From positions 992,001-1,056,000 of the forward strand of contig NZ_JACCFM010000001.1 of the NCBI RefSeq assembly GCF_013410665.1: a stretch of 64,000 nucleotides of DNA. The letters are read 5' to 3'. Below the pieces are notes generated by a model. The model was not told the DNA's origin. It saw nothing but the letters and a program-made list of their open reading frames with translations, and did no database searches. The position numbers and the translations under genes are program-made. This DNA comes from Leifsonia psychrotolerans. GTDB taxonomy: Bacteria > Actinomycetota > Actinomycetes > Actinomycetales > Microbacteriaceae. Below, one piece after another: positions 1 to 64,000 of the stretch. Every line of letters begins with the position of its first letter. Position 1 is the stretch's first letter.

Positions 1-720
1 AATGGCGTCGAATTCTTCTACCTGCGCCCCCGCGACATCGCCACCTACGTCGGTTCCGGCGCGCTTGACGTCGGCATCACCGGCCGCGACCTGCTGCTCG
101 ACTCGCACTCGACGGCCACCGAGATCGCCAGTCTCGACTTCGGTGACTCAACCTTCCGCTTTGCGGGCCCGGCCGGCAGGTTCAGCACCCTCGCAGATCT
201 GGAAGGCCTGCGCGTCGCCACCAGCTATCCCGGACTCGTCGAAACGTTCCTAGCCGAGCACAACGTGACTGTCACGCTCGTGACACTCGACGGCGCCGTC
301 GAATCGGCCGTTCAGTTGGGTGTCGCGGATGCCGTCGCCGACGTTGTTTCGACAGGCTCCACGCTCAAGAAGGCCGGCCTCGAGATCTTCGGACCGGTCA
401 TCCTGCAGTCAACGGCAGTGCTGATCAGCTCGGCCAACGAGAACGCCGGCATTGCCACACTGCTGCGCCGCCTTCAGGGAGTTCTCGTCGCCCGCCAGTA
501 TGTGCTGATGGACTACGACATCACCCGGGCCCAGCTCGACGCGGCCTGCGAACTCGCCCCCGGCATCGAATCGCCCACGGTCTCGAACTTGCACGACCCC
601 GAATGGGTGGCCGTGCGTGTCATGATTCCGCGCAAGGACATGAACAACGTGATGGACTCGCTCTACGGACTCGGTGCCCGTGCCATTTTGGTCACCTCGA
701 TTCACAACGCGCGCCTCTAA
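1..720 (+). CDS. hisG: ATP phosphoribosyltransferase (5' end outside window)
   Basis: This enzyme joins ATP and PRPP in the first committed step of histidine synthesis in the cytoplasm. The frame is open from base 1, so the N-terminus lies upstream. The visible part has the HisG core motif GSGALDVGITGRDLL near the start and a C-terminal segment, about the last 75 residues ending in TSIHNARL, that matches the ACT-like histidine-feedback domain of long-form HisG. The remaining 239 codons account for most of the usual 280-300 residues. hisF follows after 9 bases, so the genes are probably co-transcribed. Identification is firm; only the start is missing. Confidence 0.95.
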   Translation, partial: NGVEFFYLRPRDIATYVGSGALDVGITGRDLLLDSHSTATEIASLDFGDSTFRFAGPAGRFSTLADLEGLRVATSYPGLVETFLAEHNVTVTLVTLDGAVESAVQLGVADAVADVVSTGSTLKKAGLEIFGPVILQSTAVLISSANENAGIATLLRRLQGVLVARQYVLMDYDITRAQLDAACELAPGIESPTVSNLHDPEWVAVRVMIPRKDMNNVMDSLYGLGARAILVTSIHNARL

Positions 721-729
721 GAACGGGGG

Positions 730-1497
730 ATGACAATGACTCTCGCGGTGCGAGTGATTCCGTGCCTCGACGTGGCCGACGGCCGCGTCGTCAAGGGCGT
801 GAACTTTGAAAACCTGCGCGACGCGGGCGACCCGGTCGAACTGGCCCGCCGGTATTACGAGCAGGGTGCCGACGAACTCACCTTCCTCGATGTGAAGGCC
901 ACGGTCGACAACCGTTCCACGACCTACGACGTGGTGCGCGCCACCGCAGAGCAGGTCTTCATTCCGCTCACCGTCGGCGGCGGCATCCGGAGCGTCGAAG
1001 ATGTTGCACGCCTGCAGGGGCATGGAGCAGACAAGATCGGTCTGAACAGCGCGGCCATCGCGCGCCCGGCCCTGATCGGTGAGATCGCCGACCGATTCGG
1101 CTCGCAGGTCCTCGTGCTCTCGCTTGACGTCAAGCGCTCCGGGCGCACCGAATCCGGATTCGTCGTGACCACCCACGGAGGGCGCACCGAGACCGATCTC
1201 GACGCGGTTGCCTGGGCTACGGCCGCACTCGAACTCGGCGCCGGCGAGCTGCTCGTCAACTCGATCGATGCCGACGGCACCAAGAACGGCTTCGACACGG
1301 AACTCATCGCGCTCATGCACAGCTTCAGCACCGTGCCGGTGATCGCCTCCGGCGGAGCCGGCGCCCTCGAACACTTTCCACCCGCCATCGCTGCGGGTGC
1401 GGATGCCGTGCTTGCCGCATCCGTTTTTCACAGCGGGGAACTCACGATCGGCGACGTCAAGCGTGAGCTCGGCGACGCAGGAATGCTGGTGCGCTGA
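730..1497 (+). CDS. hisF: Imidazole glycerol phosphate synthase, cyclase subunit
   Basis: HisF is the TIM-barrel cyclase that, with HisH, turns PRFAR plus ammonia into IGP and AICAR. The N-terminus [19 protein letters not shown] carries the first catalytic Asp, and [11 protein letters not shown] and [11 protein letters not shown] are the phosphate-binding loops. The length of about 255 residues is normal. Two ATGs are possible, at 730 and 736. The purine run GGGGG at 725-729 is better spaced for 736, giving a protein that starts MTLAVRVIP. The stop overlaps the hisI start by one base (TGATG), which suggests translational coupling. No hisH is present in the window. Confidence 0.96.
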
Positions 1498-1856
1498 TGA
1501 CGGTGTCTGCAACCGAGGCTCTCGATGCCGCGGTCTTCAATTCCGACGGTCTGCTGCCCGCGGTGATTCAGCAGTTCGATAGTCAGGAAGTGCTGATGCT
1601 GGGCTGGATGGACCGCGAGGCACTGCGTCGAACTCTTGTCGAGGGGCGCGTGACGTTCTGGTCGCGCAGCCGGCAGGAATACTGGCGCAAGGGCGACACC
1701 TCAGGCCATGCACAGTTCGTGCGTGCCGCCGCGCTCGACTGCGACAACGACACGTTGCTCGTGCAGGTCGACCAGGTCGGTGCCGCCTGCCACACCGGCA
1801 CCCGTACCTGCTTCGACGGCCGCGACCTGGCCGTGACGACAATCCCCAACGAGTGA
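1497..1856 (+). CDS. hisI: Phosphoribosyl-AMP cyclohydrolase
   Basis: HisI opens the purine ring of PR-AMP in the third step of histidine synthesis. The 119-residue single-domain form has the metal-site signature [14 protein letters not shown] near residues 90-105 and the substrate region [19 protein letters not shown]. There is no fused HisE domain, as is usual in Actinobacteria. It is coupled to hisF by a TGATG junction and followed after 13 bases by trpE, so the histidine and tryptophan genes sit in one transcription unit. Confidence 0.96.
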
Positions 1857-1869
1857 AGGACCGACCCGA

Positions 1870-3402
1870 ATGATCGACGCGACAGCCGGAACCACGCGCC
1901 ACGACCAGTTCACCGAGCTACTCGCCGGGCACCGCGTCATTCCGGTCATCCGTGAGCTCTTCGCCGATGGCGAGACCCCGGTGGGGATCTACCGCAAGCT
2001 CGCCGCCGGCGCTCCGGGTAGTTTCCTGCTCGAATCGGCCGAGCAGGGCGGAATCTGGTCGCGGTTCTCGTTCGTGGGTGTCTCATCGTTTGGCGTGCTC
2101 ACCCAGCGTGGTAACGACGTCGCGTGGATCGACTACGGCATTTCGGCCGAGCGCGCCCTCGGCGAATCGTCCAACCTCGGACCGCTGCAGGCGCTCGCTC
2201 ACCTCTACGCCGCCTGGCAGACGCCGCGCCTCCCCGAACACCCGCCGCTCACCGGCGGACTTGTCGGTTTCATCGGCTGGGAAGCGATTCGGCAGCTCGA
2301 ACACCTGCCGAATCAACCGGCCGCCGACTATGACGTTCCGGGTCAGGCGTTCAGCTTCGTCGCCGACCTGGTTGTGCTCGACCACAAGTTCGGCACTGTG
2401 CAGCTCATCGCGAATGTGCTCAACGACGGCACGGATACCCCGGATACCCTCTGGGCCGACGCGCAGGCACGTCTCGATTCGTTGCAGTCCCGTCTCGCCC
2501 AGCCAGGGGAGGCCTGGCTGGCCGAGGTCGACCTGTCGACACCCGCAGCCCCGACACACCGCACCGAACGAGCCGACTTCCTGGCCGCCGTGGACACCGC
2601 GAAACAACACATCGTCGACGGTGACATCTTTCAGGTCGTCATCTCGCAACGCTTCGATCAGGAATGCACGGCGCATCCGATCGACGTCTATCGCGTGCTG
2701 CGCAGCCTGAATCCGAGCCCGTACATGTACCTGCTCAGCCTCGACTCGCCAAGCGGTGATCCCTATTGGATCGTCGGCTCGTCACCGGAGGCCCTCGTGA
2801 AGGTCCAGAACGAGCGGGTCTTCACGCATCCGATCGCCGGCTCGAAGCCGCGCGGAGCCACGCCTGAGGCGGACGCCGACTACGAGATCGAGCTGACCGG
2901 AGACGCCAAGGAGCGCGCAGAACACCTCATGCTCGTCGACCTGGCTCGGAACGACCTGCTCAAGGTGTGTGCGGCGGGGTCGGTCGAGGTCACCGAGTTC
3001 ATGCGGGTCGAGCGGTTCAGTCACATCATGCATCTCGTCTCCTCGGTTGAAGGAAACTTGCTCGCCGGTCAGAGTGCCATCGACGTGTTCCGTGCCACAT
3101 TCCCCGCTGGAACGCTTTCGGGGGCACCGAAACCCCGTGCCCTTGAAATCATCGACGCCCTCGAACCCGCGCAGCGCGGAGTATACGGGGGAGTCGTGGG
3201 CTACTTCGGCTTCGCCGGCGACGCCGACCTCGCCATCGCCATTCGCACGGCAACGATCGCCAACGGGGTCGCGCGGGTGCAAGCCGGCGGCGGGCTCGTC
3301 GCCGATTCAGACCCCGAGTCTGAATACAACGAGTCGCAAAACAAGGCTGCCGCGCCGCTGCGTGCGGTCGCGGTCGCCAACGCTATGAAACGAGTGAAAT
3401 AG
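1870..3402 (+). CDS. trpE: Anthranilate synthase component I
   Basis: TrpE converts chorismate to anthranilate using ammonia from a glutaminase subunit. The 510 residues cover the N-terminal regulatory half and the C-terminal chorismate-binding domain, with IAGSKPRGATPEAD, LMLVDLARNDLLKV and the end motif YEIELTGDAKERAEH typical of the family. The LLES motif at the N-terminal tryptophan-feedback site is visible as SFLLESAEQ. No fused or adjacent glutaminase (trpG) and no trpD occur nearby, so these must lie elsewhere. The start ATG follows hisI closely. Confidence 0.96.
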   Translation: MIDATAGTTRHDQFTELLAGHRVIPVIRELFADGETPVGIYRKLAAGAPGSFLLESAEQGGIWSRFSFVGVSSFGVLTQRGNDVAWIDYGISAERALGESSNLGPLQALAHLYAAWQTPRLPEHPPLTGGLVGFIGWEAIRQLEHLPNQPAADYDVPGQAFSFVADLVVLDHKFGTVQLIANVLNDGTDTPDTLWADAQARLDSLQSRLAQPGEAWLAEVDLSTPAAPTHRTERADFLAAVDTAKQHIVDGDIFQVVISQRFDQECTAHPIDVYRVLRSLNPSPYMYLLSLDSPSGDPYWIVGSSPEALVKVQNERVFTHPIAGSKPRGATPEADADYEIELTGDAKERAEHLMLVDLARNDLLKVCAAGSVEVTEFMRVERFSHIMHLVSSVEGNLLAGQSAIDVFRATFPAGTLSGAPKPRALEIIDALEPAQRGVYGGVVGYFGFAGDADLAIAIRTATIANGVARVQAGGGLVADSDPESEYNESQNKAAAPLRAVAVANAMKRVK

Positions 3403-4092
3403 ATGTCCCGAGAACGCTCGTCGGGTAAGCGGCTCAAACTGCTGCATATTCTCACGATTATTGTCGCCAGTGCTCTGGCGCTGCTCGCCTGGACCCAAAC
3501 CTGGGTGGTCGTGACACTGTCCACGCAGGCCGGGTCCGACCTTCTTCTGAACGTCGACGGCTCCGTCGCGGCTCCCGCGCTGACCGCACTGGCCCTCGCC
3601 GGCCTGGCGCTGGCCGGGGCGTTGACGATCGCGGGTACCATCATCCGTATCATTCTGGGCTTTTTGGAGGCGCTGCTCGGCTTCTCGGTCGGCCTCGCAG
3701 TGTTCGAGGCGGTCACTGACCCCGCTGCGGCCAGCTCGGCCGCAGTTACCGCGGCGACGGGCATAGCCGGACACGAGTCGGTCGTAGCCGGCGTGTCATC
3801 GGCAGACCTCACATTCTGGCCGTATCTCGCCCTCGTCGCCGCTGCCCTCATGCTGGTCACCGGAGTCAGCGTGATCATCACCGTTGGCCGGTGGCCCGGC
3901 CCCACCACGCGCTATCAAGCGGTTCGGTTGGAGCCTGTCCCGGCCACACCTGACGCGCCGCGTGCGGCCGCAACCGCTGCCGATGCGGATGCCGAGACGG
4001 CTGCAGCTGTCGACGCGGTCGACCACCCATCGGGTCACGACTCTGTGGGCGACTGGGACGATCTGAGCCGCGGCGAAGACCCTACCCGCTAG
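3403..4092 (+). CDS. Trp biosynthesis-associated membrane protein (TIGR02234 type)
   Basis: A 229-residue integral membrane protein of unknown biochemical role that occupies this place between trpE and trpC in many Actinobacteria. It begins with a basic stretch, then a first membrane helix ending in LLAWTQTWVVV, a hydrophobic pair around residues 50-95 and a last helix around residues 140-165. The C-terminal tail of about 60 residues is acidic and Ala-rich. The start codon directly abuts the trpE stop. The family assignment rests on position plus the conserved W-T-Q-T-W segment; function is not known. Confidence 0.8.
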   Translation: MSRERSSGKRLKLLHILTIIVASALALLAWTQTWVVVTLSTQAGSDLLLNVDGSVAAPALTALALAGLALAGALTIAGTIIRIILGFLEALLGFSVGLAVFEAVTDPAAASSAAVTAATGIAGHESVVAGVSSADLTFWPYLALVAAALMLVTGVSVIITVGRWPGPTTRYQAVRLEPVPATPDAPRAAATAADADAETAAAVDAVDHPSGHDSVGDWDDLSRGEDPTR

Positions 4093-4127
4093 ACTTGCCC
4101 CGTACCCTAAACAACTCAAGGAGAAGT

Positions 4128-4349
4128 ATGAGCATCGAGTCCATTGACCCCGGTCACGGCCATTCGCCGGCAGCATGGACCGCCGTCGTCATCATGCTCG
4201 CGGCATTCGCCATCGGCACTGTGGCGTTCTTTTTTGAAGCGGCCTGGCTCGTCTGGGCTTCTGCCGTTCTGCTCGTTGTTGGTCTGATCGTGGGCTGGGT
4301 TATGGCCCGTGTCGGCTACGGCGTCTCAGACACGGCTTCGAGTCACTAA
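4128..4349 (+). CDS. HGxxPAAW family small membrane protein
   Basis: A 73-residue protein with the family signature HGHSPAAWTAVVI at residues 8-20 followed by two hydrophobic helices. It belongs to a small actinobacterial family found in trp clusters whose role is unknown. The ATG at 4128 is preferred over upstream starts because AAGGAG at 4118-4123 lies four bases before it. It ends just before trpC, with which it must be co-transcribed. Confidence 0.82.
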   Translation: MSIESIDPGHGHSPAAWTAVVIMLAAFAIGTVAFFFEAAWLVWASAVLLVVGLIVGWVMARVGYGVSDTASSH

Positions 4350-4352
4350 CAC

Positions 4353-5135
4353 GTGGCGACCGACCTGCTCGCTGAGCTGACGGCCGGAGCACTGGCCGAC
4401 GCCGAGGCGCGTCGCTCGGTTCGTTCGTTTGCGCTGGTCGAGGCGGCTGCGCGTGCGCAACGCCCGGCACTGGACGCGCTGGCCGCGCTCGCGCCGGCAG
4501 ACGGCGTTAAAATCATCGCCGAGGTGAAGCGAGCAAGCCCCTCACGCGGTGCTCTCGCTGAGATTGCGGACCCGGCGGCTCTCGCCACGGCCTACCAGGC
4601 CGGTGGGGCGAGCGCCATCAGCGTGCTCACCGAGGGCCGCAGATTCAAGGGTTCGCTCGATGACCTGGCCCAGGTGCGCCAGGCCGTTCAGATTCCTGTT
4701 CTGCGCAAAGACTTCATCGGCGAGGCGTACCAAGTCTTCGAAGCGCGCGAAGTCGGAGCAGACCTCGTTCTGCTCATCGTCGCGGCTCTCGACCAGAAGA
4801 CACTCCTCACGCTTCACGAGCTGATTCTCGAACTGGGCATGACGCCGCTGGTTGAAACCCACAGCGCAGATGAGGTCAGGAGGGCGCTGGACGTTGGCGC
4901 CGGGCTGGTGGGCGTGAACGCCCGCAACCTCTCTACTTTTGAGCTTGACGCGAATCTGTTCGGCACCCTCGCCGGATCGATTCCGTCGGGCGTTATCCGG
5001 GTCGCCGAATCCGCGGTCAAGACGGCGTCCGATGTGGCCCACTACCGTTCGGCCGGAGCCGACGTTGTACTCGTCGGCGAAGCCCTCGTCACGAGTGATC
5101 CCCTTCACACCCTTTCCGAATTCCTGGCGGTATAA
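4353..5135 (+). CDS. trpC: Indole-3-glycerol phosphate synthase
   Basis: TrpC cyclises CdRP to indole-3-glycerol phosphate. The 260-residue TIM barrel shows IIAEVKRASPSRG with the catalytic Lys near residue 53, LRKDFIGEAYQVFEAR, and LVGVNARNLSTFELD. The start is GTG, three bases after the preceding stop. It is a stand-alone TrpC; the TrpF reaction is usually done by PriA in Actinobacteria, and no trpF is present here. Confidence 0.96.
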   Translation: MATDLLAELTAGALADAEARRSVRSFALVEAAARAQRPALDALAALAPADGVKIIAEVKRASPSRGALAEIADPAALATAYQAGGASAISVLTEGRRFKGSLDDLAQVRQAVQIPVLRKDFIGEAYQVFEAREVGADLVLLIVAALDQKTLLTLHELILELGMTPLVETHSADEVRRALDVGAGLVGVNARNLSTFELDANLFGTLAGSIPSGVIRVAESAVKTASDVAHYRSAGADVVLVGEALVTSDPLHTLSEFLAV

Positions 5136-6347
5136 ATGTCACTTCGCGCAGAGCAGGGCCCCTATTTCGGCGATTTCGGCGGGCGGTGGGTGCCCGAGTC
5201 CCTGGTCGCCGCACTCGACGAGCTCACCGCCGAGTACGAGCTGGCCAAACAGGACCCCGCGTTCGCGGCAGAACTGATGGAGCTGCACCGCAGCTATACC
5301 GGCCGACCGTCGATCATCACCGAGGTTCCCCGGTTTGCGGCGCACGCCGGTGGCGCGCGCATCATCCTCAAGCGCGAAGATCTGAACCACACCGGTTCGC
5401 ACAAGATCAATAACGTGCTCGGTCAGGCTCTCCTGACCAAGCGCATCGGCAAGACCCGGGTTATTGCTGAAACCGGTGCGGGGCAGCACGGTGTGGCCGC
5501 GGCCACTGCGGCGGCTCTGTTCGGGCTGGACTGCGTCGTCTACATGGGCGAGGTCGACACCGAGCGTCAGGCGCTGAACGTGGCGCGCATGCGCCTTCTC
5601 GGCGCCGAGGTCGTGTCGGTGAAGGCCGGTTCGCGCACTCTCAAAGACGCCATCAACGAAGCGATGCGCGACTGGGTCACCAACGTCGAAACGACCAACT
5701 ACATTTTCGGAACGGTTGCCGGCCCGCATCCGTTCCCGGCCATGGTGCGTGACTTTCAGAAGATCATCGGCGAGGAGGCCCGTCAGCAAGTACTCGACCT
5801 CACTGGGCGGCTTCCGGATGCCGTTACAGCGTGTGTCGGTGGTGGCTCCAATGCGATGGGTATCTTCCACGCCTTCCTCGATGACGCCGACGTGGCGCTT
5901 TACGGCTATGAAGCGGCCGGAGACGGTGCGGATACGCCGCGTCATGCCGCCACCATCACCAAGGGGACTCCCGGCGTGCTCCACGGTGCTCGGAGCATCA
6001 TGCTGCAGGATGCGGACGGACAGACCGTCGAGTCGCACTCGATTTCAGCCGGACTGGACTACCCGGGTGTCGGGCCAGAGCATGCCTGGCTGGCGAGCAT
6101 CAATCGCGCAAACTATCTGCCGGTGACCGATGCGCAAGCCATGGACGCCCTGCTTCTGCTCAGCCGCACCGAGGGCATCATTCCCGCGATCGAGTCATCG
6201 CACGCCCTGGCGGGCACGCTCGAGCTGGGCAAGAAGCTCGGCCCTGATGCCACAATCCTGGTGAATCTCAGCGGCCGTGGTGACAAAGACATGGAAACCG
6301 CAGGTCGCTATTTCGATCTGCTCGACGAAGGCGCGTCCCAATCATGA
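5136..6347 (+). CDS. trpB: Tryptophan synthase beta chain
   Basis: This PLP enzyme condenses indole with serine to make tryptophan. Of 403 residues, the PLP-binding Lys is at position 90 in [15 protein letters not shown], and the phosphate-binding glycine loop is [12 protein letters not shown]. The N-terminal [18 protein letters not shown] is typical of TrpB1. It starts directly after the trpC stop and overlaps trpA by ATGA, as expected for subunits of one complex. Confidence 0.97.
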
Positions 6348-7171
6348 GCAGTACGCCCCGCAAACCGGCAACCATCAGCGCCGTCGAACAGACCATCGCT
6401 CGGCGCCGTGACGCCGGGAGCGGCGCCTTGATCGGTTACCTTCCCGTCGGCTTCCCGAACCTGGCGGGCAGCATTGATGCTGCAGTCGCCCTGGCTCACA
6501 ACGGCGTGGACGTGCTCGAGCTGGGTGTGCCGTACTCCGACCCGGTGATGGATGGTCCGGTCATTCAGGCCGCCACTCTGACCGCACTCTCCAACGGGTT
6601 TCGGCTGAGCCACGCGTTCGAGGCGGTGCGCGAGATTCGGGCGCAGGCCGACATCCCGATCTTGCTGATGACCTACTGGAACCCCGTCATGCAGTACGGG
6701 GTCGATCGATTTGCCGACGATCTGCTTACGGCCGGCGGGGCCGGCCTCATTACTCCAGACTTGATCACCGAAGAGGCATCCGCCTGGCTGGCGGCAAGTG
6801 AGCGGACGGGTCTTGACCGGGTCTTCCTCGCAGCGCCCTCCTCATCCGATGCCCGACTTGCCCAGGCGGTGGAGGCAAGCCGTGGATTCGTCTACGCCGT
6901 CTCCACCATGGGAATCACCGGCGCGCGCGCCGATGTCGACGCAGCCGCACGCATCCTCGTGGACCGACTGCGTGCGGCTGGATCGACGAGTGCGTGTGTC
7001 GGAATCGGCATTTCGACGCCCGAGCAGGTGCGGGAGATTCTCGGCTATGCCGACGGTGCAATTGTCGGCTCAGCCCTGGTGAAGGCCCTGGCTGATGGGG
7101 GAGTTGCGGCTGTCGGCGCCCTCGCCGCCGAGCTCGCGGCGGGTGCCCGCTCTTCACGCCCCACCACATAG
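6344..7171 (+). CDS. trpA: Tryptophan synthase alpha chain
   Basis: TrpA cleaves indole-3-glycerol phosphate and passes indole to TrpB. The 275-residue barrel has [17 protein letters not shown], which contains the catalytic Glu and Asp, and the phosphate loop [13 protein letters not shown] and [11 protein letters not shown]. It overlaps trpB by four bases (ATGA). It is the last gene of the tryptophan run; a short hairpin follows before lgt. Confidence 0.97.
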
Positions 7172-7185
7172 GATAAATTGACCGA

Positions 7186-7203
7186 GACGCCCAGTCGGGC
7201 GTC
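7186..7203 (+). terminator. Hairpin between trpA and lgt
   Basis: A perfect 7-bp stem, GACGCCC and GGGCGTC, with a four-base AGTC loop. No T run follows, so it may be a weak terminator, an RNA-processing or attenuation hairpin, or part of the lgt leader. Confidence 0.35.
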
Positions 7204-7241
7204 TGCAGTGACTGTGTGTCACGACGAAAGGTAGTACCGCG

Positions 7242-8216
7242 GTGTCTTTTCCCCTGAGCATTCCCAGCCCGACCCCGGAGTGGAGTTCCTTCACGATTGG
7301 GCCGTTTCAGATTCACGCCTACGCGCTGTGCATTCTGGCTGGAATCATCGTGGCCACCGTGATGACGAGTCGCCGTCTGACCAAGCGCGGCGCTGAGCCG
7401 GGAATCGTACTCGACATCATTCTGTGGGCGGTCCCGCTCGGCATCGTCGGTGCCCGGTTCTACCACGTCTTCACGCACCCCGGCGACTACTTCTTCCCGG
7501 GGGCCAACCTCTGGAACGTCTTCGCGATTTGGGAGGGCGGCAACGCCATCTTCGGGGCGCTGCTCGGCGGTGCCGTGGGCGCGTTGATCGGCTGCAGGCT
7601 CACCGGAATTCGTTTCTGGTCGTTTGCGGATGCCGTCGCCCCCGGCCTGCTCGTCGCCCAGGCGATGGGCCGTCTCGGCAACTGGTTCAACGTCGAGCTC
7701 TTCGGTCAGCCGACGACGCTGCCCTGGGGCCTTGAAGTTCCCGTTTCGAACGCAGCTTTCCCGGTCGGCTTGCCCGCCGATACGCTCTTCACGCCCACAT
7801 TCCTGTACGAGATGATCTGGAATCTGATTGGCGTCGCCGTCATTCTGTTCCTCGAGCGCAAATTCAACCTGCGCTGGGGCCGCGCGTTCGCTGTGTACCT
7901 CATCTGGTACGGTCTGGGCCGCAGCTACCTCGAGACGATTCGCCTCGACCCGAGTGAAATCTTCTTGGGCATCCGCACCAACGTCTGGGCTGCCCTCCTC
8001 GCTGTTTTGATCGGCCTCATACTGCTGCTCGTGCAGCGACAGGAGCACATCGGCATCGAAACCAGTCCGTACCGGCCGGGTCGTGAATGGACAGCGCCCG
8101 ACCCTGATGTAGAATCCGAACACACCGAATCCACGAACGATACTCACGGCAACGACGCCATCGATTCCCACGGTTCGGACACAGTCGCTGCCACAAGCAC
8201 CCGCGACTCGCACTGA
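7242..8216 (+). CDS. lgt: Prolipoprotein diacylglyceryl transferase
   Basis: Lgt transfers diacylglycerol from phosphatidylglycerol to the lipobox Cys of prolipoproteins in the cytoplasmic membrane. The 324-residue protein has several membrane helices and the signature QAMGRLGNWFNVELFGQPT around residue 145. The catalytic region WEGGNAIFGALLGG is also recognisable. The C-terminal 60 residues are hydrophilic, acidic and His-rich, an extension common in Actinobacteria. The GTG start has AAAGG at 7227-7231. Its natural substrates would include the prophage lipoprotein at 62068-62475. Confidence 0.95.
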   Translation: MSFPLSIPSPTPEWSSFTIGPFQIHAYALCILAGIIVATVMTSRRLTKRGAEPGIVLDIILWAVPLGIVGARFYHVFTHPGDYFFPGANLWNVFAIWEGGNAIFGALLGGAVGALIGCRLTGIRFWSFADAVAPGLLVAQAMGRLGNWFNVELFGQPTTLPWGLEVPVSNAAFPVGLPADTLFTPTFLYEMIWNLIGVAVILFLERKFNLRWGRAFAVYLIWYGLGRSYLETIRLDPSEIFLGIRTNVWAALLAVLIGLILLLVQRQEHIGIETSPYRPGREWTAPDPDVESEHTESTNDTHGNDAIDSHGSDTVAATSTRDSH

Positions 8217-8397
8217 GAGTCTCAGACACCCACACTCCTGACCGGCCCGTCATCCGACGCCATCGCTGATGGCTCGCGGTGACGGCCTCTCTCACGAACA
8301 CTGATCGCACCGCAATTTCGGTGTCCTCACGTTCTTCATTGCCCCCGGGCCATTGACGTCCCTACCAGCTATTTGATTAGTTTGTGAGGACCGTTTC

Positions 8398-12967
<4,570 letters not shown>

Positions 12968-12975
<8 letters not shown>

Positions 12976-14425
12976 TCCGAAGGGATTCCTGAAGACGACT
13001 GAGCGCGAGCTTCCGGCCCGTCGACCGGTTTCTGTGCGCTTGATGGATTGGAAAGAGGTCTACGAGCAGGGTGATGCCGCCACGCTCAAGCGTCAGGCCG
13101 GACGGTGCATGGATTGCGGAGTTCCGTTCTGCCACCAGGGTTGTCCGCTCGGCAACCTGATTCCCGAGTGGAACGATCTGACCTGGCGTGACGAGGGGGA
13201 ACAGGCGATCGAGCGACTGCACGCCACAAACAACTTTCCCGAGTTCACCGGTCGTCTGTGCCCGGCCCCGTGTGAGTCCGCCTGTGTTCTCAGCATCAAC
13301 CAACCCGCCGTTACCATCAAACAGGTTGAGGTATCGATCATCGACCAGGCCTTCGAGAACGGCTGGGTCACCCCGCAGCTGCCCGGGCGGCTGAGCGGCA
13401 AGACGGTTGCCGTGGTCGGATCGGGTCCGGCCGGACTGGCGGCTGCCCAACAGTTGACGCGTGCCGGACACACCGTCGCGGTCTTCGAACGCGACGATCG
13501 CATCGGTGGGCTGCTGCGCTATGGCATTCCTGATTTCAAGATGGAGAAGACACACCTGGAGGCGCGTCTGGGCCAGATGAAGGCGGAAGGAACCCGATTC
13601 CGTGCCGGTGTGAACATCGGTGTCGACATCAGTTGGGCCGACCTGCGTGCCCGCTATGACGCGGTCATCGTTGCGACCGGCGCTCTCGTGCCGCGTGACC
13701 TCCCCATTCCCGGTCGTGACCTGACCGGGGTGCATTTCGCCATGGAATACCTGGTTCAGCAGAACAAGGTGGGCGCCGGTGACGTCGTAGACGCACAGAT
13801 CAGTGCCGCGGGAAAGCACGTCGTCGTTCTCGGCGGCGGTGACACGGGAGCAGACTGCATTGGAACCGCGCACCGCCAGCTCGCGGCATCCGTCACCAAC
13901 CTGGCGATCGGAATCCAGCCGGGCACCGAGCGGCCGTCGCACCAGCCGTGGCCGATCTCGCCGACACTGTTCGAGGTGTCGAGCGCTCACGAAGAAGGCG
14001 GAACCCGCCAGTTCTTGGCGTCGACAATCGAATTCCTCGGCAATGAGGCGGGGGAGGTGCGCGCAATTCGTGTCGCCGAAACCGAGTATCTCGACGGCCG
14101 CCGGGTGCCGAAAGCGGGCACTGAACGGGAGATTCCCGCGGATCTGGTGCTGCTCGCGCTCGGCTTTACCGGCACCGAATCTGAACAACTGTCGGCGCAA
14201 CTGCAGCTTCCGTTCGATGGGCGGGGTAATGTCGAACGTGCCGGTGATTACCAAACCAGCTACGAAGGCGTATTTGTGGCCGGCGACGCAGGCCGCGGAC
14301 AATCCTTGATCGTCTGGGCTATTGCAGAGGGTCGCGCCGCCGCGGCCGCGGTCGACACCTACCTGGTGGGAAGCACCCGTCTTCCTGCCCCGGTCATACC
14401 CACCGATCGACCATTTTCGATCTAA
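12968..14425 (+). CDS. gltD: Glutamate synthase small subunit
   Basis: GltD passes electrons from NADPH through FAD and 4Fe-4S clusters to GltB. The 485 residues carry the cluster cysteines in CMDCGVPFCHQGCPLG and LCPAPCESACV, the FAD dinucleotide fold VAVVGSGPAGLAAAQQL near residue 145, and the NADPH fold VVVLGGGDTGADC near residue 285. The C-terminal GVFVAGDAGRGQSLIVWAI closes the FAD site. It overlaps gltB, so the subunits are translated together. Confidence 0.97.
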
Positions 14426-14498
14426 CGAATCCCCCCACCTTTATTTCCTCGCAGTCACACAAGGCGCCGTTCAGGCGCGGAATCGGAGATTTAGCAGT

Positions 14499-15944
14499 AT
14501 GAGACGCGCGAAAATCGTTGCCACCCTCGGGCCGGCAGCATCGAGCTACGAACAGATTCGGGCGATCATTGATGCCGGCGTCGACGTATGCCGCATGAAT
14601 CTCAGCCACGGCACCTACCAGGTGCACGAAAGCGTGTACGCGAATGTGCGTAAGGCTGCCAACGACTCTGGACGTGCCATCGCAGTGATGGTGGACCTTC
14701 AAGGCCCGAAGATCCGCCTGGGCAAGTTCGAGGACGGCCCGTACGACCTCGCCGTCGGCGACATCTTCAAGATCACGACCGAAGACATCCTGGGCAACCA
14801 GCAGATCTGTGGCACCACGTTCAAGGGGCTGCCCCAGGATGTGGCCCCCGGCGACTTCCTGCTCATCGACGATGGCAAGGTGAAGGTTGAGGTCGTCGAG
14901 ACGGATGGCGTCGTCGTCACCACTCGAGTGATCGTCGCCGGCCCGGTCTCGAACAACAAGGGCATCAACCTGCCCGGTGTCGCGGTGAACGTTCCCGCTC
15001 TCTCCGAGAAGGATGAGGCTGATCTGCGTTGGGGCATGAAGCTGGGCGCCGACCTGATCGCGCTCTCCTTTGTGCGTGACGCGGCAGACATCAAGCGTGT
15101 GCACGAGATCATGGACGAGGAAGGCCGCCGGGTTCCGGTGATCGCCAAGATTGAGAAGCCGCAGGCCGTCGACAACCTCGAAGAGATTATTGACGCGTTT
15201 GATGCCATCATGGTCGCCCGCGGTGACCTGGGTGTCGAGCTTCCGTTGGAGGCCGTGCCGATCGTGCAGAAGCGTGCCGTCGAGATTGCCCGCCGCATGG
15301 CCAAGCCGGTCATCGTTGCGACGCAGATGCTCGAATCGATGATCCACAGCCCGGTGCCGACGCGGGCGGAAACGTCCGACGTGGCCAACGCCGTGTTGGA
15401 TGGCGCGGATGCCGTCATGCTGAGCGGTGAGACGAGCGTGGGTGAGTATCCCGTCGTGACCGTGCAGACCATGGCTCGCATTGTGGACTCGACCGAGGTT
15501 CACGGCCTCGAACGCATCCAGCCGCTGACCGTGAAGCCGCGCACGCAGGGTGGCGCCATCACGCTCGCCGCAAGCGAGGTTGCCCAGTTCGTCGATGCGA
15601 AGTACGTCTGCATCTTCACCGAATCAGGCGACTCTGCACGCCGGATGGCCCGCATTCGCTCAAAGATCCCGATGATTGCGTTCACGCCGGAGCCGGGCAT
15701 CCGTCGCCGTCTGGCCCTTACCTGGGGCGTTCAGACGTTCCTCGTTGATCGTGTCACGCACACCGACGCCATGTTCGGCCAGGTTGACAAGATCTTGCTC
15801 GACGAGGGTCTGGCCGAGATCGGCGACAAGGTCGTGGTGATCTCTGGATCCCCTCCCGGAATCGTCGGCTCGACCAACGACATCCGGGTGTATCAGGTGG
15901 GCGACGCTCACAATGGTGCCGCACCGGCCTACGCCAAGGTCTAA
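14499..15944 (+). CDS. pyk: Pyruvate kinase
   Basis: Pyruvate kinase converts phosphoenolpyruvate and ADP to pyruvate and ATP. The ATG at 14499 begins MRRAKIVATLGPAAS, the conserved N-terminus, and is preceded by CGGAGA; the frame stays open further upstream but has no similarity there. The 481 residues include the active-site segment VIAKIEKPQAVDNLEEI and MVARGDLGVELPLE. The C-terminal allosteric domain is complete. A clear terminator follows the stop. Confidence 0.96.
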   Translation: MRRAKIVATLGPAASSYEQIRAIIDAGVDVCRMNLSHGTYQVHESVYANVRKAANDSGRAIAVMVDLQGPKIRLGKFEDGPYDLAVGDIFKITTEDILGNQQICGTTFKGLPQDVAPGDFLLIDDGKVKVEVVETDGVVVTTRVIVAGPVSNNKGINLPGVAVNVPALSEKDEADLRWGMKLGADLIALSFVRDAADIKRVHEIMDEEGRRVPVIAKIEKPQAVDNLEEIIDAFDAIMVARGDLGVELPLEAVPIVQKRAVEIARRMAKPVIVATQMLESMIHSPVPTRAETSDVANAVLDGADAVMLSGETSVGEYPVVTVQTMARIVDSTEVHGLERIQPLTVKPRTQGGAITLAASEVAQFVDAKYVCIFTESGDSARRMARIRSKIPMIAFTPEPGIRRRLALTWGVQTFLVDRVTHTDAMFGQVDKILLDEGLAEIGDKVVVISGSPPGIVGSTNDIRVYQVGDAHNGAAPAYAKV

Positions 15945-15957
15945 GCCTGTCGTTCGC

Positions 15958-15993
15958 GCAGCCCCGCTTCCGTCGTCGACGGGGCGGGGCTGC
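15958..15993 (+). terminator. Terminator after pyk
   Basis: GCAGCCCCGC at 15958-15967 pairs with GCGGGGCTGC at 15984-15993. The inner bases can extend the stem (CGTCG with CGACG). A short GTGCTTTAAG follows, which is weakly T-rich but typical of high-GC terminators. Confidence 0.75.
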
Positions 15994-16045
15994 GTGCTTT
16001 AAGCAGGGTGATTGAGGTCTCAGCGAGCAGCAGGAGGGGTGCGCA

Positions 16046-16198
16046 TTAGCCCGGATTCACGGTCGAAACGCTTGTAGGTCGAACCGGTACGCCATCCTCG
16101 GGCGGAAGCGTGAGCTGTACGAGAATGACAACGGCCACCAGGGCGACGAGAACCGCCATAATGACCATGATGAATCGAAGCTGAGGGTTATCTTTCAT
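16046..16198 (-). CDS. Small single-helix membrane protein, unknown function
   Basis: A 50-residue frame starting MKDNPQLRFIMVIM, with one strongly hydrophobic helix over residues 8-30 and a polar, Pro-rich tail. The start at 16198 is chosen because the protein then begins with a short charged head directly before the helix; GAGAG lies upstream. It stands alone between pyk and the LtrA gene and is divergent from the latter. No function can be inferred, and it could be a chance ORF, although the helix composition argues for a real gene. Confidence 0.5.
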   Translation of the reverse strand: MKDNPQLRFIMVIMAVLVALVAVVILVQLTLPPEDGVPVRPTSVSTVNPG

Positions 16199-16374
16199 GG
16201 TGCTCTCGAGACTAGATGACTGAGGGCTCACGGTCATAGTCAGTGCCCGGGGGAGCGCGCGCAACACGGGTGATCAGCGGCGGTGGAGCTGGTCAGCGCC
16301 GATCCGCTGTTCTCATAGCTCCAGCGCGGCTCACGGGCTGGGCGTGTCTCCGGCGAGGAGTAAAGGCGCGGCGT

Positions 16375-17547
16375 ATGCTCTCTGGCGTGAGCGATGTGAG
16401 TCGGACGGCAGGTTCACGGCACGCCAACTGGCTTGAGCTGTTCTTCGATCTCGTCATGGCGGCCTTCGTCGGCCAGCTGGCGATCGGCTTGCATGGTGAT
16501 CCGCAGCCGGTGAACTTTCTGACGTTCATCGTGCTGTTCTTTCCGGCCTGGTGGGCCTGGGTGAATGTGATGCTCACCCTCAACCTGTTCGGGGAGAGAA
16601 TGACGGGTCAGATCTGGCTCCTGGTAAGCATCGCGATGTTCGGCGTCGGAATGATGGCAGCGGCGAGCGTTGAGGGTCTCGGCGAGCGCGCCTGGGTCTA
16701 CGCCCTCGGAAACTCTCTCCTGCGGCTGGTGCTGTTTTACGCCTGGTGGTCCGAGGGCCGGCGCCGGGGCGTGCCCTGGTATCGTCCGGTGCTCTACTGC
16801 GGTGTCACGGCCGTGCTCTGGGGGGTTTCGGCCGCTGTGCCCCAACCGGCGCAATGGTGGCTGTGGGGCACAGCGATTCTGCTCGAGATTCTTCTCCTTT
16901 CGTTCCTGGGCCGCCAAGCCAGCTGGCTCCGTCAGGCGCTCAACACTGAGCACCTGAGCGAACGCGTCGGACTCTTTGTCGTCATCGTCTTCGGAGAATC
17001 GGTGCTCGCGGTGTTCGCCGAGCTCAGCGACAGCTGGAGCCTCACGTCGGGACTGACAGCGCTTCTTGCATTTGCCGCAATATCTCTCCTCGCCTGGGCC
17101 TTCTTCACGTATGGTGCCGAGACGGCTGAACGCAGTTGGCACCGTCTGCAGGTTGAGGGCAATGTGGGCGCATTGCGGGACACGGTGATGTATCTGCCGT
17201 TCCTCGTCGTCGTGGCTGTTGTACTGTTGTCCGCCGGGCTCGGCACGGCGGTCGCCGAACCGACCCACCCGCTGCCGACCGGGGCCGCCATCTCGATCGC
17301 TTGCGGAATTGCACTGTTTTACGGCACGAATGCCCTCATTATGTTGCGCTACCGCGACCCACTGCGCGCAGTGCTGCGTTGGGCCATCGTCGGGATTGCA
17401 CTCCCGTTGGGGCTGCTGTCGCTGGCGCCGGTTGTCACGGGCACTGAGCTGGTGGCCGGCGCCGTGGTGGTGATCACGGTTCTGGTGGCCCCGGCCGCGA
17501 TCACTCGGCGTGGCGCGGGGCGTACGACCGTTCGCGAGGAGCGGTGA
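16375..17547 (+). CDS. Low temperature requirement protein A (LtrA) family membrane protein
   Basis: A polytopic membrane protein of about 390 residues with roughly ten hydrophobic helices. The N-terminal signature HANWLELFFDLVMAAFVGQLA and the internal RVGLFVVIVFGESVLAV are diagnostic of the LtrA family. Its role is unknown; the name comes from a Listeria cold-growth mutant. The start is uncertain: ATG 16375, or GTG 16387, which lies seven bases after TATGCT and would fit a leaderless transcript. The 3' end overlaps the oppositely oriented PAP2 gene by 47 bases. Confidence 0.85.
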   Translation: MLSGVSDVSRTAGSRHANWLELFFDLVMAAFVGQLAIGLHGDPQPVNFLTFIVLFFPAWWAWVNVMLTLNLFGERMTGQIWLLVSIAMFGVGMMAAASVEGLGERAWVYALGNSLLRLVLFYAWWSEGRRRGVPWYRPVLYCGVTAVLWGVSAAVPQPAQWWLWGTAILLEILLLSFLGRQASWLRQALNTEHLSERVGLFVVIVFGESVLAVFAELSDSWSLTSGLTALLAFAAISLLAWAFFTYGAETAERSWHRLQVEGNVGALRDTVMYLPFLVVVAVVLLSAGLGTAVAEPTHPLPTGAAISIACGIALFYGTNALIMLRYRDPLRAVLRWAIVGIALPLGLLSLAPVVTGTELVAGAVVVITVLVAPAAITRRGAGRTTVREER

Positions 17548-18271
17548 CCGGAGTGGATGGCACCGGCCCGATTCGGTTGAGTACACGGATGCTGCCCAGC
17601 ACGCGCAACCCGTAGCGGTTCCACAATCCGATGAACAACAGAATTGCAGCGAGCGATCCGAGGCAGGCCCCGAGCACGTCCGTCGGGTAGTGCGCACCGA
17701 GATACACCCGGGACAGGCCAACCACCAGCGCGAAAATGACGCCGATGATCGCGACGAGTTTTGCCCACCGTGTGCCGCGCGCGAGCAGATAGAGCGCCAC
17801 GGCGAGCGCCACGGCGAAGCTCATGTGCCCGCTCGGGAAGCTGTCATGGCCGTGTTCGCTGACGAGCGGGTCGGTGAGGAGGCTCGAATCGATGCGGGGT
17901 CGAACCACGGCGAGTTTGAACGCCTGGCTAGAGAGCCAACCGATGCCGGCGACAGCTGCCACCGCGATCGCGTTCACCGGGGATCGGCGCACAACCAGGA
18001 GGAACAGAAAAAGCACGCCAAGAATGATGATGATCCCCGGGGGAGAGAGCACCACATCGATTCCCAGCGCGAGTGCGGTGAGAAACGGATCGTGGTCGCG
18101 ACTGAGCTGCTGATCGACAGTGAGTTCGAGCGGGGAGAATCCGCGAACCGAGGTCACAACGTAACCGAGCGTGAGCGTCAATGCGGTCAGCAACACTGCC
18201 CACAGCGGCCAGAGCCGCGGTTGAGGGAGCAGAGCGAGTCGGGCACGGGACGGGAGCTGAGAATTCTGCAC
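17501..18271 (-). CDS. PAP2-family membrane phosphatase
   Basis: A 256-residue integral membrane phosphatase of the type-2 phosphatidic acid phosphatase superfamily. All three active-site motifs are present: KLAVVRPR (KX6RP-like), FPSGHMSFA (PSGH) and SRVYLGAHYPTDVLG (SRX5HX3D). The substrate may be a lipid phosphate or undecaprenyl pyrophosphate; the sequence does not decide. The start is GTG. The C-terminal tail after the last helix is basic and overlaps the end of the LtrA gene. Confidence 0.88.
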   Translation of the reverse strand: MQNSQLPSRARLALLPQPRLWPLWAVLLTALTLTLGYVVTSVRGFSPLELTVDQQLSRDHDPFLTALALGIDVVLSPPGIIIILGVLFLFLLVVRRSPVNAIAVAAVAGIGWLSSQAFKLAVVRPRIDSSLLTDPLVSEHGHDSFPSGHMSFAVALAVALYLLARGTRWAKLVAIIGVIFALVVGLSRVYLGAHYPTDVLGACLGSLAAILLFIGLWNRYGLRVLGSIRVLNRIGPVPSTPVTAPRERSYAPRHAE

Positions 18272-18584
18272 GCTGAAGAACGTAATACCTCAGGCTGGGC
18301 GTTAGATTGCAGCCTAACTCGCCCGTTGGCCCCGCCTCCGGAGGCGAGGCCAACGCAGGCGAGGCCAGCGACGGTGCGCCCAGCGACGCCGAACCCACAG
18401 GGGGATACGTGCGGGGTTGTGAACCGGGAGACCTCGACGTAGCCGACGGTTGCGACGAATGAAGAGCCTCAGCAACACGAGCAAGAGCACGGCGAGTGCG
18501 ATGAGGATGCCGATGGCTAGCCACCTCTCGTCAGTCGGTGCTCGATCGCACCCTGTGGTCCCATGAAGTGATTCTAAGCGGCGC
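18272..18584. other. Gene-poor stretch before the TPP riboswitch
   Basis: No gene with an acceptable start is seen. On the minus strand one frame encodes a hydrophobic helix followed by a very basic Arg/Trp-rich tail, but it has no ATG, GTG or TTG before the helix. CCTCGCC and GGCGAGG repeats near 18337-18365 can pair. The promoter of the riboswitch transcript probably lies at the right edge. Confidence 0.4.
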
Positions 18585-18590
18585 TATACT
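18585..18590 (+). promoter_or_regulatory. -10 element for the TPP-controlled operon
   Basis: TATACT lies ten bases before the first base of the riboswitch P1 stem. A weak -35-like ATGAAG sits 16 bases upstream. Position fits transcription starting just before the aptamer. Confidence 0.5.
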
Positions 18591-18599
18591 GAAACCGAA

Positions 18600-18700
18600 C
18601 ACGGGAGTCCGGTGAGCCGGGCTGAGAGGAAGCTTCTCAAGCTTCGACCGTCGAACCTGATCTGGATCATGCCAGCGCAGGAAGGCTTCTCTAACCCGTG
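18600..18700 (+). promoter_or_regulatory. TPP riboswitch (THI element)
   Basis: The conserved aptamer blocks are present: CCGGGCTGAGAGGA near 18617, then CGAACCTGATCTGGATCATG near 18652 and CCAGCGCAGGAAG. P1 is closed by CACGGG (18600-18605) with CCCGTG (18695-18700). A second 7-bp stem, GTGCCCT (18698-18704) with AGGGCAC (18721-18727), covers the ribosome-binding AAAGGG of the next gene and shares bases with P1. This suggests control of translation by thiamine pyrophosphate. Confidence 0.93.
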
Positions 18701-18732
18701 CCCTCTTTTGGTCTATAGAAAGGGCACGTACA

Positions 18733-19374
18733 GTGCACGCATCATCAACCCTCAATCACGCCGCACTTTCCCGCACCTCAACGAGGCCGCCGAGAAATGT
18801 TCGCTGGCGAGTCGTCGACATCGTTGTGGCCAGTGTCATTGGCGTGGCGAGCGGTCTTATTTTTGTGGTCTGGAATCAGGCATCCAACCCGCTGAGCGGC
18901 CTGCTGCAGCCGCTGCTTCCCGGGCTGCAAGCCTTGCTGGGCGGCGGGTGGCTCTTCGCTGGAGTGCTCGGCGGTTTGATCATTCGCAAGCCCGGCGCAG
19001 CTATTTACACCGAACTGATCGCCGCCGTTGTCTCCACGCTGGTCGGTAACCAGTGGGCGGCGTTGACACTCGTTTCGGGTGTCGTTCAGGGCTTGGGCGC
19101 TGAACTCGTCTTCGCCGCATTCCTCTACGTCAACTACCGGGTATTCGTTGCTGTGCTGGCGGGTGCCGCCGCCGGTCTCGCGATGGCCATCAACGACCTT
19201 CTGCTGTGGTACCCGGGCTCTGCGGCGCCGTTTGTGACGGTGTACGCCATCTCAGCCATCATCTCGGGTGCGGTGATCGCCGGACTTCTGTCCTGGTTCG
19301 CCATGCGTGGCTTGGCGAGAACAGGGGCGCTGAGCCGGTTTGCCGCTGGGCGGGAGGCTGGACGGCGCGTCTAA
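18733..19374 (+). CDS. ykoE: YkoE-family ECF transporter S component (thiamine/HMP precursor uptake)
   Basis: A membrane protein of 213 residues that would bind the substrate in an ECF-type vitamin transporter. It has about six hydrophobic helices, and the segments VVDIVVASVIGVASGLIFVVWN and GLGAELVFAAFLY resemble the YkoE family. The TPP riboswitch directly upstream and the dual ATPase and T component directly downstream point to uptake of a thiamine precursor such as hydroxymethylpyrimidine. The GTG start has AAAGGG about eight bases before it. The stop overlaps the next ATG by one base (TAATG). Confidence 0.88.
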   Translation: MHASSTLNHAALSRTSTRPPRNVRWRVVDIVVASVIGVASGLIFVVWNQASNPLSGLLQPLLPGLQALLGGGWLFAGVLGGLIIRKPGAAIYTELIAAVVSTLVGNQWAALTLVSGVVQGLGAELVFAAFLYVNYRVFVAVLAGAAAGLAMAINDLLLWYPGSAAPFVTVYAISAIISGAVIAGLLSWFAMRGLARTGALSRFAAGREAGRRV

Positions 19375-20828
19375 TGACCGCATCCATTGACGCGCGCGGA
19401 TGGGGCTGGCGCCACGCCGGGCGCCAGCGCTGGGCCGTTGGCAATCTGGACCTCCGCATTGAGCCGGGGGAACGCGTGCTGCTCCTCGGCGCATCCGGTG
19501 CCGGTAAATCGACCCTCCTGCACGCCCTCGCCGGCGTGCAGGGGGGAGACGACGAGGGCGAAGAGACCGGTGAGCTTCTGGTGAACGGTGTCGATCCGCG
19601 CGCTGTTCGCGGCCAGTCCGGTTTGCTGCTGCAAGATCCGGATTCTCAGGTGATTCTGGCCCGGGTGGGCGACGATGTGGCGTTCGGCTGCGAGAACCTC
19701 GGCGTGCCGCGTGAACAGATCTGGTCGCGGGTCACCGGTGCGCTTGAGATGGTGGGGTTGGACCTTCCGTTAGACCACCCCACTTCTCGGCTTTCCGGCG
19801 GGCAGAAGCAGCGCTTGGCCTTGGCCGGGGTGCTAGCCATGCGCCCCTCTTTGCTGTTGCTGGACGAGCCGACGGCGAATCTCGATCCGGACGGCGTGCG
19901 CGAGGTGCGTGATTCGGTCGCGCGCGTGCTTGCGCACACCGATGCCACATTCGTCGTGATCGAACATCGGGTCTCGATCTGGCAAGATCTCGTCGATCGA
20001 ATCATCGTGCTCGACGCAGGCGGTGGCATTCTGGCCGATGGGCCGCCCACGGATGTGCTTTGTTCGCACGGTGAGCGGCTCGCGGAAAATGGTGTCTGGG
20101 TTCCCCAGCGTCCAGCGCCGGCACCGGTTCGTCGCCCAACCGGTGCCAGCGAGCCGTTGCTCCGCACCGAGTCGCTCGGGATCGCACGCACGCCCCGTCA
20201 GATCGTGCAGTCCGATCTGGATCTCACCGTGAACTCCGGCGAGATCCAGGTGATCACCGGAAAGAACGGCGTCGGCAAATCGACGCTAGCGCTCACAGTG
20301 GCGGGACTGCTGAAGCCCGGTTCGGGGCGCGTTGTCGCGACGCCCGGATTCGCCGCGGGAGCAGGCCCCAGCCCCATCGCGTGGAAGTCGCGTCAGCTGC
20401 TCCCGCGTATCGGCACGGTGTTTCAAGACCCGGAGCATCAGTTCATTGCGGCCACGGTACGTGCTGAGCTCGCCGTCGGACCGAAGGCACTCGGGCGGGA
20501 CACCGCCGACACCCGACGGCACCTCGATGGTCTTCTCGAGCGTTTGCGCCTTGATCATCTCGCCGAAGCAAACCCGTTCACTCTCTCCGGCGGGGAGAAG
20601 AGGCGGTTGTCAGTGGCCACGGTACTGGCGAGTCGGCCCCGCCTGTTGGTGCTCGACGAGCCCACATTCGGGCAAGACTGTCGCACCTGGCAAGAGATCG
20701 TCACGTTGCTCGCTGAGCTTGCAGATGAGGGTACCGGGGTCATCGCCGTCTCGCATGACACCGAGTTTGTCACGGCGCTGGCCGACCGCCGGCTCGACCT
20801 GAATCTGCCCGTGGGGACGCCACAATGA
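19374..20828 (+). CDS. ykoD: Duplicated-ATPase subunit of the ECF transporter
   Basis: A 484-residue protein with two ABC ATPase domains in tandem that powers the ECF transporter from the cytoplasmic face. The first domain has Walker A LGASGAGKSTLLH, signature LSGGQKQRLALAG and Walker B LLLLDEPTANLD. The second has ITGKNGVGKSTLALT, LSGGEKRRLSVAT and LLVLDEPTFGQD. Both domains look catalytically intact. The ATG at 19374 overlaps the S-component stop, and the next gene starts at an ATGA overlap. Confidence 0.92.
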   Translation: MTASIDARGWGWRHAGRQRWAVGNLDLRIEPGERVLLLGASGAGKSTLLHALAGVQGGDDEGEETGELLVNGVDPRAVRGQSGLLLQDPDSQVILARVGDDVAFGCENLGVPREQIWSRVTGALEMVGLDLPLDHPTSRLSGGQKQRLALAGVLAMRPSLLLLDEPTANLDPDGVREVRDSVARVLAHTDATFVVIEHRVSIWQDLVDRIIVLDAGGGILADGPPTDVLCSHGERLAENGVWVPQRPAPAPVRRPTGASEPLLRTESLGIARTPRQIVQSDLDLTVNSGEIQVITGKNGVGKSTLALTVAGLLKPGSGRVVATPGFAAGAGPSPIAWKSRQLLPRIGTVFQDPEHQFIAATVRAELAVGPKALGRDTADTRRHLDGLLERLRLDHLAEANPFTLSGGEKRRLSVATVLASRPRLLVLDEPTFGQDCRTWQEIVTLLAELADEGTGVIAVSHDTEFVTALADRRLDLNLPVGTPQ

Positions 20829-21607
20829 GCGTGTTGACGCCGCCCCGCACCGACAGGGGAATTGGGCGTATCAACCCGGTCGCCAAGCTCGGGGCCTCCC
20901 TTCTTCTTGCCGGGGTGCTCGTGCTCACGATCGACTGGGTGTCTGCGGCGGTTGCGCTCTGCTGTGAACTCGTGCTGTTTCTGTTTGCGGGAGTGTCTCT
21001 CCGAACCCTGGTCTGGCGCACCCTCCCGGTGTGGCTGGCCGCTCCCACCGTCGCGGTGACGACTCTGCTGTATGGCCAGGAATCGGGAGCCGTCTATTGG
21101 TCATTCGGGCTCATTCACGTCACAGAGGGCTCCGCAGCGCTCGCACTCGCCTCACTGCTGCGTGTGCTGGCGATCGGGTTACCCGCCGTGGTCCTTTTCA
21201 TCACCGTCGACCCGACCGACCTCGCAGATGGGCTGGCGCAGGTGGTGCGGTTGCCCGCACGTTTCGTGCTGGGAGGGCTAGCCGGGTTGCGGTTGGTGGG
21301 GCTCTTCATCGACGATTGGCATGCGCTCGAGCTAGCACGGAGGGCCAGAGGTGTGGCCGACGGTCATGCAATTCGGCGCGTCGGTAGCCAAGCCTTCGCC
21401 TTGCTCGTCCTGTCAATTCGGCGAGGAAGCAAATTGGCAACAGCAATGGAGGCCCGAGGTTTCGGGTCGGATGCGCCGCGCAGTTGGGCCCGGGAATCCC
21501 CATTTGGTGCGCGCGAATGGGGATTGATCGCACTCGGTGCGCTGGTGGCGGCCCTGGCCGTGACAGTCGCTGTCTTGACGGGAAGCTGGAATTTTGTTCT
21601 TGGATGA
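20825..21607 (+). CDS. ykoC: ECF transporter T component (CbiQ/EcfT family)
   Basis: A 260-residue transmembrane coupling subunit that joins the S component to the ATPase. Hydrophobic helices at about residues 20-60, 70-95 and 235-258 flank the cytoplasmic coupling region, where LARRARGVADGH and AMEARGFGSDAPR are the two family Ala-Arg-Gly motifs that contact the ATPases. It begins at an ATGA overlap with the ATPase gene, completing an S-A-T operon. Confidence 0.9.
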   Translation: MSVLTPPRTDRGIGRINPVAKLGASLLLAGVLVLTIDWVSAAVALCCELVLFLFAGVSLRTLVWRTLPVWLAAPTVAVTTLLYGQESGAVYWSFGLIHVTEGSAALALASLLRVLAIGLPAVVLFITVDPTDLADGLAQVVRLPARFVLGGLAGLRLVGLFIDDWHALELARRARGVADGHAIRRVGSQAFALLVLSIRRGSKLATAMEARGFGSDAPRSWARESPFGAREWGLIALGALVAALAVTVAVLTGSWNFVLG

Positions 21608-22163
21608 TCAGCCAACTGATGTGACCGCGACGCTGTGGAGCGCGGTGCGCGCCCTTCCAGACGCGGGAGTGATGCTCATTGATGGTCCGAGTGGTGCGGG
21701 AAAAAGCACCTTGGCCGATCAGCTGCTGGCTCAGTGGCCGGGATCACGCCGACCAACGCTCGTGCGCCTCGATGACATCTATCCGGGCTGGGCTGGTCTC
21801 GATGCCGGCATCCTGCACCTCAACCGCTTTCTGTTGCACCCCCGTTCTCTCGGCGCTGAGGCGGCCTGGCAACGCTTTGACTGGTCGAAGGAAGCTCCCG
21901 GGGAATGGACCACGGTCGAGGGCACTCGCCCTCTAATCGTGGAAGGCTGTGGCGCGATGGCGGCCGCGAATGCGCCACTCGCGCAGGTTCGTGTCTGGAT
22001 CGATGCTGACGACCGCGTGCGCAAGCAGCGTGCTCTCGACCGCGATGGTGAGGTCTTTCGCGCTCACTGGGACGAATGGGACAGCGAATGGGCGGAGTAT
22101 GTGAACCGTGATCGGCCCGCTCGACGGGCGACCATCCGTTTCTCCTCCACCGAAAAGGCATGA
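21594..22163 (+). CDS. P-loop nucleoside/uridine kinase-like ATP-binding protein
   Basis: A 189-residue P-loop NTPase with Walker A LIDGPSGAGKSTLADQLL at residues 28-45, then a D-D-I-Y substrate motif (RLDDIYPGW) and VRVWIDADDRVRKQRALDRDG, which resembles the lid region of small-molecule kinases. The substrate is not evident. The 14-base overlap with the T-component gene puts it in the TPP-controlled operon, so a role with thiamine precursors is possible but is only inference. Confidence 0.75.
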   Translation: MFLDDQPTDVTATLWSAVRALPDAGVMLIDGPSGAGKSTLADQLLAQWPGSRRPTLVRLDDIYPGWAGLDAGILHLNRFLLHPRSLGAEAAWQRFDWSKEAPGEWTTVEGTRPLIVEGCGAMAAANAPLAQVRVWIDADDRVRKQRALDRDGEVFRAHWDEWDSEWAEYVNRDRPARRATIRFSSTEKA

Positions 22164-22192
22164 TTCACGCCAGACAGGTCTAGATTGGTGCC

Positions 22193-22453
22193 ATGACCAG
22201 TGCCGATGCAGGCGACATCTTTTACATCGCTGAGTTCACAGATGGCCCTCTTGAAGGGCAGACCGACCGCCGGGTGCTCGTGCACGGGCGACCAGAGCCG
22301 CGCGTCAGCATGGTCGCTGCGATCGACAGTATGGAATCTCTCTTTTGGTACGACAGTTCTGATCAGCGCGACGTGCAGGGCCAGCTCCACGTGCGGTACG
22401 TCTTTGACAGTGGGGACAGCGACCCGGTGGAATCGAACACTGACCCGGACTAG
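22193..22453 (+). CDS. Conserved small hypothetical protein
   Basis: An 86-residue acidic, soluble protein with no motif I recognise. TAGATT at 22181-22186 lies exactly six bases before the ATG, the arrangement expected for a leaderless mRNA, which supports both the start and the reality of the gene. It converges with the metallopeptidase gene and is separated from it by only seven bases. Confidence 0.65.
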   Translation: MTSADAGDIFYIAEFTDGPLEGQTDRRVLVHGRPEPRVSMVAAIDSMESLFWYDSSDQRDVQGQLHVRYVFDSGDSDPVESNTDPD

Positions 22454-22460
22454 TCCCGGA

Positions 22461-22811
22461 CTAGCCCCAGCCAAGTTCGTGGAGCCGGGAATCATCGATT
22501 CCATAGAAGTGCGCAATCTCGTGCACCAGCGTGATGTGAATTTGGTCGCGCAACTCGTCGATGTCAGCGCAGAACGCGAGGAGAGGCTGGCGGTAGAGGA
22601 TGATCCGGTCCGGCATCTCGCCGAAGCCATACTGCCCACGCTCGGTGAGAGCGATACCGTCGTACAAGCCCAGAAGGTCAAGCGAGCCGTCCTCGGGAAG
22701 ATCTTCGACGACGAAGATGACGTTGTCGAGCCCGTCGAGCATGTCGTCGGGCAAGAGATCGAGTTCATCGATGACGAGGCGTTCGAAACCCTCATGGTCT
22801 AACTGAAGCAT
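22461..22811 (-). CDS. Zincin-like metallopeptidase family protein
   Basis: A 116-residue protein of the family with the minimal zincin motif HExxHxxGxxD: THLVHEIAHFYG-type sequence is seen as LVHEIAHFYGIDDSRLHELGW at the C-terminus, with two His as likely metal ligands and Glu as catalytic base. The N-terminal part (FERLVIDELDLLPDDMLDGLDNV) matches the family head. Substrates are unknown. The ATG at 22811 gives the usual length; the frame extends upstream without similarity. Confidence 0.85.
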   Translation of the reverse strand: MLQLDHEGFERLVIDELDLLPDDMLDGLDNVIFVVEDLPEDGSLDLLGLYDGIALTERGQYGFGEMPDRIILYRQPLLAFCADIDELRDQIHITLVHEIAHFYGIDDSRLHELGWG

Positions 22812-22945
22812 AGGTCGAGCTTGGCATGACTCAAGCAGCACTCTGAACTCTTGGCCTGAACCGACCCGGCCAACACGTTCAGTCGGACCGTGTTCTCGGC
22901 TCAAGGCCGGTCTGTGCGCTCGACTCGAGGCCGATCAATCATTGG

Positions 22946-23019
22946 GGTGAGTAACGGGGATTGAACCCGCGACCTCCTGGACCACAACCAGGCGCTCTGC
23001 CAACTGAGCTATACCCACC
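22946..23019 (-). tRNA. tRNA-His (anticodon GTG)
   Basis: The acceptor stem pairs GTGGGTA with TACTCAC, with an extra G at position -1 opposite C73, the histidine identity pair. The D-arm contains AGCTCAGTTGGCAGAGC, the anticodon loop is TTGTGGT between CCTGG-type stems, and the T-arm has CGGGTTCAATCCCCG. No CCA is encoded. Confidence 0.95.
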
Positions 23020-23063
23020 ATGTGCTGCTTTTCTTCGCTGAAGAAGGCAACTCAAGAATCCTA

Positions 23064-23684
23064 TTACATCTTTGGGGCGAAGATGTTCACCACCTCGCTT
23101 GCGAAGGTTTTTGCCTGGTCACTTGAGGGTCCCGGATCGGCCACGAACAGGGCTTTTCTGTAATATGCGAGTTCCCGAATTGATTCAAGAATGTCGGCCA
23201 GGGCACGGTGTCCGCCGTCTTTTGCGGGCGCATTAAAGTACACGCGGGGGTACCAGCGGCGCGCAAGCTCTTTCAGCGACGACACATCGACGTTGCGGTA
23301 ATGCAGCTGATTGTCGAGTCGCGGCATGTACTTGGAGATGAACCCGCGGTCGGTGCCGATCGAGTTTCCGGCCAGCGGCGCCCGCTGCTCGGCAGGGATG
23401 AACTTGAGCACATATTCGAGCACCTGGTACTCGGCCTCTGCCGCGCTCACGCCGGCGGGGATCTCTTCGATCAGACCGGAGGTCGTGTGCATGTCGCGCA
23501 CAAAGTCACTCATCTGCTCGAGCGCGTTGTCATCGGGCTTGATCACGATCGCGATTCCCGGGTCGACCGGGTTCAAGTCGTAGTCCGTAATGACGACGGC
23601 GATCTCAACAAGCTCATCAACGCCGAGGTCAAGGCCGGTCATCTCACAGTCGATCCATACCAACCGGTCACTGCTATTTGTCAT
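23064..23684 (-). CDS. orn: Oligoribonuclease
   Basis: Orn degrades 2-5 nt RNA fragments and pGpG to mononucleotides. The 206-residue DEDDh exonuclease begins [21 protein letters not shown], with the first catalytic Asp and Glu, and has [18 protein letters not shown] with the last catalytic residues. The C-terminal extension VVNIFAPKM is slightly longer than in proteobacteria. TAGACT lies six bases before the ATG, so the mRNA is probably leaderless. Confidence 0.95.
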
Positions 23685-23766
23685 TCCCTGAGTCTACTGG
23701 CGGGCTGAGCCCAGCGTTCTGCGGGAGTGCCAGCGCGGAGGCGACGCACTTCATAGACTGTTGTCA

Positions 23767-23985
23767 ATGATTACAACACTCGCCATCCTGCTTCTCGTCA
23801 ACGCACTCTGGAATTTTGTGGTCTGGCCGCAGTTCTACAAGCGAGTCAACAAGGATGTCCGAGCTCGGGATGCCACGGGCAAACCGACGAAGTTCCTGAT
23901 TGTGCATGCCGTGTTGATCGGAATTTCCTTGGTCTTGGCGGTCGTGTCATTGATTGTTGCGATTTTCGCCCTTTCGGCGGGTTAA
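23767..23985 (+). CDS. SCO4848-type small membrane protein
   Basis: A 72-residue protein with two hydrophobic helices (residues 1-20 and 44-70) around a basic loop containing FVVWPQFYKRVNKDVRAR, which resembles an actinobacterial small-membrane-protein family of unknown role. TAGACT at 23754-23759 is seven bases before this ATG, supporting a leaderless start here and not the TTG six bases earlier. It is divergent from orn. Confidence 0.75.
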   Translation: MITTLAILLLVNALWNFVVWPQFYKRVNKDVRARDATGKPTKFLIVHAVLIGISLVLAVVSLIVAIFALSAG

Positions 23986-23999
23986 CGAAAAGAGTTCTG

Positions 24000-24260
24000 A
24001 TGGACCTGGTCTTCTTCTCCTCCGCGTTCTGCGAGCCGTGCCTGCAGACGCGCGAGGTTCTCGCTGAGGTGGCGCGGATGGTGCCGAACGCGACAGTGTC
24101 CGAGTTCGACGTCGCGCGAGATAACGCCGAGGCTGAGGCCAACGGGATCCGTTCGACGCCGACCGTGCTGGTGCGAAACGCTTCGGGCGTCGAGGTATTC
24201 CGCGCCGTCGGCGCGCCCACTCTCGATCAGGTGCTGGTCGCCGCGGCCAAGGCCATCTGA
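24000..24260 (+). CDS. Thioredoxin-fold protein
   Basis: An 86-residue, one-domain thioredoxin or glutaredoxin-like protein. It has the redox motif FCEPC at residues 11-15 and the cis-proline loop RSTPTVLV near residue 58. It is shorter than classical thioredoxin, similar to glutaredoxin-type mini-thioredoxins. Its partner is unknown. It follows the SCO4848-type gene by 14 bases and may share its transcript. It is the last intact host gene before the prophage. Confidence 0.82.
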   Translation: MDLVFFSSAFCEPCLQTREVLAEVARMVPNATVSEFDVARDNAEAEANGIRSTPTVLVRNASGVEVFRAVGAPTLDQVLVAAAKAI

Positions 24261-24340
24261 CCCCGAACGTTGCACGCGTGCACGCGCGAGGCCAGTTGCA
24301 TTCGAGCAGGGCCACGTTGGCGTAGTAGTCTCGATAGGTC

Positions 24341-24381
24341 GCCCCCGTAGCTCAGGGGATAGAGCAGGAGCCTTCTAATCT
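24341..24381 (+). pseudogene. 5' half of host tRNA-Arg(TCT), split by the prophage
   Basis: The acceptor strand GCCCCCG, D-arm GCTCAGGGGATAGAGC and anticodon arm GGAGC-CTTCTAA (anticodon TCT at 24374-24376) are present. After TAATCT the sequence becomes phage DNA (GAAGGG) with no variable loop, T-arm or 3' acceptor strand. The missing half starts again at about 63974 (TAATCTCTTGGTCGCAGG). The gene is therefore broken in its anticodon loop and not rebuilt at either end. Confidence 0.9.
24370..24381. repeat. attL core
   Basis: GCCTTCTAATCT, matching attR at 63968-63979 in 11 of 12 positions. The one difference is base 24375 (C here, G in attR), which is the middle base of the host anticodon. 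Strand exchange must therefore lie in TAATCT to the right of it. The same base forms the stop codon of the repressor on the other strand. Confidence 0.9.
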
Positions 24382-24638
24382 GAAGGGTGCCCCTTGGGCA
24401 TTGAGATCAGCTCAACGAGACTGATGCCGAAGACGCGCGCAATGCGCCCCAGCTCGTCTACGTCGAATGGCATTTCGCCATTGGTGCGGCGGCTCATCGT
24501 GGATTGAGTCATCCCGATCTCGCGGGCCAGCGCGGCATCCTTGATCTGTCGGACGCCCATGTGCGCGCGCACGGCTGCTGCAACGTTGTTCCGATGGCTG
24601 GTCTGCTCGGGGAACTTGCTTACGGTCGCGTTTCTCAT
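24375..24638 (-). CDS. Prophage-form repressor (XRE-type), truncated at attL
   Basis: An 87-residue DNA-binding protein with a lambda-type helix-turn-helix at residues 34-53 (DAALAREIGMTQSTMSRRTN). The ATG at 24638 is chosen because TATAGT lies six bases before it with a perfect TTGACA 18 bases further up, so the mRNA is probably leaderless. It ends KGHPSD and a TAG that spans the attachment core; the deciding base comes from the host tRNA. In the joined phage genome the frame would continue for 38 codons (see 63859-63978). It would repress early genes and its own promoter through the operators at 24675-24804. Confidence 0.88.
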   Translation of the reverse strand: MRNATVSKFPEQTSHRNNVAAAVRAHMGVRQIKDAALAREIGMTQSTMSRRTNGEMPFDVDELGRIARVFGISLVELISMPKGHPSD

Positions 24639-24644
24639 GGGTTC

Positions 24645-24674
24645 ACTATATTGGACGCATTCCGGGCATGTCAA
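24645..24674 (-). promoter_or_regulatory. Repressor promoter
   Basis: On the minus strand, TTGACA (24674-24669) and TATAGT (24650-24645) are separated by 18 bases. The ATG of the repressor begins six bases after the -10 box, so transcription should start at or next to the start codon. Confidence 0.85.
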
Positions 24675-24804
24675 CCGCTGGGCGGGTAGAAGTTCCCGCT
24701 GAGCGGGTAGAACCAACGACACGCACCGGAATGGATTAGGTATCTACCCATTCAGTGGGTAGAAATACCTACATGACCCAATCACTACCCACTCACCGGG
24801 TACC
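24675..24804. promoter_or_regulatory. Operator array between repressor and Cro-like gene
   Basis: Four related sites are seen. A perfect dyad, TCTACCCA-ttcag-TGGGTAGA, lies at 24743-24763. CCCGC-tga-GCGGG followed by TAG lies at 24695-24710. A GGGCGGGTAGA half-site lies at 24680-24690. CTACCC-actcacc-GGGTACC lies at 24785-24803 inside the start of the Cro-like gene. The common half-site is GGGTAG. Two sites sit close to the repressor promoter and two around the rightward start, as in a lambda-like switch. Confidence 0.75.
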
Positions 24805-25000
24805 GGATGCTCTGCGAGTGGCACTGTTCAGTGCCAAGGTGTCGCAGCAGAAGGCCGCATCCGTCACCGGCTACTCATCATCCGCCATATCGCGAAGGCT
24901 CGCAGGCGACACGCCTATCACCCTGGACGACCTGAACAGAATCGCTGCGGCGGCGGGGCTCGACGTGCAGATCATTCTCACCGAGAAGATCGCGGCGTGA
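24773..25000 (+). CDS. Cro-like helix-turn-helix protein
   Basis: A 75-residue protein transcribed divergently from the repressor. Its HTH (QQKAASVTGYSSSAISRRLAG, about residues 23-43) resembles XRE regulators. It is the first rightward gene, the usual place of cro. The ATG at 24773 fits the operator layout; a GTG 18 bases upstream lies inside an operator. The C-terminus TEKIAA ends in Ala-Ala, which can act as a ClpXP signal in short-lived regulators. The stop overlaps the GTG of the next gene. Confidence 0.75.
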   Translation: MTQSLPTHRVPDALRVALFSAKVSQQKAASVTGYSSSAISRRLAGDTPITLDDLNRIAAAAGLDVQIILTEKIAA

Positions 25001-25770
25001 CCACCGTTGCCGTCATCCCGCAGATGACCCACGATGAGGCTGAGACAATCACGGAACAGATCACTTTCCGTCTCGATGCCATTGCCGACAACTACGAAGT
25101 TGTGATGCCGCTGATTCGTGAGGCGATTGAACGCGGCGCGCATGATGTGCTGGGCTATCCATCAGTCGGAGCGTACGTCTCAGATCAGTTCGGCGGCGCA
25201 CTCTCCCGCCTCGGCGTAGAGGTTCGGCGCGAGGTCGTACGGGAGCTGTCAGCAGCCGGCATGAGCACTCGGGCAATTGCGCCGATCGTGGGCGTGACCC
25301 GACAGATGGTATCCAAGGACATTCACGCTAATGAGGTGGCAACCGAGTTGCCACCTGAGCTCTCCGACGCTCCCGGCACTACCCAAAGGCTCACCGGCGC
25401 AAACTCGGCCTCCGAAGCCAACTTCCCAGCCCTCGCCGCCGTCAACCTCGACACCGGTGAAGTCTTCGACGCACCCACCACCGTCACTGAGACGCACACG
25501 GTCAAGACCGTAACTGGCCTCGACGGGAAGACGTACAAGACACAGGAACCGAAGACCCCACAGCGACGTGCGCTCACTGAAACCGCCAGAGACACCGGCT
25601 GGGAACTCCACAAGACCATCGAGAAACTTCAGCGCATCACCGAAGACGACCGATTCACCCGAAACAAAGAAGAGGTGGCCTCACACCTGCGAGGCCACCT
25701 GCAATTCGCTATCGAGTCCTGCCAAGGAATCCTCGACGCATTCAACACACAAGACAAGGATACCGAATGA
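24997..25770 (+). CDS. Phage protein with HTH domain, unknown function
   Basis: A 257-residue protein. The segment VVRELSAAGMSTRAIAPIVGVTRQMVSKDIH at about residues 76-106 is a clear HTH of the resolvase/sigma type. The N-terminal 70 residues contain GAHDVLGYPSVGAYVSDQFGG, a block that occurs before such an HTH in other actinobacterial and phage proteins as far as I recall. The C-terminal half is Thr/Pro-rich and then helical. It starts with GTG overlapping the Cro-like gene. It is probably an early DNA-binding regulator. Confidence 0.65.
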   Translation: MTTVAVIPQMTHDEAETITEQITFRLDAIADNYEVVMPLIREAIERGAHDVLGYPSVGAYVSDQFGGALSRLGVEVRREVVRELSAAGMSTRAIAPIVGVTRQMVSKDIHANEVATELPPELSDAPGTTQRLTGANSASEANFPALAAVNLDTGEVFDAPTTVTETHTVKTVTGLDGKTYKTQEPKTPQRRALTETARDTGWELHKTIEKLQRITEDDRFTRNKEEVASHLRGHLQFAIESCQGILDAFNTQDKDTE

Positions 25771-26621
25771 CCACCGCAACCGCACTCCCGGCCATCGTCA
25801 TCGAGAACATCACCCCCGCAATCGCTGAGCAATACCTCACGAAGAACGTCAAGAACCGTCGCACGAAAGAACTGCGCATCGCCCGCTACGCCCGCGACAT
25901 GATCGCTGGCAACTGGCAGATCACCGGCGAGCCGATCAAGTTCGACGTAGCAGGGAACCTTGCCGACGGGCAGAACCGACTCCTCGCAATCATCCGCGCA
26001 GACGTGACGGTGACAATGGTTGTCGTACGCGGCGTGACTCTCGACGCAATGTCCGTCATGGACTCCGGCGCTCCCCGGTCCAACGCTGACACCCTCGGCC
26101 TGAACGGGTTCGCGAACGGTAAGGACCTCGCCGCGGTCTGCAACATCCACGCAGCATGGGTCGCCGGCGGATTCACTCACGCAATGGCCTCGCCTCGCGA
26201 CTCGCAACTGTCGCACTCAGAGGTGCTCGCGCACATGGAAGAGTTCCCGAACCTCGCCGAGTCGACCGCCGAAATGTCAAAGCTCAAGCGCGCTCTGCGC
26301 CTCCCGATCGGGGCCCTCGCGACCGCGCACCACGCCTTTGTGGAAATCGACCCGGATGCCGCATCCGACTTCTTCGATCGGATCAAGGGGCTGCGCACAT
26401 CTGGCGCGGGAGACCCCATCGCTACACTGCACAAGCGCGTCGCTGCCGAATCGTTCAAGCGCGTCCAAACAAAGCCATCCACTGCGCTGTTCTTCATGTT
26501 CCGCACATGGAACGCCTACATCCGTGGCGAGGAACTCAGCAAGCTCCAGCTGGGTAGCTCAATTCTCGGCTGGACCCCCATCCCCGCACCCCTCGCAAAG
26601 AGCGGGAAGGCCGCAGCATGA
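25767..26621 (+). CDS. Conserved phage protein of unknown function
   Basis: A 284-residue protein. The N-terminal part (NRRTKELRIARYARDMIAG, NWQITGEPIKFD, LADGQNRLLAIIRA) has the layout of a widespread phage family in which a GxPIxFD strand and a DGQxRL motif recur, distantly ParB-like. VMDSGAPRSNADTL is the next conserved block. I do not know its activity. It is joined to both neighbours by ATGA overlaps, so it belongs to the early rightward operon. Confidence 0.6.
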   Translation: MTTATALPAIVIENITPAIAEQYLTKNVKNRRTKELRIARYARDMIAGNWQITGEPIKFDVAGNLADGQNRLLAIIRADVTVTMVVVRGVTLDAMSVMDSGAPRSNADTLGLNGFANGKDLAAVCNIHAAWVAGGFTHAMASPRDSQLSHSEVLAHMEEFPNLAESTAEMSKLKRALRLPIGALATAHHAFVEIDPDAASDFFDRIKGLRTSGAGDPIATLHKRVAAESFKRVQTKPSTALFFMFRTWNAYIRGEELSKLQLGSSILGWTPIPAPLAKSGKAAA

Positions 26622-26731
26622 CCCCCGACACCATCCACGCGTACCTGTCCATCCCGGGCGCGGTCATCCTCACCGTCGTCTACCTGCGCGTCCGTGCAGT
26701 GCAGATGCGTGCAGAGCGGGTGGCACGATGA
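26618..26731 (+). CDS. 37-residue membrane peptide
   Basis: A very short frame, MTPDTIHAYLSIPGAV... to RAERVAR, with one hydrophobic helix (residues 9-24) and a basic C-terminus. It fills the gap between two good genes exactly, with ATGA overlaps at both ends, which supports translation. The function is unknown. Confidence 0.6.
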   Translation: MTPDTIHAYLSIPGAVILTVVYLRVRAVQMRAERVAR

Positions 26732-27471
26732 GCGCGCTCACCCCATTCAGATACGCCGGCACTGTTGTCGTCTCGTCGGAGGCAATCGCAGAAGGCTCGG
26801 GCGTTGAGCACCGCGCAGTGTTGCAGCTCATCCACGCCAACCTCTCTGACTTCGAAGACTTTGGGCAGGTCGCATTTGAAATGCGGGCTGGTTACAACAA
26901 CGCTCAGGTGCGTGTCGCTCTTTTGAACGAGCAGCAGGCCACGCTCCTGATGACGTTCCAGCGAAACACTGAGCAGGTTCGGTCGTTCAAGAAGGCGCTT
27001 GTGCGGGCGTTCTTCGACATGGCACGCGAGGTCGTCCCGCCCGCTGAGATGTCCCGCCTCGAGATTCTGCAGTTCGCGCTCGAATCCGAGCAGCGCGCAG
27101 TACAGCTCGAGGCGAAGGTCGCGATCGATGCCCCGAAGGTCCAAGCATGGGATGAACTCGCCTCTGCTGACGGTGACTATGAGGTTGCTGATGCGGCGAA
27201 GATCCTGGCGCGTGCCGGTATTGAGACGGGGCAGGCGCGCCTGTTCAAGCAGCTTGCCGATCTTGGCTGGATCTTCCGTGGTTCTCACGGGAAGTGGAAA
27301 GCATTCCAGACGGCTGTCGATGCCGGCTATCTGGCCGAGAAGCCGATGAGCCACTACCACCCGAAGACCGGCGCTGTCGTTCTTGACCCGCCTCAGGTAC
27401 GCGTGACTGTTCGCGGCCTTGAACGGTTGCGTGTCCGGCTCGGGTCGCTCGACCTGGCGGTGGTCGCATGA
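26728..27471 (+). CDS. Phage antirepressor, Rha-like N-terminus with KilAC-type C-terminus
   Basis: A 247-residue protein. The N-terminal domain (VSSEAIAEGSGVEHRAVLQLI, FEMRAGYNNAQVRVALLNEQQATLLMTF) is of the Rha/antirepressor type. The C-terminal domain (DYEVADAAKILARAGIETGQARLFKQLADLGWIFRG) is the KilAC antirepressor DNA-binding domain. Such proteins oppose repressors or regulate phage genes. The location just after the switch region fits. It starts with an ATGA overlap and is followed by another. Confidence 0.85.
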   Translation: MSALTPFRYAGTVVVSSEAIAEGSGVEHRAVLQLIHANLSDFEDFGQVAFEMRAGYNNAQVRVALLNEQQATLLMTFQRNTEQVRSFKKALVRAFFDMAREVVPPAEMSRLEILQFALESEQRAVQLEAKVAIDAPKVQAWDELASADGDYEVADAAKILARAGIETGQARLFKQLADLGWIFRGSHGKWKAFQTAVDAGYLAEKPMSHYHPKTGAVVLDPPQVRVTVRGLERLRVRLGSLDLAVVA

Positions 27472-27644
27472 ATAACTCATCGACCCGCCGTTGTCCGTGG
27501 CTGCTCTGCCTGTGCGGTGGATGCACCGGTATCCCTCGCGTGAAGCGGGTCAAGCTGGTCCCCCTTCGCGGCGAGCTGGTGTCGATGACCCCCGGCCAAT
27601 ACCGGTCCTACAGGGATGCCCTGATGACCTCCACCACGGGCTAA
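27468..27644 (+). CDS. 58-residue Cys-rich small protein
   Basis: A frame of 58 codons beginning at an ATGA overlap with the antirepressor. The N-terminus has four cysteines within a short span (CPWLLCLCGGC), followed by a basic segment and MTPGQYRSYRDALM. It may bind zinc, but there is no second Cys pair of classical spacing. The function is unknown; the overlap and absence of a competing gene support it. Confidence 0.55.
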   Translation: MNNSSTRRCPWLLCLCGGCTGIPRVKRVKLVPLRGELVSMTPGQYRSYRDALMTSTTG

Positions 27645-27967
27645 CCACCCCCTTCCCCAGCTGGGTTGACCCTCACTGTCCGGTCACCCCAGCACTATTC
27701 GTCGCGCCTCGATACAGGGGTTGCGCGAATCAAAACCGCTCTTTGACAACTCCACAGCAGACCAGAACGACTCTCACGAATGATCCTCACGCAGTTTGCG
27801 CGGGTGATTTCTAGCAGCCGGGAGGTTGGTTTTACCGATCACTGACGCGAGCCATTGCAGGGCGTGGCGTGAGTGATTGCCGGTGTGGTGCGGGCCTGCA
27901 TGTGCCCGCTGATAGGTGGGGTTCGACTCCCTGCCCCGGCACTCACCAATAAGAGAGAAGGAAACAC
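27645..27967. other. Non-coding stretch with a tRNA-like element
   Basis: No convincing gene is seen in 323 bases. TTGACA at 27743-27748 could be a -35 box, but no good -10 follows at normal spacing. The right part holds a tRNA-like sequence (27879-27941). The last bases carry AGAAGGAA, the ribosome-binding site of the next small gene. Confidence 0.45.
27879..27941 (+). other. tRNA-like element without anticodon arm
   Basis: GCCGGTG can pair with CCCCGGC (one mismatch) as an acceptor stem. A T-arm of tRNA form, TGGGG-TTCGACT-CCCTG, is present. A short GTGC/GCAT stem takes the D-arm position, but the interval is too short for an anticodon arm. It is likely a tRNA relic or a tRNA-like RNA structure. 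Confidence 0.45.
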
Positions 27968-28144
27968 ATGGACATCGACTGGAACGCAATCATCTGGTTC
28001 GTCATCTGGGCAGCGGCTGTGATCGCGTCGCTCTGGCTCATCATCTGGGTCACCGTCGCATCGATCGCAGTCCGCCGAGCAAAGGCGTTCAAGGCGGACT
28101 TCGACAAGGGCTTCGACAGCGAATTCTTCAAGCGCCATCGCTAG
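27968..28144 (+). CDS. 58-residue single-helix membrane protein
   Basis: MDIDWNAIIWFVIWAAA begins a Trp-rich hydrophobic helix that spans residues 5-33, followed by a basic and aromatic cytoplasmic tail (KADFDKGFDSEFFKRHR). AGAAGGAA lies five bases before the ATG. It stands alone between two tRNA-like elements. The function is unknown; the strong ribosome site and the clean membrane topology support a real gene. Confidence 0.65.
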   Translation: MDIDWNAIIWFVIWAAAVIASLWLIIWVTVASIAVRRAKAFKADFDKGFDSEFFKRHR

Positions 28145-28151
28145 CACTCAC

Positions 28152-28198
28152 CGCGGCGAGGCGTAAGGGCTTGTCTCGGTTCGATTCCGAGCGTCGCA
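28152..28198 (+). other. tRNA-like minihelix
   Basis: A perfect tRNA T-arm, CTCGG-TTCGATT-CCGAG, is followed by CGTCGC, which pairs with GCGGCG about 16 bases upstream of the T-arm. The result is an acceptor plus T-arm minihelix with neither D-arm nor anticodon arm. It lies just after the small membrane-protein gene. Confidence 0.45.
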
Positions 28199-28200
28199 CA

Positions 28201-28259
28201 AGGCCGGTCAGGTCAACCCTCCTACCTATGGGAGGCGGTTGATGCTGCCGGGCTGGCCT
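28201..28259 (+). ncRNA. Long imperfect hairpin, possible structured RNA
   Basis: Three nested complementary blocks occur in order: AGGCC with GGCCT, GTCAACC with GGTTGAT, and CCTCC with GGGAG/GGAGG, around the loop TACCTAT. The 59-base element lies between small genes and has no T run, so it is not an ordinary terminator. It may be a leader structure for the 28285 gene or an independent RNA. Confidence 0.4.
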
Positions 28260-28284
28260 CTAACCACAAACAGAAGGAGCGCGA

Positions 28285-28428
28285 ATGCTCAAGTTCAAGG
28301 ATGTCATCAGAACGCTCGATGGCCTCGGCGTCATCGTATCGATTGGCAAAGCGCACTACGGAGTGGAGTTCACCGCCGGAGAGGTCATCTACTACCCGCA
28401 TGACGCGGTGAGCCCCGCTAACGGCTAA
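28285..28428 (+). CDS. 47-residue hypothetical protein
   Basis: MLKFKDVIRTLDGLGVIVSIGKAH begins a small beta-rich soluble protein with GVEFTAGEVIYYPHDAV. AGAAGGAG lies seven bases before the ATG. The composition suggests a small SH3-like or barrel fold, which is only an impression. The function is unknown. Confidence 0.6.
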   Translation: MLKFKDVIRTLDGLGVIVSIGKAHYGVEFTAGEVIYYPHDAVSPANG

Positions 28429-28446
28429 CCCACCCCAAACAAAGAA

Positions 28447-28466
28447 GCCCCTGCGCTAACAGGGGC
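28447..28466 (+). terminator. Hairpin after the 28285 gene
   Basis: A perfect 7-bp stem, GCCCCTG and CAGGGGC, with loop CGCTAA. No T run follows and the next gene starts 18 bases on, so it could be a weak terminator or processing site. Confidence 0.45.
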
Positions 28467-28484
28467 CAGATCAAAGGACTACCA

Positions 28485-28955
28485 ATGAACACTTCTACTG
28501 TACGCACCCCAATCCGACGTGAGGACATCCGCAAGGGCGATCTGATCCGGAAGGAATACACCGAGCGGCTCCGCTCAACGGTCGCTCACGAATACGTTGC
28601 CGAATCTGACGGCGACACCGCCGACCCGCGTACGACCGGAAACTTCTTCCTTCTCGACCGCCCGGTGGCTCCGGTGGTGCTGCCGACTGAAACCGGAATC
28701 TACATGGATGCGACTGGTGGTATTTGGTCATTCCAGACAAACGGCAACCTTGCTTTAAAGGTCGAGTCTTCGGCTGGATGGTTTAACGACGAGCACGTCG
28801 CAGGATTCGCCCCATTCACTCGCCTTGAGCCTGTCGCCGTGACTGCCGAGAAGGTTCTGAACCGGGTAGCGAAGCTGGTCATTTTCAGCTTGATGGGCGA
28901 TGGCGGTGAAGCCGATCTCAAACAGATCGCCGCTGAGTTCGGGGTGACCTCATGA
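28485..28955 (+). CDS. Hypothetical phage protein
   Basis: A 156-residue soluble protein with no recognised domain. The N-terminal IRREDIRKGDLIRKEY suggests a small beta-barrel start. TETGIYMDATGGIWSFQTNGNLAL looks like two beta strands. The C-terminus is helical. It overlaps the next gene by ATGA. The early position suggests an accessory role during takeover. Confidence 0.6.
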   Translation: MNTSTVRTPIRREDIRKGDLIRKEYTERLRSTVAHEYVAESDGDTADPRTTGNFFLLDRPVAPVVLPTETGIYMDATGGIWSFQTNGNLALKVESSAGWFNDEHVAGFAPFTRLEPVAVTAEKVLNRVAKLVIFSLMGDGGEADLKQIAAEFGVTS

Positions 28956-29218
28956 CCCGCCCGAATCTCGCAAACCCTCAGTTCGACGTTCACGCTGAGG
29001 TAATCGCGCAGCACTCGAAGCCGTGGGTTGCTGCTGACGTTCGCCGCATCCGGACTGAGCAGAAGCCCGCAACTGGGAGCGTCGCCGTTCAGACCGCCGA
29101 AGCAATCCCGGCGCCGCGCAAGTCACGACTGAGAATCGCCCTGGCTTACCTGGGGTTGCTGCTCATCGTGGCCGTGTTCGTGGCCCTTGCTGCTTACGGG
29201 GTGCAGGTGATCGCATGA
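28952..29218 (+). CDS. Small membrane-anchored hypothetical protein
   Basis: An 88-residue protein with a hydrophilic N-terminal 58 residues, a basic patch (PRKSRLR) and one C-terminal hydrophobic helix (IALAYLGLLLIVAVFVALAA). The layout is that of a tail-anchored protein. It overlaps its neighbours at both ends by four bases. Confidence 0.6.
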   Translation: MTRPNLANPQFDVHAEVIAQHSKPWVAADVRRIRTEQKPATGSVAVQTAEAIPAPRKSRLRIALAYLGLLLIVAVFVALAAYGVQVIA

Positions 29219-29310
29219 CCCCCGCAACGATCCGTTTCGTCTACCTGACCATGTGGGTTCTCGCTGGGGTCATCGCGTTGCAGATCATCGCGGCAGTCGG
29301 GCGACTGTGA
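29215..29310 (+). CDS. 31-residue membrane peptide
   Basis: MTPATIRFVYLTMWVLAGVI starts a peptide that is nearly all one hydrophobic helix. It fills the interval between two genes with four-base overlaps on both sides (ATGA and GTGA), resembling the peptide at 26618-26731. The function is unknown. Confidence 0.55.
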   Translation: MTPATIRFVYLTMWVLAGVIALQIIAAVGRL

Positions 29311-29567
29311 GCGGCTTCTATGCCAGATCGAAGCCGACGTACACCCCGGCGTTGCGCGACCGCGTACTGATCACCCAGCGCGTCCATGGCCGCGAACCGG
29401 GCGAACCACTCGACGGCTGGATCGTCGCACTCAACGCCGACATGGTGACCATCAGCGCCACCCCAGACGACGACGGACGCGACGACTACGACCGGAACAC
29501 ATTCATGCGCGCCTCATTCGTCCGGGACCGTTACACCTCAATCGAACCATTCGAGAGGACAACCTGA
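29307..29567 (+). CDS. Hypothetical phage protein
   Basis: An 86-residue acidic protein beginning at a GTGA overlap (MSGFYARSKPTYTPALRDR). It contains DRVLITQRVHGREPGEPLDGW, which looks like a small beta-barrel fold, and the acidic loop PDDDGRDDYDRNTF. The longer upstream frame overlaps the 31-residue peptide and is not used. The function is unknown. Confidence 0.6.
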   Translation: MSGFYARSKPTYTPALRDRVLITQRVHGREPGEPLDGWIVALNADMVTISATPDDDGRDDYDRNTFMRASFVRDRYTSIEPFERTT

Positions 29568-29758
29568 TGACCCCTCACCGCAAACTCCGCCTCACCTGCA
29601 CGGCCACCGCAACCCTCGCGGTGGCCGTCCTCATTATCACCTTCACCCGACCTCCCGCATATGACGGCACATGGTTGCTGTTCGGCATCCTCGCGTTCAG
29701 TGCGCTGGCTATCGCGGTGCGGGTTCACACAACCAATCGAAAGGCATCATCATCATGA
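29567..29758 (+). CDS. Small two-helix membrane protein
   Basis: A 63-residue protein with a basic head (MTPHRKLRLT) and two hydrophobic helices at about residues 10-26 and 35-51. It starts at a TGATG junction and overlaps the ATPase gene by four bases. It might be a small early-lysis or membrane-modulating protein, but nothing specific supports that. Confidence 0.6.
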   Translation: MTPHRKLRLTCTATATLAVAVLIITFTRPPAYDGTWLLFGILAFSALAIAVRVHTTNRKASSS

Positions 29759-31041
29759 CCCTGCAAGAAATCAAGAAGTTTACCGTCAGCCAGTTCCAGG
29801 GCGTTCGCGCCACCGTCGAGTTCACCCCTCGCGGCCCCGGCTGCATCATCATCGCTGGCCCGAACGGCGCCGGGAAGTCGAGTGTCGTCAACGGCATCTA
29901 TCAGCTGTTCGATCCTGCCGGGGTGAAGGGCAAGGATGCGGTGACGAAACCCATCAACGACAAGGCCGACAGCTCGTTCATTCAGATGTCAACCACCGAC
30001 CTAATCGCCCGAGTCGACTTCAAGAAGAACGGCGCCGGGACGTTGACCGTGAAGGCGCACGACGGCGCGAAGTACGGCAGCCCCGCCGCATTCATGAAGG
30101 AATCCACTGGCGGCCAGGTGTTCGACACCGAAGCATTCTCGGACATGGATGCGAAGGATCAGCGCGCCGAACTGCTGCGCCGCATCGAGTTGCCGTTCGA
30201 CCTCGACGCTCTCGACGCTGAACGCAAGCGCACGTTCGACGGACGCACTGACGTGAATCGAGAGGTGGGCAAGCTCGAAAGCCAGTTGGCCGCGTTCGCC
30301 CCCGTTGACGAATCCCTGCCAATCGAGGAGCAGTCAGCGTCTGCGCTCATGCGGGAGTTGGAAGAGATCCGTGAGCACAACGCGCAGGGTGACACGCTGC
30401 ACCGCTCAGCCAGTAGTACCCAGACGGCGCGTGAGAACGCTGAGGCAGATGTCGCCCGCCTCATCGAAGAACTCGACGCCGCCAGAACGTTCCTCAGCCG
30501 GGCGCAGGAAGCGGAGGCGCTCACCCTTGACGCGTACAAGTCATTTGAGCGGAAGGACGACACGGATCTGCGAGCCAGCCTCGACGGCATCGACGCCCTG
30601 AATGCGAAGATCCGCGCGCAAGCTCACCGAGGCATCGTCGCCGACGAACTCGCTGCGCAGTCGGCGCTCTCGGCTCAGGCCACGGCGAAACTCGCTGAGA
30701 TCGACAAGCGCAAAGCGGACGCGCTCAAAGCCGCAGTGTTCCCGGTCAAGGGGCTCGGCATCGATGACACCGGCATCACGTTCGACACGGGCCGTGAGAT
30801 TGTGCCGTTCAAGCAGGTCAACACAGGCATGAAGATCGTGATCGCGTTCGACCTGTTCACTCAGGGCAAGCCGGATCTGCGCATCATCTTCATCAAGAAC
30901 GGCGACATGCTCGACGCGGTGTCCCTGGCGGGCATTGAGAAGCTGGCGATTGAGCGCGGCTATTACGTCGTCATCGAGCGCGACCGTGACGAGTCCCGCG
31001 AGATCGGTTGGACGATCGTAGACGGCGAGCTTGCCTCATGA
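29755..31041 (+). CDS. SMC/RecF-like AAA ATPase
   Basis: A 428-residue ATPase with the N-terminal Walker A IIIAGPNGAGKSSVVNGIY near residues 32-50. A central coiled-coil region (about residues 180-330) is rich in Glu, Ala and Arg. The C-terminal strand LRIIFIKNGDMLDAVSLAG sits where Walker B belongs, but the usual Asp-Glu pair is replaced. Related phage proteins pair with a nuclease in recombination. RusA and a PD-(D/E)XK nuclease follow two and three genes on, so a DNA-repair or recombination role fits. Confidence 0.78.
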   Translation: MTLQEIKKFTVSQFQGVRATVEFTPRGPGCIIIAGPNGAGKSSVVNGIYQLFDPAGVKGKDAVTKPINDKADSSFIQMSTTDLIARVDFKKNGAGTLTVKAHDGAKYGSPAAFMKESTGGQVFDTEAFSDMDAKDQRAELLRRIELPFDLDALDAERKRTFDGRTDVNREVGKLESQLAAFAPVDESLPIEEQSASALMRELEEIREHNAQGDTLHRSASSTQTARENAEADVARLIEELDAARTFLSRAQEAEALTLDAYKSFERKDDTDLRASLDGIDALNAKIRAQAHRGIVADELAAQSALSAQATAKLAEIDKRKADALKAAVFPVKGLGIDDTGITFDTGREIVPFKQVNTGMKIVIAFDLFTQGKPDLRIIFIKNGDMLDAVSLAGIEKLAIERGYYVVIERDRDESREIGWTIVDGELAS

Positions 31042-31307
31042 GCATCGACCACAAGGCAGCGGCCGACAGCTACCTCGAAGCGTGCGTGTACGACACCCAC
31101 GCGATGACCAACGCAGAGAAGGTCTCACTCGCCCAAGTCCACGCAACCCTCTACCTCGCAGAACAGCAGCGGATCGCGAACCTGATCACCACGGCTGGGT
31201 TGAACTACGGTGCAGTCGATTTCACGAGGCCGTGGGAAGGCATGCAGGACACCGATCGGTGGCGTGCAATTCGCGCCGACGTTGCCGAAGGGTTGGGCCT
31301 CTCGTGA
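31038..31307 (+). CDS. Hypothetical phage protein
   Basis: An 89-residue soluble helical protein inside the recombination module, joined by four-base overlaps to the ATPase and to the RusA gene. Nothing in it is recognised. WEGMQDTDRWRAIRADVAEGL near the C-terminus suggests a compact helical fold. Confidence 0.6.
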   Translation: MSIDHKAAADSYLEACVYDTHAMTNAEKVSLAQVHATLYLAEQQRIANLITTAGLNYGAVDFTRPWEGMQDTDRWRAIRADVAEGLGLS

Positions 31308-31702
31308 CTCTCCTGAATGAGCAGCACCAGACGCCGGGTGGCGAGTTCGTGACCGTCCTGCACTTTGACTACCCGCGTCCGCCTGTGACCGCGAACCAAC
31401 GGCTGCATTGGGCGCACAAAGCGAAACTCACCCGATCCGTTCGTGACGCCACCGCGAAGCTCGCGCACCGTATCCCCGAACTGGGGAAATGCCGGGTCGA
31501 ACTGACCTGGTTCGTCACCACAAAGGCGAGACGCGACGCCGACAACATCGTGCCCACCTTGAAGGCAATGTGCGATGGGTTGGTTGATGCGGGCGTGGTC
31601 ACCGACGACACCCCCGATCTCATGGTGAAGGTCATGCCGGTCATCGAATACGTCAAGGGCGGGATTGCCCACATGGAACTGAGAATCGAGAAAATCGAAT
31701 GA
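31304..31702 (+). CDS. RusA-like Holliday junction resolvase
   Basis: A 132-residue protein of the RusA family, which cuts four-way junctions. The core DADNIVPTLKAMCDGLVDAG followed by VVTDD contains the three conserved acidic positions. The N-terminal FDYPRPPVTANQRLHWAHKAK is also typical. The start is GTG at a GTGA overlap. It follows the ATPase and precedes the nuclease in one operon. Confidence 0.88.
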   Translation: MTLLNEQHQTPGGEFVTVLHFDYPRPPVTANQRLHWAHKAKLTRSVRDATAKLAHRIPELGKCRVELTWFVTTKARRDADNIVPTLKAMCDGLVDAGVVTDDTPDLMVKVMPVIEYVKGGIAHMELRIEKIE

Positions 31703-32550
31703 GCATAAAGGAACTGACCGGGATTATCAACGATCTTCCCGAGCACGAATATCATGCCAGACCGGAACTGTCATCGACTCAGGCAAGACAGATCCTCGAT
31801 TCGCCGGCGCGGTATCACTACGCAAAGACACACCCACAGCCACATAAGGATGCCTTCGATTTGGGCACAGCGACCCACTCCAAGGTGCTGGGCGTCGGCG
31901 CGCAAGCGATCGGCTATCCAGACGAGCACCTGACACCATCGGGCAGCGTGTCCACGAAGGCCGCAACGGTCGAATGGGTGGCCGAGCAGCGCGCGAACGG
32001 GCTGATCGTTCTGGATGCTGCGAAACTTCGGCAGGTCGACGGAATGGCTGAGGCTGTTCTGGCTTACCCGGAAGCACGAAGCCTGTTCGAGCAGTCAGGC
32101 CAAGCCGAAGCATCCGTGTTCGCCACTGACCCTGTGACGGGCGTGGAGATGCGGGCCCGGTTCGATTACCTGCCCGACTTCACCGTGACCGACCCGTGGT
32201 GCGTCGACCTGAAAACAACGGGCAAGTCGGCGGCACCGCGTGAATTCGAGAAGACTGTCGCGAACTTCGGTTATGACGTGCAGCAGGAATGGTATCTCGA
32301 GGCTTACGGGATTGTCACGGGTGAGTTCAACCCGCGCATGAAGTTCGTTGTGGTCGAGACGGCCGCGCCTCACCTTGTCGCCGTGCATGAACTGTCGGAG
32401 CAGTTCGCGGAGCTCGGGGCATCCAAGGGCAAGCGTGCACGCGCAACCTACGCCGAATGCATGCGCACTGGCAGATGGCCCGGATACAAGAGCGGCGACC
32501 CGCTACAACCGCCCATGTGGGCCGTGTACGCAGAAGAGGAATTGACATGA
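31699..32550 (+). CDS. PD-(D/E)XK exonuclease
   Basis: A 283-residue nuclease of the RecE/Cas4-like group. LSSTQARQILDSPARYHYAK is the N-terminal family block, RARFDYLPDF and CVDLKTTGKSA carry the catalytic Asp and D-x-K, and YDVQQEWYLEAYGIVTG is the conserved QxxxY helix. It would resect double-stranded ends for recombination. It overlaps RusA by ATGA. Confidence 0.85.
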   Translation: MSIKELTGIINDLPEHEYHARPELSSTQARQILDSPARYHYAKTHPQPHKDAFDLGTATHSKVLGVGAQAIGYPDEHLTPSGSVSTKAATVEWVAEQRANGLIVLDAAKLRQVDGMAEAVLAYPEARSLFEQSGQAEASVFATDPVTGVEMRARFDYLPDFTVTDPWCVDLKTTGKSAAPREFEKTVANFGYDVQQEWYLEAYGIVTGEFNPRMKFVVVETAAPHLVAVHELSEQFAELGASKGKRARATYAECMRTGRWPGYKSGDPLQPPMWAVYAEEELT

Positions 32551-32993
32551 CATATCCAACAGGGCTGTCCGCGCAAGCCATCGCTGGCTATGGCAACAAT
32601 CACCCCTGGGACCCCTCGGACATGCTCCGGTGTGTTCGCTACTGCGAGGGCCGCTTGACTACAAGTGACATCCGGGGACGCATGGCCGGTCGCTCCAAGG
32701 AGTGGGACCGCCTGCTGCCGGAATGGGACAACCTCACAGAATTGCTGCGCGAAGAAATGGAAACGCGAACCGACAACAATGCACCCCGCACCTACCGGGA
32801 GATGAAACGCGTTCTTGCGGATGGGATCTTTTGCGGCACCTGCGACGGGACCGGACGCGGCGCAACCTGCATGAAATGCAAGGGAACCGGGCATCGAAGC
32901 GGCGGGCGATGTCGGGCAAAACACTGCTTTTCCGGAGCTGACTACTGCGCGTCCTGCGCTGGCCGCGGATACACAACTACAGAAAGGAGATAG
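32547..32993 (+). CDS. DnaJ-type zinc-finger protein
   Basis: A 148-residue protein whose C-terminal half has CGTCDGTGRGATCMKCKGTG, two CxxCxGxG motifs as in the DnaJ central zinc domain, followed by CRAKHCFSGADYCASCAGRG with a third pair. There is no J domain. The N-terminal part is helical. It may bind DNA or protein in the recombination module; the partner is unknown. The ATG overlaps the nuclease stop. Confidence 0.7.
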   Translation: MTYPTGLSAQAIAGYGNNHPWDPSDMLRCVRYCEGRLTTSDIRGRMAGRSKEWDRLLPEWDNLTELLREEMETRTDNNAPRTYREMKRVLADGIFCGTCDGTGRGATCMKCKGTGHRSGGRCRAKHCFSGADYCASCAGRGYTTTERR

Positions 32994-32996
32994 GGC

Positions 32997-33566
32997 ATGA
33001 ACCTGACGGAGAGTATCGCCCCGAAGTCGGATCAGCTCAATGCAGATGACCTCATGACTGGCCCACGCACAGTGACCATCGTGGAGGTGCGTTCAGGCAG
33101 CGCTGAGCAGCCAGTGAATGTGGTCACGGAAGAGTTCGGCCCCGGTCGCCCTTACAAGCCCTCGAAGTCGATGCGGCGCGTCATGGTGTCCGCGTGGGGT
33201 GCAGACGGGTCGAAGCATGTCGGCCACCAGTTGACTCTGTTCCGCAATCCGACGATCCGATTCGGGAAGGACGAGGTGGGCGGCATCCAGATTTCGCACA
33301 TGTCGCACATTGACGGGCCACTGAAAGTGTCACTGACCGTGACCCGTGGGAAGCGTGCACCGTTCACTGTGCAGCCACTCACGCCGCCGAGGCCACCCAA
33401 GGATGAGTCCGGGCGTGACTGGCTGAAAGAGCTGGCTGAGACAGAGTGCGACGCTGACCTGATCAGCGGCCTCGGAACTGCCGCGCGAGCCGCAAATGCC
33501 GGCGACGTGATCCTCAATGTGATCCTCACCGCATATCGGGAGGCCAAGAATCCCACTCTGGCGTAA
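32997..33566 (+). CDS. Conserved phage protein, possibly DNA-binding
   Basis: A 189-residue protein directly after the nuclease and zinc-finger genes. A beta-rich centre (HVGHQLTLFRNPTIRFGKDE, ISHMSHIDGPLKVSLTVTRG) precedes a helical tail. The position suggests a recombination partner such as an annealing or single-strand-binding protein, but I see no defined motif. A strong terminator follows its stop. Confidence 0.6.
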   Translation: MNLTESIAPKSDQLNADDLMTGPRTVTIVEVRSGSAEQPVNVVTEEFGPGRPYKPSKSMRRVMVSAWGADGSKHVGHQLTLFRNPTIRFGKDEVGGIQISHMSHIDGPLKVSLTVTRGKRAPFTVQPLTPPRPPKDESGRDWLKELAETECDADLISGLGTAARAANAGDVILNVILTAYREAKNPTLA

Positions 33567-33580
33567 CCCACACTCCAAGA

Positions 33581-33620
33581 GGTGACCTGCCCATCTGACG
33601 GGCAGGTCACCGTTTCTTTC
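33581..33620 (+). terminator. Strong terminator ending the recombination operon
   Basis: GGTGACCTGCCC (33581-33592) and GGGCAGGTCACC (33600-33611) form a perfect 12-bp stem with loop ATCTGAC, followed by GTTTCTTTC. Confidence 0.88.
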
Positions 33621-33682
33621 CACCGACGCTGAGAGAGCGAAACGATGAACCAACAGATTAGCGCGCCCGAAAAAGGGGCCAA

Positions 33683-34483
33683 GTGATGCAGCTCATAAAC
33701 GATCACTTTCAGAACCACAAGCGTTACAACGTGCCGAGAGCACAGCTGATCATTGCCGACATTCCGTACAACACGGGAACGGATGCCTATGGGAGCAACC
33801 CGCAATGGTACGTCGGTGGAGATATCGCGAATGGGCAGTCGGAGGTTGCGGGAAAACAGTTCTTCGACACTGACAATGACTTCCGAATTTCGGAGTTCAT
33901 GCACTTCACGTCGCGCCTGCTGGTGAAGGAGCCGAAGAAGACCGGGACTGCGGGCTGCATGATCGTATTCTGTGCTTTCGACCAGCAGATGGAGCTGATC
34001 GAAGAGGGCAAGAAGCACGGGTTCAATCACTACATCAACCTCGTGTTTCGCAAGAACTTCTCACCGCAGGTACTCAAAGCCAACATGCGAATTGTGGGAA
34101 ATGCCGAGTACGGAATCCTGCTGTACCGCGACAAGCTGCCGATGTTCAACAACAACGGCCGCATGGTCATGAACGTCATGGACTTCCCGCGCGACACCGT
34201 GACTCCGAAGGTGCACCCGACGCAGAAACCAGTACGGCTACTGGAACAGCTGATCGAGATTTTCACCGACCCCGGCGACGTTGTCATTGACCCCTGCGCA
34301 GGGTCTGGCGTGACCTTGCTGGCCGCTGAGAATCTTGGCCGCGTCGGGTACGGGTTCGAGATCAAGAAGGAGTTCTGCGCCGGTTTCGAGTCGACCATTC
34401 GGCCTCGCGTGGAAAACCAACTGACGCTCTACGTGCCTGAGCAAGCGACGCCCGAGCCTTTCGATTTCGGGGCGATCGCATGA
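33683..34483 (+). CDS. DNA methyltransferase (adenine-N6 or cytosine-N4, beta-type order)
   Basis: A 266-residue methylase. The catalytic motif IADIPYNTG (a DPPY variant) near residues 16-24 precedes the SAM-binding motif VIDPCAGSGVTLLAAENLGR near residue 207, the order of beta-class enzymes. No restriction partner is nearby, so it may protect phage DNA or regulate. GTG 33683 and ATG 33686 are both possible starts. A 13-codon mini-ORF at 33644-33685 ends at this start and may couple translation. Confidence 0.85.
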   Translation: MMQLINDHFQNHKRYNVPRAQLIIADIPYNTGTDAYGSNPQWYVGGDIANGQSEVAGKQFFDTDNDFRISEFMHFTSRLLVKEPKKTGTAGCMIVFCAFDQQMELIEEGKKHGFNHYINLVFRKNFSPQVLKANMRIVGNAEYGILLYRDKLPMFNNNGRMVMNVMDFPRDTVTPKVHPTQKPVRLLEQLIEIFTDPGDVVIDPCAGSGVTLLAAENLGRVGYGFEIKKEFCAGFESTIRPRVENQLTLYVPEQATPEPFDFGAIA

Positions 34484-34788
34484 CCCGCATTTCACTTCAG
34501 GAGGTGCGCCGGAAGAACGCCGAAGCCGACCGGCAGATTGACGTTGAGATAGAGCGGCAGAGGCGCGAGCGGATCGACGCCCACAAAGCCCGCATGGTTG
34601 CCGCTATGGAAGCGGAAGCCGCCCGAGTTCGACTCACTCACGCCGACATCATCGGGGCGCAACACGTCCGCACTGTGACCGGCTGGCATCGAGTCGTGCG
34701 TGTGAATGGCAAGTCCGTATCTGTCGACACCGGTTATTCGTGGGTCGACCGAATCCCGTTTGAGAAAGTGCTCGAGGTGAACAAATGA
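34480..34788 (+). CDS. Small helical hypothetical protein
   Basis: A 102-residue protein. The first 55 residues form a highly charged helix, probably a coiled coil (RRKNAEADRQIDVEIERQRR). The rest, HVRTVTGWHRVVRVNGKSVS, is beta-rich and ends VDRIPFEKVLEV, resembling small DNA-associated phage proteins. It overlaps both neighbours by ATGA. Confidence 0.6.
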   Translation: MTRISLQEVRRKNAEADRQIDVEIERQRRERIDAHKARMVAAMEAEAARVRLTHADIIGAQHVRTVTGWHRVVRVNGKSVSVDTGYSWVDRIPFEKVLEVNK

Positions 34789-35354
34789 CCCACGGAACCC
34801 CTGCCCAGTTCGCGGCCGGTTGCATCAACGACACCGCCTGCCTGAATCACCGCACCGGCTTGATGACGTGTCGGGAAGCAGCGATTCGCTACCGGGGTGA
34901 CTACGCGTACCGGAAGCAGGTTGACGCGGGTGTTGCGTCGGCTGAGCGGGAAGTATTCGCGAGACCCGCGAAGCCCGTCAAGGCCACTGTGAAGCGTGCG
35001 AAAGCAGCACCGACCCCACGTGTCACCAAAGGGATTATCGGCCCTGACGGTCTCGTACACGGCACCACCACCGGATACAAACGCTGCAAGCCACCGACCG
35101 AATGCCCAGCCATTGCGGCAGGCCTTCCCTCATGCGCGGAAGCAGGCCGCGAGAAGGCACGCCTCATGTGGAGAGCACGCAAAGGCACAACGTCACGACC
35201 CGAAGCGAAGCACGGCACCGTATCCGGTTACAGCACCTTCAAGTGCCGCGCCGGTGACGTGTGCCCCGCAATCGCAGAGACCGGCAAATCATGCGCTGAC
35301 GCTGTAGCTGACGCCGCACGCATCCGATACCACGCGCAGAAAGGGAAGGCATGA
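34785..35354 (+). CDS. Triple Cys-repeat protein
   Basis: A 189-residue protein made of three copies of a roughly 42-residue unit with three cysteines each: HGTPAQFAAGC...C...C, HGTTTGYKRCKPPTECPAIA with a third Cys, and HGTVSGYSTFKCRAGDVCP with a third Cys. Each unit ends in a helix with Ala and Arg. A basic linker (residues 58-82) follows the first unit. The pattern suggests a metal-binding nucleic-acid-binding repeat; no catalytic motif is seen. Four-base overlaps tie it to its neighbours. Confidence 0.65.
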   Translation: MTHGTPAQFAAGCINDTACLNHRTGLMTCREAAIRYRGDYAYRKQVDAGVASAEREVFARPAKPVKATVKRAKAAPTPRVTKGIIGPDGLVHGTTTGYKRCKPPTECPAIAAGLPSCAEAGREKARLMWRARKGTTSRPEAKHGTVSGYSTFKCRAGDVCPAIAETGKSCADAVADAARIRYHAQKGKA

Positions 35355-35473
35355 GCACGCCGACGTGGGAGGAGATCGCCACCGTGGCCGAGAAGTTCCG
35401 GCGCGAAATCGGCGGCGTCTACGGGTACGTGGCGGCGGCGATCGAGCATGACCACCGGGAGTTGAGGCCATGA
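35351..35473 (+). CDS. 40-residue hypothetical protein
   Basis: MSTPTWEEIATVAEKFRREI starts a helical, charged small protein that ends HDHRELRP. It fills the gap between two genes with ATGA overlaps at both ends. The function is unknown. Confidence 0.5.
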   Translation: MSTPTWEEIATVAEKFRREIGGVYGYVAAAIEHDHRELRP

Positions 35474-35670
35474 CGCAACTCGCGTTCGACTTCGACGCAC
35501 TCGGGATCGAGCCTGACCCTGATGCGGCGGATCTCGCGTGCATCCCAGAGCGCGGCGACATTCACGTTGTGGCGTCGTGTGGTCACTGCGCGCACTGTGG
35601 CAAGCCGATGTTCCAGCAGATCCTGATGGAGCTCGCCCACAAGTGCCAGGGGCATGAGGTCGCCGCATGA
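35470..35670 (+). CDS. Small zinc-ribbon-like protein
   Basis: A 66-residue protein with an acidic N-terminal half and SCGHCAHCGKPMFQQ, a compact Cys cluster (C-x2-C-x2-C) followed by a distant Cys and His (HKCQGH) that may complete one zinc site. It is overlapped by ATGA on both sides. Confidence 0.55.
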   Translation: MTQLAFDFDALGIEPDPDAADLACIPERGDIHVVASCGHCAHCGKPMFQQILMELAHKCQGHEVAA

Positions 35671-36032
35671 CCATCACGCCGAAGGCCACTCTTCGTGCGA
35701 TCGAGGAACGTGACGGTCACCGGTGCGCATGGTCTGGCGTCGATTCGGACACGTTGGTTCCGCAGCACCGTCAGGGCGGCATGGGTGGGCGGAAGAACAA
35801 GCACCGCCTGTCGAACGTGGTGTGGCTTGATTCGATCCGAAACGGGCTGATCGAGTCTGACCCGGAGCTGCAGGCGGAAGCGGTGCGGCGGGGAATCAAG
35901 GTGTCCGGTTTCGCTGACCCGTCGACGGTGCCGATTGAGCATGCATCGCACGGGTGGTGCCTACTCACCGACGACGGGCGCGTGATCGAAATCGGAGAAG
36001 AAGAAGCAATGAGACGAATGGAAGGAGGTTAG
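35667..36032 (+). CDS. HNH-like phage protein, probably degenerate
   Basis: A 121-residue protein. AIEERDGHRCAWSGVDSDTL followed by LVPQHRQGGMGG and NVVWLDSIRNGLIESDPELQ resembles the HNH endonuclease layout seen in many actinophages. Only one cysteine of the usual zinc set remains near the start, so nuclease activity is doubtful. The stop lies just before the replication gene, whose ribosome site GGAGG is inside its end. Confidence 0.55.
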   Translation: MTITPKATLRAIEERDGHRCAWSGVDSDTLVPQHRQGGMGGRKNKHRLSNVVWLDSIRNGLIESDPELQAEAVRRGIKVSGFADPSTVPIEHASHGWCLLTDDGRVIEIGEEEAMRRMEGG

Positions 36033-36034
36033 GA

Positions 36035-36901
36035 ATGCCCTGGTTCAAGGTTGATGACGGTTTCCACGGTCATCCGAAAGTTGTGGATTTGAGCATGGCC
36101 GCTATCGGGCTGTGGACGGTTGCTGGGTCGTGGTGTGCGAAGTATCTGACGGATGGTTTCGTGCCCGACAGGACGGTGACGAGACTCGGCGGCAGCCCTG
36201 ATGAAGCTGCCGAGCTTGTGAAGTCCGTCCTGTGGGATGCGGCTGAGGGTGGCTACCAATTCAAGGATTGGGAGGACTACCAACCGCTGAAGGAAGAGGT
36301 GGAGGCTGAGCGTCTTGCGGCGCAGGAGCGGATGAAGAAAGTTCGCGCGGCAAAACGAGGTGTTCGGGCGAACAAAGACCGAACAGATGACGAACGTTCG
36401 GGCGAACAACCGGCGAACGTTCGGGATGTGTTCGGGCGAAGTTCGGAAGAAGTTCGGGTTGCCCCATCCCATCCCATCCCATCCCATCCATCTACTTCTA
36501 AAGAAGTAGATAGCTCACCTGCGGTGAGTAACTATTCAACAGAATTTGCTCAGTGGTGGGAGGTCTACCCGCGCAAGGCAAGTAAGGCAGATGCAGCGAA
36601 GGCATTCACCGCAGCAAGGAAGACGACCGACCTCGCGACACTCACGGCCGGCGCTCAGTCCTACGCGCTCCTGAACATCGGTCAGGACAAGTCGCTGCTG
36701 AAGTTCCCGGCTGGCTGGTTGCGGTCTCGTCGGTGGGAGGACGAAGACCAGGTGGCTTTCACACCGGACAAGGCGTGGCAGCCGTCACAAGCGCCGATTC
36801 AGCATCATGTGGCGCGTCCGGCTGATTGCCCGATTCATGCGAACTATCCGATGCCGTGCGACTCGTGCGCACGGGACAGGGACGAAGGGAGGGAGTTCTG
36901 A
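36035..36901 (+). CDS. Phage replication protein (DnaD/winged-helix type)
   Basis: A 288-residue protein. The N-terminal 85 residues (WFKVDDGFHGHPKVVDLSM, AAIGLWTVAGSWCAKYLTDG, FKDWEDYQP) are a winged-helix domain of phage replication proteins. The C-terminal part (EFAQWWEVYPRKASKADAAK, LLKFPAGWLRSRRWED) resembles DnaD-linked initiators. The end holds CPIHANYPMPCDSC, a Cys-His set. The low-complexity middle, residues 105-165, is encoded by iterated DNA that may be the replication origin. AAGGAGG lies before the ATG. SSB follows two genes on. Confidence 0.8.
   Translation: MPWFKVDDGFHGHPKVVDLSMAAIGLWTVAGSWCAKYLTDGFVPDRTVTRLGGSPDEAAELVKSVLWDAAEGGYQFKDWEDYQPLKEEVEAERLAAQERMKKVRAAKRGVRANKDRTDDERSGEQPANVRDVFGRSSEEVRVAPSHPIPSHPSTSKEVDSSPAVSNYSTEFAQWWEVYPRKASKADAAKAFTAARKTTDLATLTAGAQSYALLNIGQDKSLLKFPAGWLRSRRWEDEDQVAFTPDKAWQPSQAPIQHHVARPADCPIHANYPMPCDSCARDRDEGREF
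36362..36528 (+). other. Candidate prophage replication origin inside the initiator gene
   Basis: GTTCGG occurs at 36362, 36396, 36419, 36430, 36441 and 36452; the last four are exactly 11 bases apart, and two copies are full GTTCGGGCGAAC dyads. Five ATCCC tandem repeats follow (about 36465-36490), then a dyad ATCTACTTCT-aa-AGAAGTAGAT (36490-36511), a second dyad CTCACC-tgc-GGTGAG (36514-36528), and an AT-richer stretch. Iterons inside an initiator gene recall the lambda O gene. Confidence 0.65.
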
Positions 36902-37083
36902 TGAATCTCACTGAATCAGATCTCGCGTTCGCGGTGTTCCTCGAAACCCGGCAGAAGTGGCGCGTGGTCAAGGAGCAGTTCGAGCCGACTATCAGGACCA
37001 CGCTGACGCGCGCCTACGACAACGAAACGAAGAAGCTGCAGCTCATCGGGGCTGCGGCGAACAACACGAAAGAGAGCAAGTAA
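36901..37083 (+). CDS. 60-residue hypothetical protein
   Basis: A small helical protein (MNLTESDLAFAVFLETRQKW) ending in a basic, Asn-rich tail. GGGAGG lies about nine bases before the ATG at 36901. It sits between the replication protein and SSB, so a role in DNA replication is plausible, but no motif supports it. Confidence 0.6.
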   Translation: MNLTESDLAFAVFLETRQKWRVVKEQFEPTIRTTLTRAYDNETKKLQLIGAAANNTKESK

Positions 37084-37085
37084 TC

Positions 37086-37541
37086 ATGGCTAGAGCAACT
37101 ATCAACATCGAGGGTTTCGTCGCGAAGGATCTTGAGGTTCGGAACGCGAACGGCAAAGCGGTCGTGGACGTGTCTGTCCCGGTGACGCCGCAGCGGAAGA
37201 ATGACCAGACGAACCAGTGGGAAGATTCGGGCGAGACGGTCTGGTTCAAGGCGACGTTCTGGGAGGATCACGCGGAGGTTGTCGCGCATCTGATCAGCAA
37301 GGGTGCGTTGGTGTCGTTGACGGGCACGGGGATCAAGGTTGATGCATGGGAGTCGAACGGTAAATCGGGCGTGAATCTCGTTGTGGTGAATCCGACGATC
37401 GCCCGTATCGCGCAGAAGCCGCGCCGCGGGGGCCAGGGCGCCGCTCCTGCCGCTCATAACTCACAGAACGAGCAGTGGTCTACCCCGGGTGGTTCTGTCG
37501 CGTCTGCGGGCGAGTGGGCCGACCAGGGCACGCCGTTCTGA
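37086..37541 (+). CDS. ssb: Single-stranded DNA-binding protein
   Basis: A 151-residue OB-fold protein: MARATINIEGFVAKDLEVRN, then VWFKATFWEDHAEVVAHLIS and SLTGTGIKVDAWESNG are the SSB strands. The C-terminal tail is Gly/Gln-rich and ends ADQGTPF, a variant of the acidic DDDIPF tip that recruits partner proteins. It is phage-encoded and lies next to the replication protein. Confidence 0.88.
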   Translation: MARATINIEGFVAKDLEVRNANGKAVVDVSVPVTPQRKNDQTNQWEDSGETVWFKATFWEDHAEVVAHLISKGALVSLTGTGIKVDAWESNGKSGVNLVVVNPTIARIAQKPRRGGQGAAPAAHNSQNEQWSTPGGSVASAGEWADQGTPF

Positions 37542-37543
37542 TC

Positions 37544-37699
37544 ATGAACTTCAACGGAAGCCAAAACGGGGGCATTCACGCCCCATCCACGCAAGGCCGG
37601 GACGCACCGGAGCACATCTGCGGTCGATGCCGCACCCCACTGGGCAAGAGCGCCATTCGCTGCCCGAACGAACCAGAGACGAAGGAGCAAGACGCATGA
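37544..37699 (+). CDS. 51-residue zinc-ribbon-like protein
   Basis: A Gly/Asn-rich head is followed by HICGRCRTPLGKSAIRCPN, a C-x2-C and single-Cys cluster. The ATG lies just after the SSB stop and the gene overlaps the next by ATGA. The function is unknown. Confidence 0.5.
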   Translation: MNFNGSQNGGIHAPSTQGRDAPEHICGRCRTPLGKSAIRCPNEPETKEQDA

Positions 37700-38013
37700 G
37701 CAAGATGACCGAGCGTCAAGCTGCGGCATGGCCCGGAGCTGTCGCGGAGGTTCAGCAGTACGTCGACACGAGCACGATCCCGGCCGATCTGGAGAACTAC
37801 CAGTGGGCGGTGCATTGGATGGAAGAGTCGCGGCCCGGTCGCGGGTGCTCGCTCAGCGCCGTGTACTGCGACGGCGAGTACTTCGCTCAGGTGTCGATGG
37901 ATGTCTACGGCTACCCCAGCGTGGCGGTGGCAGAGGTGTCGTGGCTTCACAACAGCTCCGACGACGAGTGCGAATGCGCCCCCTGCAAAAAGGAACGAGA
38001 GGACGACGAATGA
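37696..38013 (+). CDS. Hypothetical phage protein
   Basis: A 105-residue acidic protein. The centre (WAVHWMEESRPGRGCSLSAV, YFAQVSMDVYGYPSVAVAE) is beta-rich and the C-terminal DDECECAPCKKEREDDE has three cysteines among acidic residues. It overlaps both neighbours by ATGA within the small-gene train. The function is unknown. Confidence 0.6.
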   Translation: MSKMTERQAAAWPGAVAEVQQYVDTSTIPADLENYQWAVHWMEESRPGRGCSLSAVYCDGEYFAQVSMDVYGYPSVAVAEVSWLHNSSDDECECAPCKKEREDDE

Positions 38014-38318
38014 GCATGCAGGGCAGTGAAGAAGTGATTGAGGCGGCAGCGAAGGCGCTGTCGGACAATGCCGCCGCGGCTAACGGGGCGACATCCGTCT
38101 GGTATCGACTCAGCGAGGCACGCAAGGACGACTACCGGGAATATGCCCACGCCGTCGCCCCGATCCTGATCGCCGAGGGTGTCAGGTTGGCACGGGAAGC
38201 GGTGGAGTACTCAACGCCTGCTCTCGCCGTACCCCCGGCGCTTGCGGGCGGCTGGGTGATGGGAAACCGTGGCGCTCTCGCCGCTATCGACGCACTCGGG
38301 AAGGACGAGACGAAATGA
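38010..38318 (+). CDS. Hypothetical phage protein
   Basis: A 102-residue Ala-rich helical protein (EEVIEAAAKALSDNAAAANG, EYAHAVAPILIAEGVRLARE). The end segment NRGALAAIDALGKDETK is like that of many short actinophage proteins. It is coupled by ATGA at both ends. Confidence 0.55.
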   Translation: MSMQGSEEVIEAAAKALSDNAAAANGATSVWYRLSEARKDDYREYAHAVAPILIAEGVRLAREAVEYSTPALAVPPALAGGWVMGNRGALAAIDALGKDETK

Positions 38319-38737
38319 CCGACCGCGAAGAACTGGCAAGGGCAATCGGAGGCGTGCTGTTCAACGTCTCGAACTTCCCAAAGCCAGCCCAGGCGCGTCT
38401 GCTCGGGCAGGACATGAAGCCGCTGAAAGACAAGTTCACCGACGCAATCCTGGCCGCTGGTTTCCGGAAGCCCGCCGAGCCGGAATCAGAAGATCAGCGG
38501 ATCGAGGCGTGGGAGGCAATCGCCCGCCACCCGTTCTTTCGCGAATGCTACGAGACGGACGGAACGCTACTGGACGCCATGCTGGCGAAACTCAGCACCC
38601 CAGCCGAGCCGGTAACGGTGGAATGGGAGTACGGGGCCGGGCTGAACGGTCCACGCGGTCATCGCCGAGTGATGGGCATCTCCGCAATTCCCGCTGGCCC
38701 TTGGCTCCCCGTACCGGATGCGGAGGGCGAGGGGTGA
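38315..38737 (+). CDS. Hypothetical phage protein
   Basis: A 140-residue soluble protein with a helical N-terminal half (REELARAIGGVLFNVSN) resembling the same actinophage small-protein type as the preceding gene, and a C-terminal VEWEYGAGLNGPRGHRRVMG block. It has no catalytic motif. The next gene begins at a GTGA overlap. Confidence 0.55.
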   Translation: MTDREELARAIGGVLFNVSNFPKPAQARLLGQDMKPLKDKFTDAILAAGFRKPAEPESEDQRIEAWEAIARHPFFRECYETDGTLLDAMLAKLSTPAEPVTVEWEYGAGLNGPRGHRRVMGISAIPAGPWLPVPDAEGEG

Positions 38738-38937
38738 AGTGGGTCAACGCGTTCTGCAAGCACCGACACGTTCGGTGCGTACATGGTGACGAGATCATCG
38801 CGCGCGGATTCAGGCGTGTCGCATGTCTCGACTGCGATGGGTCACTCGAAGGCCCGCTTCCGCAGTTCTGCTACGTCACCGGCGAGTACCACCCGTACGC
38901 AGTCCCGACACCCCCTGACGAGAGCGAGGCCCGCTGA
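38734..38937 (+). CDS. Small Cys/His-rich protein
   Basis: A 67-residue protein with FCKHRHVRCVHGDEIIARG and ACLDCDGSLEG, a set of Cys and His residues fit for one zinc site (C-H-H-C then C-x2-C). The GTG start overlaps the preceding stop. The 3' end carries the boundary repeat CCCTGACGAGAGCGAGGC that recurs in the following genes. Confidence 0.55.
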   Translation: MKWVNAFCKHRHVRCVHGDEIIARGFRRVACLDCDGSLEGPLPQFCYVTGEYHPYAVPTPPDESEAR

Positions 38938-39086
38938 TGTGGACATGGACATGCACCGGATGCCGAGAGGTATTCAACGGCGCGACGAAAGCCGAAGCGC
39001 AGGGCAAGTTCTTTGCTCATGCGAACGAAGCGCACCCGAAAGCGACAGTGCTTTCGGTGGCCCCTGATGAGAGCGAGACCGAATAA
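38937..39086 (+). CDS. 49-residue C2H2-like zinc-finger protein
   Basis: MWTWTCTGCREVFNGATKAE begins a peptide with C-x2-C, then FAHANEAH with two His; this is the layout of a single C2H2 finger. It starts at a TGATG junction and ends with the boundary repeat, overlapping the next ATG by one base (TAATG). Confidence 0.6.
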   Translation: MWTWTCTGCREVFNGATKAEAQGKFFAHANEAHPKATVLSVAPDESETE

Positions 39087-39331
39087 TGGCGCACGCATGG
39101 GCGAACACGACACACAGGCGCGGAGCAAGGCACGCAAGCTCGTTGCAGTCGAATGGATTCACTGTGGCTGATCTGCGTGCCTTTGTCGCGGCAGTGAACG
39201 AGGCGCAGGTGTCTGACGTGGGAGTGATCCGTATCGACAAGTCAAACCTCAGCGAGAGTGGCCGCTTGACAGTGACCATGAGCGTTGAAGAGCAGTACGA
39301 GCCTGACGAGAGCGAGGCAGCAGATGAGTGA
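39086..39331 (+). CDS. Hypothetical phage protein
   Basis: An 81-residue protein with a basic N-terminus and the segment FTVADLRAFVAAVNEAQVSD followed by two beta strands (VGVIRIDK, GRLTVTMSVEE). The C-terminus PDESEAADE is encoded by the boundary repeat. The function is unknown. Confidence 0.55.
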   Translation: MAHAWANTTHRRGARHASSLQSNGFTVADLRAFVAAVNEAQVSDVGVIRIDKSNLSESGRLTVTMSVEEQYEPDESEAADE

Positions 39332-39761
39332 GTACACGCCGACGACCGCTGACATTCGGGAATGGTGGGCCGAAGATCAGAACCGCACGCACGGGGAAGG
39401 CGACGGCGCCCACGCCGAAGAGTTCAACCGCTGGCTCACCAAGGTGGTGGCCGACGCGAAAGCGGAAGCGTGGGAAGTCGGGCTGAACGTTGGCATCGGC
39501 TACGGCGTGGTAATGAACCTGCCAGGCATACCGGAGCCGGTGAACCCGTATACACCCGCCGATCCTGACGAATCCCACGACTTCGACCCGGCACCGACCG
39601 ACCCGCTCGCTACCGGTTGCGCCCGTTGCGCTGCACTCCCTGGTGAAGGTGAGGCGTGCGAGCCACCCGTGAAGTGGGAGCCAACAAGCCCCCGTTTCGA
39701 CACGACGAAAGAGGCCCACGAGTGGCTCGCGACCCCCAACGAGAGAGGTGAAGAACGATGA
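39324..39761 (+). CDS. Hypothetical phage protein
   Basis: A 145-residue acidic, Pro-rich soluble protein. The N-terminal TADIREWWAEDQNRTHGEGD and EEFNRWLTKVVADAKAEAWE are a recurring actinophage pattern. Two Cys (CARC) and a third (EGEACE) occur late. It overlaps the preceding gene by eight bases. The function is unknown. Confidence 0.6.
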   Translation: MSEYTPTTADIREWWAEDQNRTHGEGDGAHAEEFNRWLTKVVADAKAEAWEVGLNVGIGYGVVMNLPGIPEPVNPYTPADPDESHDFDPAPTDPLATGCARCAALPGEGEACEPPVKWEPTSPRFDTTKEAHEWLATPNERGEER

Positions 39762-39949
39762 GCGCATCAGGGCATCTGGATTCAGAAAGGATCACGGACG
39801 AGAACTGGCAAACCGCCACGGACGAGATCCCGCAGGACGGCTGGAACGACCGAGACATTGAGATTCCGATGTCGGGTGACGCTCTCGCACGCATCAAACT
39901 CGCGGTGGCCGAGACGGATGACGAGAGAGGTGAAGCGAATGGTGATTGA
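39758..39949 (+). CDS. 63-residue acidic hypothetical protein
   Basis: A strongly acidic small protein (SERITDENWQTATDEIPQDG) ending ETDDERGEANGD. It starts at an ATGA overlap and its 3' end (ACGAGAGAGGTGAAG) is the second variant of the boundary repeat, also serving as ribosome site for the next gene. Confidence 0.55.
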   Translation: MSASGHLDSERITDENWQTATDEIPQDGWNDRDIEIPMSGDALARIKLAVAETDDERGEANGD

Positions 39950-40211
39950 ACAGATCGCACCAGCTGTGATCATCTGCCACGGCCCGCAGATGGCGGAATC
40001 GTCCCGCGACTCGATGGGCGTCCGATGGTGCTTCAAGTGCCGCAAACGCGCCGAGTTCACATGGGTCGTCATGGCCCCGGTCATCGACTGGGATAACAAA
40101 GCGAGCGTGTACGCGGCGATGTGGGGGCCGACCGCGCACAGCGAGTGCGGCTGTTGCGATGAGCACGGGGGCGAGCTGTTCCCCGGATGGACATACAGGT
40201 GGGAGGACTGA
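39939..40211 (+). CDS. Cys-rich hypothetical protein
   Basis: A 90-residue protein with WCFKCRKRAEFTW and HSECGCCDEHGG, together five Cys and two His that could form a zinc knuckle pair. The ATG at 39939 follows GAGAGAGGTGAAG. The overlap with the preceding gene is 11 bases. Confidence 0.55.
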   Translation: MVIEQIAPAVIICHGPQMAESSRDSMGVRWCFKCRKRAEFTWVVMAPVIDWDNKASVYAAMWGPTAHSECGCCDEHGGELFPGWTYRWED

Positions 40212-40212
40212 C

Positions 40213-40410
40213 GTGGCTGATGAACGCATCCGGCTCACCCAACGCGTAAATGGCGGTCTCTTCCTTCGGGTAGAGGCCGCCACTGCTTTACGGGAGGGCA
40301 AGGACTGGTTGGAAAGCGAAATCCTCAAACGCGGGCTGTACCCCGTCGACCTGGGGGAACCAAAAGAGAACGGCCGGTGGTTAGACGTGCCGGTCAGGAA
40401 GGACGAGTGA
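40213..40410 (+). CDS. 65-residue hypothetical protein
   Basis: A small charged protein (IRLTQRVNGGLFLRVEAATA) with one helix and a C-terminal beta pair. The GTG start lies one base after the preceding stop, and the stop overlaps the next ATG (TGATG). The function is unknown. Confidence 0.5.
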   Translation: MADERIRLTQRVNGGLFLRVEAATALREGKDWLESEILKRGLYPVDLGEPKENGRWLDVPVRKDE

Positions 40411-40649
40411 TGAGCGCAGAGAAGACAAAGCGACTGCTCGCTGAATACGGGCAGGCAATCCGAGGCGACTGGGGCAGCATCGACGGGCGGCAGGTGCAAG
40501 GCGACCTGGCGACAATCGCTTACTCAATCGACACGTATGGCGACGAGCCCAGCCGTGGCGAGCGCATGGGGCTGTGCTTGTGCACCGAAGGGCGCGGGCA
40601 CTGGTCGGGCTGGTGCGACGAGAAGTGCAAGACGGGCGGAACCGAATGA
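40410..40649 (+). CDS. 79-residue hypothetical protein
   Basis: A small protein with a helical N-terminus (KTKRLLAEYGQAIRGDWGSI) and a Cys-containing C-terminus (LCLCTEGRGHWSGWCDEKC). The four Cys plus His may bind a metal. It is coupled at both ends. Confidence 0.55.
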   Translation: MSAEKTKRLLAEYGQAIRGDWGSIDGRQVQGDLATIAYSIDTYGDEPSRGERMGLCLCTEGRGHWSGWCDEKCKTGGTE

Positions 40650-41281
40650 GCGACCTGCTATCCGCCGTCGACGCGCTCACCCAACCGGTGCGGTCAATGG
40701 TGATCCAGTCGAACGATGCCGGGATCACGTGCACGTCACCTGTCGTGCTGCCGTCACTGCTGGAACGGTTGCAAGCGTCGATTCAGTCGAGCATGGGCGG
40801 ATCGTCGTCAGGCGCTTCACTCGCATCCGAAAGGGCGCCACTCGACACTGGGGCACTGTTCGAGGCAATGAAGATCACCGCGCAGATCGACAGCTGGTGC
40901 CACAGCGCGAAGATCATGCCGACACATCAGCCGGCCAATGATCTCCGCGCATGGTACGTCGCCACACTGTCGAGACCGGCAGATGAGGCCCGTGAGGACT
41001 TCTGCGTCAAGCAGCTCGGGAAATGGGCGCGTAGCATCGAGGCCATGATGGACAGACCGAGGGAGAAGGAGCTACCCGACGACTGCCCGACCTGTGGCGC
41101 AAAGGAATGGTGGAAAGCAGGTGAGCGGTACCACCACCCGTTGATCGTCCGCTACCGACCGGACGACCCAGTGGGCAGCGCAACCGCCATGTGTCGGTTC
41201 TGCGAGAAGGTCTGGAACGCCCGCGAACTCGCATTTGAGCTAGAAGGACACGCCGCAGGCCAAGTAGCGGAAGCGGGGTGA
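40646..41281 (+). CDS. Zinc-ribbon hypothetical protein
   Basis: A 211-residue protein, the last of the small-gene train. The middle (TAQIDSWCHSAKIMPTHQPA, DDLRAWYVATLS) is helical. The C-terminal CPTCGAKEWWKAG and MCRFCEKVW are two Cys pairs 35 residues apart, a zinc ribbon. A strong terminator follows. The role is unknown. Confidence 0.62.
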   Translation: MSDLLSAVDALTQPVRSMVIQSNDAGITCTSPVVLPSLLERLQASIQSSMGGSSSGASLASERAPLDTGALFEAMKITAQIDSWCHSAKIMPTHQPANDLRAWYVATLSRPADEAREDFCVKQLGKWARSIEAMMDRPREKELPDDCPTCGAKEWWKAGERYHHPLIVRYRPDDPVGSATAMCRFCEKVWNARELAFELEGHAAGQVAEAG

Positions 41282-41344
41282 AGATAGTATATTTGTAAAT
41301 GCGCTCTACAGCTCTGCCCAGAGCCAGGCGCAACAACTTGAGAA

Positions 41345-41376
41345 AGGCCCTGATCTTCGGATCGGGGCCTTTTTTG
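41345..41376 (+). terminator. Strong terminator ending the early operon
   Basis: AGGCCCTGATC and GATCGGGGCCT pair around the loop TTCG, followed by six T. It closes the train of early genes. Confidence 0.92.
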
Positions 41377-41575
41377 TTTCCACTTCCCCTGTCCAACCCA
41401 TCACCGCTCACCAATCTCCGGGCCAGCCTCAAGCTGAGCCACCACGCAGACGGTCGAATGGCTGACAAGGGGAACTAACCCGGCCCGCACCGTCATGCGG
41501 GTTGGTGATCGCGCACCGCTCGGGCGGATGTAACCCAGGAGCTCACTGGAAGCGCGGAAGAACGAGCAATCAAGG
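41377..41575. other. Non-coding stretch before the tRNA-like cluster
   Basis: No gene is seen. A CCCGCA-ccgtca-TGCGGG hairpin lies near 41486-41503. No convincing promoter was found, though transcription of the following RNA genes should begin here. Confidence 0.4.
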
Positions 41576-41634
41576 TCCGGTGTAGCTCAGTCGGTAGAGC
41601 CACAGGCGCGCAGGTTCGAGCCCTGCCACCGGAA
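41576..41634 (+). other. tRNA-like element lacking the anticodon arm
   Basis: TCCGGTG and CACCGGA form a perfect 7-bp acceptor stem. The D-arm GCTCAGTCGGTAGAGC and the T-arm GCAGG-TTCGAGC-CCTGC are perfect. Between them only CACAGGCGC, nine bases, replaces the anticodon arm and variable loop. It cannot decode a codon. Confidence 0.75.
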
Positions 41635-41696
41635 CGTGTACCGAAAGGTCGCGGCAGCCAGGTAAGTGCCGCACACAGGGTGACGACCCACCGTTT

Positions 41697-41769
41697 GGGA
41701 GTAGAAGAGTCAAGGTGACAGCGCTGGCTGTAAACCAGTGCACGGCAGGTTCGATTCCTGCTGCTCCCA
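41697..41769 (+). tRNA. Probable phage tRNA-Tyr (anticodon GTA), atypical
   Basis: The acceptor stem is GGGAGTA with TGCTCCC, the anticodon arm GCTGG-CTGTAAA-CCAGT, and the T-arm GCAGG-TTCGATT-CCTGC. The variable loop is only five bases, unlike the long arm of normal bacterial tRNA-Tyr. The D-arm is poor (GTC-aaggt-GAC). It may be functional or a decaying tRNA. Confidence 0.6.
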
Positions 41770-41889
41770 CGATGCGTGGCCTTCGACGGCACGCGACCTC
41801 ACACCTATGCATGGGCGTGAGGGATCAGCTGGCGCGAAGTCCCGGCAGGGATGCCAGTTACCGCCGTCCACTTTCAACAGGGAGACCCG

Positions 41890-42045
41890 ATGCGACCAAG
41901 CACCAGCTGGCGACGACTGACCCCACGAGGCCTATGGGCATTTGCCAGGTGCTACCGAGCGCAATGGGTGCACCTGTCGAAGCCGCGCGGCGAAACGCGT
42001 CGGTACGCCGCACGAGTGGCTTGGTACTACGGGCCAATCCGATGA
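41890..42045 (+). CDS. 51-residue basic protein
   Basis: MRPSTSWRRLTPRGLWAFAR begins a strongly basic, aromatic small protein that ends RVAWYYGPIR. AGGGAGA lies before the ATG. The longer frame that starts at 41715 runs through the tRNA-Tyr-like gene and is not used. It may bind nucleic acid; the function is unknown. Confidence 0.5.
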   Translation: MRPSTSWRRLTPRGLWAFARCYRAQWVHLSKPRGETRRYAARVAWYYGPIR

Positions 42046-42051
42046 GCACCG

Positions 42052-42243
42052 ATGCGTGAGTGGTGCGGATGCGGTGCTGGGATCTCCGGCAAGCCAAAGC
42101 AAGTAGCCAAGTGGCGCAAGAACCACCGCCACCCAGTCGAACACCAAGACACGCACTCCGACACAGAACGATCCGAACAGGACGACGACGGGTCTGTGCG
42201 CATCGGGTTTCAGATGAACGAGAGGCAAGGCAATGACGCCTAG
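42052..42243 (+). CDS. 63-residue hypothetical protein
   Basis: MREWCGCGAGISGKPKQVAK starts a small protein whose first half resembles a short C-x1-C zinc segment with a basic stretch (KWRKNHRH) and whose second half is acidic. The gene overlaps the next by 11 bases. The function is unknown. Confidence 0.5.
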   Translation: MREWCGCGAGISGKPKQVAKWRKNHRHPVEHQDTHSDTERSEQDDDGSVRIGFQMNERQGNDA

Positions 42244-42457
42244 CAACTTCCCCAACCAGTGCCCGCACACGAAGCCCGATCAGCCAATGCAGGGCGAACG
42301 ATGCGCCATGACGACGCACACCGGGCCGTGCACATGGGTGCGACCAGAGACGCAACGCGACATCGACGCACGGCAAGCCGCGGCGTACTCGACATCGAGC
42401 GAGCACGCCGGGTTCGACCTTGGCGACGTGCGTCGAATGTATCGAGGGGCGATCTGA
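42233..42457 (+). CDS. 74-residue hypothetical protein
   Basis: A small soluble protein with CPHTKPDQPMQGERC and TGPCTWVRPETQRDIDARQA; three Cys and a His may bind zinc. The acidic C-terminus ends YRGAI. It is coupled to the next gene by TGATG. Confidence 0.5.
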   Translation: MTPSNFPNQCPHTKPDQPMQGERCAMTTHTGPCTWVRPETQRDIDARQAAAYSTSSEHAGFDLGDVRRMYRGAI

Positions 42458-42609
42458 TGCGAACCGTGCAGATCCCCGACACTCACGCATTCGTGACGTT
42501 CCCCGTACCAGCAGAGCGCACAGACGCCGAGACCGAAGAGGCTTACGCGCAGGCTTACGACCTCGAGCATGGGGCCGAAGAGGTCAACGTGGTTCGAGGG
42601 CGCGAGTAA
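42457..42609 (+). CDS. 50-residue hypothetical protein
   Basis: MRTVQIPDTHAFVTFPVPAE starts an acidic small protein ending in a helix (AETEEAYAQAYDLEHGAEE). It starts at a TGATG junction and faces the minus-strand regulator gene. The function is unknown. Confidence 0.5.
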   Translation: MRTVQIPDTHAFVTFPVPAERTDAETEEAYAQAYDLEHGAEEVNVVRGRE

Positions 42610-42648
42610 TGACCCAGCCAATGCGACCAGGCGGGACACGGCAGGCGA

Positions 42649-42843
42649 CTAGACCCGCTTGATCGCCAGTGCAATCGCTCGAGGCGTCAGCCCAGTGATG
42701 TCCTGTAGCTGCTTCCAAGTGAAGCCGGCCGCAAGCCCTGCACGTATCTGGCGGTCACGGTACTGGACACGGGTAACGCGCAAAGCGTCGAGATCAGCGA
42801 TCTTCTTGACCGTCAGGCGCAGCTCGTTCTCATCGAAGATCAT
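42649..42843 (-). CDS. Small HTH regulator
   Basis: A 64-residue protein (MIFDENELRLTVKKIADLDA start) whose C-terminal half, RDRQIRAGLAAGFTWKQLQD followed by ITGLTPRAIALAIKRV, is a helix-turn-helix. The ATG at 42843 lies inside a perfect palindrome shared with the divergent gene; TACACT is six bases before it, so the mRNA should be leaderless. It probably represses itself and its partner through that palindrome. It is the only minus-strand gene in this part of the phage. Confidence 0.7.
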   Translation of the reverse strand: MIFDENELRLTVKKIADLDALRVTRVQYRDRQIRAGLAAGFTWKQLQDITGLTPRAIALAIKRV

Positions 42844-42868
42844 GCTTCCAGTGTATAGTGGAAGCATG
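42841..42868. promoter_or_regulatory. 28-bp palindrome holding two divergent start codons
   Basis: CATGCTTCCA-gtgtatag-TGGAAGCATG has perfect 10-bp arms. Each end contains the ATG of one divergent gene. The centre gives TATAGT six bases before the plus ATG and TACACT six bases before the minus ATG. It looks like overlapping leaderless promoters under one operator. Confidence 0.75.
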
Positions 42869-43078
42869 CTCGAGCAGATAATCAACGAGTCCATGCAGCA
42901 ACGCGGCGCGCTCATAGAAGAAGCGCTCGAGAAGGCGCTAGTCACGGGATCTTGCGGTGTCGTAGTAATCGAAACTGCAACATCGACAGCCGTCGCGGTA
43001 AGCCCGCTCGTGCCATACGGTGAGCTGTACCAATTCCCCTCCGAAGACGCCTACGAGATGTGGCGCAACCGGAAGTAA
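42866..43078 (+). CDS. 70-residue partner of the divergent regulator
   Basis: A protein with a helical N-terminus (MLEQIINESMQQRGALIEEA) and a beta-rich C-terminus (CGVVVIETATSTAVAVSPLV, LYQFPSEDAYEMWRNRK). It starts within the shared palindrome, six bases after TATAGT. The arrangement with an HTH gene recalls small regulatory or toxin-antitoxin pairs, but no toxin fold is recognised. Confidence 0.62.
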   Translation: MLEQIINESMQQRGALIEEALEKALVTGSCGVVVIETATSTAVAVSPLVPYGELYQFPSEDAYEMWRNRK

Positions 43079-43095
43079 CCGACGCTGCCACCCAA

Positions 43096-43119
43096 TAGCC
43101 TCGCCTAACCGCGGGGCTA
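43096..43119 (+). terminator. Hairpin before the HNH gene
   Basis: TAGCC-TCGC and GCGG-GGCTA pair around CTAACC. No long T run follows (CTCGTGGTT), so it is a weak terminator candidate. Confidence 0.45.
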
Positions 43120-43141
43120 CTCGTGGTTAAAGAGGTGGCTC

Positions 43142-43495
43142 ATGCGCGTCTGTTCAGTGTCCGGATGCCCCAAGCTCTACCCATCCACCGAAGGCAGCAG
43201 GTGCCACACCCACAGGGTGCAGGCAGACCGGGCCAGGGGAACCAGCACCGAACGTGGATACAACTCCACAGGACACACCAAGAGGTTCCGCCCCAGCGTG
43301 CTCGAGCGTGACCCCATCTGCGTGCTCTGCCAGGTAGCTCAGTCCACCGTGGCCGACCACTACCCACGCTCACGCAAAGAACTCACCGACCTGCACATGG
43401 ACCCCAACGACCCCAAGCACGGCCGCGGGCTCTGTAAGCCCTGTCACGACGCGTCCACCGCACAGCACCAGCCAGGTGGATGGAACGCCCGATAG
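43142..43495 (+). CDS. HNH endonuclease
   Basis: A 117-residue HNH nuclease. The N-terminal CSVSGCPKLY and CHTH form a zinc site seen in this phage family. The active core is PICVLCQVAQSTVADHYPRS followed by GRGLCKPCHDASTAQH, with two Cys pairs and the catalytic His. Such genes sit just before terminase genes and help packaging cleavage in HK97-like phages. GAGGTGGCT precedes the ATG. Confidence 0.88.
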   Translation: MRVCSVSGCPKLYPSTEGSRCHTHRVQADRARGTSTERGYNSTGHTKRFRPSVLERDPICVLCQVAQSTVADHYPRSRKELTDLHMDPNDPKHGRGLCKPCHDASTAQHQPGGWNAR

Positions 43496-43671
43496 GCCGC
43501 CCGTCTGACCCCTGTTGCCTGCCCGGTGAGGTGGGGAGGGACCCCCTGCACCCCTGTCGCTGAAGGCCGCGGGGGAGGTGGAAAAAACCTCAGATGGGTT
43601 CAAACGTTTTCCGATCGCCCCGCAATGGGTCGGTTTTCCGATCCGCGCAAGGCGGTTGAGGGGTGATTGCT
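43496..43671. other. Possible cos region between HNH and terminase
   Basis: This 176-base gene-free stretch between the HNH and small-terminase genes is the usual place of the cohesive-end site. It has GGGAGGGACCCCC near 43536-43549, a run of purine-rich blocks (GCGGGGGAGGTGGAAAAAA), and a repeated TTTTCCGATC (43608 and 43633). The cut site cannot be placed from sequence alone. Confidence 0.4.
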
Positions 43672-44136
43672 ATGGCTTCTGGTGGCGCGCGTGCTCGTTC
43701 GGGGCCTGCTCCTGATCCGAACTCTTACCGGTCGATGAATAAGGACTGGGCTGATCTTCCCGGTGCTGGTTTCAAGGGTGATGTTCCGGAGTTCCCGCTC
43801 AGTGATGCACTGACGGTTGAGGTTGAGCTTTGGGCTGACCTCTGGTCTAAGCCGCAGGCTGCTGCGTGGGCGTCTCTCGGGTTGAAGTATCAGGTTGCCG
43901 CTTATGTGCGTGCGTTTCTTGAGTCGACGGCGGCGGAGGCTTCGGCTGGTTTGAAGACTGCTGTTCTTCGCATGGAGACAGAGCTTGGTATTTCCGTTGC
44001 TGGCATGCGTCAGAACGGTTGGCAGATCAGTGATTCGACGGGCGCCTCTTCGGTTGCGTCTGCGCCGGCCGCTGCATCTGCTCGAAGGACGACGACGGGC
44101 TCTTGGCTGACTGGGGTTGCTGTTGAAAAGCCCTAG
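43672..44136 (+). CDS. terS: Terminase small subunit
   Basis: A 154-residue protein that recognises phage DNA for packaging. LTVEVELWADLWSKPQAAAW followed by YQVAAYVRAFLESTAAEASA, KTAVLRMETELGISVAGMRQ and NGWQI is the pattern of actinophage small terminases. The ATG at 43672 is preferred, with GAGGGG about nine bases upstream. It overlaps the large-subunit gene by 20 bases. Confidence 0.85.
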   Translation: MASGGARARSGPAPDPNSYRSMNKDWADLPGAGFKGDVPEFPLSDALTVEVELWADLWSKPQAAAWASLGLKYQVAAYVRAFLESTAAEASAGLKTAVLRMETELGISVAGMRQNGWQISDSTGASSVASAPAAASARRTTTGSWLTGVAVEKP

Positions 44137-45781
44137 TTACTCTGTTCCGCCTCGCACTCGTTCTCTTGGCTATCTCGGCATGTGGTGGATCGAGCAACAC
44201 TGTGTTGTCCCTGATGGTGATAACGCTGGCACCCCGTTCGTTCCGTCTCTCGATCACCGCGTCTACATGGCGAATTGGTACGAGGTGCGCTCGACGGCGA
44301 AGGTTGGCGATCGTGCTGCGGCGTTCAGGTATCGCATCGGGTTGTGGGTTGCTGCTCAGAAGGTTGGTAAGTCGCCGGGCGTGGCTGCTGAGACGTGCCT
44401 CGAGTTCGTTGGCCCGTGCCTGTTTGACGGGTGGGCCGCCGAGGGTGAGATGTACATCTGTCCGTGGGCTGGTTGCCCGTGCATGGATACCCCATATTTT
44501 TACGAGGTGGGCGAGCCGAAGGGCCGACCATGGCCGACGCCTCGCATTCAGCTTGCGGCTGTTGTTGAGGATCAGGTTGAGAACACTTGGGGCGCTCTTG
44601 TCCCGATGATCGATGACGGCCCGCTGGCGAACGTGATTCCGAAGACGGGCGAGGCGTTCATTCGTCACCCGAACCGGAACCGTGATTCGCGCGTCGAGAT
44701 TGTGACGTCGAAGGCTGACGGCAAGCTTGGCGCGCGCATCTCGGCCGGCAAGTGTGACGAGACGGGCCTCTGGACTGAATCCAACGGCATGAAGAAGTTC
44801 GAACGGAACTTGCGTCGTGGTGCCGGTGGTATGGGTGGGCGCGTTTCGCATTCCTCGAACCCGTATGACCCTGCCGAGAACAGTGTTTTGCAGGATCAGA
44901 TGGAGTCGCAGCTTCCGGACATCCTGAAGCATCATTTCCCGCCGCCTGTGCATCTTGATTTCGCCCTCAAGAAGGATCGCATGCTGATCCTGAAGTGGAA
45001 CTATGCGTCGTCGCCGTGGGTTGACCTGCGGACGGTTGATGCGGAGTCTGTGGCGTTGATGGAGACGAGCCCTGCTGAGGCTGAACGCTTTTACGGGAAC
45101 CGTGTCAAGGCGGGTTCTGGTTCGTGGATGGATATGGCGAAGTGGGAAGCGAAGAAGGCCGCTGGGCCGATCACGGTTTCTGCTCGCACGAAGGTCTGTC
45201 TGGGCTTTGACGGTTCGGACAACAACGACCACACCGGTATCCGGCTCGAGACGCTTGACGGGCACCAGTTCTTGCCTGTCTATGGCGAGAAGCGGCTCAA
45301 GACTTATTGGAAGCCGTCCGATTGGCAGGGGAAGATCCCGCACTCGGAAGTGAACGCGGCAATGTCGGAGCTGGCGTCTGAGTTCGAGATCGTGCGTGCT
45401 TATTGTGACCCGATGTTCTGGGAGACCGACATCGATAACTGGGCTGCTGCCTACGGCGAAAAGAAGTTCGTCAAGTGGCAGACAAACCGGATCTCAGCCA
45501 TGCACGCGTCGCTCGAGCGGTTCCGCACTGACGTGTACAACACGGATTCGAGTTTCACGCATGACGGCGACCCGGACGTGGAAACGCATATGCGGAACGC
45601 GATCATTCGTTCCCGCAACGTCGACAAGCTCACCGGCTTGCGGCAGTACATCCTCGGCAAGCCTACCGATCACCAGAAGTTCGACCTCACGATGTCGTCG
45701 GTTCTCGCGCACGAAGCAGTTTGTGACGCGATCGCTGACGGCGCTCGGGACGAAAAAGAAGACGAATACGTGTATTTCTAG
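44117..45781 (+). CDS. terL: Terminase large subunit
   Basis: The packaging motor and nuclease, 554 residues. The ATPase half has a variant Walker A (AAQKVGKSPGVAAE near residue 80) and a hydrophobic Walker B strand (IQLAAVVEDQVENTWG region). The nuclease half has VCLGFDGSDNNDHTGI with its first catalytic Asp near residue 360, and later Asp residues in IVRAYCDPMFWETDI. The start is TTG: 44117, or 44123, which is better spaced from GGGG. Confidence 0.9.
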   Translation: MLLKSPSYSVPPRTRSLGYLGMWWIEQHCVVPDGDNAGTPFVPSLDHRVYMANWYEVRSTAKVGDRAAAFRYRIGLWVAAQKVGKSPGVAAETCLEFVGPCLFDGWAAEGEMYICPWAGCPCMDTPYFYEVGEPKGRPWPTPRIQLAAVVEDQVENTWGALVPMIDDGPLANVIPKTGEAFIRHPNRNRDSRVEIVTSKADGKLGARISAGKCDETGLWTESNGMKKFERNLRRGAGGMGGRVSHSSNPYDPAENSVLQDQMESQLPDILKHHFPPPVHLDFALKKDRMLILKWNYASSPWVDLRTVDAESVALMETSPAEAERFYGNRVKAGSGSWMDMAKWEAKKAAGPITVSARTKVCLGFDGSDNNDHTGIRLETLDGHQFLPVYGEKRLKTYWKPSDWQGKIPHSEVNAAMSELASEFEIVRAYCDPMFWETDIDNWAAAYGEKKFVKWQTNRISAMHASLERFRTDVYNTDSSFTHDGDPDVETHMRNAIIRSRNVDKLTGLRQYILGKPTDHQKFDLTMSSVLAHEAVCDAIADGARDEKEDEYVYF

Positions 45782-45797
45782 CCACTAAGGGGGCGCC

Positions 45798-47252
45798 GTG
45801 GATGCTGTTGAAGCCCTCCGGTTGGTAAACCGCATATATACCCGGCTGAATGCGCGCCGGCCTGCCATCGAGAAGAGCGAGGAATACGCGGATGGTAAGC
45901 AGCCGCTGAGCTTCGCAACGGAGGAGTGGCGAAAGGCGAACGCGGCCCGCTACGACGGCTTCTCGGATAACTGGTGCGGGCCGGTGATCACCGCGGAAGC
46001 GGAACGCCTCAGCCATACCGGTATCAAGATGCTCGGGGATAACGGCACTGAAGCGGCTCGCATTCTGTGGGAACAGTGGCTGTTGAACGAGATGGAGATG
46101 CAGTCTTCGCAGGGCTTCGTTACGTCGCTAACCACGGGTCGCTCTTTCGTCTCTGTGTGGGGCGACAAGAACGATCAGCCGCAGGTCACGTGGGAACACC
46201 CGTCGAACGTTGAGATTGAGTACGACTGGGAGAACCCGCGACTCCGGAAGGCTGCGCTCAAGACGTGGCTGGATGAAACTACCGAGTACGCGACCCTCTA
46301 CACTGCGGATGCGCTTTGGAAGTTTGAGCGCCCACGTGAACGGTCGAAGGATGACCGGGAGTCGCAGGCACAGCAGGGTCGGGTAAAGGCGTCGGCGGAT
46401 GATGGCTGGATTCCTCGCGAGGTGTCCGGTGAGACATGGCCGCTGAATAACCCGATCGGTGACGTTCCGGTCGTGGAGATTCCGAACCGGCCTCGGCTGG
46501 GCGGAGACCCGCTGTCCGAGATCGCCGGCGTGATTCCCATGCAGGATTTCATCAACCTGCTTTGGGCGTACCTCGCGCTGTCGGCTGACTATGCCTCAAT
46601 GCCTGCCCGTGTGGTTTTGCATCAGGGCCCGCCAAAGATGCCGATTCTCGACAGCAACGGGCAGAAGATCGGTGAGAAGGCGATCGAGATCAAGGATCTC
46701 GCTGAGAAACGCCTTCTGTATCTGTCGGGCGAGGACACTGCGATTGATTCGTGGGCTGCCGCTGACCTCAAGGTGTTCACGGATGCGATCGAGATCGGCG
46801 TGGGGCATATCGCCTCTCAGACTCGCACGCCGCCGACGTACCTGATCAGCAAGACGGGCATGTCGAACGTGAACGGCGAGGGCTTGAAGGCGTCTGAGAT
46901 TGGCCTCGTCAAGAAGACGATGGAGTTTCAGCGCGGTGTGGCACCTGCCTTGCGCGAGGTATACCGCCTCATTGCTTTGGCGTTGGGTGATCAGGCGCTG
47001 GCTCGGCAGGCTCGTCTGTCGACTATTTCGTGGGCGAGCGCGGAGATTCGTTCTGACGCTCAACTCGCTGACGCACTTGTGAAGCTCAAGTCGATCGGGT
47101 TCCCGCTCGAGTACCTGATGGAGCTTTACGGTCTCGGCCCGGTAGAGATTGAGCGCATCCTGGCGATGCGTGAGCAGGAGCTACTTGACCCGCAGCTTGC
47201 GGCCGCTACGAGGGAGCTGACCCATCTTGGAAACGCTCCTTTCGGCGGATAG
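45798..47252 (+). CDS. Portal protein
   Basis: A 484-residue protein of the SPP1 Gp6-like portal family that forms the dodecameric DNA gate at the capsid vertex. Typical blocks are VNRIYTRLNARRPAIEKSEE, YADGKQPL, GDVPVVEIPNRPRLGGD, SEIAGVIPMQDFINLLWAYL and ASQTRTPPTYLISKTGMSNV. The start is GTG with AAGGGGG upstream. It overlaps the MuF-like gene by 26 bases. Confidence 0.92.
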   Translation: MDAVEALRLVNRIYTRLNARRPAIEKSEEYADGKQPLSFATEEWRKANAARYDGFSDNWCGPVITAEAERLSHTGIKMLGDNGTEAARILWEQWLLNEMEMQSSQGFVTSLTTGRSFVSVWGDKNDQPQVTWEHPSNVEIEYDWENPRLRKAALKTWLDETTEYATLYTADALWKFERPRERSKDDRESQAQQGRVKASADDGWIPREVSGETWPLNNPIGDVPVVEIPNRPRLGGDPLSEIAGVIPMQDFINLLWAYLALSADYASMPARVVLHQGPPKMPILDSNGQKIGEKAIEIKDLAEKRLLYLSGEDTAIDSWAAADLKVFTDAIEIGVGHIASQTRTPPTYLISKTGMSNVNGEGLKASEIGLVKKTMEFQRGVAPALREVYRLIALALGDQALARQARLSTISWASAEIRSDAQLADALVKLKSIGFPLEYLMELYGLGPVEIERILAMREQELLDPQLAAATRELTHLGNAPFGG

Positions 47253-48486
47253 GTATTACGCACAGCAGCAGCAGATAGCGGCTACCACTGTGGCGTCTGC
47301 TGCGAAGCTCTGGCGGCGCGTTGGGGACGACTTCTCGTCTGATTGGGCGGTTGTTCGTCCCCGCGTCCTTGAGGTCGTGCAGGTGGGCCGCTTGGCTGCT
47401 GCGACGTCGTCTGTGGCGTACACCCCGAAGGTGTTGGCGGAGACTAACCAGATTGCGGTTCCGGCTGGGGCCCTGGTCCCTTCTGCGTTTGTTCAGTTCG
47501 CGCCGGATGGTCGCGATATGGGCACGTTGCTGGATCAGTCGGTGGTTAGGGCCAAGGCCGCAGTGGGTCGCGGGGAAACCTCGACCGCTGCCCGTGCAAT
47601 TGCGGGCGAATGGCTGACTGGCATGCTGCTAACAGTCATGGCTGACACTGGCCGGTCTGTTGTTGGCGCCGACATTGCCCAGCGGCCGACACTCACCGGA
47701 TATGTGCGGATGCTGAATGCACCATCATGCTCGCGCTGCGTGATCCTGGCGGGCAAGTGGTTTCGATGGAATCAGGGCTTTCAGCGTCACCCGCGCTGCG
47801 ACTGCCGGCACATTCCTGCATCGGAGAATGTCGGTGGCGATCTACGCACTGACCCCTACGCCTACTTCAACTCGCTCACTCCCGAAGCGCAGACCAAAGC
47901 GTTCGGGCGCATTGAGGCGCGGTCGATCCAAGACGGTGGCGACATCTACCGTGCCGTGAACATCAAGGCTCGCGGGCTCGGCACGGCGAAGTCGAATCTT
48001 CGCTATGGCACCCCGTCGAAGATGACCATTGATGACATCTACCGCACGGCTGGCACACGCTCGAATGCAATCCGGATGATGACCGAACAGGGTTACATCA
48101 CGGGCCCGCAGACTGCTGGCGGCAACATCTTCGGGCGCATGCGCGAGAGCTACAGCGTGCCGATCAGCCGCCCAATTGTTGCGGGCTCGAATCGTGACCG
48201 TGTTCTCACTGCCCGCAGTACAGGTGTTAGGGATCCGCTTGACCGCGCAACGATGACCGCTGCGGAACGTCGCTTGTTCGATGCTCAGTACCGGCTCAGC
48301 GAGGCGCGCACGACCGGCTACTGGCCGCGTTCTGTTGGCGCGAACTCGGCTGACCTGTTCTCGCTTCGGACACCTCTTGCTCCGGGCGATCTTGCACTGC
48401 TCGAGACGGTGCTGCAGAAGGAAATCGCGAAGCTCCCGAACGCCGCCGATTCGGTGCGTCGTCTGGCGTCGCTCCTTCGCCTCTAA
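47227..48486 (+). CDS. MuF-like minor capsid protein
   Basis: A 419-residue head protein. The MuF signature is CSRCVILAGKWFRWNQGF followed by HPRCDCRHIP (residues about 165-197). The N-terminal 150 residues are helical. The C-terminal part (TRSNAIRMMTEQGYITGPQT) varies in the family and may hold an effector or structural domain; no toxin motif is recognised. The TTG start lies inside the end of the portal gene. Confidence 0.85.
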   Translation: METLLSADRYYAQQQQIAATTVASAAKLWRRVGDDFSSDWAVVRPRVLEVVQVGRLAAATSSVAYTPKVLAETNQIAVPAGALVPSAFVQFAPDGRDMGTLLDQSVVRAKAAVGRGETSTAARAIAGEWLTGMLLTVMADTGRSVVGADIAQRPTLTGYVRMLNAPSCSRCVILAGKWFRWNQGFQRHPRCDCRHIPASENVGGDLRTDPYAYFNSLTPEAQTKAFGRIEARSIQDGGDIYRAVNIKARGLGTAKSNLRYGTPSKMTIDDIYRTAGTRSNAIRMMTEQGYITGPQTAGGNIFGRMRESYSVPISRPIVAGSNRDRVLTARSTGVRDPLDRATMTAAERRLFDAQYRLSEARTTGYWPRSVGANSADLFSLRTPLAPGDLALLETVLQKEIAKLPNAADSVRRLASLLRL

Positions 48487-48564
48487 CCCAAAGCTTCCCG
48501 CTCCTTACGGGCGGAAGAAACGGCGCGCAATGCGTCACCCAACCCACATAAGGAGCAATTCCCC

Positions 48565-49278
48565 ATGTCGGAAACGACCACACCCAAATCACACGCCGCC
48601 CGCCCGCTGCTCTGGAACAGGCCACGTCTTCGATTCATCGACGGCGCACCTGACGGAGCTGCAGGCACCGCGGATGAAGTCACTGAGGATGCCGCCGCTG
48701 ACGCGGATGCCGACGAAACCGATGCGGGCGAAAGCGCTCTCGGGGATCCCGGCAAGAAAGCACTCGATGCGATGAAGTCCCAGCGCAATGCTGAGCGACT
48801 CAAGGCGAAGGATGCGCAGGCCGCACTCGACCAACTCCGTGCAGAGCTTGCCCTGAAGGACAAGCCCGCCGAAGAGCAGGCGCTCGAGACGGCCCGTGCA
48901 GAAGCTCGCGCAGAAGCGAACAAGACAGCCAACGGCCGCATCGTGAAGGTTGAACTTCGCGCCGCAGCCAAGGGGAAGCTTGCCGACCCTGCCGATGCTC
49001 TCGCTTTCCTCAACCTCGATGACTTCGACGTGAACGAAGACGGAGAAGTCGATTCCGCCGCACTGGACGACGCGATTGACGACCTCCTTGCCCGCAAACC
49101 GCACCTTGCCGCTGGTGGCGCTCGAAAGTTCGAGGGCTCCGGCGATCAGGGCGGGAAGGGCAAGAGTGCTCGTCTCTCGCAGGTCACACAGCAAGAACTC
49201 GAATCCATGTCCCCTGATCAGGTCGTGGCGGCTCGCAAGGATGGCCGCCTCAACAAGCTCATGGGCATCACCTCCTAA
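48565..49278 (+). CDS. Scaffolding protein
   Basis: A 237-residue Ala/Glu/Asp-rich protein predicted to be mainly coiled coil (AERLKAKDAQAALDQLRAEL, EEQALETARAEARAEANKTA). Its position just before the major capsid gene and its composition are those of phage scaffolds. There is an acidic stretch at residues 40-58. The C-terminal QVTQQELESMSPDQVVAARK ends in a basic capsid-binding segment. AGGAG lies before the ATG. Confidence 0.85.
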   Translation: MSETTTPKSHAARPLLWNRPRLRFIDGAPDGAAGTADEVTEDAAADADADETDAGESALGDPGKKALDAMKSQRNAERLKAKDAQAALDQLRAELALKDKPAEEQALETARAEARAEANKTANGRIVKVELRAAAKGKLADPADALAFLNLDDFDVNEDGEVDSAALDDAIDDLLARKPHLAAGGARKFEGSGDQGGKGKSARLSQVTQQELESMSPDQVVAARKDGRLNKLMGITS

Positions 49279-49292
49279 AGAAAGGCGCAGAG

Positions 49293-50138
49293 ATGACTCT
49301 CGCTAACTTCACACCTATCATTTGGAACTCGCAGATGCTGATGGACTTCCGTCAGATCGCGATCGCTGCCAGCCTCGTCAACCGCGAGTACGAGGGTGAC
49401 GCCCGTTCGGGTAACACCGTTCGCGTGAACACCGCGGGCGCGATCGCAATCAAGGACTACAAGGCCGGCGTCAAGGAATCCGCGCCTGGCGTCAAGATCC
49501 CGCGGAGCACGGCACCGGACGCGATCACGTCCACCAAGGCAGACCTGCTCATTGATCAGGAGAAGTCGTTTGACTTCCTCATCGATGACATCGACCGCGC
49601 ACAGGCTGCGGGCTCGCTCGAGTCCTACACCCGTTCCGCGGCTGAGGGCATGGCTGAGGATGCCGATAAGTTCATCCTCAACGCACTCTCCACCACGAAC
49701 GCCCACCAGACCGCTTCGGCAGTCACCAGCGGTGAACTTGCCTTCGATGTGATCGGCAAGCTCCGCCTGGTGCTCAACAAGGCGAAGGTTCCGCAGGGCA
49801 ACCGCGTCTGTGTCATCAACGCAGAGTTCGAGTCGCAGCTCCTGAAGGCTGCGTCGCGCATCACGAACGTTGACCAGTCCGGTTCGGCTGAAGGTCTGCG
49901 TAACGCGAACGTTGGCCGCCTGCTCGGCTTCGACGTGTACGTGTCGGAGAACCTGCCGAACGTTGCTAAGCCCCAGGCCGTCGCTTGGTACAAGCCGTCG
50001 TTCTCGTTCGTTTCGCAGATCGAGAAGACCGAGGGCCTGCGCGACACCGACTCGTTCAGCGACCGCCTCCGCGGTCTGCACGTGTACGGCGCTAAGGCGT
50101 TCCGTCCGGCCGGCATCGCGGCATTCACCGCGAGCTAA
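49293..50138 (+). CDS. Major capsid protein
   Basis: A 281-residue HK97-fold coat protein resembling the P22 coat-like group. FTPIIWNSQMLMDFRQIAIA, VNREYEGDARSGNTVRVNTA, and KSFDFLIDDIDRAQA are typical. The spine helix is around ESYTRSAAEGMAEDADKFIL, and RVCVINAEFESQLL and LLGFDVYVSENLP are in the A domain. AAGAAAGG lies upstream. It should be the most abundant virion protein. Confidence 0.92.
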   Translation: MTLANFTPIIWNSQMLMDFRQIAIAASLVNREYEGDARSGNTVRVNTAGAIAIKDYKAGVKESAPGVKIPRSTAPDAITSTKADLLIDQEKSFDFLIDDIDRAQAAGSLESYTRSAAEGMAEDADKFILNALSTTNAHQTASAVTSGELAFDVIGKLRLVLNKAKVPQGNRVCVINAEFESQLLKAASRITNVDQSGSAEGLRNANVGRLLGFDVYVSENLPNVAKPQAVAWYKPSFSFVSQIEKTEGLRDTDSFSDRLRGLHVYGAKAFRPAGIAAFTAS

Positions 50139-50152
50139 CGAAGGAGTATCTG

Positions 50153-50725
50153 GTGGACGCATTCGCAACATATGACGATCTGGGCAAGCTTCTGAACCGC
50201 ACCTTCACGGTGGGCGTTGAGGCTGCTTGGATCACGACGCTGCTTGAGAGTGCGTCCACCTATCTCCGTGAGGATGTGATTGGTCAGCAGGTTTACCCGC
50301 AAGCCACATCTACGTTCGCGGCCTGGCCTGACACGACGGGAACTGTGGCACTGCCGCAGTTCCCCGTTGTGTCGGTGGCATCGGTCACATTGGGAGGGGC
50401 ACCGATCTGGTTCCGCTGGGTCGATGATCGGGTGGAGACGAGGCAGCAGGAACGGGTTGAGGTCACGTTCACGTACGGTTATGCGCTGGCCCCTGAAGGG
50501 TTGAAGCGGTGGGCGTGCGTACTCGTTTCCCAAGCGTTGCAGCTGCTTGAGAACGAACTTGGCCTGTCAATTGGCGGCTTGTCGTCGGTCTCGATCGATG
50601 ACTTCAAGCTGGCGTTTGCGAACGCTGGCGAGGATACGGGAATGACGCTTTCGGCTCGGAACATTGCTCTGATTCGGCGTCAGTTCTCGACCGGTGACGT
50701 TCACGTTTCGGATACGAGGCCGTGA
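50153..50725 (+). CDS. Head-tail adaptor
   Basis: A 190-residue connector that would bind below the portal. The helical N-terminus (YDDLGKLLNRTFTVGVEAAW, ITTLLESASTYLRED) and the central beta hairpins with FPVVSVASVTLGG and VEVTFTYGYALAPEGLKRW are typical of the gp6/gp15-like adaptor family. The GTG start is preceded by AAGGAG. It overlaps the next gene by GTGA. Confidence 0.82.
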   Translation: MDAFATYDDLGKLLNRTFTVGVEAAWITTLLESASTYLREDVIGQQVYPQATSTFAAWPDTTGTVALPQFPVVSVASVTLGGAPIWFRWVDDRVETRQQERVEVTFTYGYALAPEGLKRWACVLVSQALQLLENELGLSIGGLSSVSIDDFKLAFANAGEDTGMTLSARNIALIRRQFSTGDVHVSDTRP

Positions 50726-51123
50726 GCACCGCAGCGGGCGCTACCCGCATGGGCCGCGCTCACGCTGAACGCCTGATGACTTCCACCTGCACAATCACCC
50801 GCGACACCGGCGAGACTGTCATGGACCCGGACACTCTCCAAGGGGTCCCTGTCACCATCACGGTCTATTCGGGCCCGTGCAAGTTGACGATCCCGAACAC
50901 GTCGACTGTGACGGCTCAGATTCCTGGCATGGTGATCGCGAAGGATGACCTGATTCTGTCGCTTCCGGTGTCGACGTCGGGTGGCGTGCTGACGGATGAT
51001 GTGGCGACGATTACAGCGAATGAGCTTGATCTGTCGTTGATCGGTTCCAGGTTGCGTGTCAAGGGTGTGCATCACCAGACGTATGCGACCGCGCGCAGGT
51101 TCCCCGTAGAGGAGGCGTCGTAA
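50722..51123 (+). CDS. Head closure protein (DUF6093 type)
   Basis: A 133-residue beta-rich protein in the stopper position. SGPCKLTIPNT, DDLILSLPVS and GSRLRVKGVHHQTYATARRF are the recognisable blocks. It would close the head after packaging and bind the tail. GTG starts at a GTGA overlap; the stop touches the next ATG (TAATG). Confidence 0.75.
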   Translation: MSTAAGATRMGRAHAERLMTSTCTITRDTGETVMDPDTLQGVPVTITVYSGPCKLTIPNTSTVTAQIPGMVIAKDDLILSLPVSTSGGVLTDDVATITANELDLSLIGSRLRVKGVHHQTYATARRFPVEEAS

Positions 51124-51554
51124 TGGCTGACTTCGATTTCTCCGAACTGACGAAGCTGGCCGCTGATCTCGGCAAGGTGGGTGACAACGCTGGCCCATTC
51201 ATTCGTCAGGCCATTCAGGTCACGTCATTGAAGGTAAAGAAGGCTGCTCAGAAGTCGGTCGGTGATTCGGAGATGTGGAGCGGTGCGGCTGCGGCGATCA
51301 CGTACGACACGGAGGCGAAGGCCGCATTGTCTGGCTCTTCGATCACGTCTGAGATCGGCTATGACAAGGGTCGTGCTGGTGGGAAGCTCGGCAACTTGCG
51401 TGAGTTTGGCGCCCCGAATGCAACGTATGGCGGCAAGAAGGTTCCGCTGGCTCCGAGCAATGACCTCCGCAATGCCCTTGAGGCGAATCAGGATGACTTC
51501 GAGCATGGCATCGAGAAGGCTATCGATGATGCGTTGAAGGCGGTGGGCCTTTAG
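51123..51554 (+). CDS. HK97 gp10-like tail/connector protein
   Basis: A 143-residue protein with the gp10 pattern: an N-terminal helix LTKLAADLGKVGDN, then TSLKVKKAAQKSVGDSE and the C-terminal block GGKKVPLAPSNDLRNALEAN, DDFEHGIEKAIDDAL. It is placed between head closure and tail terminator, as usual. Confidence 0.82.
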   Translation: MADFDFSELTKLAADLGKVGDNAGPFIRQAIQVTSLKVKKAAQKSVGDSEMWSGAAAAITYDTEAKAALSGSSITSEIGYDKGRAGGKLGNLREFGAPNATYGGKKVPLAPSNDLRNALEANQDDFEHGIEKAIDDALKAVGL

Positions 51555-51974
51555 ATGCAGCAGCACACGACCGCGATCGAATCTCTCGCGAAGACCGCCC
51601 CAGCATTTGCGTCCAAGACGTTCGTGTTGGTTGCGAGGGACCCAGTGGGCAAAATCCCCACGACCCCATACCTGGTGATCTATCCGGCTGATGGTGCGGA
51701 CACGCAGGAGCGCAACACGGGCTCGAACTCCACCCAGCATCCGCGCTTCACATTGCATGTCGTCGGCTCGTCTTACGGGCAGGTTGCGACAGCAGTGAAG
51801 CAACTCAAAGACCGATTCGTGATCAACGGCTTCGGTGTCGAGATGAGCGTCCCTGGCGAGCAGTCGGGCAAGCTCTGGTTCGAGTCTCCGCTTCCGATTC
51901 AGGTTGACAACGACATCAACCCTGGACTCGCCTATCAGGTCCTGGAAATCGGCTGGTCTGCCGACGCCCTCTAA
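51555..51974 (+). CDS. Tail terminator protein
   Basis: A 139-residue protein that would cap the tail tube. PTTPYLVIYPADGADTQERN, HPRFTLHVVGSSYGQVATAV and the end strand GLAYQVLEIGWSADAL match the gpU/tail-terminator layout. It starts right after the preceding stop and is followed by a terminator. Confidence 0.8.
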   Translation: MQQHTTAIESLAKTAPAFASKTFVLVARDPVGKIPTTPYLVIYPADGADTQERNTGSNSTQHPRFTLHVVGSSYGQVATAVKQLKDRFVINGFGVEMSVPGEQSGKLWFESPLPIQVDNDINPGLAYQVLEIGWSADAL

Positions 51975-51990
51975 CCCCAAACGCTTTCTA

Positions 51991-52020
51991 AGCCTCACTT
52001 CGGTGGGGCTTTTCGCTTTT
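51991..52020 (+). terminator. Terminator before the tail tube gene
   Basis: AGCCTCAC and GTGGGGCT pair around TTCG, followed by TTTCGCTTTT. It probably tunes transcript levels between head and tail genes. Confidence 0.88.
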
Positions 52021-52100
52021 AACCCCCGCTTCACCGGGCATCCGCTCGGTGAGCCCGCTTGGGCATCTATCCCCGGTGGATTACCGAAAGGAACACGGCT

Positions 52101-52601
52101 ATGGCCGATGTAATCGAAATCGCTCCTCCCGCTGTCGACCAGACGGGCATGCTCACCGTCTTCTGGGTGCCGACATTGGCTAACCCTCTGGCACCAAAGG
52201 TCACGGAGGTAAAGGCTGGCAAGCGCGTCACGTACAGCTTCACGCCTGCCGGATGGTCGCCGACTTCAGATCAGGAGATCAACAAGGACGGGCGGGCAAC
52301 GCTCCCGCAGGATCTCGAGTCTCTCGGCAAGATCACCGCATCACTCTCGCTTGAGTACGTCGATTCTGACGACGCCACCTCCGCGGCCGTCGTTCTCGTT
52401 CCCGGCCTCGTTGGTGCGTTCGTTGAGCGCCGGCGCGTGCGGAATGCGGCGGACATCACCGTCGCCGACAAGGTGCGCGTCTACACCGGCACCCTCGGAA
52501 TCCGCAGCCCCGGTTCGCCGGATGGCACGGGCAAGTTCTCGCTGAAGCAGAAGGTCGCTCTCTCGAACGTCATCGGCGAAGAAGTCGCGATGGTCGCGTA
52601 A
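52101..52601 (+). CDS. Major tail tube protein
   Basis: A 166-residue beta-sandwich protein. KVTEVKAGKRVTYSFTPAGW, SLEYVDSDDATSAAVVLVPG and VYTGTLGIRSPGSPDGTGKF are recognisable as tail-tube blocks of siphoviruses. AAAGGAA lies before the ATG. A very strong terminator after the stop fits high expression of this one gene. Confidence 0.85.
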   Translation: MADVIEIAPPAVDQTGMLTVFWVPTLANPLAPKVTEVKAGKRVTYSFTPAGWSPTSDQEINKDGRATLPQDLESLGKITASLSLEYVDSDDATSAAVVLVPGLVGAFVERRRVRNAADITVADKVRVYTGTLGIRSPGSPDGTGKFSLKQKVALSNVIGEEVAMVA

Positions 52602-52615
52602 CCACTCTCCAAGCC

Positions 52616-52658
52616 CCTGCTGGGGCGGCTTCCACCGGGACGCCCCAGCAGGTTTTTT
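52616..52658 (+). terminator. Strong terminator after the tail tube gene
   Basis: CCTGCTGGGGCG (52616-52627) and CGCCCCAGCAGG (52641-52652) form a perfect 12-bp stem followed by six T. Confidence 0.93.
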
Positions 52659-52692
52659 CTTTGTCCCGGTGATCCCGGTGGAGGTTTTTGTT

Positions 52693-53211
52693 ATGAGCAC
52701 GTTTGCAGAGAAGAAGGCTGCGGCGCAGGCTGTTGAGCGCGAGTTCAAAGATGTCGTCGTGGCCCTGAAATCAGACCTGGACGGCAAGCGGAATGAGCTT
52801 ATGGCCCAGTTGGCCGCTGCGGTCAAAGCCAAGACGGTGGCTTCGAAGTCGGATGTCGCTGACATTCAGTCGCAGATCGCGGCCATTGAGGCTCAGGAGC
52901 GCGACACTCTCGTGACGGTGCGCCTGTATAAGGTGCCACCTGTCGAGTGGGTTTCCCTGACGAAGGTCAGCGGGTATGACATGAACATCACAGCGGCCGC
53001 GGCTGCTGTGAACCATGCTGTAATCCTCGATGGCGAGGATGAGCTGGCACAGACCGCTGAGGAGTGGGCTGAACTGTGGGCGCTGATCGGTTCGCCGGGG
53101 TTCAGTATCGTCCTGCAGGGCACGTATGCGCTCAATGTGACGGAGCCGCAGGAGCGGTTGGAGCGACTAAAAAACTCCTCCGAGGTAGCTACCGCCTCCG
53201 CAAAGAAGTAG
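52693..53211 (+). CDS. Tail assembly chaperone, short form (G)
   Basis: A 172-residue protein, helical in its first 80 residues, in the position of lambda gpG. VRLYKVPPVEWVSLTKVSGY and EWAELWALIGSPGFSIVLQG are typical of the family. GAGG lies before the ATG. Near its end the slippery heptamer at 53169-53175 allows a minus-one shift that makes the longer GT product. The ratio of the two forms governs tail assembly on the tape measure. Confidence 0.85.
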   Translation: MSTFAEKKAAAQAVEREFKDVVVALKSDLDGKRNELMAQLAAAVKAKTVASKSDVADIQSQIAAIEAQERDTLVTVRLYKVPPVEWVSLTKVSGYDMNITAAAAAVNHAVILDGEDELAQTAEEWAELWALIGSPGFSIVLQGTYALNVTEPQERLERLKNSSEVATASAKK

Positions 53212-53567
53212 CTCTCGCCCGAAGCATGGGTGTCGCCCCTCGCGTTTTGTGGGGGTGGGCGCCCGTGCAGGGTGAGTCCCAGTTCGATGACGAGCAGGTT
53301 GACATGTTGATCGCGTCGTCCGAGCTTGATTCTGAGTACGGGGTGTATGGCGAAGAACTCGCGGTTGCGATGAGCGATGACGCGAACCCGAACAACTACA
53401 AGAGTGGCAAGCGGTACGTGCCTCACGGCCCAAAGATCAACTGGGCCGCGAAGGCCGTCGGTGACTTGCAAGAGCAGTTCTACAAGGAAAACCCTGACGG
53501 TTCACGTGCGGGGCATGTGTGGAGCGTTGAGCTCAAGGAGTTCGCGGCTGGTGCACCTGAGGGTTAG
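52693..53567 (+). CDS. Tail assembly chaperone, frameshifted long form (GT)
   Basis: A minus-one shift at A-AAA-AAC (53169-53175) joins the G frame to a second frame that reads LLRGSYRLRKEVALARSMGV and ends FAAGAPEG, 131 codons later. The second frame has no good start of its own, as expected for a T segment. The combined protein is about 290 residues. Confidence 0.82.
53169..53175 (+). other. Programmed -1 frameshift site
   Basis: The codons CTA AAA AAC place the heptamer AAAAAAC (X-XXY-YYZ form) in the correct phase. It lies 12 codons before the stop of the short chaperone and inside the open second frame. Confidence 0.85.
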
Positions 53568-53581
53568 CGCCTATTTCGTCG

Positions 53582-53794
53582 CTAACTGCGATGACTAATG
53601 AAGTATCCGTAGGCGCCGAAGAACCCGATCATTGCGCCCAGTGCAATCAGTGCGCTGCCGACGCCAACGATCGGCGATCCGCCCGCGAGGAACCCGATCG
53701 CAAGGATGAACAGCCCGAATGCGGCCACGAAGAACCCGGTCGCAACAAATGTGGCCCACTGCGGGCGGGTGCCTACCTTCATGCTTTCGCTCAT
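53582..53794 (-). CDS. Antisense two-helix membrane protein (likely moron)
   Basis: A 70-residue protein with two hydrophobic helices, WATFVATGFFVAAFGLFILA and VGVGSALIALGAMIGFFGAY. It is the only minus-strand gene among the structural genes. TAGGCT lies six bases before its ATG, suggesting its own leaderless promoter and expression in the lysogen. A role in membrane-based exclusion of other phages is possible but not shown. Confidence 0.65.
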   Translation of the reverse strand: MSESMKVGTRPQWATFVATGFFVAAFGLFILAIGFLAGGSPIVGVGSALIALGAMIGFFGAYGYFISHRS

Positions 53795-53838
53795 GCGCTG
53801 AGCCTACCGAATAATTCAACACTTGCCGGGAGGCTTTC

Positions 53839-56733
53839 ATGACGGATCGCAAAGTAAAAGTCGTCCTGGGTGTTGACGCTTCCGGCCTTGTCACGGGCAT
53901 GGACTTAGCCGCCGAGAAGACGAAGAAGGTCACGTCCGAGTCGGGGAAGTTGAACGCGAAGCTTGCGGAGCAGAAGGCCGCTATGGCTACGGCTGGCGCT
54001 GGCATCACGGCGTTTGGTGCTCTTGCTGCTGTCGGTGTCGGTATCGCTGTCAACAAGTTCGCTGAGTTCGACCAGGCGATGTCAGAGGTCAAGGCTTCGA
54101 CGCATGAGTCTGCCGAAAACATGGCGCTGCTGCGTGATGCGGCAATGGTGGCTGGCGCGTCGACGGTCTTCTCTGCGACTGAGGCGGCTAATGCTGTTGA
54201 TGAGTTAGCGAAGGCTGGCATCTCGACGGCTGACATTATCGGCGGCGGCCTGTCTGGCGCGCTCGACCTCGCCTCTGCGGGCGGGCTGGGCGTCGCTGAT
54301 GCGGCTGGCATCGCGGCTACGGCTCTGACGCAGTTCAAGCTCAAGGGGTCTGACATCCCCCACGTGGCCGACCTGTTGGCCGCTGGCGCGGGCAAGGCGA
54401 TGGGTTCCGTTCAGGATCTCTCGCAGGCATTGAATCAGGGTGGCCTGATTGCGTCTCAGACGGGCCTCTCGATCGAGGAAACCACGGGAACGCTCTCTGC
54501 CTTTGCGGCTGCTGGTTTGCTTGGCTCTGACGCTGGTACGTCGATGAAGACGATGTTGCAGCGCCTCACCCCGCAGTCGGCTGAGGCCGCAGCGAAGATG
54601 GACAAGCTGGGCATCTCTGCTTATGATGCGCAGGGCCAGTTCATTGGCATGGAGAAGTTCGCCGGCGTGCTGCAAGGAGCGCTCAAGGACCTCTCTCCGG
54701 AGGCGCGAAACTCTGCCCTCTCGGTCATGTTCGGTTCTGATGCCGTGCGTGCCGCCTCGGTCGTGTATGACCAGGGCGCTAAGGGAATTGGTGAATGGAT
54801 TGGCAAGGTTGATGACGCGGGTTATGCGGCTGAGACTGCGCGCCTGAAGCTTGACAACCTACGCGGGGACACTGAGGCTCTCGGTGGGGCTTTCGACACT
54901 GCGCTGATCAAAATGGGATCAGCTGCGGATGGTTCGCTCCGGCTCTTGACGCAGACGGCAACCGAGTTGCTCGACATCTTCAACGCCGCGCCCCTGCCGA
55001 TCCAGCAGACCGCGCTGGTAATCGGTGCGGTGGCTGCTGCTGCTGCTCTCGCCGGTGGTGCGTTCCTACTCACTGTCCCGAAGATTGCAGAGTTCAGCGC
55101 GGCCCTCGCAACGCTGACGACATCCACGATGCCGGGTGTCGCTGCTGGCGCGGTTGCCATGCAGGGCGCGATTGCCGGAGCAGGGAAGGCCATTGGCGCC
55201 GCAGCCACTTTCATGACCGGACCCTTCGGCATTGCACTGGCTGCTGCTGCGGTTGGAATTGCGATCCTCACGAAGGCTCTCGACGGTGCAAAGTCGAGCG
55301 CAGACGAGGTTGACAATAGTCTCCGCACGGCAAGCTCGGCCGCTCAGATTCTGGCGGTAGCCAGCAAGGGCGTCGACGCGACCTTTTTGGCTGAGGTAAA
55401 GCTTGGCGCTGGCGACGTGCGCGATGCTCTCGAGTCTGCGGCGCACTCGTCCACGAACTTCTTTGATGCGCTTTCGCAGACGAACGGGCAGAAGGCCACT
55501 CTTGACGTGTTCAAGCGTGCTGGCGAGGGGCTTGGGAGGCTGGCGTCGTCCGACCTCCCGGCAGCTCAGGCCGGATTCCGGATGTTGTCCGACGAGTACA
55601 AGCTGAACACTGCCGAACAGTGGCGGATGCTGAACACGATGCCGGATTATCTCGACGCGCTGAAGTCACAGGCAAACGAGCTCGGTATCAATGTCACGTC
55701 TTCGGACGAGGCTGCGAACAAGACGAACCTGTTGAAGCTCGCTTTTGGCAATGCGGAGAAGTCGGCACTCACGGCTGCTGACGCGTACATGAAAGCTGCT
55801 GATGAAACATCAGGGCTCAAGCAGGAACTGAGCACGCTCATTGACACGATCAATGAGGCAAACGGCATCGGTCAAGATGCGGTGTCCCAGAACATCAAGT
55901 GGCAGAACTCGCTCGCTGATGCTGATGAGGCAATTCGGAAGGCTCGGGAAGGTTTGGATGAGAACAATGACGGCGTCGCTGATTACACGCTGACTCTCGA
56001 TCAGGCTACGCAGTCCGGCCGCGACAACATGGAGATGATCACTGGTCTTGCCGGTGATTACCAGACGGCTGCTGCGGCACAGTTTGCGCTTGATGGCAGC
56101 ACTGAGACGTATGTGGCGAACCTTGCGGCTGGGCGTGATGCGGTGCTGCAGCGCGCGCGCGATCTGGGGGCGACTGATGAACAGATTCAGTTCTTGTCTG
56201 ACCACATTGTGAACATGCCTTCTGAGAAGGAGATCAAGATCATTGCGGAGACGACGGCTGCGGCTGCTCGACTGGCTGACATTCAGGCCCGCATGGACAG
56301 GATCAGCGCTGGCGCAACGGGCACGGTCACTCTGCACCAGCTTTACCAGGACGAGGCGCGCTCTGAGCGGGGTAGCGCGAACGGGAACATGTTCGTCGGT
56401 GATGTGGCTCAACCGTTTGCGAATGGTGGTTTCCCGACTGGCATTTACAAGGGTCGGCCCGGTGGCATTCACCGTTTCGCGGAGCAAGAGACGGGCTGGG
56501 AGGCGTACATCTCGGGGAAGCCGGGGATGGAGGAACGAAACAGGTCGATTGCGTTGGATGCGCTGGGTCGCCTTGGTCCGCCTCAGTATGCACCGTCTCG
56601 TGCTCAGTATGCGGCGGGCTCGTCGGTCTCGGGCGACACGTTCCAAGCCACGTTCCAGCTTGCCCCGGCTGCTGGCCGTTCCTTGTCCGATCAGGCCTTT
56701 GAGGCTGCACGACGCTTGAAGATTCGGAGGTAG
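53839..56733 (+). CDS. Tape measure protein
   Basis: A 964-residue protein that sets tail length and may help DNA entry. It has an N-terminal coiled coil, the PhageMin_Tail core around residues 70-270 (DQAMSEVKASTHESAENMAL, VFSATEAANAVDELAKAGIS, QFKLKGSDIPHVADLLAAGA), and membrane-type helices near residues 390-475 (LVIGAVAAAAALAGGAFLL). The C-terminus has RFAEQETGWEAYISGKPGM, a common tape-measure end block. GGGAGG lies upstream. Confidence 0.93.
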   Translation: MTDRKVKVVLGVDASGLVTGMDLAAEKTKKVTSESGKLNAKLAEQKAAMATAGAGITAFGALAAVGVGIAVNKFAEFDQAMSEVKASTHESAENMALLRDAAMVAGASTVFSATEAANAVDELAKAGISTADIIGGGLSGALDLASAGGLGVADAAGIAATALTQFKLKGSDIPHVADLLAAGAGKAMGSVQDLSQALNQGGLIASQTGLSIEETTGTLSAFAAAGLLGSDAGTSMKTMLQRLTPQSAEAAAKMDKLGISAYDAQGQFIGMEKFAGVLQGALKDLSPEARNSALSVMFGSDAVRAASVVYDQGAKGIGEWIGKVDDAGYAAETARLKLDNLRGDTEALGGAFDTALIKMGSAADGSLRLLTQTATELLDIFNAAPLPIQQTALVIGAVAAAAALAGGAFLLTVPKIAEFSAALATLTTSTMPGVAAGAVAMQGAIAGAGKAIGAAATFMTGPFGIALAAAAVGIAILTKALDGAKSSADEVDNSLRTASSAAQILAVASKGVDATFLAEVKLGAGDVRDALESAAHSSTNFFDALSQTNGQKATLDVFKRAGEGLGRLASSDLPAAQAGFRMLSDEYKLNTAEQWRMLNTMPDYLDALKSQANELGINVTSSDEAANKTNLLKLAFGNAEKSALTAADAYMKAADETSGLKQELSTLIDTINEANGIGQDAVSQNIKWQNSLADADEAIRKAREGLDENNDGVADYTLTLDQATQSGRDNMEMITGLAGDYQTAAAAQFALDGSTETYVANLAAGRDAVLQRARDLGATDEQIQFLSDHIVNMPSEKEIKIIAETTAAAARLADIQARMDRISAGATGTVTLHQLYQDEARSERGSANGNMFVGDVAQPFANGGFPTGIYKGRPGGIHRFAEQETGWEAYISGKPGMEERNRSIALDALGRLGPPQYAPSRAQYAAGSSVSGDTFQATFQLAPAAGRSLSDQAFEAARRLKIRR

Positions 56734-56735
56734 GT

Positions 56736-57608
56736 ATGGCTGAGGTCGAGTTTTCTATTCAGAGGGCTGGGTTCGCGACGATCCGTTTGGATACGGATGG
56801 TGGCGGCCCGTATGGTTTGCAGTCGGGCACTGCGGGCTTGGGTGTCGGCCCGGTGTATCCGCGGTTTGTGAGTGGCGCTGGTGACGGGGCCCGTTTTGCC
56901 GGGGATCGTGTCGGTGCTAAGCCGATGGATCTCGGGCTGATTTTCCTGGGCGATGACCGCCTGTCTACGGGCGATCTGATCAGGGATCTGCGGAGCATGA
57001 CGCGCACTATTCGCGGTCAGCCTCAGCCGGTGTTGGTGGCGGAGTTCGCGGACGGTTCAGCTTTCGAGGTGCCTTTCGTTTACACGTCGGGCCTCGAACT
57101 GGACCATTCGGATGCGCTCCCGTGGGTGTACACGGCGACGGTTGCGGTGATGTGCCCGAACCCTTATTGGTTGGCGAGCACAGCAACCGAGTTCATGGTT
57201 CGGAATGATGACCTGGTTGGTTTGCTCCCGCACCTGGCTGAGCTTCCGGTTATGTCGTCGTCGGCGATCGGTTCCATTCAGGTGGAGAACCCGGGCGATG
57301 TGGAGTGCCCTGTTGAGTGGCGTATCACTGGCCCTGGTGGCCCGCCGACTATTTCGATCAATGGGCGCGGGTTTGTGTTCAAGTCCGCTTTGGTGGCGGG
57401 CGAGATCATCACGATTGTCGCTGATGGTGAGCGGGTGTCGGTGACGGATCAGACGGGCGCGAACCGGTACCCGTTGCTGGGGCCGGCGCCGAAGTTTCCG
57501 TTCTTGCCGACTGGCGTTTCGACGGTGGATATTACGATGCCGAATGCGGTGCCGGGTGTGTCTGCGGTTGCTGGCCTGTTCAAGCCTCGACGGGAGGTCG
57601 TCTATTGA
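56736..57608 (+). CDS. Distal tail protein (Dit-like)
   Basis: A 290-residue protein in the Dit position. The N-terminal barrel (GDGARFAGDRVGAKPMDLGL, IRDLRSMTRTIRGQPQPVLV) and the C-terminal galectin-like half (VENPGDVECPVEWRITGPGG) are typical of actinophage tail-tip proteins. It would form the hub between tube and tip. The stop overlaps the next start (TGATG). Confidence 0.82.
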   Translation: MAEVEFSIQRAGFATIRLDTDGGGPYGLQSGTAGLGVGPVYPRFVSGAGDGARFAGDRVGAKPMDLGLIFLGDDRLSTGDLIRDLRSMTRTIRGQPQPVLVAEFADGSAFEVPFVYTSGLELDHSDALPWVYTATVAVMCPNPYWLASTATEFMVRNDDLVGLLPHLAELPVMSSSAIGSIQVENPGDVECPVEWRITGPGGPPTISINGRGFVFKSALVAGEIITIVADGERVSVTDQTGANRYPLLGPAPKFPFLPTGVSTVDITMPNAVPGVSAVAGLFKPRREVVY

Positions 57609-59278
57609 TGTATGCGGATGATTTCACGGTCGAGGTTCGGGATCGTGCGTTGGTTCGGTTGGGGCAGGTTTCTCAGGCGGACATGACGGATGTGCTGGTT
57701 GTGCCTCGGTTGAATACGTTGGGGTCGTGGTCGCTATCGTTGCCGCATTCGGTGCTGCGGGATGGTGTGGAGGTTCTGCATCCTGAGTGTGCGCTGTTGC
57801 GTGCGCCGGGGTCAGGCATCATCATTTCGGGCCCGAGTGGCGTGTTGCTGTCGGGTCCGATGACGGATGCCACGCATGACGCATCTACGGAGGATCCGGG
57901 CGGCACGTGGACGATCGTTGGTGTGTCGGATGATGTGATTGTTGCGGATGCTGAGGCGTGGCCGCAGCCGTCGAATGGCGACCGGTCGACGCAGACTGTT
58001 GCGAATGACAATAGGTCGGGTGCGGCCGAGACGGTCATGCACGCTTACGTGAATGCGAACATTGGCCCGTCTGCGCCAGCTGCTCGTCGTGGCGCTTTTG
58101 CTTCCAAGCTTCTGATGGGTGCGAATGGTGCCCGCGGTGGGACGGTGAAGAAGTCGCCGCGTTTTCAGAACATGCTCGAGCTGCTCGGCGAGATCGCTAT
58201 TGGTCAGCGGTTGCGGTTTGGCGTTTTCCAGAACGGTGCGGCGCTCGAGTTTCGAACGACGGCGACTGCTGACGTGTCGGCTTACGTGCGTTGGGATATT
58301 GACAACGGCAACGTGTCGTCTACGAAATATGCGTATTCGGCGCCGGGCGTGACGGATGTGACCGTGGCGGGTCAGGGTGAGGGTACGAAGCGTCGCATTC
58401 TGCGCCGTCAGTCCGCTGCGTCGATTGCTGCTGAGACTGCGTGGGGTCGCCGTATTGAGCGGTTCGTTGACCAACGTCAGACGGATGACAGCGCGGAGTT
58501 GCTGGCTGCTGCTGACGAACTTCTGTCGGAAGAGGGCGATACGGTTCGGTCGGTGCAGGTTGTGCCGTCGGCTGATATGGCTGAGGGTTTCGGCACTGAG
58601 TGGGATCTGGGTTCGATTGTCACGATTGTGGTTGGTGATGTGGAGACGGTCGCTGCGGTGACTGAGGTTCCTATTTCGATCACGTCCGATGGCGTGATGG
58701 TTGGTGCGACTGTTGGCGATCCCAGCGGTTTTGATTGGGAGTCGATTCTTGCGGCGAAGGTCTCGAAGACTGATTCGCGGGTGTCGGCTTTGGAACGGAA
58801 TGCTGAGGCGTCCACTGCAAGCCCATTCCCGGTTGGCACGTCAATTGAAGGGTATTGGTCGGCGCCCCCTGTCGGGTTTTTGATTGAGGACGGCGCTGCG
58901 GTTTCACGCACAAGCTATGCGGATCTCTTCGCGCTGATCGGCACAACCTACGGGGTTGGTAATGGGTCTACGACCTTCAACCTGCCGAACCATAACGGGC
59001 GCGTGGGAGTTGGCTACGACGGCGGCCAAACCGAGTTCAACGCGATGGGTAAAACTGGCGGCGCGAAAACACACCAGCTCACCGCAGCCGAGATGCCATC
59101 TCATGCACACGGCATCACGGCGTACTTCGAGGGCACGACGGGCGGCCTGCAAACCGTCCGACGCAGCGACAACGCCAGCGGCTCCGGCACGCCATTGACA
59201 ACCACCTCGGCGGGCAATAATGCGGCGCACAACAACCTACAGCCGTACATCACTAAGCGGTTCGCCATCAAGTTCTAA
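57608..59278 (+). CDS. Tail tip protein with C-terminal collar domain
   Basis: A 556-residue tail protein. The N-terminal part (FTVEVRDRALVRLGQVSQAD, LPHSVLRDGVEVLHPECALL) resembles the Gp37-like tail-tip proteins of actinophages. From about residue 410, SPFPVGTSIEGYWSAPPVGF and GTTYGVGNGSTTFNLPNHNG are a phage tail collar domain, ending in a His-containing fibre tip (LTAAEMPSHAHGI). The fusion puts receptor-binding features on the tip protein. Confidence 0.8.
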   Translation: MYADDFTVEVRDRALVRLGQVSQADMTDVLVVPRLNTLGSWSLSLPHSVLRDGVEVLHPECALLRAPGSGIIISGPSGVLLSGPMTDATHDASTEDPGGTWTIVGVSDDVIVADAEAWPQPSNGDRSTQTVANDNRSGAAETVMHAYVNANIGPSAPAARRGAFASKLLMGANGARGGTVKKSPRFQNMLELLGEIAIGQRLRFGVFQNGAALEFRTTATADVSAYVRWDIDNGNVSSTKYAYSAPGVTDVTVAGQGEGTKRRILRRQSAASIAAETAWGRRIERFVDQRQTDDSAELLAAADELLSEEGDTVRSVQVVPSADMAEGFGTEWDLGSIVTIVVGDVETVAAVTEVPISITSDGVMVGATVGDPSGFDWESILAAKVSKTDSRVSALERNAEASTASPFPVGTSIEGYWSAPPVGFLIEDGAAVSRTSYADLFALIGTTYGVGNGSTTFNLPNHNGRVGVGYDGGQTEFNAMGKTGGAKTHQLTAAEMPSHAHGITAYFEGTTGGLQTVRRSDNASGSGTPLTTTSAGNNAAHNNLQPYITKRFAIKF

Positions 59279-59288
59279 GGAGTCCTCA

Positions 59289-59507
59289 TTGATCGAGCGC
59301 GAAGAAGTCATCACTGAGCATCGGGCAATCAGCTACAAGTCGCTGGACGCTGACGGGTGCCCGCTGTTTGCGGAGCTGACAGAAACGAGCGTGACCGTGC
59401 GTCATGAGAGCGTCGCAGGGTATGTGACGTTCACCTTCCCCCGAAGCGCTGTCTCTGCGGTGGAGGCGCTGCTGGCCGCGGTACTCGCTGACATTCGGTC
59501 GGCCTGA
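59289..59507 (+). CDS. 73-residue hypothetical protein
   Basis: A small acidic protein that begins at TTG with AAGGAG at 59277-59282 before it (IEREEVITEHRAISYKSLDA). The beta strands GYVTFTFPRSAV precede a C-terminal helix. It lies between tail-tip genes and may be a small tail or chaperone protein; no motif decides. Confidence 0.55.
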   Translation: MIEREEVITEHRAISYKSLDADGCPLFAELTETSVTVRHESVAGYVTFTFPRSAVSAVEALLAAVLADIRSA

Positions 59508-59530
59508 GCAATCCCCACCCTTTCACTCTC

Positions 59531-59560
59531 AGCCCTGCCTTGTGCGGGGCTTTCGTATTT
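59531..59560 (+). terminator. Terminator between tail genes
   Basis: AGCCCTGC and GCGGGGCT pair around CTTGT, followed by TTCGTATTT. Confidence 0.82.
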
Positions 59561-59572
59561 CTAAGGAGCATC

Positions 59573-60439
59573 ATGGCCGAACGGTCGTACCCCTTCGTCA
59601 AGCCCGCCAGCCAGTCAACCGGCTACGGCACCACTACCGATGCCGAGTATTCGGCGATGATGAGCAAGATCGTTCTGTCTGGTGTCGTCGGCTCGTCTGC
59701 TGATTCGAAGCTGAAACCGTTCGGTGATTCGTCGGGCTTGTTCGTGAAGGTTCCTGCGGGTGAGGCTTTCACTCGCGGGCATTTCTACACCAGCGACGCG
59801 ACGATCACGCTGCCTATCGATGTCGGCACGTCCATGCCACGCCTTGACGCGATCGTGATTCGTATGCAGTACGGGTCGATCAACGAGGCCCGCATCTACG
59901 TGAAGAAGGGTGTACCTGCTGCTACGCCGGTTCTGCCCGCGATCACACAGGACCCGCCGACCGCATCGGGAACATTCGAACTGTTGCTTGGGTCGGTCGC
60001 TGTAGCCGCGAACTCGTCACTGATCACCGCCGCGAACGTCGTTGACCGGCGCGCTTTCACCGGGCTGCGATTCGACAATCTGCCCGGGATGCCCGCGACG
60101 TTCCCGCCCGCCATCCACAATCACGACACCCAGTATTACACCCAGGCACAGATCGACTCGAAGCTCATGGGTCGCACGATGATTATTCGCACCGGGGTGG
60201 TTGACGTTCCAACGCTGGCGAACAACGCCACTACAAACGTAGTTTTCCACCACACCGGCGTCATTGTCTACGGCTTCACGGTGCGGGGGATGCAGGGAAC
60301 GCCCCTCGATAATCGCCTGTCGATCGGTCAGAACGTTCTCAATGACCTTGACGGTGGGTTCAGTGTCGCTAACCGCTCAGGATCGAGCTGCCCTGCGACG
60401 CAGATAACATGGGCGGTCTTCGTAGAGGACACCCGGTAA
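59573..60439 (+). CDS. Minor tail protein, probable host-recognition component
   Basis: A 288-residue protein. The N-terminal MAERSYPFVKPASQSTGYGT and VKVPAGEAFTRGHFYTSDAT, LDAIVIRMQYGSINEARIYV are baseplate/tail-fibre blocks common in actinophages. HNHDTQYYTQAQIDSKL is a His-rich trimerisation-like linker. The C-terminus is beta-rich and variable, as expected for receptor binding. AAGGAG precedes the ATG. It overlaps the endolysin gene by one base. Confidence 0.72.
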   Translation: MAERSYPFVKPASQSTGYGTTTDAEYSAMMSKIVLSGVVGSSADSKLKPFGDSSGLFVKVPAGEAFTRGHFYTSDATITLPIDVGTSMPRLDAIVIRMQYGSINEARIYVKKGVPAATPVLPAITQDPPTASGTFELLLGSVAVAANSSLITAANVVDRRAFTGLRFDNLPGMPATFPPAIHNHDTQYYTQAQIDSKLMGRTMIIRTGVVDVPTLANNATTNVVFHHTGVIVYGFTVRGMQGTPLDNRLSIGQNVLNDLDGGFSVANRSGSSCPATQITWAVFVEDTR

Positions 60440-61134
60440 TGGCGCGCCTCATCAAGACCGCTCGGGGCGGCATTACGTCCGAGCATGGGGAGAGTGTTGG
60501 CCGCACGAATCCGCACGTCGGCATCGACATCGGCCACGGCAACTCGACCGCCGACGACCTGCGAATGGTCGCACCGGCAGACGGGAGGGTCACGTACGCA
60601 GGATGGTCCAAAGGCAGCACCTATGGCAACCACGTCATCATCACGCACGCGGACGGCACATGGTCGCGCATTGCGCACATGGACTCGCTGGCCGTGAAAG
60701 TCGGCGACACCGTCACACAGGGGCAAACCATCGGCGTCATGGGTCGCACCGGTGGCCCCTGGGGTTCCAAAGCCGGATGGTTCGTGCACGGACACCAGGA
60801 ATACCACCTCGCAGACGGCCGCGCCGTCAACCCGCTCGACTACATGAGCACCACCGCCGCAACCGGCACGACCCCACTGGAGGACGATATGACACCCGCA
60901 CAAGAGAAGATGCTGGCCGAGGTTCACTGGATGCTCAGCGAACGCGTCCGGCCGCAACTGAACGCACTTCACGACGGCACAGGCGGGGCCGTACACAAGA
61001 AGCTCGACATCATCGCGTGGGCGCTGACCGACCCGAAGGCCGGCCTGCGCAAGATGGTCGGCGACCTCATCACGAAGCTCATCCCATCGTGGAACGGCCA
61101 CCCCGTGCTGCCCGCGGACAAGACCGGCAAGTAA
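60439..61134 (+). CDS. M23-family endolysin
   Basis: A 231-residue peptidoglycan hydrolase. The M23 zinc site is complete: His26 and Asp30 in PHVGIDIGHG, His80 in IAHMDS, and His117-x-His119 in FVHGHQEYH. A linker with Thr and Ala then leads to a helical C-terminal domain (AQEKMLAEVHWMLSERVRPQ) that probably binds the wall. There is no signal peptide, so it needs the holin gene that follows. Confidence 0.88.
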   Translation: MARLIKTARGGITSEHGESVGRTNPHVGIDIGHGNSTADDLRMVAPADGRVTYAGWSKGSTYGNHVIITHADGTWSRIAHMDSLAVKVGDTVTQGQTIGVMGRTGGPWGSKAGWFVHGHQEYHLADGRAVNPLDYMSTTAATGTTPLEDDMTPAQEKMLAEVHWMLSERVRPQLNALHDGTGGAVHKKLDIIAWALTDPKAGLRKMVGDLITKLIPSWNGHPVLPADKTGK

Positions 61135-61161
61135 CCCCTTCCCGTCCTGGGAGGGGCACGC

Positions 61162-61566
61162 ATGACCACACTCACCGAGCCCGTACAGATTCAGCTCGTG
61201 ATCGTCTTCGGGTCGATCCTCACCGCAGTAGTCGGCACCATTGGCGTGATCATCGTCGCAATGGTGAACCGCACCAGGCAGTACGCGAAGTCCACTCAGG
61301 AGCACGTGCAGAACTCGCACATGAAACCGGACGGGAAGCCGCTGAATCTGCGCGACGACCTGGACGACAAGTTTCAAGGGCTGTCCGACCTCGTCAAGGG
61401 TGCGATCTCCGACATCGGCGGGTTGCGCTCCGACATCCGCAGCATCCGCAAGGAAGCGCTCACCGACAGGCAGGCCGCAGCATCCGACCGTGACCACCTC
61501 CGCCACCTCGAAGAAACACTCACCCCCGCAGAGCTCAAAGTGCTCCGCGACGACCGCAAGGAGTAA
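61162..61566 (+). CDS. Membrane-anchored phage protein (DUF2746-like)
   Basis: A 134-residue protein with one N-terminal hydrophobic helix (VIVFGSILTAVVGTIGVIIV) and a charged coiled-coil tail. Such proteins stand in the lysis cassette of many actinophages and may act as a holin partner or spanin-like factor. GGGAGG precedes the ATG. The exact role is unknown. Confidence 0.72.
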   Translation: MTTLTEPVQIQLVIVFGSILTAVVGTIGVIIVAMVNRTRQYAKSTQEHVQNSHMKPDGKPLNLRDDLDDKFQGLSDLVKGAISDIGGLRSDIRSIRKEALTDRQAAASDRDHLRHLEETLTPAELKVLRDDRKE

Positions 61567-61568
61567 CC

Positions 61569-61850
61569 GTGACTCACGTTCAACCGACCGCAACCATCTG
61601 GTTCAAGAACAAGCGCGTCTGGCGCACAGTCTTCTCGGCCATCGTTACCGGCGCTGTCGTCGTCCCGCAGCTGCTCGCGATCGTCAATCAGGCGTGGCCG
61701 TCCGACGCGCTCACTGCTGTCCTCGCACAGTTCCTCGTCTTGCAGGGAGTCATCACCCGTGTCATGGCGAACGAGACCGTGAACCGGTGGCTGTCGATCA
61801 TCGGCCTCGGGTCTGCGCCACGCGAGGTTCTCAACGGCCCATCCGTGTAG
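61569..61850 (+). CDS. Holin-like protein
   Basis: A 93-residue protein with a basic head and hydrophobic segments at about residues 20-38 and 45-65 (VFSAIVTGAVVVPQLLAIVN, ALTAVLAQFLVLQGVITRVM). Size, topology and place after the endolysin fit a holin. GTG starts two bases after the preceding stop. Confidence 0.72.
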   Translation: MTHVQPTATIWFKNKRVWRTVFSAIVTGAVVVPQLLAIVNQAWPSDALTAVLAQFLVLQGVITRVMANETVNRWLSIIGLGSAPREVLNGPSV

Positions 61851-61887
61851 GCACGTATAGGACTCGGCCCTATAGAAATCTATAATC

Positions 61888-61919
61888 GCCCGCTCATCAT
61901 CTTCGGATGGTGGGCGGGC
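61888..61919. terminator. Bidirectional terminator between late operon and leftward genes
   Basis: GCCCGCTCATCAT and ATGGTGGGCGGGC pair (with G-T pairs) around CTTCGG; TATTTGTCG follows on the plus strand. It separates the holin from the convergent zinc-ribbon gene, whose stop codon touches it. Confidence 0.85.
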
Positions 61920-62047
61920 TATTTGTCGTTAACTCCCGGCCGCACCGCGACCTGACAGCCAGCGCACCACCAAGCGCCCACGGTCGGCGCCATCGGGTGT
62001 AAGCATGTCGGGCAGTTCGGGGTGTCGAGGTCGGCCAGGTCATCCAT
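61919..62047 (-). CDS. 42-residue zinc-ribbon protein
   Basis: MDDLADLDTPNCPTCLHPMA starts a small protein with CPTC and CAGC, two C-x2-C pairs 13 residues apart, which is a complete zinc ribbon. TAGACT lies six bases before the ATG, so it should be expressed from a leaderless transcript in the lysogen. It lies with the lipoprotein gene in a small leftward group. The function is unknown. Confidence 0.68.
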   Translation of the reverse strand: MDDLADLDTPNCPTCLHPMAPTVGAWWCAGCQVAVRPGVNDK

Positions 62048-62067
62048 GCGGGGAGTCTACGCCGGGA

Positions 62068-62475
62068 CTAGCTCCATCCGACGATCTTCATTTTCGCACC
62101 CTCGGCCTCACATGCTCGCCCGACTGCCGCGATATTGGCAAGGTAGTCCTCGCCGTCGAGGTACAGCATGTGGAGGCCTGACGACGGCAGTTCGTCCATC
62201 GTCTTGCCGATGCGCGCTTTCACGTCGCCCTCGGACACAAGATAGGCGGCATCGAATCGCTGAACCATCCCATCAGTAGCTTCGATCAGCGTCTTGTCAG
62301 CGGGCGGGTTCACGATTACCTCGGCAAGATCGACAGTGACCTCCCCGAAGGTCGCGCATGCGTCCTGGTTTGCAACGACCTCAGCGGTCGGCGTCGGAGT
62401 GGCAACGGGCTCGACGGCGCTCGAACATCCGGCGAGCAGGAACACTGCAGCGATGGCGGGGAGGATCTTATTCAT
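62068..62475 (-). CDS. Prophage lipoprotein
   Basis: A 135-residue lipoprotein. MNKILPAIAAVFLLAGCSSA is a lipoprotein signal peptide with lipobox LAGC and modified Cys17. A Thr/Pro linker leads to a mature domain with Cys residues (DACATFG and GRACEAEG) that may form a disulfide. TAGCCT lies six bases before the ATG. A cell-surface protein made by the lysogen suggests superinfection exclusion; that is inference. Confidence 0.82.
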   Translation of the reverse strand: MNKILPAIAAVFLLAGCSSAVEPVATPTPTAEVVANQDACATFGEVTVDLAEVIVNPPADKTLIEATDGMVQRFDAAYLVSEGDVKARIGKTMDELPSSGLHMLYLDGEDYLANIAAVGRACEAEGAKMKIVGWS

Positions 62476-62515
62476 GGGGCGAGGCTATCGCATGGGCGCA
62501 CGCCCCAAGCGAAAC

Positions 62516-62544
62516 GCCCCACCTGATTCGGGTTCAGGTGGAGC
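62516..62544 (-). terminator. Terminator after integrase and tRNA-Arg
   Basis: CCACCTGA and TCAGGTGG form a perfect 8-bp stem (62519-62541), extendable by GC pairs. On the minus strand GTTTCGCTT follows. On the plus strand GTTCTTCTT follows, so it may work both ways. Confidence 0.7.
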
Positions 62545-62561
62545 GTTCTTCTTGCGACTGG

Positions 62562-62634
62562 TGCCCCTGGTAGGAATCGAACCTACGACAAGCGGATTAG
62601 AAGGCCGCTGCTCTATCCACTGAGCTACAGAGGC
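62562..62634 (-). tRNA. Phage tRNA-Arg (anticodon TCT) with encoded CCA
   Basis: The acceptor stem GCCTCTG pairs with CAGGGGC, then discriminator A and an encoded CCA (62561-62559). The D-arm is GCTCAGTGGATAGAGC, the anticodon arm GCGGC-CTTCTAA-TCCGC, and the T-arm GTAGG-TTCGATT-CCTAC. It has the same anticodon and the same C31-U39 mismatch as the host tRNA split by this prophage. It lies 15 bases downstream of integrase on the same strand. Confidence 0.95.
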
Positions 62635-62649
62635 AACCAGAACAGATTA

Positions 62650-63525
62650 CTACGCCGCTACCTGATCGACGTTCACACGGCTCCCGCGGATGGGCACGAC
62701 GACGCGGGGGAGAAGCTCCATAGCTGCACGGATGCGCGGTTCGTCGGGCAGCACGTAGGCGCTCATCGATTGCCCGTCACTGTGGCGCAACGAGTGTTGA
62801 ACGTCGAGCGAGTCGGCGCCCAGTGCGAGCAGCGTGGTCCCGTGCCACTTCCTCATGTCATGGGCCTTGTGCTCAATGCCGGCGCGTTTGAATGCGGCGC
62901 AGAGGGTGTTGCTGACTGACTTGCCGCGCACGTGTTCGCCGTCGATAAGGCCAGGGAACCAGTGCCCATTGCGCGGGTAGCCGTTGTCGACTGCGTGTTG
63001 CCAGATGACCGAGTGCAGAGGTCGCCATACTTCCTTGCGCCCTTTCCCCTCGACAGTGAAGATGCGGCGCGACTCCCAGTCAATGCTCTCCCCGGCCACG
63101 GCGGCGATCTCAGACGCTCGCAGCCCTTGGTACGAATACAGCAACACCTTCATGATCGTGTGTCCGTAGATGCCGGAATCTAGTACGCGCTGAATGTCCG
63201 AGGTTCGCACGGGGTTTGGTTCGTGGCGTTCGGCGCGGGGCCGGGGGAGACGTGCGGCCGGGTTGTCCTGGCGAATCTCTTCATCCTGCATCCATGAAAA
63301 GAACGTGTGGAGACATGACCGGTAGTTCTGCTTTGTCTTGCCAGTAAGGTCGGCGCGCCCGAGGAATGTTACAAGCTGCATCTTGGTGATGGCCATCAGG
63401 GATTCAGCGCCGGTGTGGCGCAGCATGGCGCGCATGAAGATGAGTCGCTCCTTGACGGTGCGGTCGGTGCAGTTCTGTGCGCGCATGTAGGCGGCCCAGT
63501 AGGCGAGCAATGGTGCATCTTGCAA
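62650..63525 (-). CDS. int: Tyrosine-family integrase
   Basis: A 291-residue tyrosine recombinase. The catalytic residues are Arg136 (GLRASEI), His222 and Arg225 (HDMRKWHG), His248 (LRHSD) and the nucleophile Tyr257 (SAYVLP). The N-terminal core-binding domain covers residues 1-100. There is no long arm-binding domain, as in short actinophage integrases. The start is TTG with GGGGGA upstream. It ends VDQVAA, an Ala-Ala end that could destabilise it. It lies in the same orientation as the small ORF and the repressor tail at attR. Confidence 0.9.
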   Translation of the reverse strand: MQDAPLLAYWAAYMRAQNCTDRTVKERLIFMRAMLRHTGAESLMAITKMQLVTFLGRADLTGKTKQNYRSCLHTFFSWMQDEEIRQDNPAARLPRPRAERHEPNPVRTSDIQRVLDSGIYGHTIMKVLLYSYQGLRASEIAAVAGESIDWESRRIFTVEGKGRKEVWRPLHSVIWQHAVDNGYPRNGHWFPGLIDGEHVRGKSVSNTLCAAFKRAGIEHKAHDMRKWHGTTLLALGADSLDVQHSLRHSDGQSMSAYVLPDEPRIRAAMELLPRVVVPIRGSRVNVDQVAA

Positions 63526-63592
63526 GACTTCCCCCGGTTCGTAATGTTGTTGTCTTGACAGTACGGATTGCTTCGCCTTGCAGACAGCCCGA

Positions 63593-63862
63593 CTACTGGG
63601 GGTTGTGACCCTTGTGGGGGTCTGCGACCGCGCGCGTTAATATCGCATCATCTAGCTTCCGGTTGCACGCGGACGCGACGATCTCGAGCTTCTCGCGGGC
63701 TGAGTTCAACGAGCGAATGGCAATATCGATCTGTCGGATTGCGGCCCCAGCGTCGGCAGCCGTTTCTACGTCCCCTGATCCCATGGCATGTGCTGCATCG
63801 ACTGCATCGAGCGCATTCACCATGTCCCGGTAGACGGTGCCGGAGTACGGGTCGGCAGTCAT
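63593..63862 (-). CDS. 89-residue protein between repressor and integrase
   Basis: A soluble Ala-rich helical protein (MTADPYSGTVYRDMVNALDA, IRQIDIAIRSLNSAREKLEI). In the joined phage genome its ATG overlaps the stop of the long repressor form (ATGA), which places it in a repressor-orf89-integrase operon. It may be a recombination directionality factor or a regulator; no HTH is evident. In the prophage it is cut off from the repressor promoter. Confidence 0.65.
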   Translation of the reverse strand: MTADPYSGTVYRDMVNALDAVDAAHAMGSGDVETAADAGAAIRQIDIAIRSLNSAREKLEIVASACNRKLDDAILTRAVADPHKGHNPQ

Positions 63863-63978
63863 GCTGCACGACGCTTCGGGCCGGATACACTGGTTCTGCC
63901 GCGAGGGTGAGTAGCTACACCCCGTGACAGCCGCCTTTCACGCTCCTTGGAGATGTGAGAAACCGGGGCCTTGTAATC
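63859..63978 (-). other. Detached C-terminal extension of the viral-form repressor
   Basis: Read on the minus strand in phase with the repressor at attL, GAT is followed by TAC and 37 further sense codons (DYKAPVSHISKERERRLSRG, then VATHPRG... to GPKRRAA) and TGA at 63861-63859. The TGA overlaps the ATG of the next gene as ATGA. Joined through attP it would make a 125-residue repressor against 87 in the prophage. Confidence 0.8.
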
Positions 63979-63979
63979 T
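63968..63979. repeat. attR core
   Basis: GCCTTGTAATCT, the partner of attL 24370-24381 with one mismatch (G at 63973). The phage carries G here, which gives TAC in the repressor frame; the host carries C. Confidence 0.9.
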
Positions 63980-64000
63980 CTTGGTCGCAGGTTCGAATCC
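63974..64000 (+). pseudogene. 3' half of host tRNA-Arg(TCT), cut by window end
   Basis: TAATCTCTTGGTCGCAGG followed by TTCGAATCC gives the 3' anticodon stem, variable loop TGGTC and T-arm of the tRNA that begins at 24341. The phage bases to its left (GAAACCGGGGCCTTG) do not restore a 5' half. Confidence 0.88.

What the first reader, a model, noticed from the sequence alone, without database searches (positions are those of the whole stretch)
24341..24638. Integration-dependent immunity: the attachment core cuts the repressor gene, and the host anticodon supplies the stop codon
Seen: the prophage repressor ends at TAG (24377-24375, minus strand) inside the att core. The deciding base, C at 24375, is host DNA (middle anticodon base); the phage copy in attR has G. 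Joining attR-left to attL-right gives GAT-TAC and 38 more open codons up to TGA at 63859-63861, which overlaps the ATG of the next gene as ATGA. Known: in mycobacteriophages such as BPs and Brujita, integration removes a C-terminal degradation tag from the repressor and so turns immunity on. Inference: the 125-residue viral form is unstable and the 87-residue prophage form active, with one host base as the switch. I do not know of a described case where the stop base is a tRNA anticodon base.
Basis: partly seen in the sequence, partly recalled or inferred. Interest (0 to 1): 0.95.

Follow-up and report, generated by a model that had tools for sequence, protein, structure and literature searches.

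The report
Anticodon supplies phage repressor's stop codon
A virus lodged in a bacterial chromosome has split the host's arginine tRNA gene at the anticodon, where its repressor gene now ends early, and it carries the only intact copy of that tRNA found in the genome; the shorter repressor is likely the stable form that switches immunity on.

Summary
A 39.6-kb prophage splits a tRNA-Arg(UCU) gene; its repressor stops at TAG (24377-24375), whose deciding base is the middle anticodon base. Joining the phage ends gives TAC and a 125-residue form ending RRAA. Alone that open frame is weak (chance 0.37). Relatives make the case: 9 of 12 broken tRNA-Arg(UCU) sites carry a repressor-like frame ending Asp-TAG at the anticodon (2 do not, 1 is cut by a contig end), and 10 of 10 host-flanked right junctions read TAC or TAT.

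The phage carries its own tRNA-Arg(UCU) beside int, the only one ARAGORN finds at the chromosome's 48 Rfam tRNA places. So integration-dependent immunity (as in BPs) and tRNA-dependent lysogeny (as in Fionnbharth) meet in one ~6-bp crossover. Min1 and seven Arthrobacter phage genomes share the layout; many repressors keep what looks like a decayed antisense tRNA 3' half.

A host base making the stop is published for BPs; the short core, tRNA swap and anticodon base I did not find in print. Stability, activity and tRNA need are inferred, untested.

The parts
24341..24381 (+). 5' part of the host tRNA-Arg(UCU) gene, cut in the anticodon loop (anticodon TCT = 24374-24376)
   Evidence: reconstructed empty site folds as tRNA-Arg(tct); left junction alone does not
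24376..24381 (+). left copy of the 6-bp crossover TAATCT (attL)
   Evidence: left junction keeps host C at 24375, so exchange is inferred to lie here
24375..24377 (-). TAG stop of the prophage repressor; 24375 is the middle anticodon base
24375..24638 (-). repressor gene, prophage form of 87 residues (HTH_3, HTH_26; PHROG transcriptional repressor)
24645..24674 (-). likely repressor promoter TTGACA-18-TATAGT, close to the ATG at 24638 (mRNA may be near-leaderless)
   Evidence: 11 of 12 consensus positions; mean 0.4 such sites in shuffles of the region; function not shown
24674..24800 (.). operator-like repeats (CCCGCTGAGCGGGTAG and kin) between repressor and the divergent cro-like gene
24755..25000 (+). 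divergent cro-like helix-turn-helix gene (an in-frame ATG lies at 24773)
62559..62634 (-). phage tRNA-Arg(UCU), the only intact one found in the chromosome
62650..63525 (-). tyrosine integrase, 291 residues, C-terminus NVDQVAA
63593..63862 (-). small gene (89 residues, no Pfam or PHROG family) whose ATG overlaps the stop of the viral repressor as ATGA
63859..63975 (-). [quoted passage not shown]
   Evidence: homologue P0122
63974..63979 (+). right copy of the 6-bp crossover TAATCT (attR); the tRNA 3' half continues past the window end

Best explanation
The prophage sits in the anticodon loop of a host tRNA-Arg(UCU) gene, so its repressor gene ends at a TAG whose last base is a host anticodon base, and joining the phage ends reads TAC there and adds a 38-residue tail that likely marks the protein for degradation. 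In the phage particle the 125-residue repressor (..DYKAPVS..SGPKRRAA) is predicted to be unstable. Integrase (also ending ..VAA) would recombine a ~6-bp AGATTA with the same bases in the host gene. That one exchange would do three things: turn Tyr (TAC) into stop (TAG) and free a stable 87-residue repressor; detach the small gene and int from the repressor promoter; and destroy the host tRNA, which the phage's own tRNA-Arg(UCU) replaces. Shown by sequence: the split tRNA, the stop, the open frame in phage genomes of relatives, the phage tRNA as the only one found. Inferred: degradation, activity of the short form, need for the phage tRNA.
For: Own genome: at 48 Rfam tRNA places ARAGORN names a single tRNA-Arg(TCT), the phage's; other Arg tRNAs are ACG, CCG, CCT. 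A tRNA-Arg(TCT) pattern has 2 sites, the split gene and the phage copy; in the genus 52 of 57 genomes have one site, 4 two, 1 none.
Left junctions: 12 distinct broken tRNA-Arg(TCT) sites (own, 5, 6 more); in 9 a frame (83-209 residues stop to stop; own 87 from its ATG) ends ..D-TAG at the anticodon. 7 of the 8 not own match Pfam HTH families at E 0.001.
Right junctions with a host tRNA 3' half: 10 elements; TAC in 9, TAT in 1, stop in 0 (base left open in the search).
Phage genomes: Min1 and 7 Arthrobacter phages read ..D-Y-K in frame inside the gene that their records call repressor or helix-turn-helix protein, upstream of int, with tRNA-Arg(TCT) near int.
tRNA-Arg(TCT) beside int in 26 of 32 int loci, near-duplicates included.
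Tags: 14 of 23 viral tails end AA, against 44 of 777 mechanical ORFs; 67 of 120 listed integrases end AA. Host tmRNA tag ends FALAA.
Against: No experiment. 2 of 12 broken sites (L190, L193) have no repressor frame at the junction. 9 of 23 viral tails do not end AA, and the tails are not independent. The own tail ends RRAA, not LAA. tRNA-Arg(TCT) is missing beside int in 6 of 32 loci (L109 ends inside int) and in 6 of the 10 further matches of the family search (three of those loci are short), so related integrases also occur without it. The 15 phage-form sites came from a filter that demanded TAC. Min1 was reported integrated in a plasmid (PMC7302621, passage). No promoter match was found for the phage tRNA.
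Confidence: 0.8

Rival explanations
1. tRNA-dependent lysogeny only: the phage breaks and replaces tRNA-Arg(UCU), but the two repressor forms are equally active and the stop is incidental.
For: Two other elements in the genus sit in the same anticodon, with an intact tRNA-Arg elsewhere in the genome, and no repressor frame at the junction (L190, L193). The own open extension could be chance (0.37).
Against: 9 of 12 broken sites have a repressor-like frame ending in Asp-TAG; 10 of 10 right junctions keep Tyr in frame; tails enriched for AA; P0122 conserves the own tail.
Confidence: 0.1
2. The tail matters for coupling, not degradation: the long form translates into the small gene (ATGA overlap), and integration serves to cut that gene and int off the repressor promoter.
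For: ATGA overlap here; ATGA again in Microcella L091; 4-base overlap of repressor and next gene in the Elesar, Nandita and QuinnAvery tables.
Against: Does not explain AA ends on both tails and integrases. Rathayibacter L092 and L100 have no ATGA at the viral stop.
Confidence: 0.12
3. Decayed prophage or assembly artefact: the truncation is damage.
For: Single genome; no induction data.
Against: Terminase, portal, head protease, tape measure and tail genes are present as long open frames; 8 elements have both junctions with matching frames; deposited phage genomes carry the open frame.
Confidence: 0.03
4. The true host site is tRNA-Thr(UGU), whose loop CTTGTAA matches the phage base, and the Arg insertion is a secondary site.
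For: Phage site reads CTTGTAA.
Against: 26 of 32 int loci carry tRNA-Arg(TCT) as a possible replacement, and the host tRNA-Thr(TGT) is intact (L024). The 12 broken sites are all tRNA-Arg(TCT), but the search pattern was for tRNA-Arg, so they do not bear on this.
Confidence: 0.02

Closest known systems
Integration-dependent immunity of mycobacteriophages BPs, Brujita, Charlie (PMC4557955 abstract and Introduction; PMC9262239 section 9; original Broussard 2013 not held)
   Same: attP inside the repressor gene, repressor then int on one strand, tRNA as attB, a host base beside the core makes the stop, AA-ended repressor and integrase, shorter prophage form. The window's integrase is 36% identical to Brujita's.
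   Different: There a 35-bp core (BPs) carries the tRNA 3' half and rebuilds the tRNA; here the shared crossover is ~6 bp, the tRNA is destroyed, and the deciding base is an anticodon base at a mismatch. Whether the BPs base is itself an anticodon base I could not see (figure not held).
tRNA-dependent lysogeny of Fionnbharth, LeBron, Gaia (PMC10865867; abstract, sections 10 and 11, passages)
   Same: short core (8-17 bp in its Table 2), host tRNA not rebuilt, phage tRNA of the same isotype.
   Different: Its tRNA-dependent cases are Lys, Ile2 and Leu, none Arg; int mutants still give immunity there; integration-dependent immunity is named only as a separate system.
prophiT36-2a/2b tandem prophages of Mycobacterium abscessus (PMC9934374; passages and section 8 part 1 of 2; record L212)
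   Same: integration-dependent immunity plus a phage tRNA (tRNA-Thr) next to int that may compensate an impaired host tRNA.
   Different: 40-bp cores; the tRNA formed by the neighbour prophage is impaired by two unpaired positions, not split; the phage tRNA is absent from other MabB prophages.
Microbacterium phage Min1 and Arthrobacter phages Elesar, Nandita, Cole, Ryan, Zaheer, QuinnAvery, Gusanita
   Same: same layout in deposited phage DNA: repressor with in-frame GATTAC, int, tRNA-Arg(TCT)
   Different: the feature tables shown do not mark attP or name the system; the tRNA is on the strand opposite to int in the Arthrobacter phages

Membership tests
Integration-dependent immunity (BPs type) | attP lies inside the repressor reading frame | tested here: met
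   125-residue frame across the joined ends; homologue P0122 unbroken; in-frame GATTAC in the 8 phage records of this group that I fetched (TAC demanded by the filter)
Integration-dependent immunity (BPs type) | host sequence at attL ends the repressor | tested here: met
   TAG at 24377-24375; 9 of 12 broken sites alike
Integration-dependent immunity (BPs type) | repressor and int together on one strand, both with ssrA-like AA ends | tested here: met
   ..RRAA and ..VAA; a small gene lies between
Integration-dependent immunity (BPs type) | viral form degraded and inactive, short form stable and active | not testable with these tools
   -
Integration-dependent immunity (BPs type) | core holds the tRNA 3' half so the tRNA is rebuilt (stated for these systems in PMC9262239 section 9) | tested here: not met
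   ARAGORN finds no tRNA at attL or attR; filed therefore as working like this system, as a variant
Integration-dependent immunity (BPs type) | no recombination directionality factor and no arm-type sites | not tested
   -
tRNA-dependent lysogeny | tyrosine integrase, attB in a tRNA gene, short core, tRNA not rebuilt | tested here: met
tRNA-dependent lysogeny | phage tRNA of the same isotype and anticodon | tested here: met
   only copy found in the chromosome
tRNA-dependent lysogeny | phage tRNA required for lysogeny | not testable with these tools
   -
tRNA-dependent lysogeny | immunity does not need integration (int mutants turbid) | not tested
   predicted to differ here

The most novel reading that the evidence does not exclude
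Acquiring its own tRNA freed the phage from rebuilding the host's, and the anticodon became the switch. Because every cell must keep the anticodon of tRNA-Arg(UCU), it is among the most dependable stop-codon donors in a genome: the host cannot mutate the base without losing the tRNA. One crossover would thus commit the cell on three counts at once: repressor stabilised, integrase operon cut off, host tRNA lost and the cell dependent on the prophage. Relatives that keep a decayed antisense tRNA 3' half in the repressor are the intermediates, and the window's phage is the fully eroded end.
Probability: 0.45. Interest if true: 0.78.

Novelty: new variant of a known kind. Interest (0 to 1): 0.66.

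Why it matters
Two published departures from the lambda model, immunity that needs integration and lysogeny that needs a phage tRNA, are treated as separate in the papers I read. Here they would share one crossover, in phages of several actinobacterial genera, including isolated Arthrobacter phages that can be tested. It predicts that deleting int abolishes immunity and that losing the phage tRNA makes integration lethal. It also offers a sequence-level path, with possible surviving intermediates, from a long core that rebuilds the tRNA to a 6-bp one that does not.

Tried and rejected
Own open extension as evidence: rejected, chance 0.37. 'Unrelated repressors converged': not claimed; single-linkage BLAST at 1e-4 joined all 21 repressors. 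tRNA-Thr(UGU) as true site: set aside (host copy intact). Close int relatives in viral contigs: only 2 loci, so an alignment was used. Promoter of the phage tRNA: no match. Repressor homologues in the protein database: 3, one of them the window's own.

Fossil test: 26 bases before GATTA in 20 repressor genes against antisense tRNA 3' halves (best of eight references, for target and control alike), with slid offsets as control. In 14 of 20 fewer than 5% of slid offsets did as well; own, Microcella, Rathayibacter, L100, L101 and Min1 (0.067) failed. Several are close kin. Conserved integrase-binding bases could also cause the likeness.

Full report
What is there. The window is G000:C1:992001-1056000 of a 3.82-Mb single-contig genome. 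A prophage runs from about 24376 to 63979, with terminase, portal, head protease, tape measure and tail genes and an Ant-type anti-repressor. It splits a tRNA-Arg gene: the 5' part is at 24341-24381, the 3' part lies just past the window end. The reconstructed empty site folds as tRNA-Arg(TCT); the left junction, right junction and phage site give no tRNA. The repressor (24638-24375, minus; HTH_3/HTH_26) stops at TAG, complementary to anticodon bases C35 and U36 and to A37. Of these only C35 differs from the phage, which has G at 63973.

The two forms. Joining the phage ends gives 125 residues against 87. The added tail ends SGPKRRAA and its stop overlaps the next start as ATGA. The open extension could easily be chance (0.37), so it needs outside support. 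P0122, a metagenomic protein, reads through the same point (..LGDYIAMVSD..) and ends NSGPKRRAA.

The second half: the tRNA. ARAGORN on loci covering all 48 Rfam tRNA places of the chromosome names one tRNA-Arg(TCT), at 62559-62634, 15 bases past the integrase stop. A pattern for this tRNA has two sites in the genome, the split gene and this copy. In 57 genomes of the genus the pattern occurs once in 52, twice in 4 and not at all in 1; the last, G055, still has a tRNA-Arg(tct) by ARAGORN (L084). That AGA codons need this tRNA is established knowledge, recalled here. So the lysogen likely depends on the phage tRNA.

Relatives, left side. Searching 19 genomes or records that hold int relatives gave 16 pattern sites in 12 of them: 11 intact tRNAs, 5 broken. 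A second round took 16 sites from the genus search and from genomes with int matches: 9 intact, 7 broken, one of them the same element as before. With the window's own site this makes 12 distinct broken genes. In 9 a frame ends ..Asp-TAG at the anticodon: own, Leucobacter chromiisoli (L120), Microcella alkaliphila (L131), Rathayibacter sp. VKM Ac-2630 (L123), L133, L134, L195, L206, L211. Seven of the eight not own have Pfam helix-turn-helix hits at E 0.001; L134 has none but resembles the Min1 repressor by eye. In L190 and L193 no repressor reaches the junction. L173 is cut by a contig end. For the element at L195 I did not check which integrase it carries.

Relatives, right side. A scan that left the deciding base open, asked for an antisense T-arm before GATTA and excluded intact tRNAs, found ten host-flanked elements: nine TAC, one TAT (L199), no stop (other hits of that scan are told under Tried and rejected). 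So these phages keep tyrosine rather than one base. Tails run 12 to 48 residues; examples are DYLARVTQLRPAA, DYKAADSHMGELIPLFPAAA, DYMAAVSRPVRVMRLQSIGAAA and DYKADTSNVTQLFSTERQAA. Eight elements have both junctions, in matching frames (own, L120/L094, L131/L091, L123/L092, L134/L102, L195/L072, L206/L199, L211/L196).

Phage genomes. Min1 (L055) and seven Arthrobacter phages (L056, L057, L137-L141) carry GATTAC in frame inside the repressor upstream of int, with tRNA-Arg(TCT) near int. These are deposited phage genomes, so the open frame there is observed, not reconstructed. Seven IMG/VR contigs (L100, L101, L106, L107, L109, L111, L112) also read through. These 15 passed a filter that demanded TAC; the base was left open.

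How common. In 398 genomes of the family 11 have an integrase match at 1e-40, the window's included. Of the 10 others, 4 have tRNA-Arg(TCT) beside int and 6 do not; three of those six loci are only 2.3-3.8 kb. Among 32 int loci, 26 have it; L058, L093, L096, L109, L116, L117 do not, and L109 ends inside int. In nine long-core phages fetched for contrast no tRNA is annotated in the stretch shown.

Tags. Viral tails end AA in 14 of 23 against 44 of 777 mechanical ORFs, and in 2 of 4 found later; many are close kin, so the effective number is smaller. Integrases end AA in 67 of the 120 listed, of 160 found. The host tmRNA tag is APSKTISANSKRTDFALAA. That an ssrA-like AA end targets the repressor for proteolysis is stated for these systems in PMC9262239; that ClpX/ClpP would do it is recalled.

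An erosion series. The 26 bases before the crossover in many repressors still resemble the antisense tRNA 3' half: 15-16 of 26 in L120, L133, L211, Elesar and Nandita, against about 8.4 at slid offsets; in 14 of 20 fewer than 5% of slid offsets do as well. The window's phage (9 of 26), Microcella (8), Rathayibacter (9), L101 (8), L100 (11) and Min1 (12) fail this. In protein, intact antisense tRNA reads ..SNLRPxD, and the repressors read SNLEPLD, NIRPID, NRRPTD, NRQPKD and finally HPSD. I read this as decay of a long core after the phage took its own tRNA. Integrase binding could also preserve part of it.

Control region. A strong promoter match (11 of 12) lies at 24674-24645 just before the repressor start, and four operator-like repeats lie between it and the divergent cro-like gene.

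Literature. BPs: a host base next to a 35-bp core turns Cys into TGA and the tRNA-Arg is rebuilt (PMC9262239, section 9 read whole). In some M. abscessus prophages the stop is formed by the first bacterial base (PMC8092301, passages). tRNA-dependent lysogeny: PMC10865867 (abstract, sections 10-11, passages); its Table 2 has no tRNA-Arg case, and its Discussion sets integration-dependent immunity apart. The nearest combination in print that I saw is prophiT36-2b with its tRNA-Thr (PMC9934374, passages and section 8 part 1 of 2). PMC5559632 and PMC6109161 describe further integration-dependent systems, and PMC5513430 an Arthrobacter phage (Galaxy) that resembles one but has no attP in the repressor (passages); PMC13313380 and PMC7302621 show no combination in the passages seen. 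In the listings I saw no title or abstract opening that fuses the two systems by a short core or names an anticodon base as the stop. I opened only some of those papers, and the library lacks most subscription journals.

Verdict. It is a variant in which two known systems are fused, not a new category.

Noticed in passing
window 41576-41634 (+): A tRNA-like sequence with acceptor, D and T arms but no anticodon arm (Rfam tRNA 44.7 bits; ARAGORN does not report it).
   Followed up: partly
window 41697-41768 (+): A second odd tRNA-like sequence (best Rfam match tRNA-Sec, 32 bits, below that family's cut-off) 62 bases further on.
   Followed up: partly
window 24341-24638: With the tRNA split, the host tRNA gene's transcription would run into the repressor gene from its 3' end, so antisense transcription of the repressor is possible in the lysogen; no terminator-like site was found at 24200-24900.
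   Followed up: no
L190 (G019) and L193 (G036): Other elements split tRNA-Arg(UCU) at the same anticodon, with an intact copy elsewhere in the genome (L191, L192), but no repressor reaches the junction; perhaps a different tRNA-replacing element.
   Followed up: partly
L091 5382-5484: Two antisense tRNA-Arg 3' halves about 64 bases apart at the right end of the Microcella prophage, perhaps the scar of a second integration.
   Followed up: no
L057, L137-L141: Six of the seven Arthrobacter phages fetched here carry a second annotated tyrosine integrase within 2 kb of the tRNA-Arg gene.
   Followed up: no
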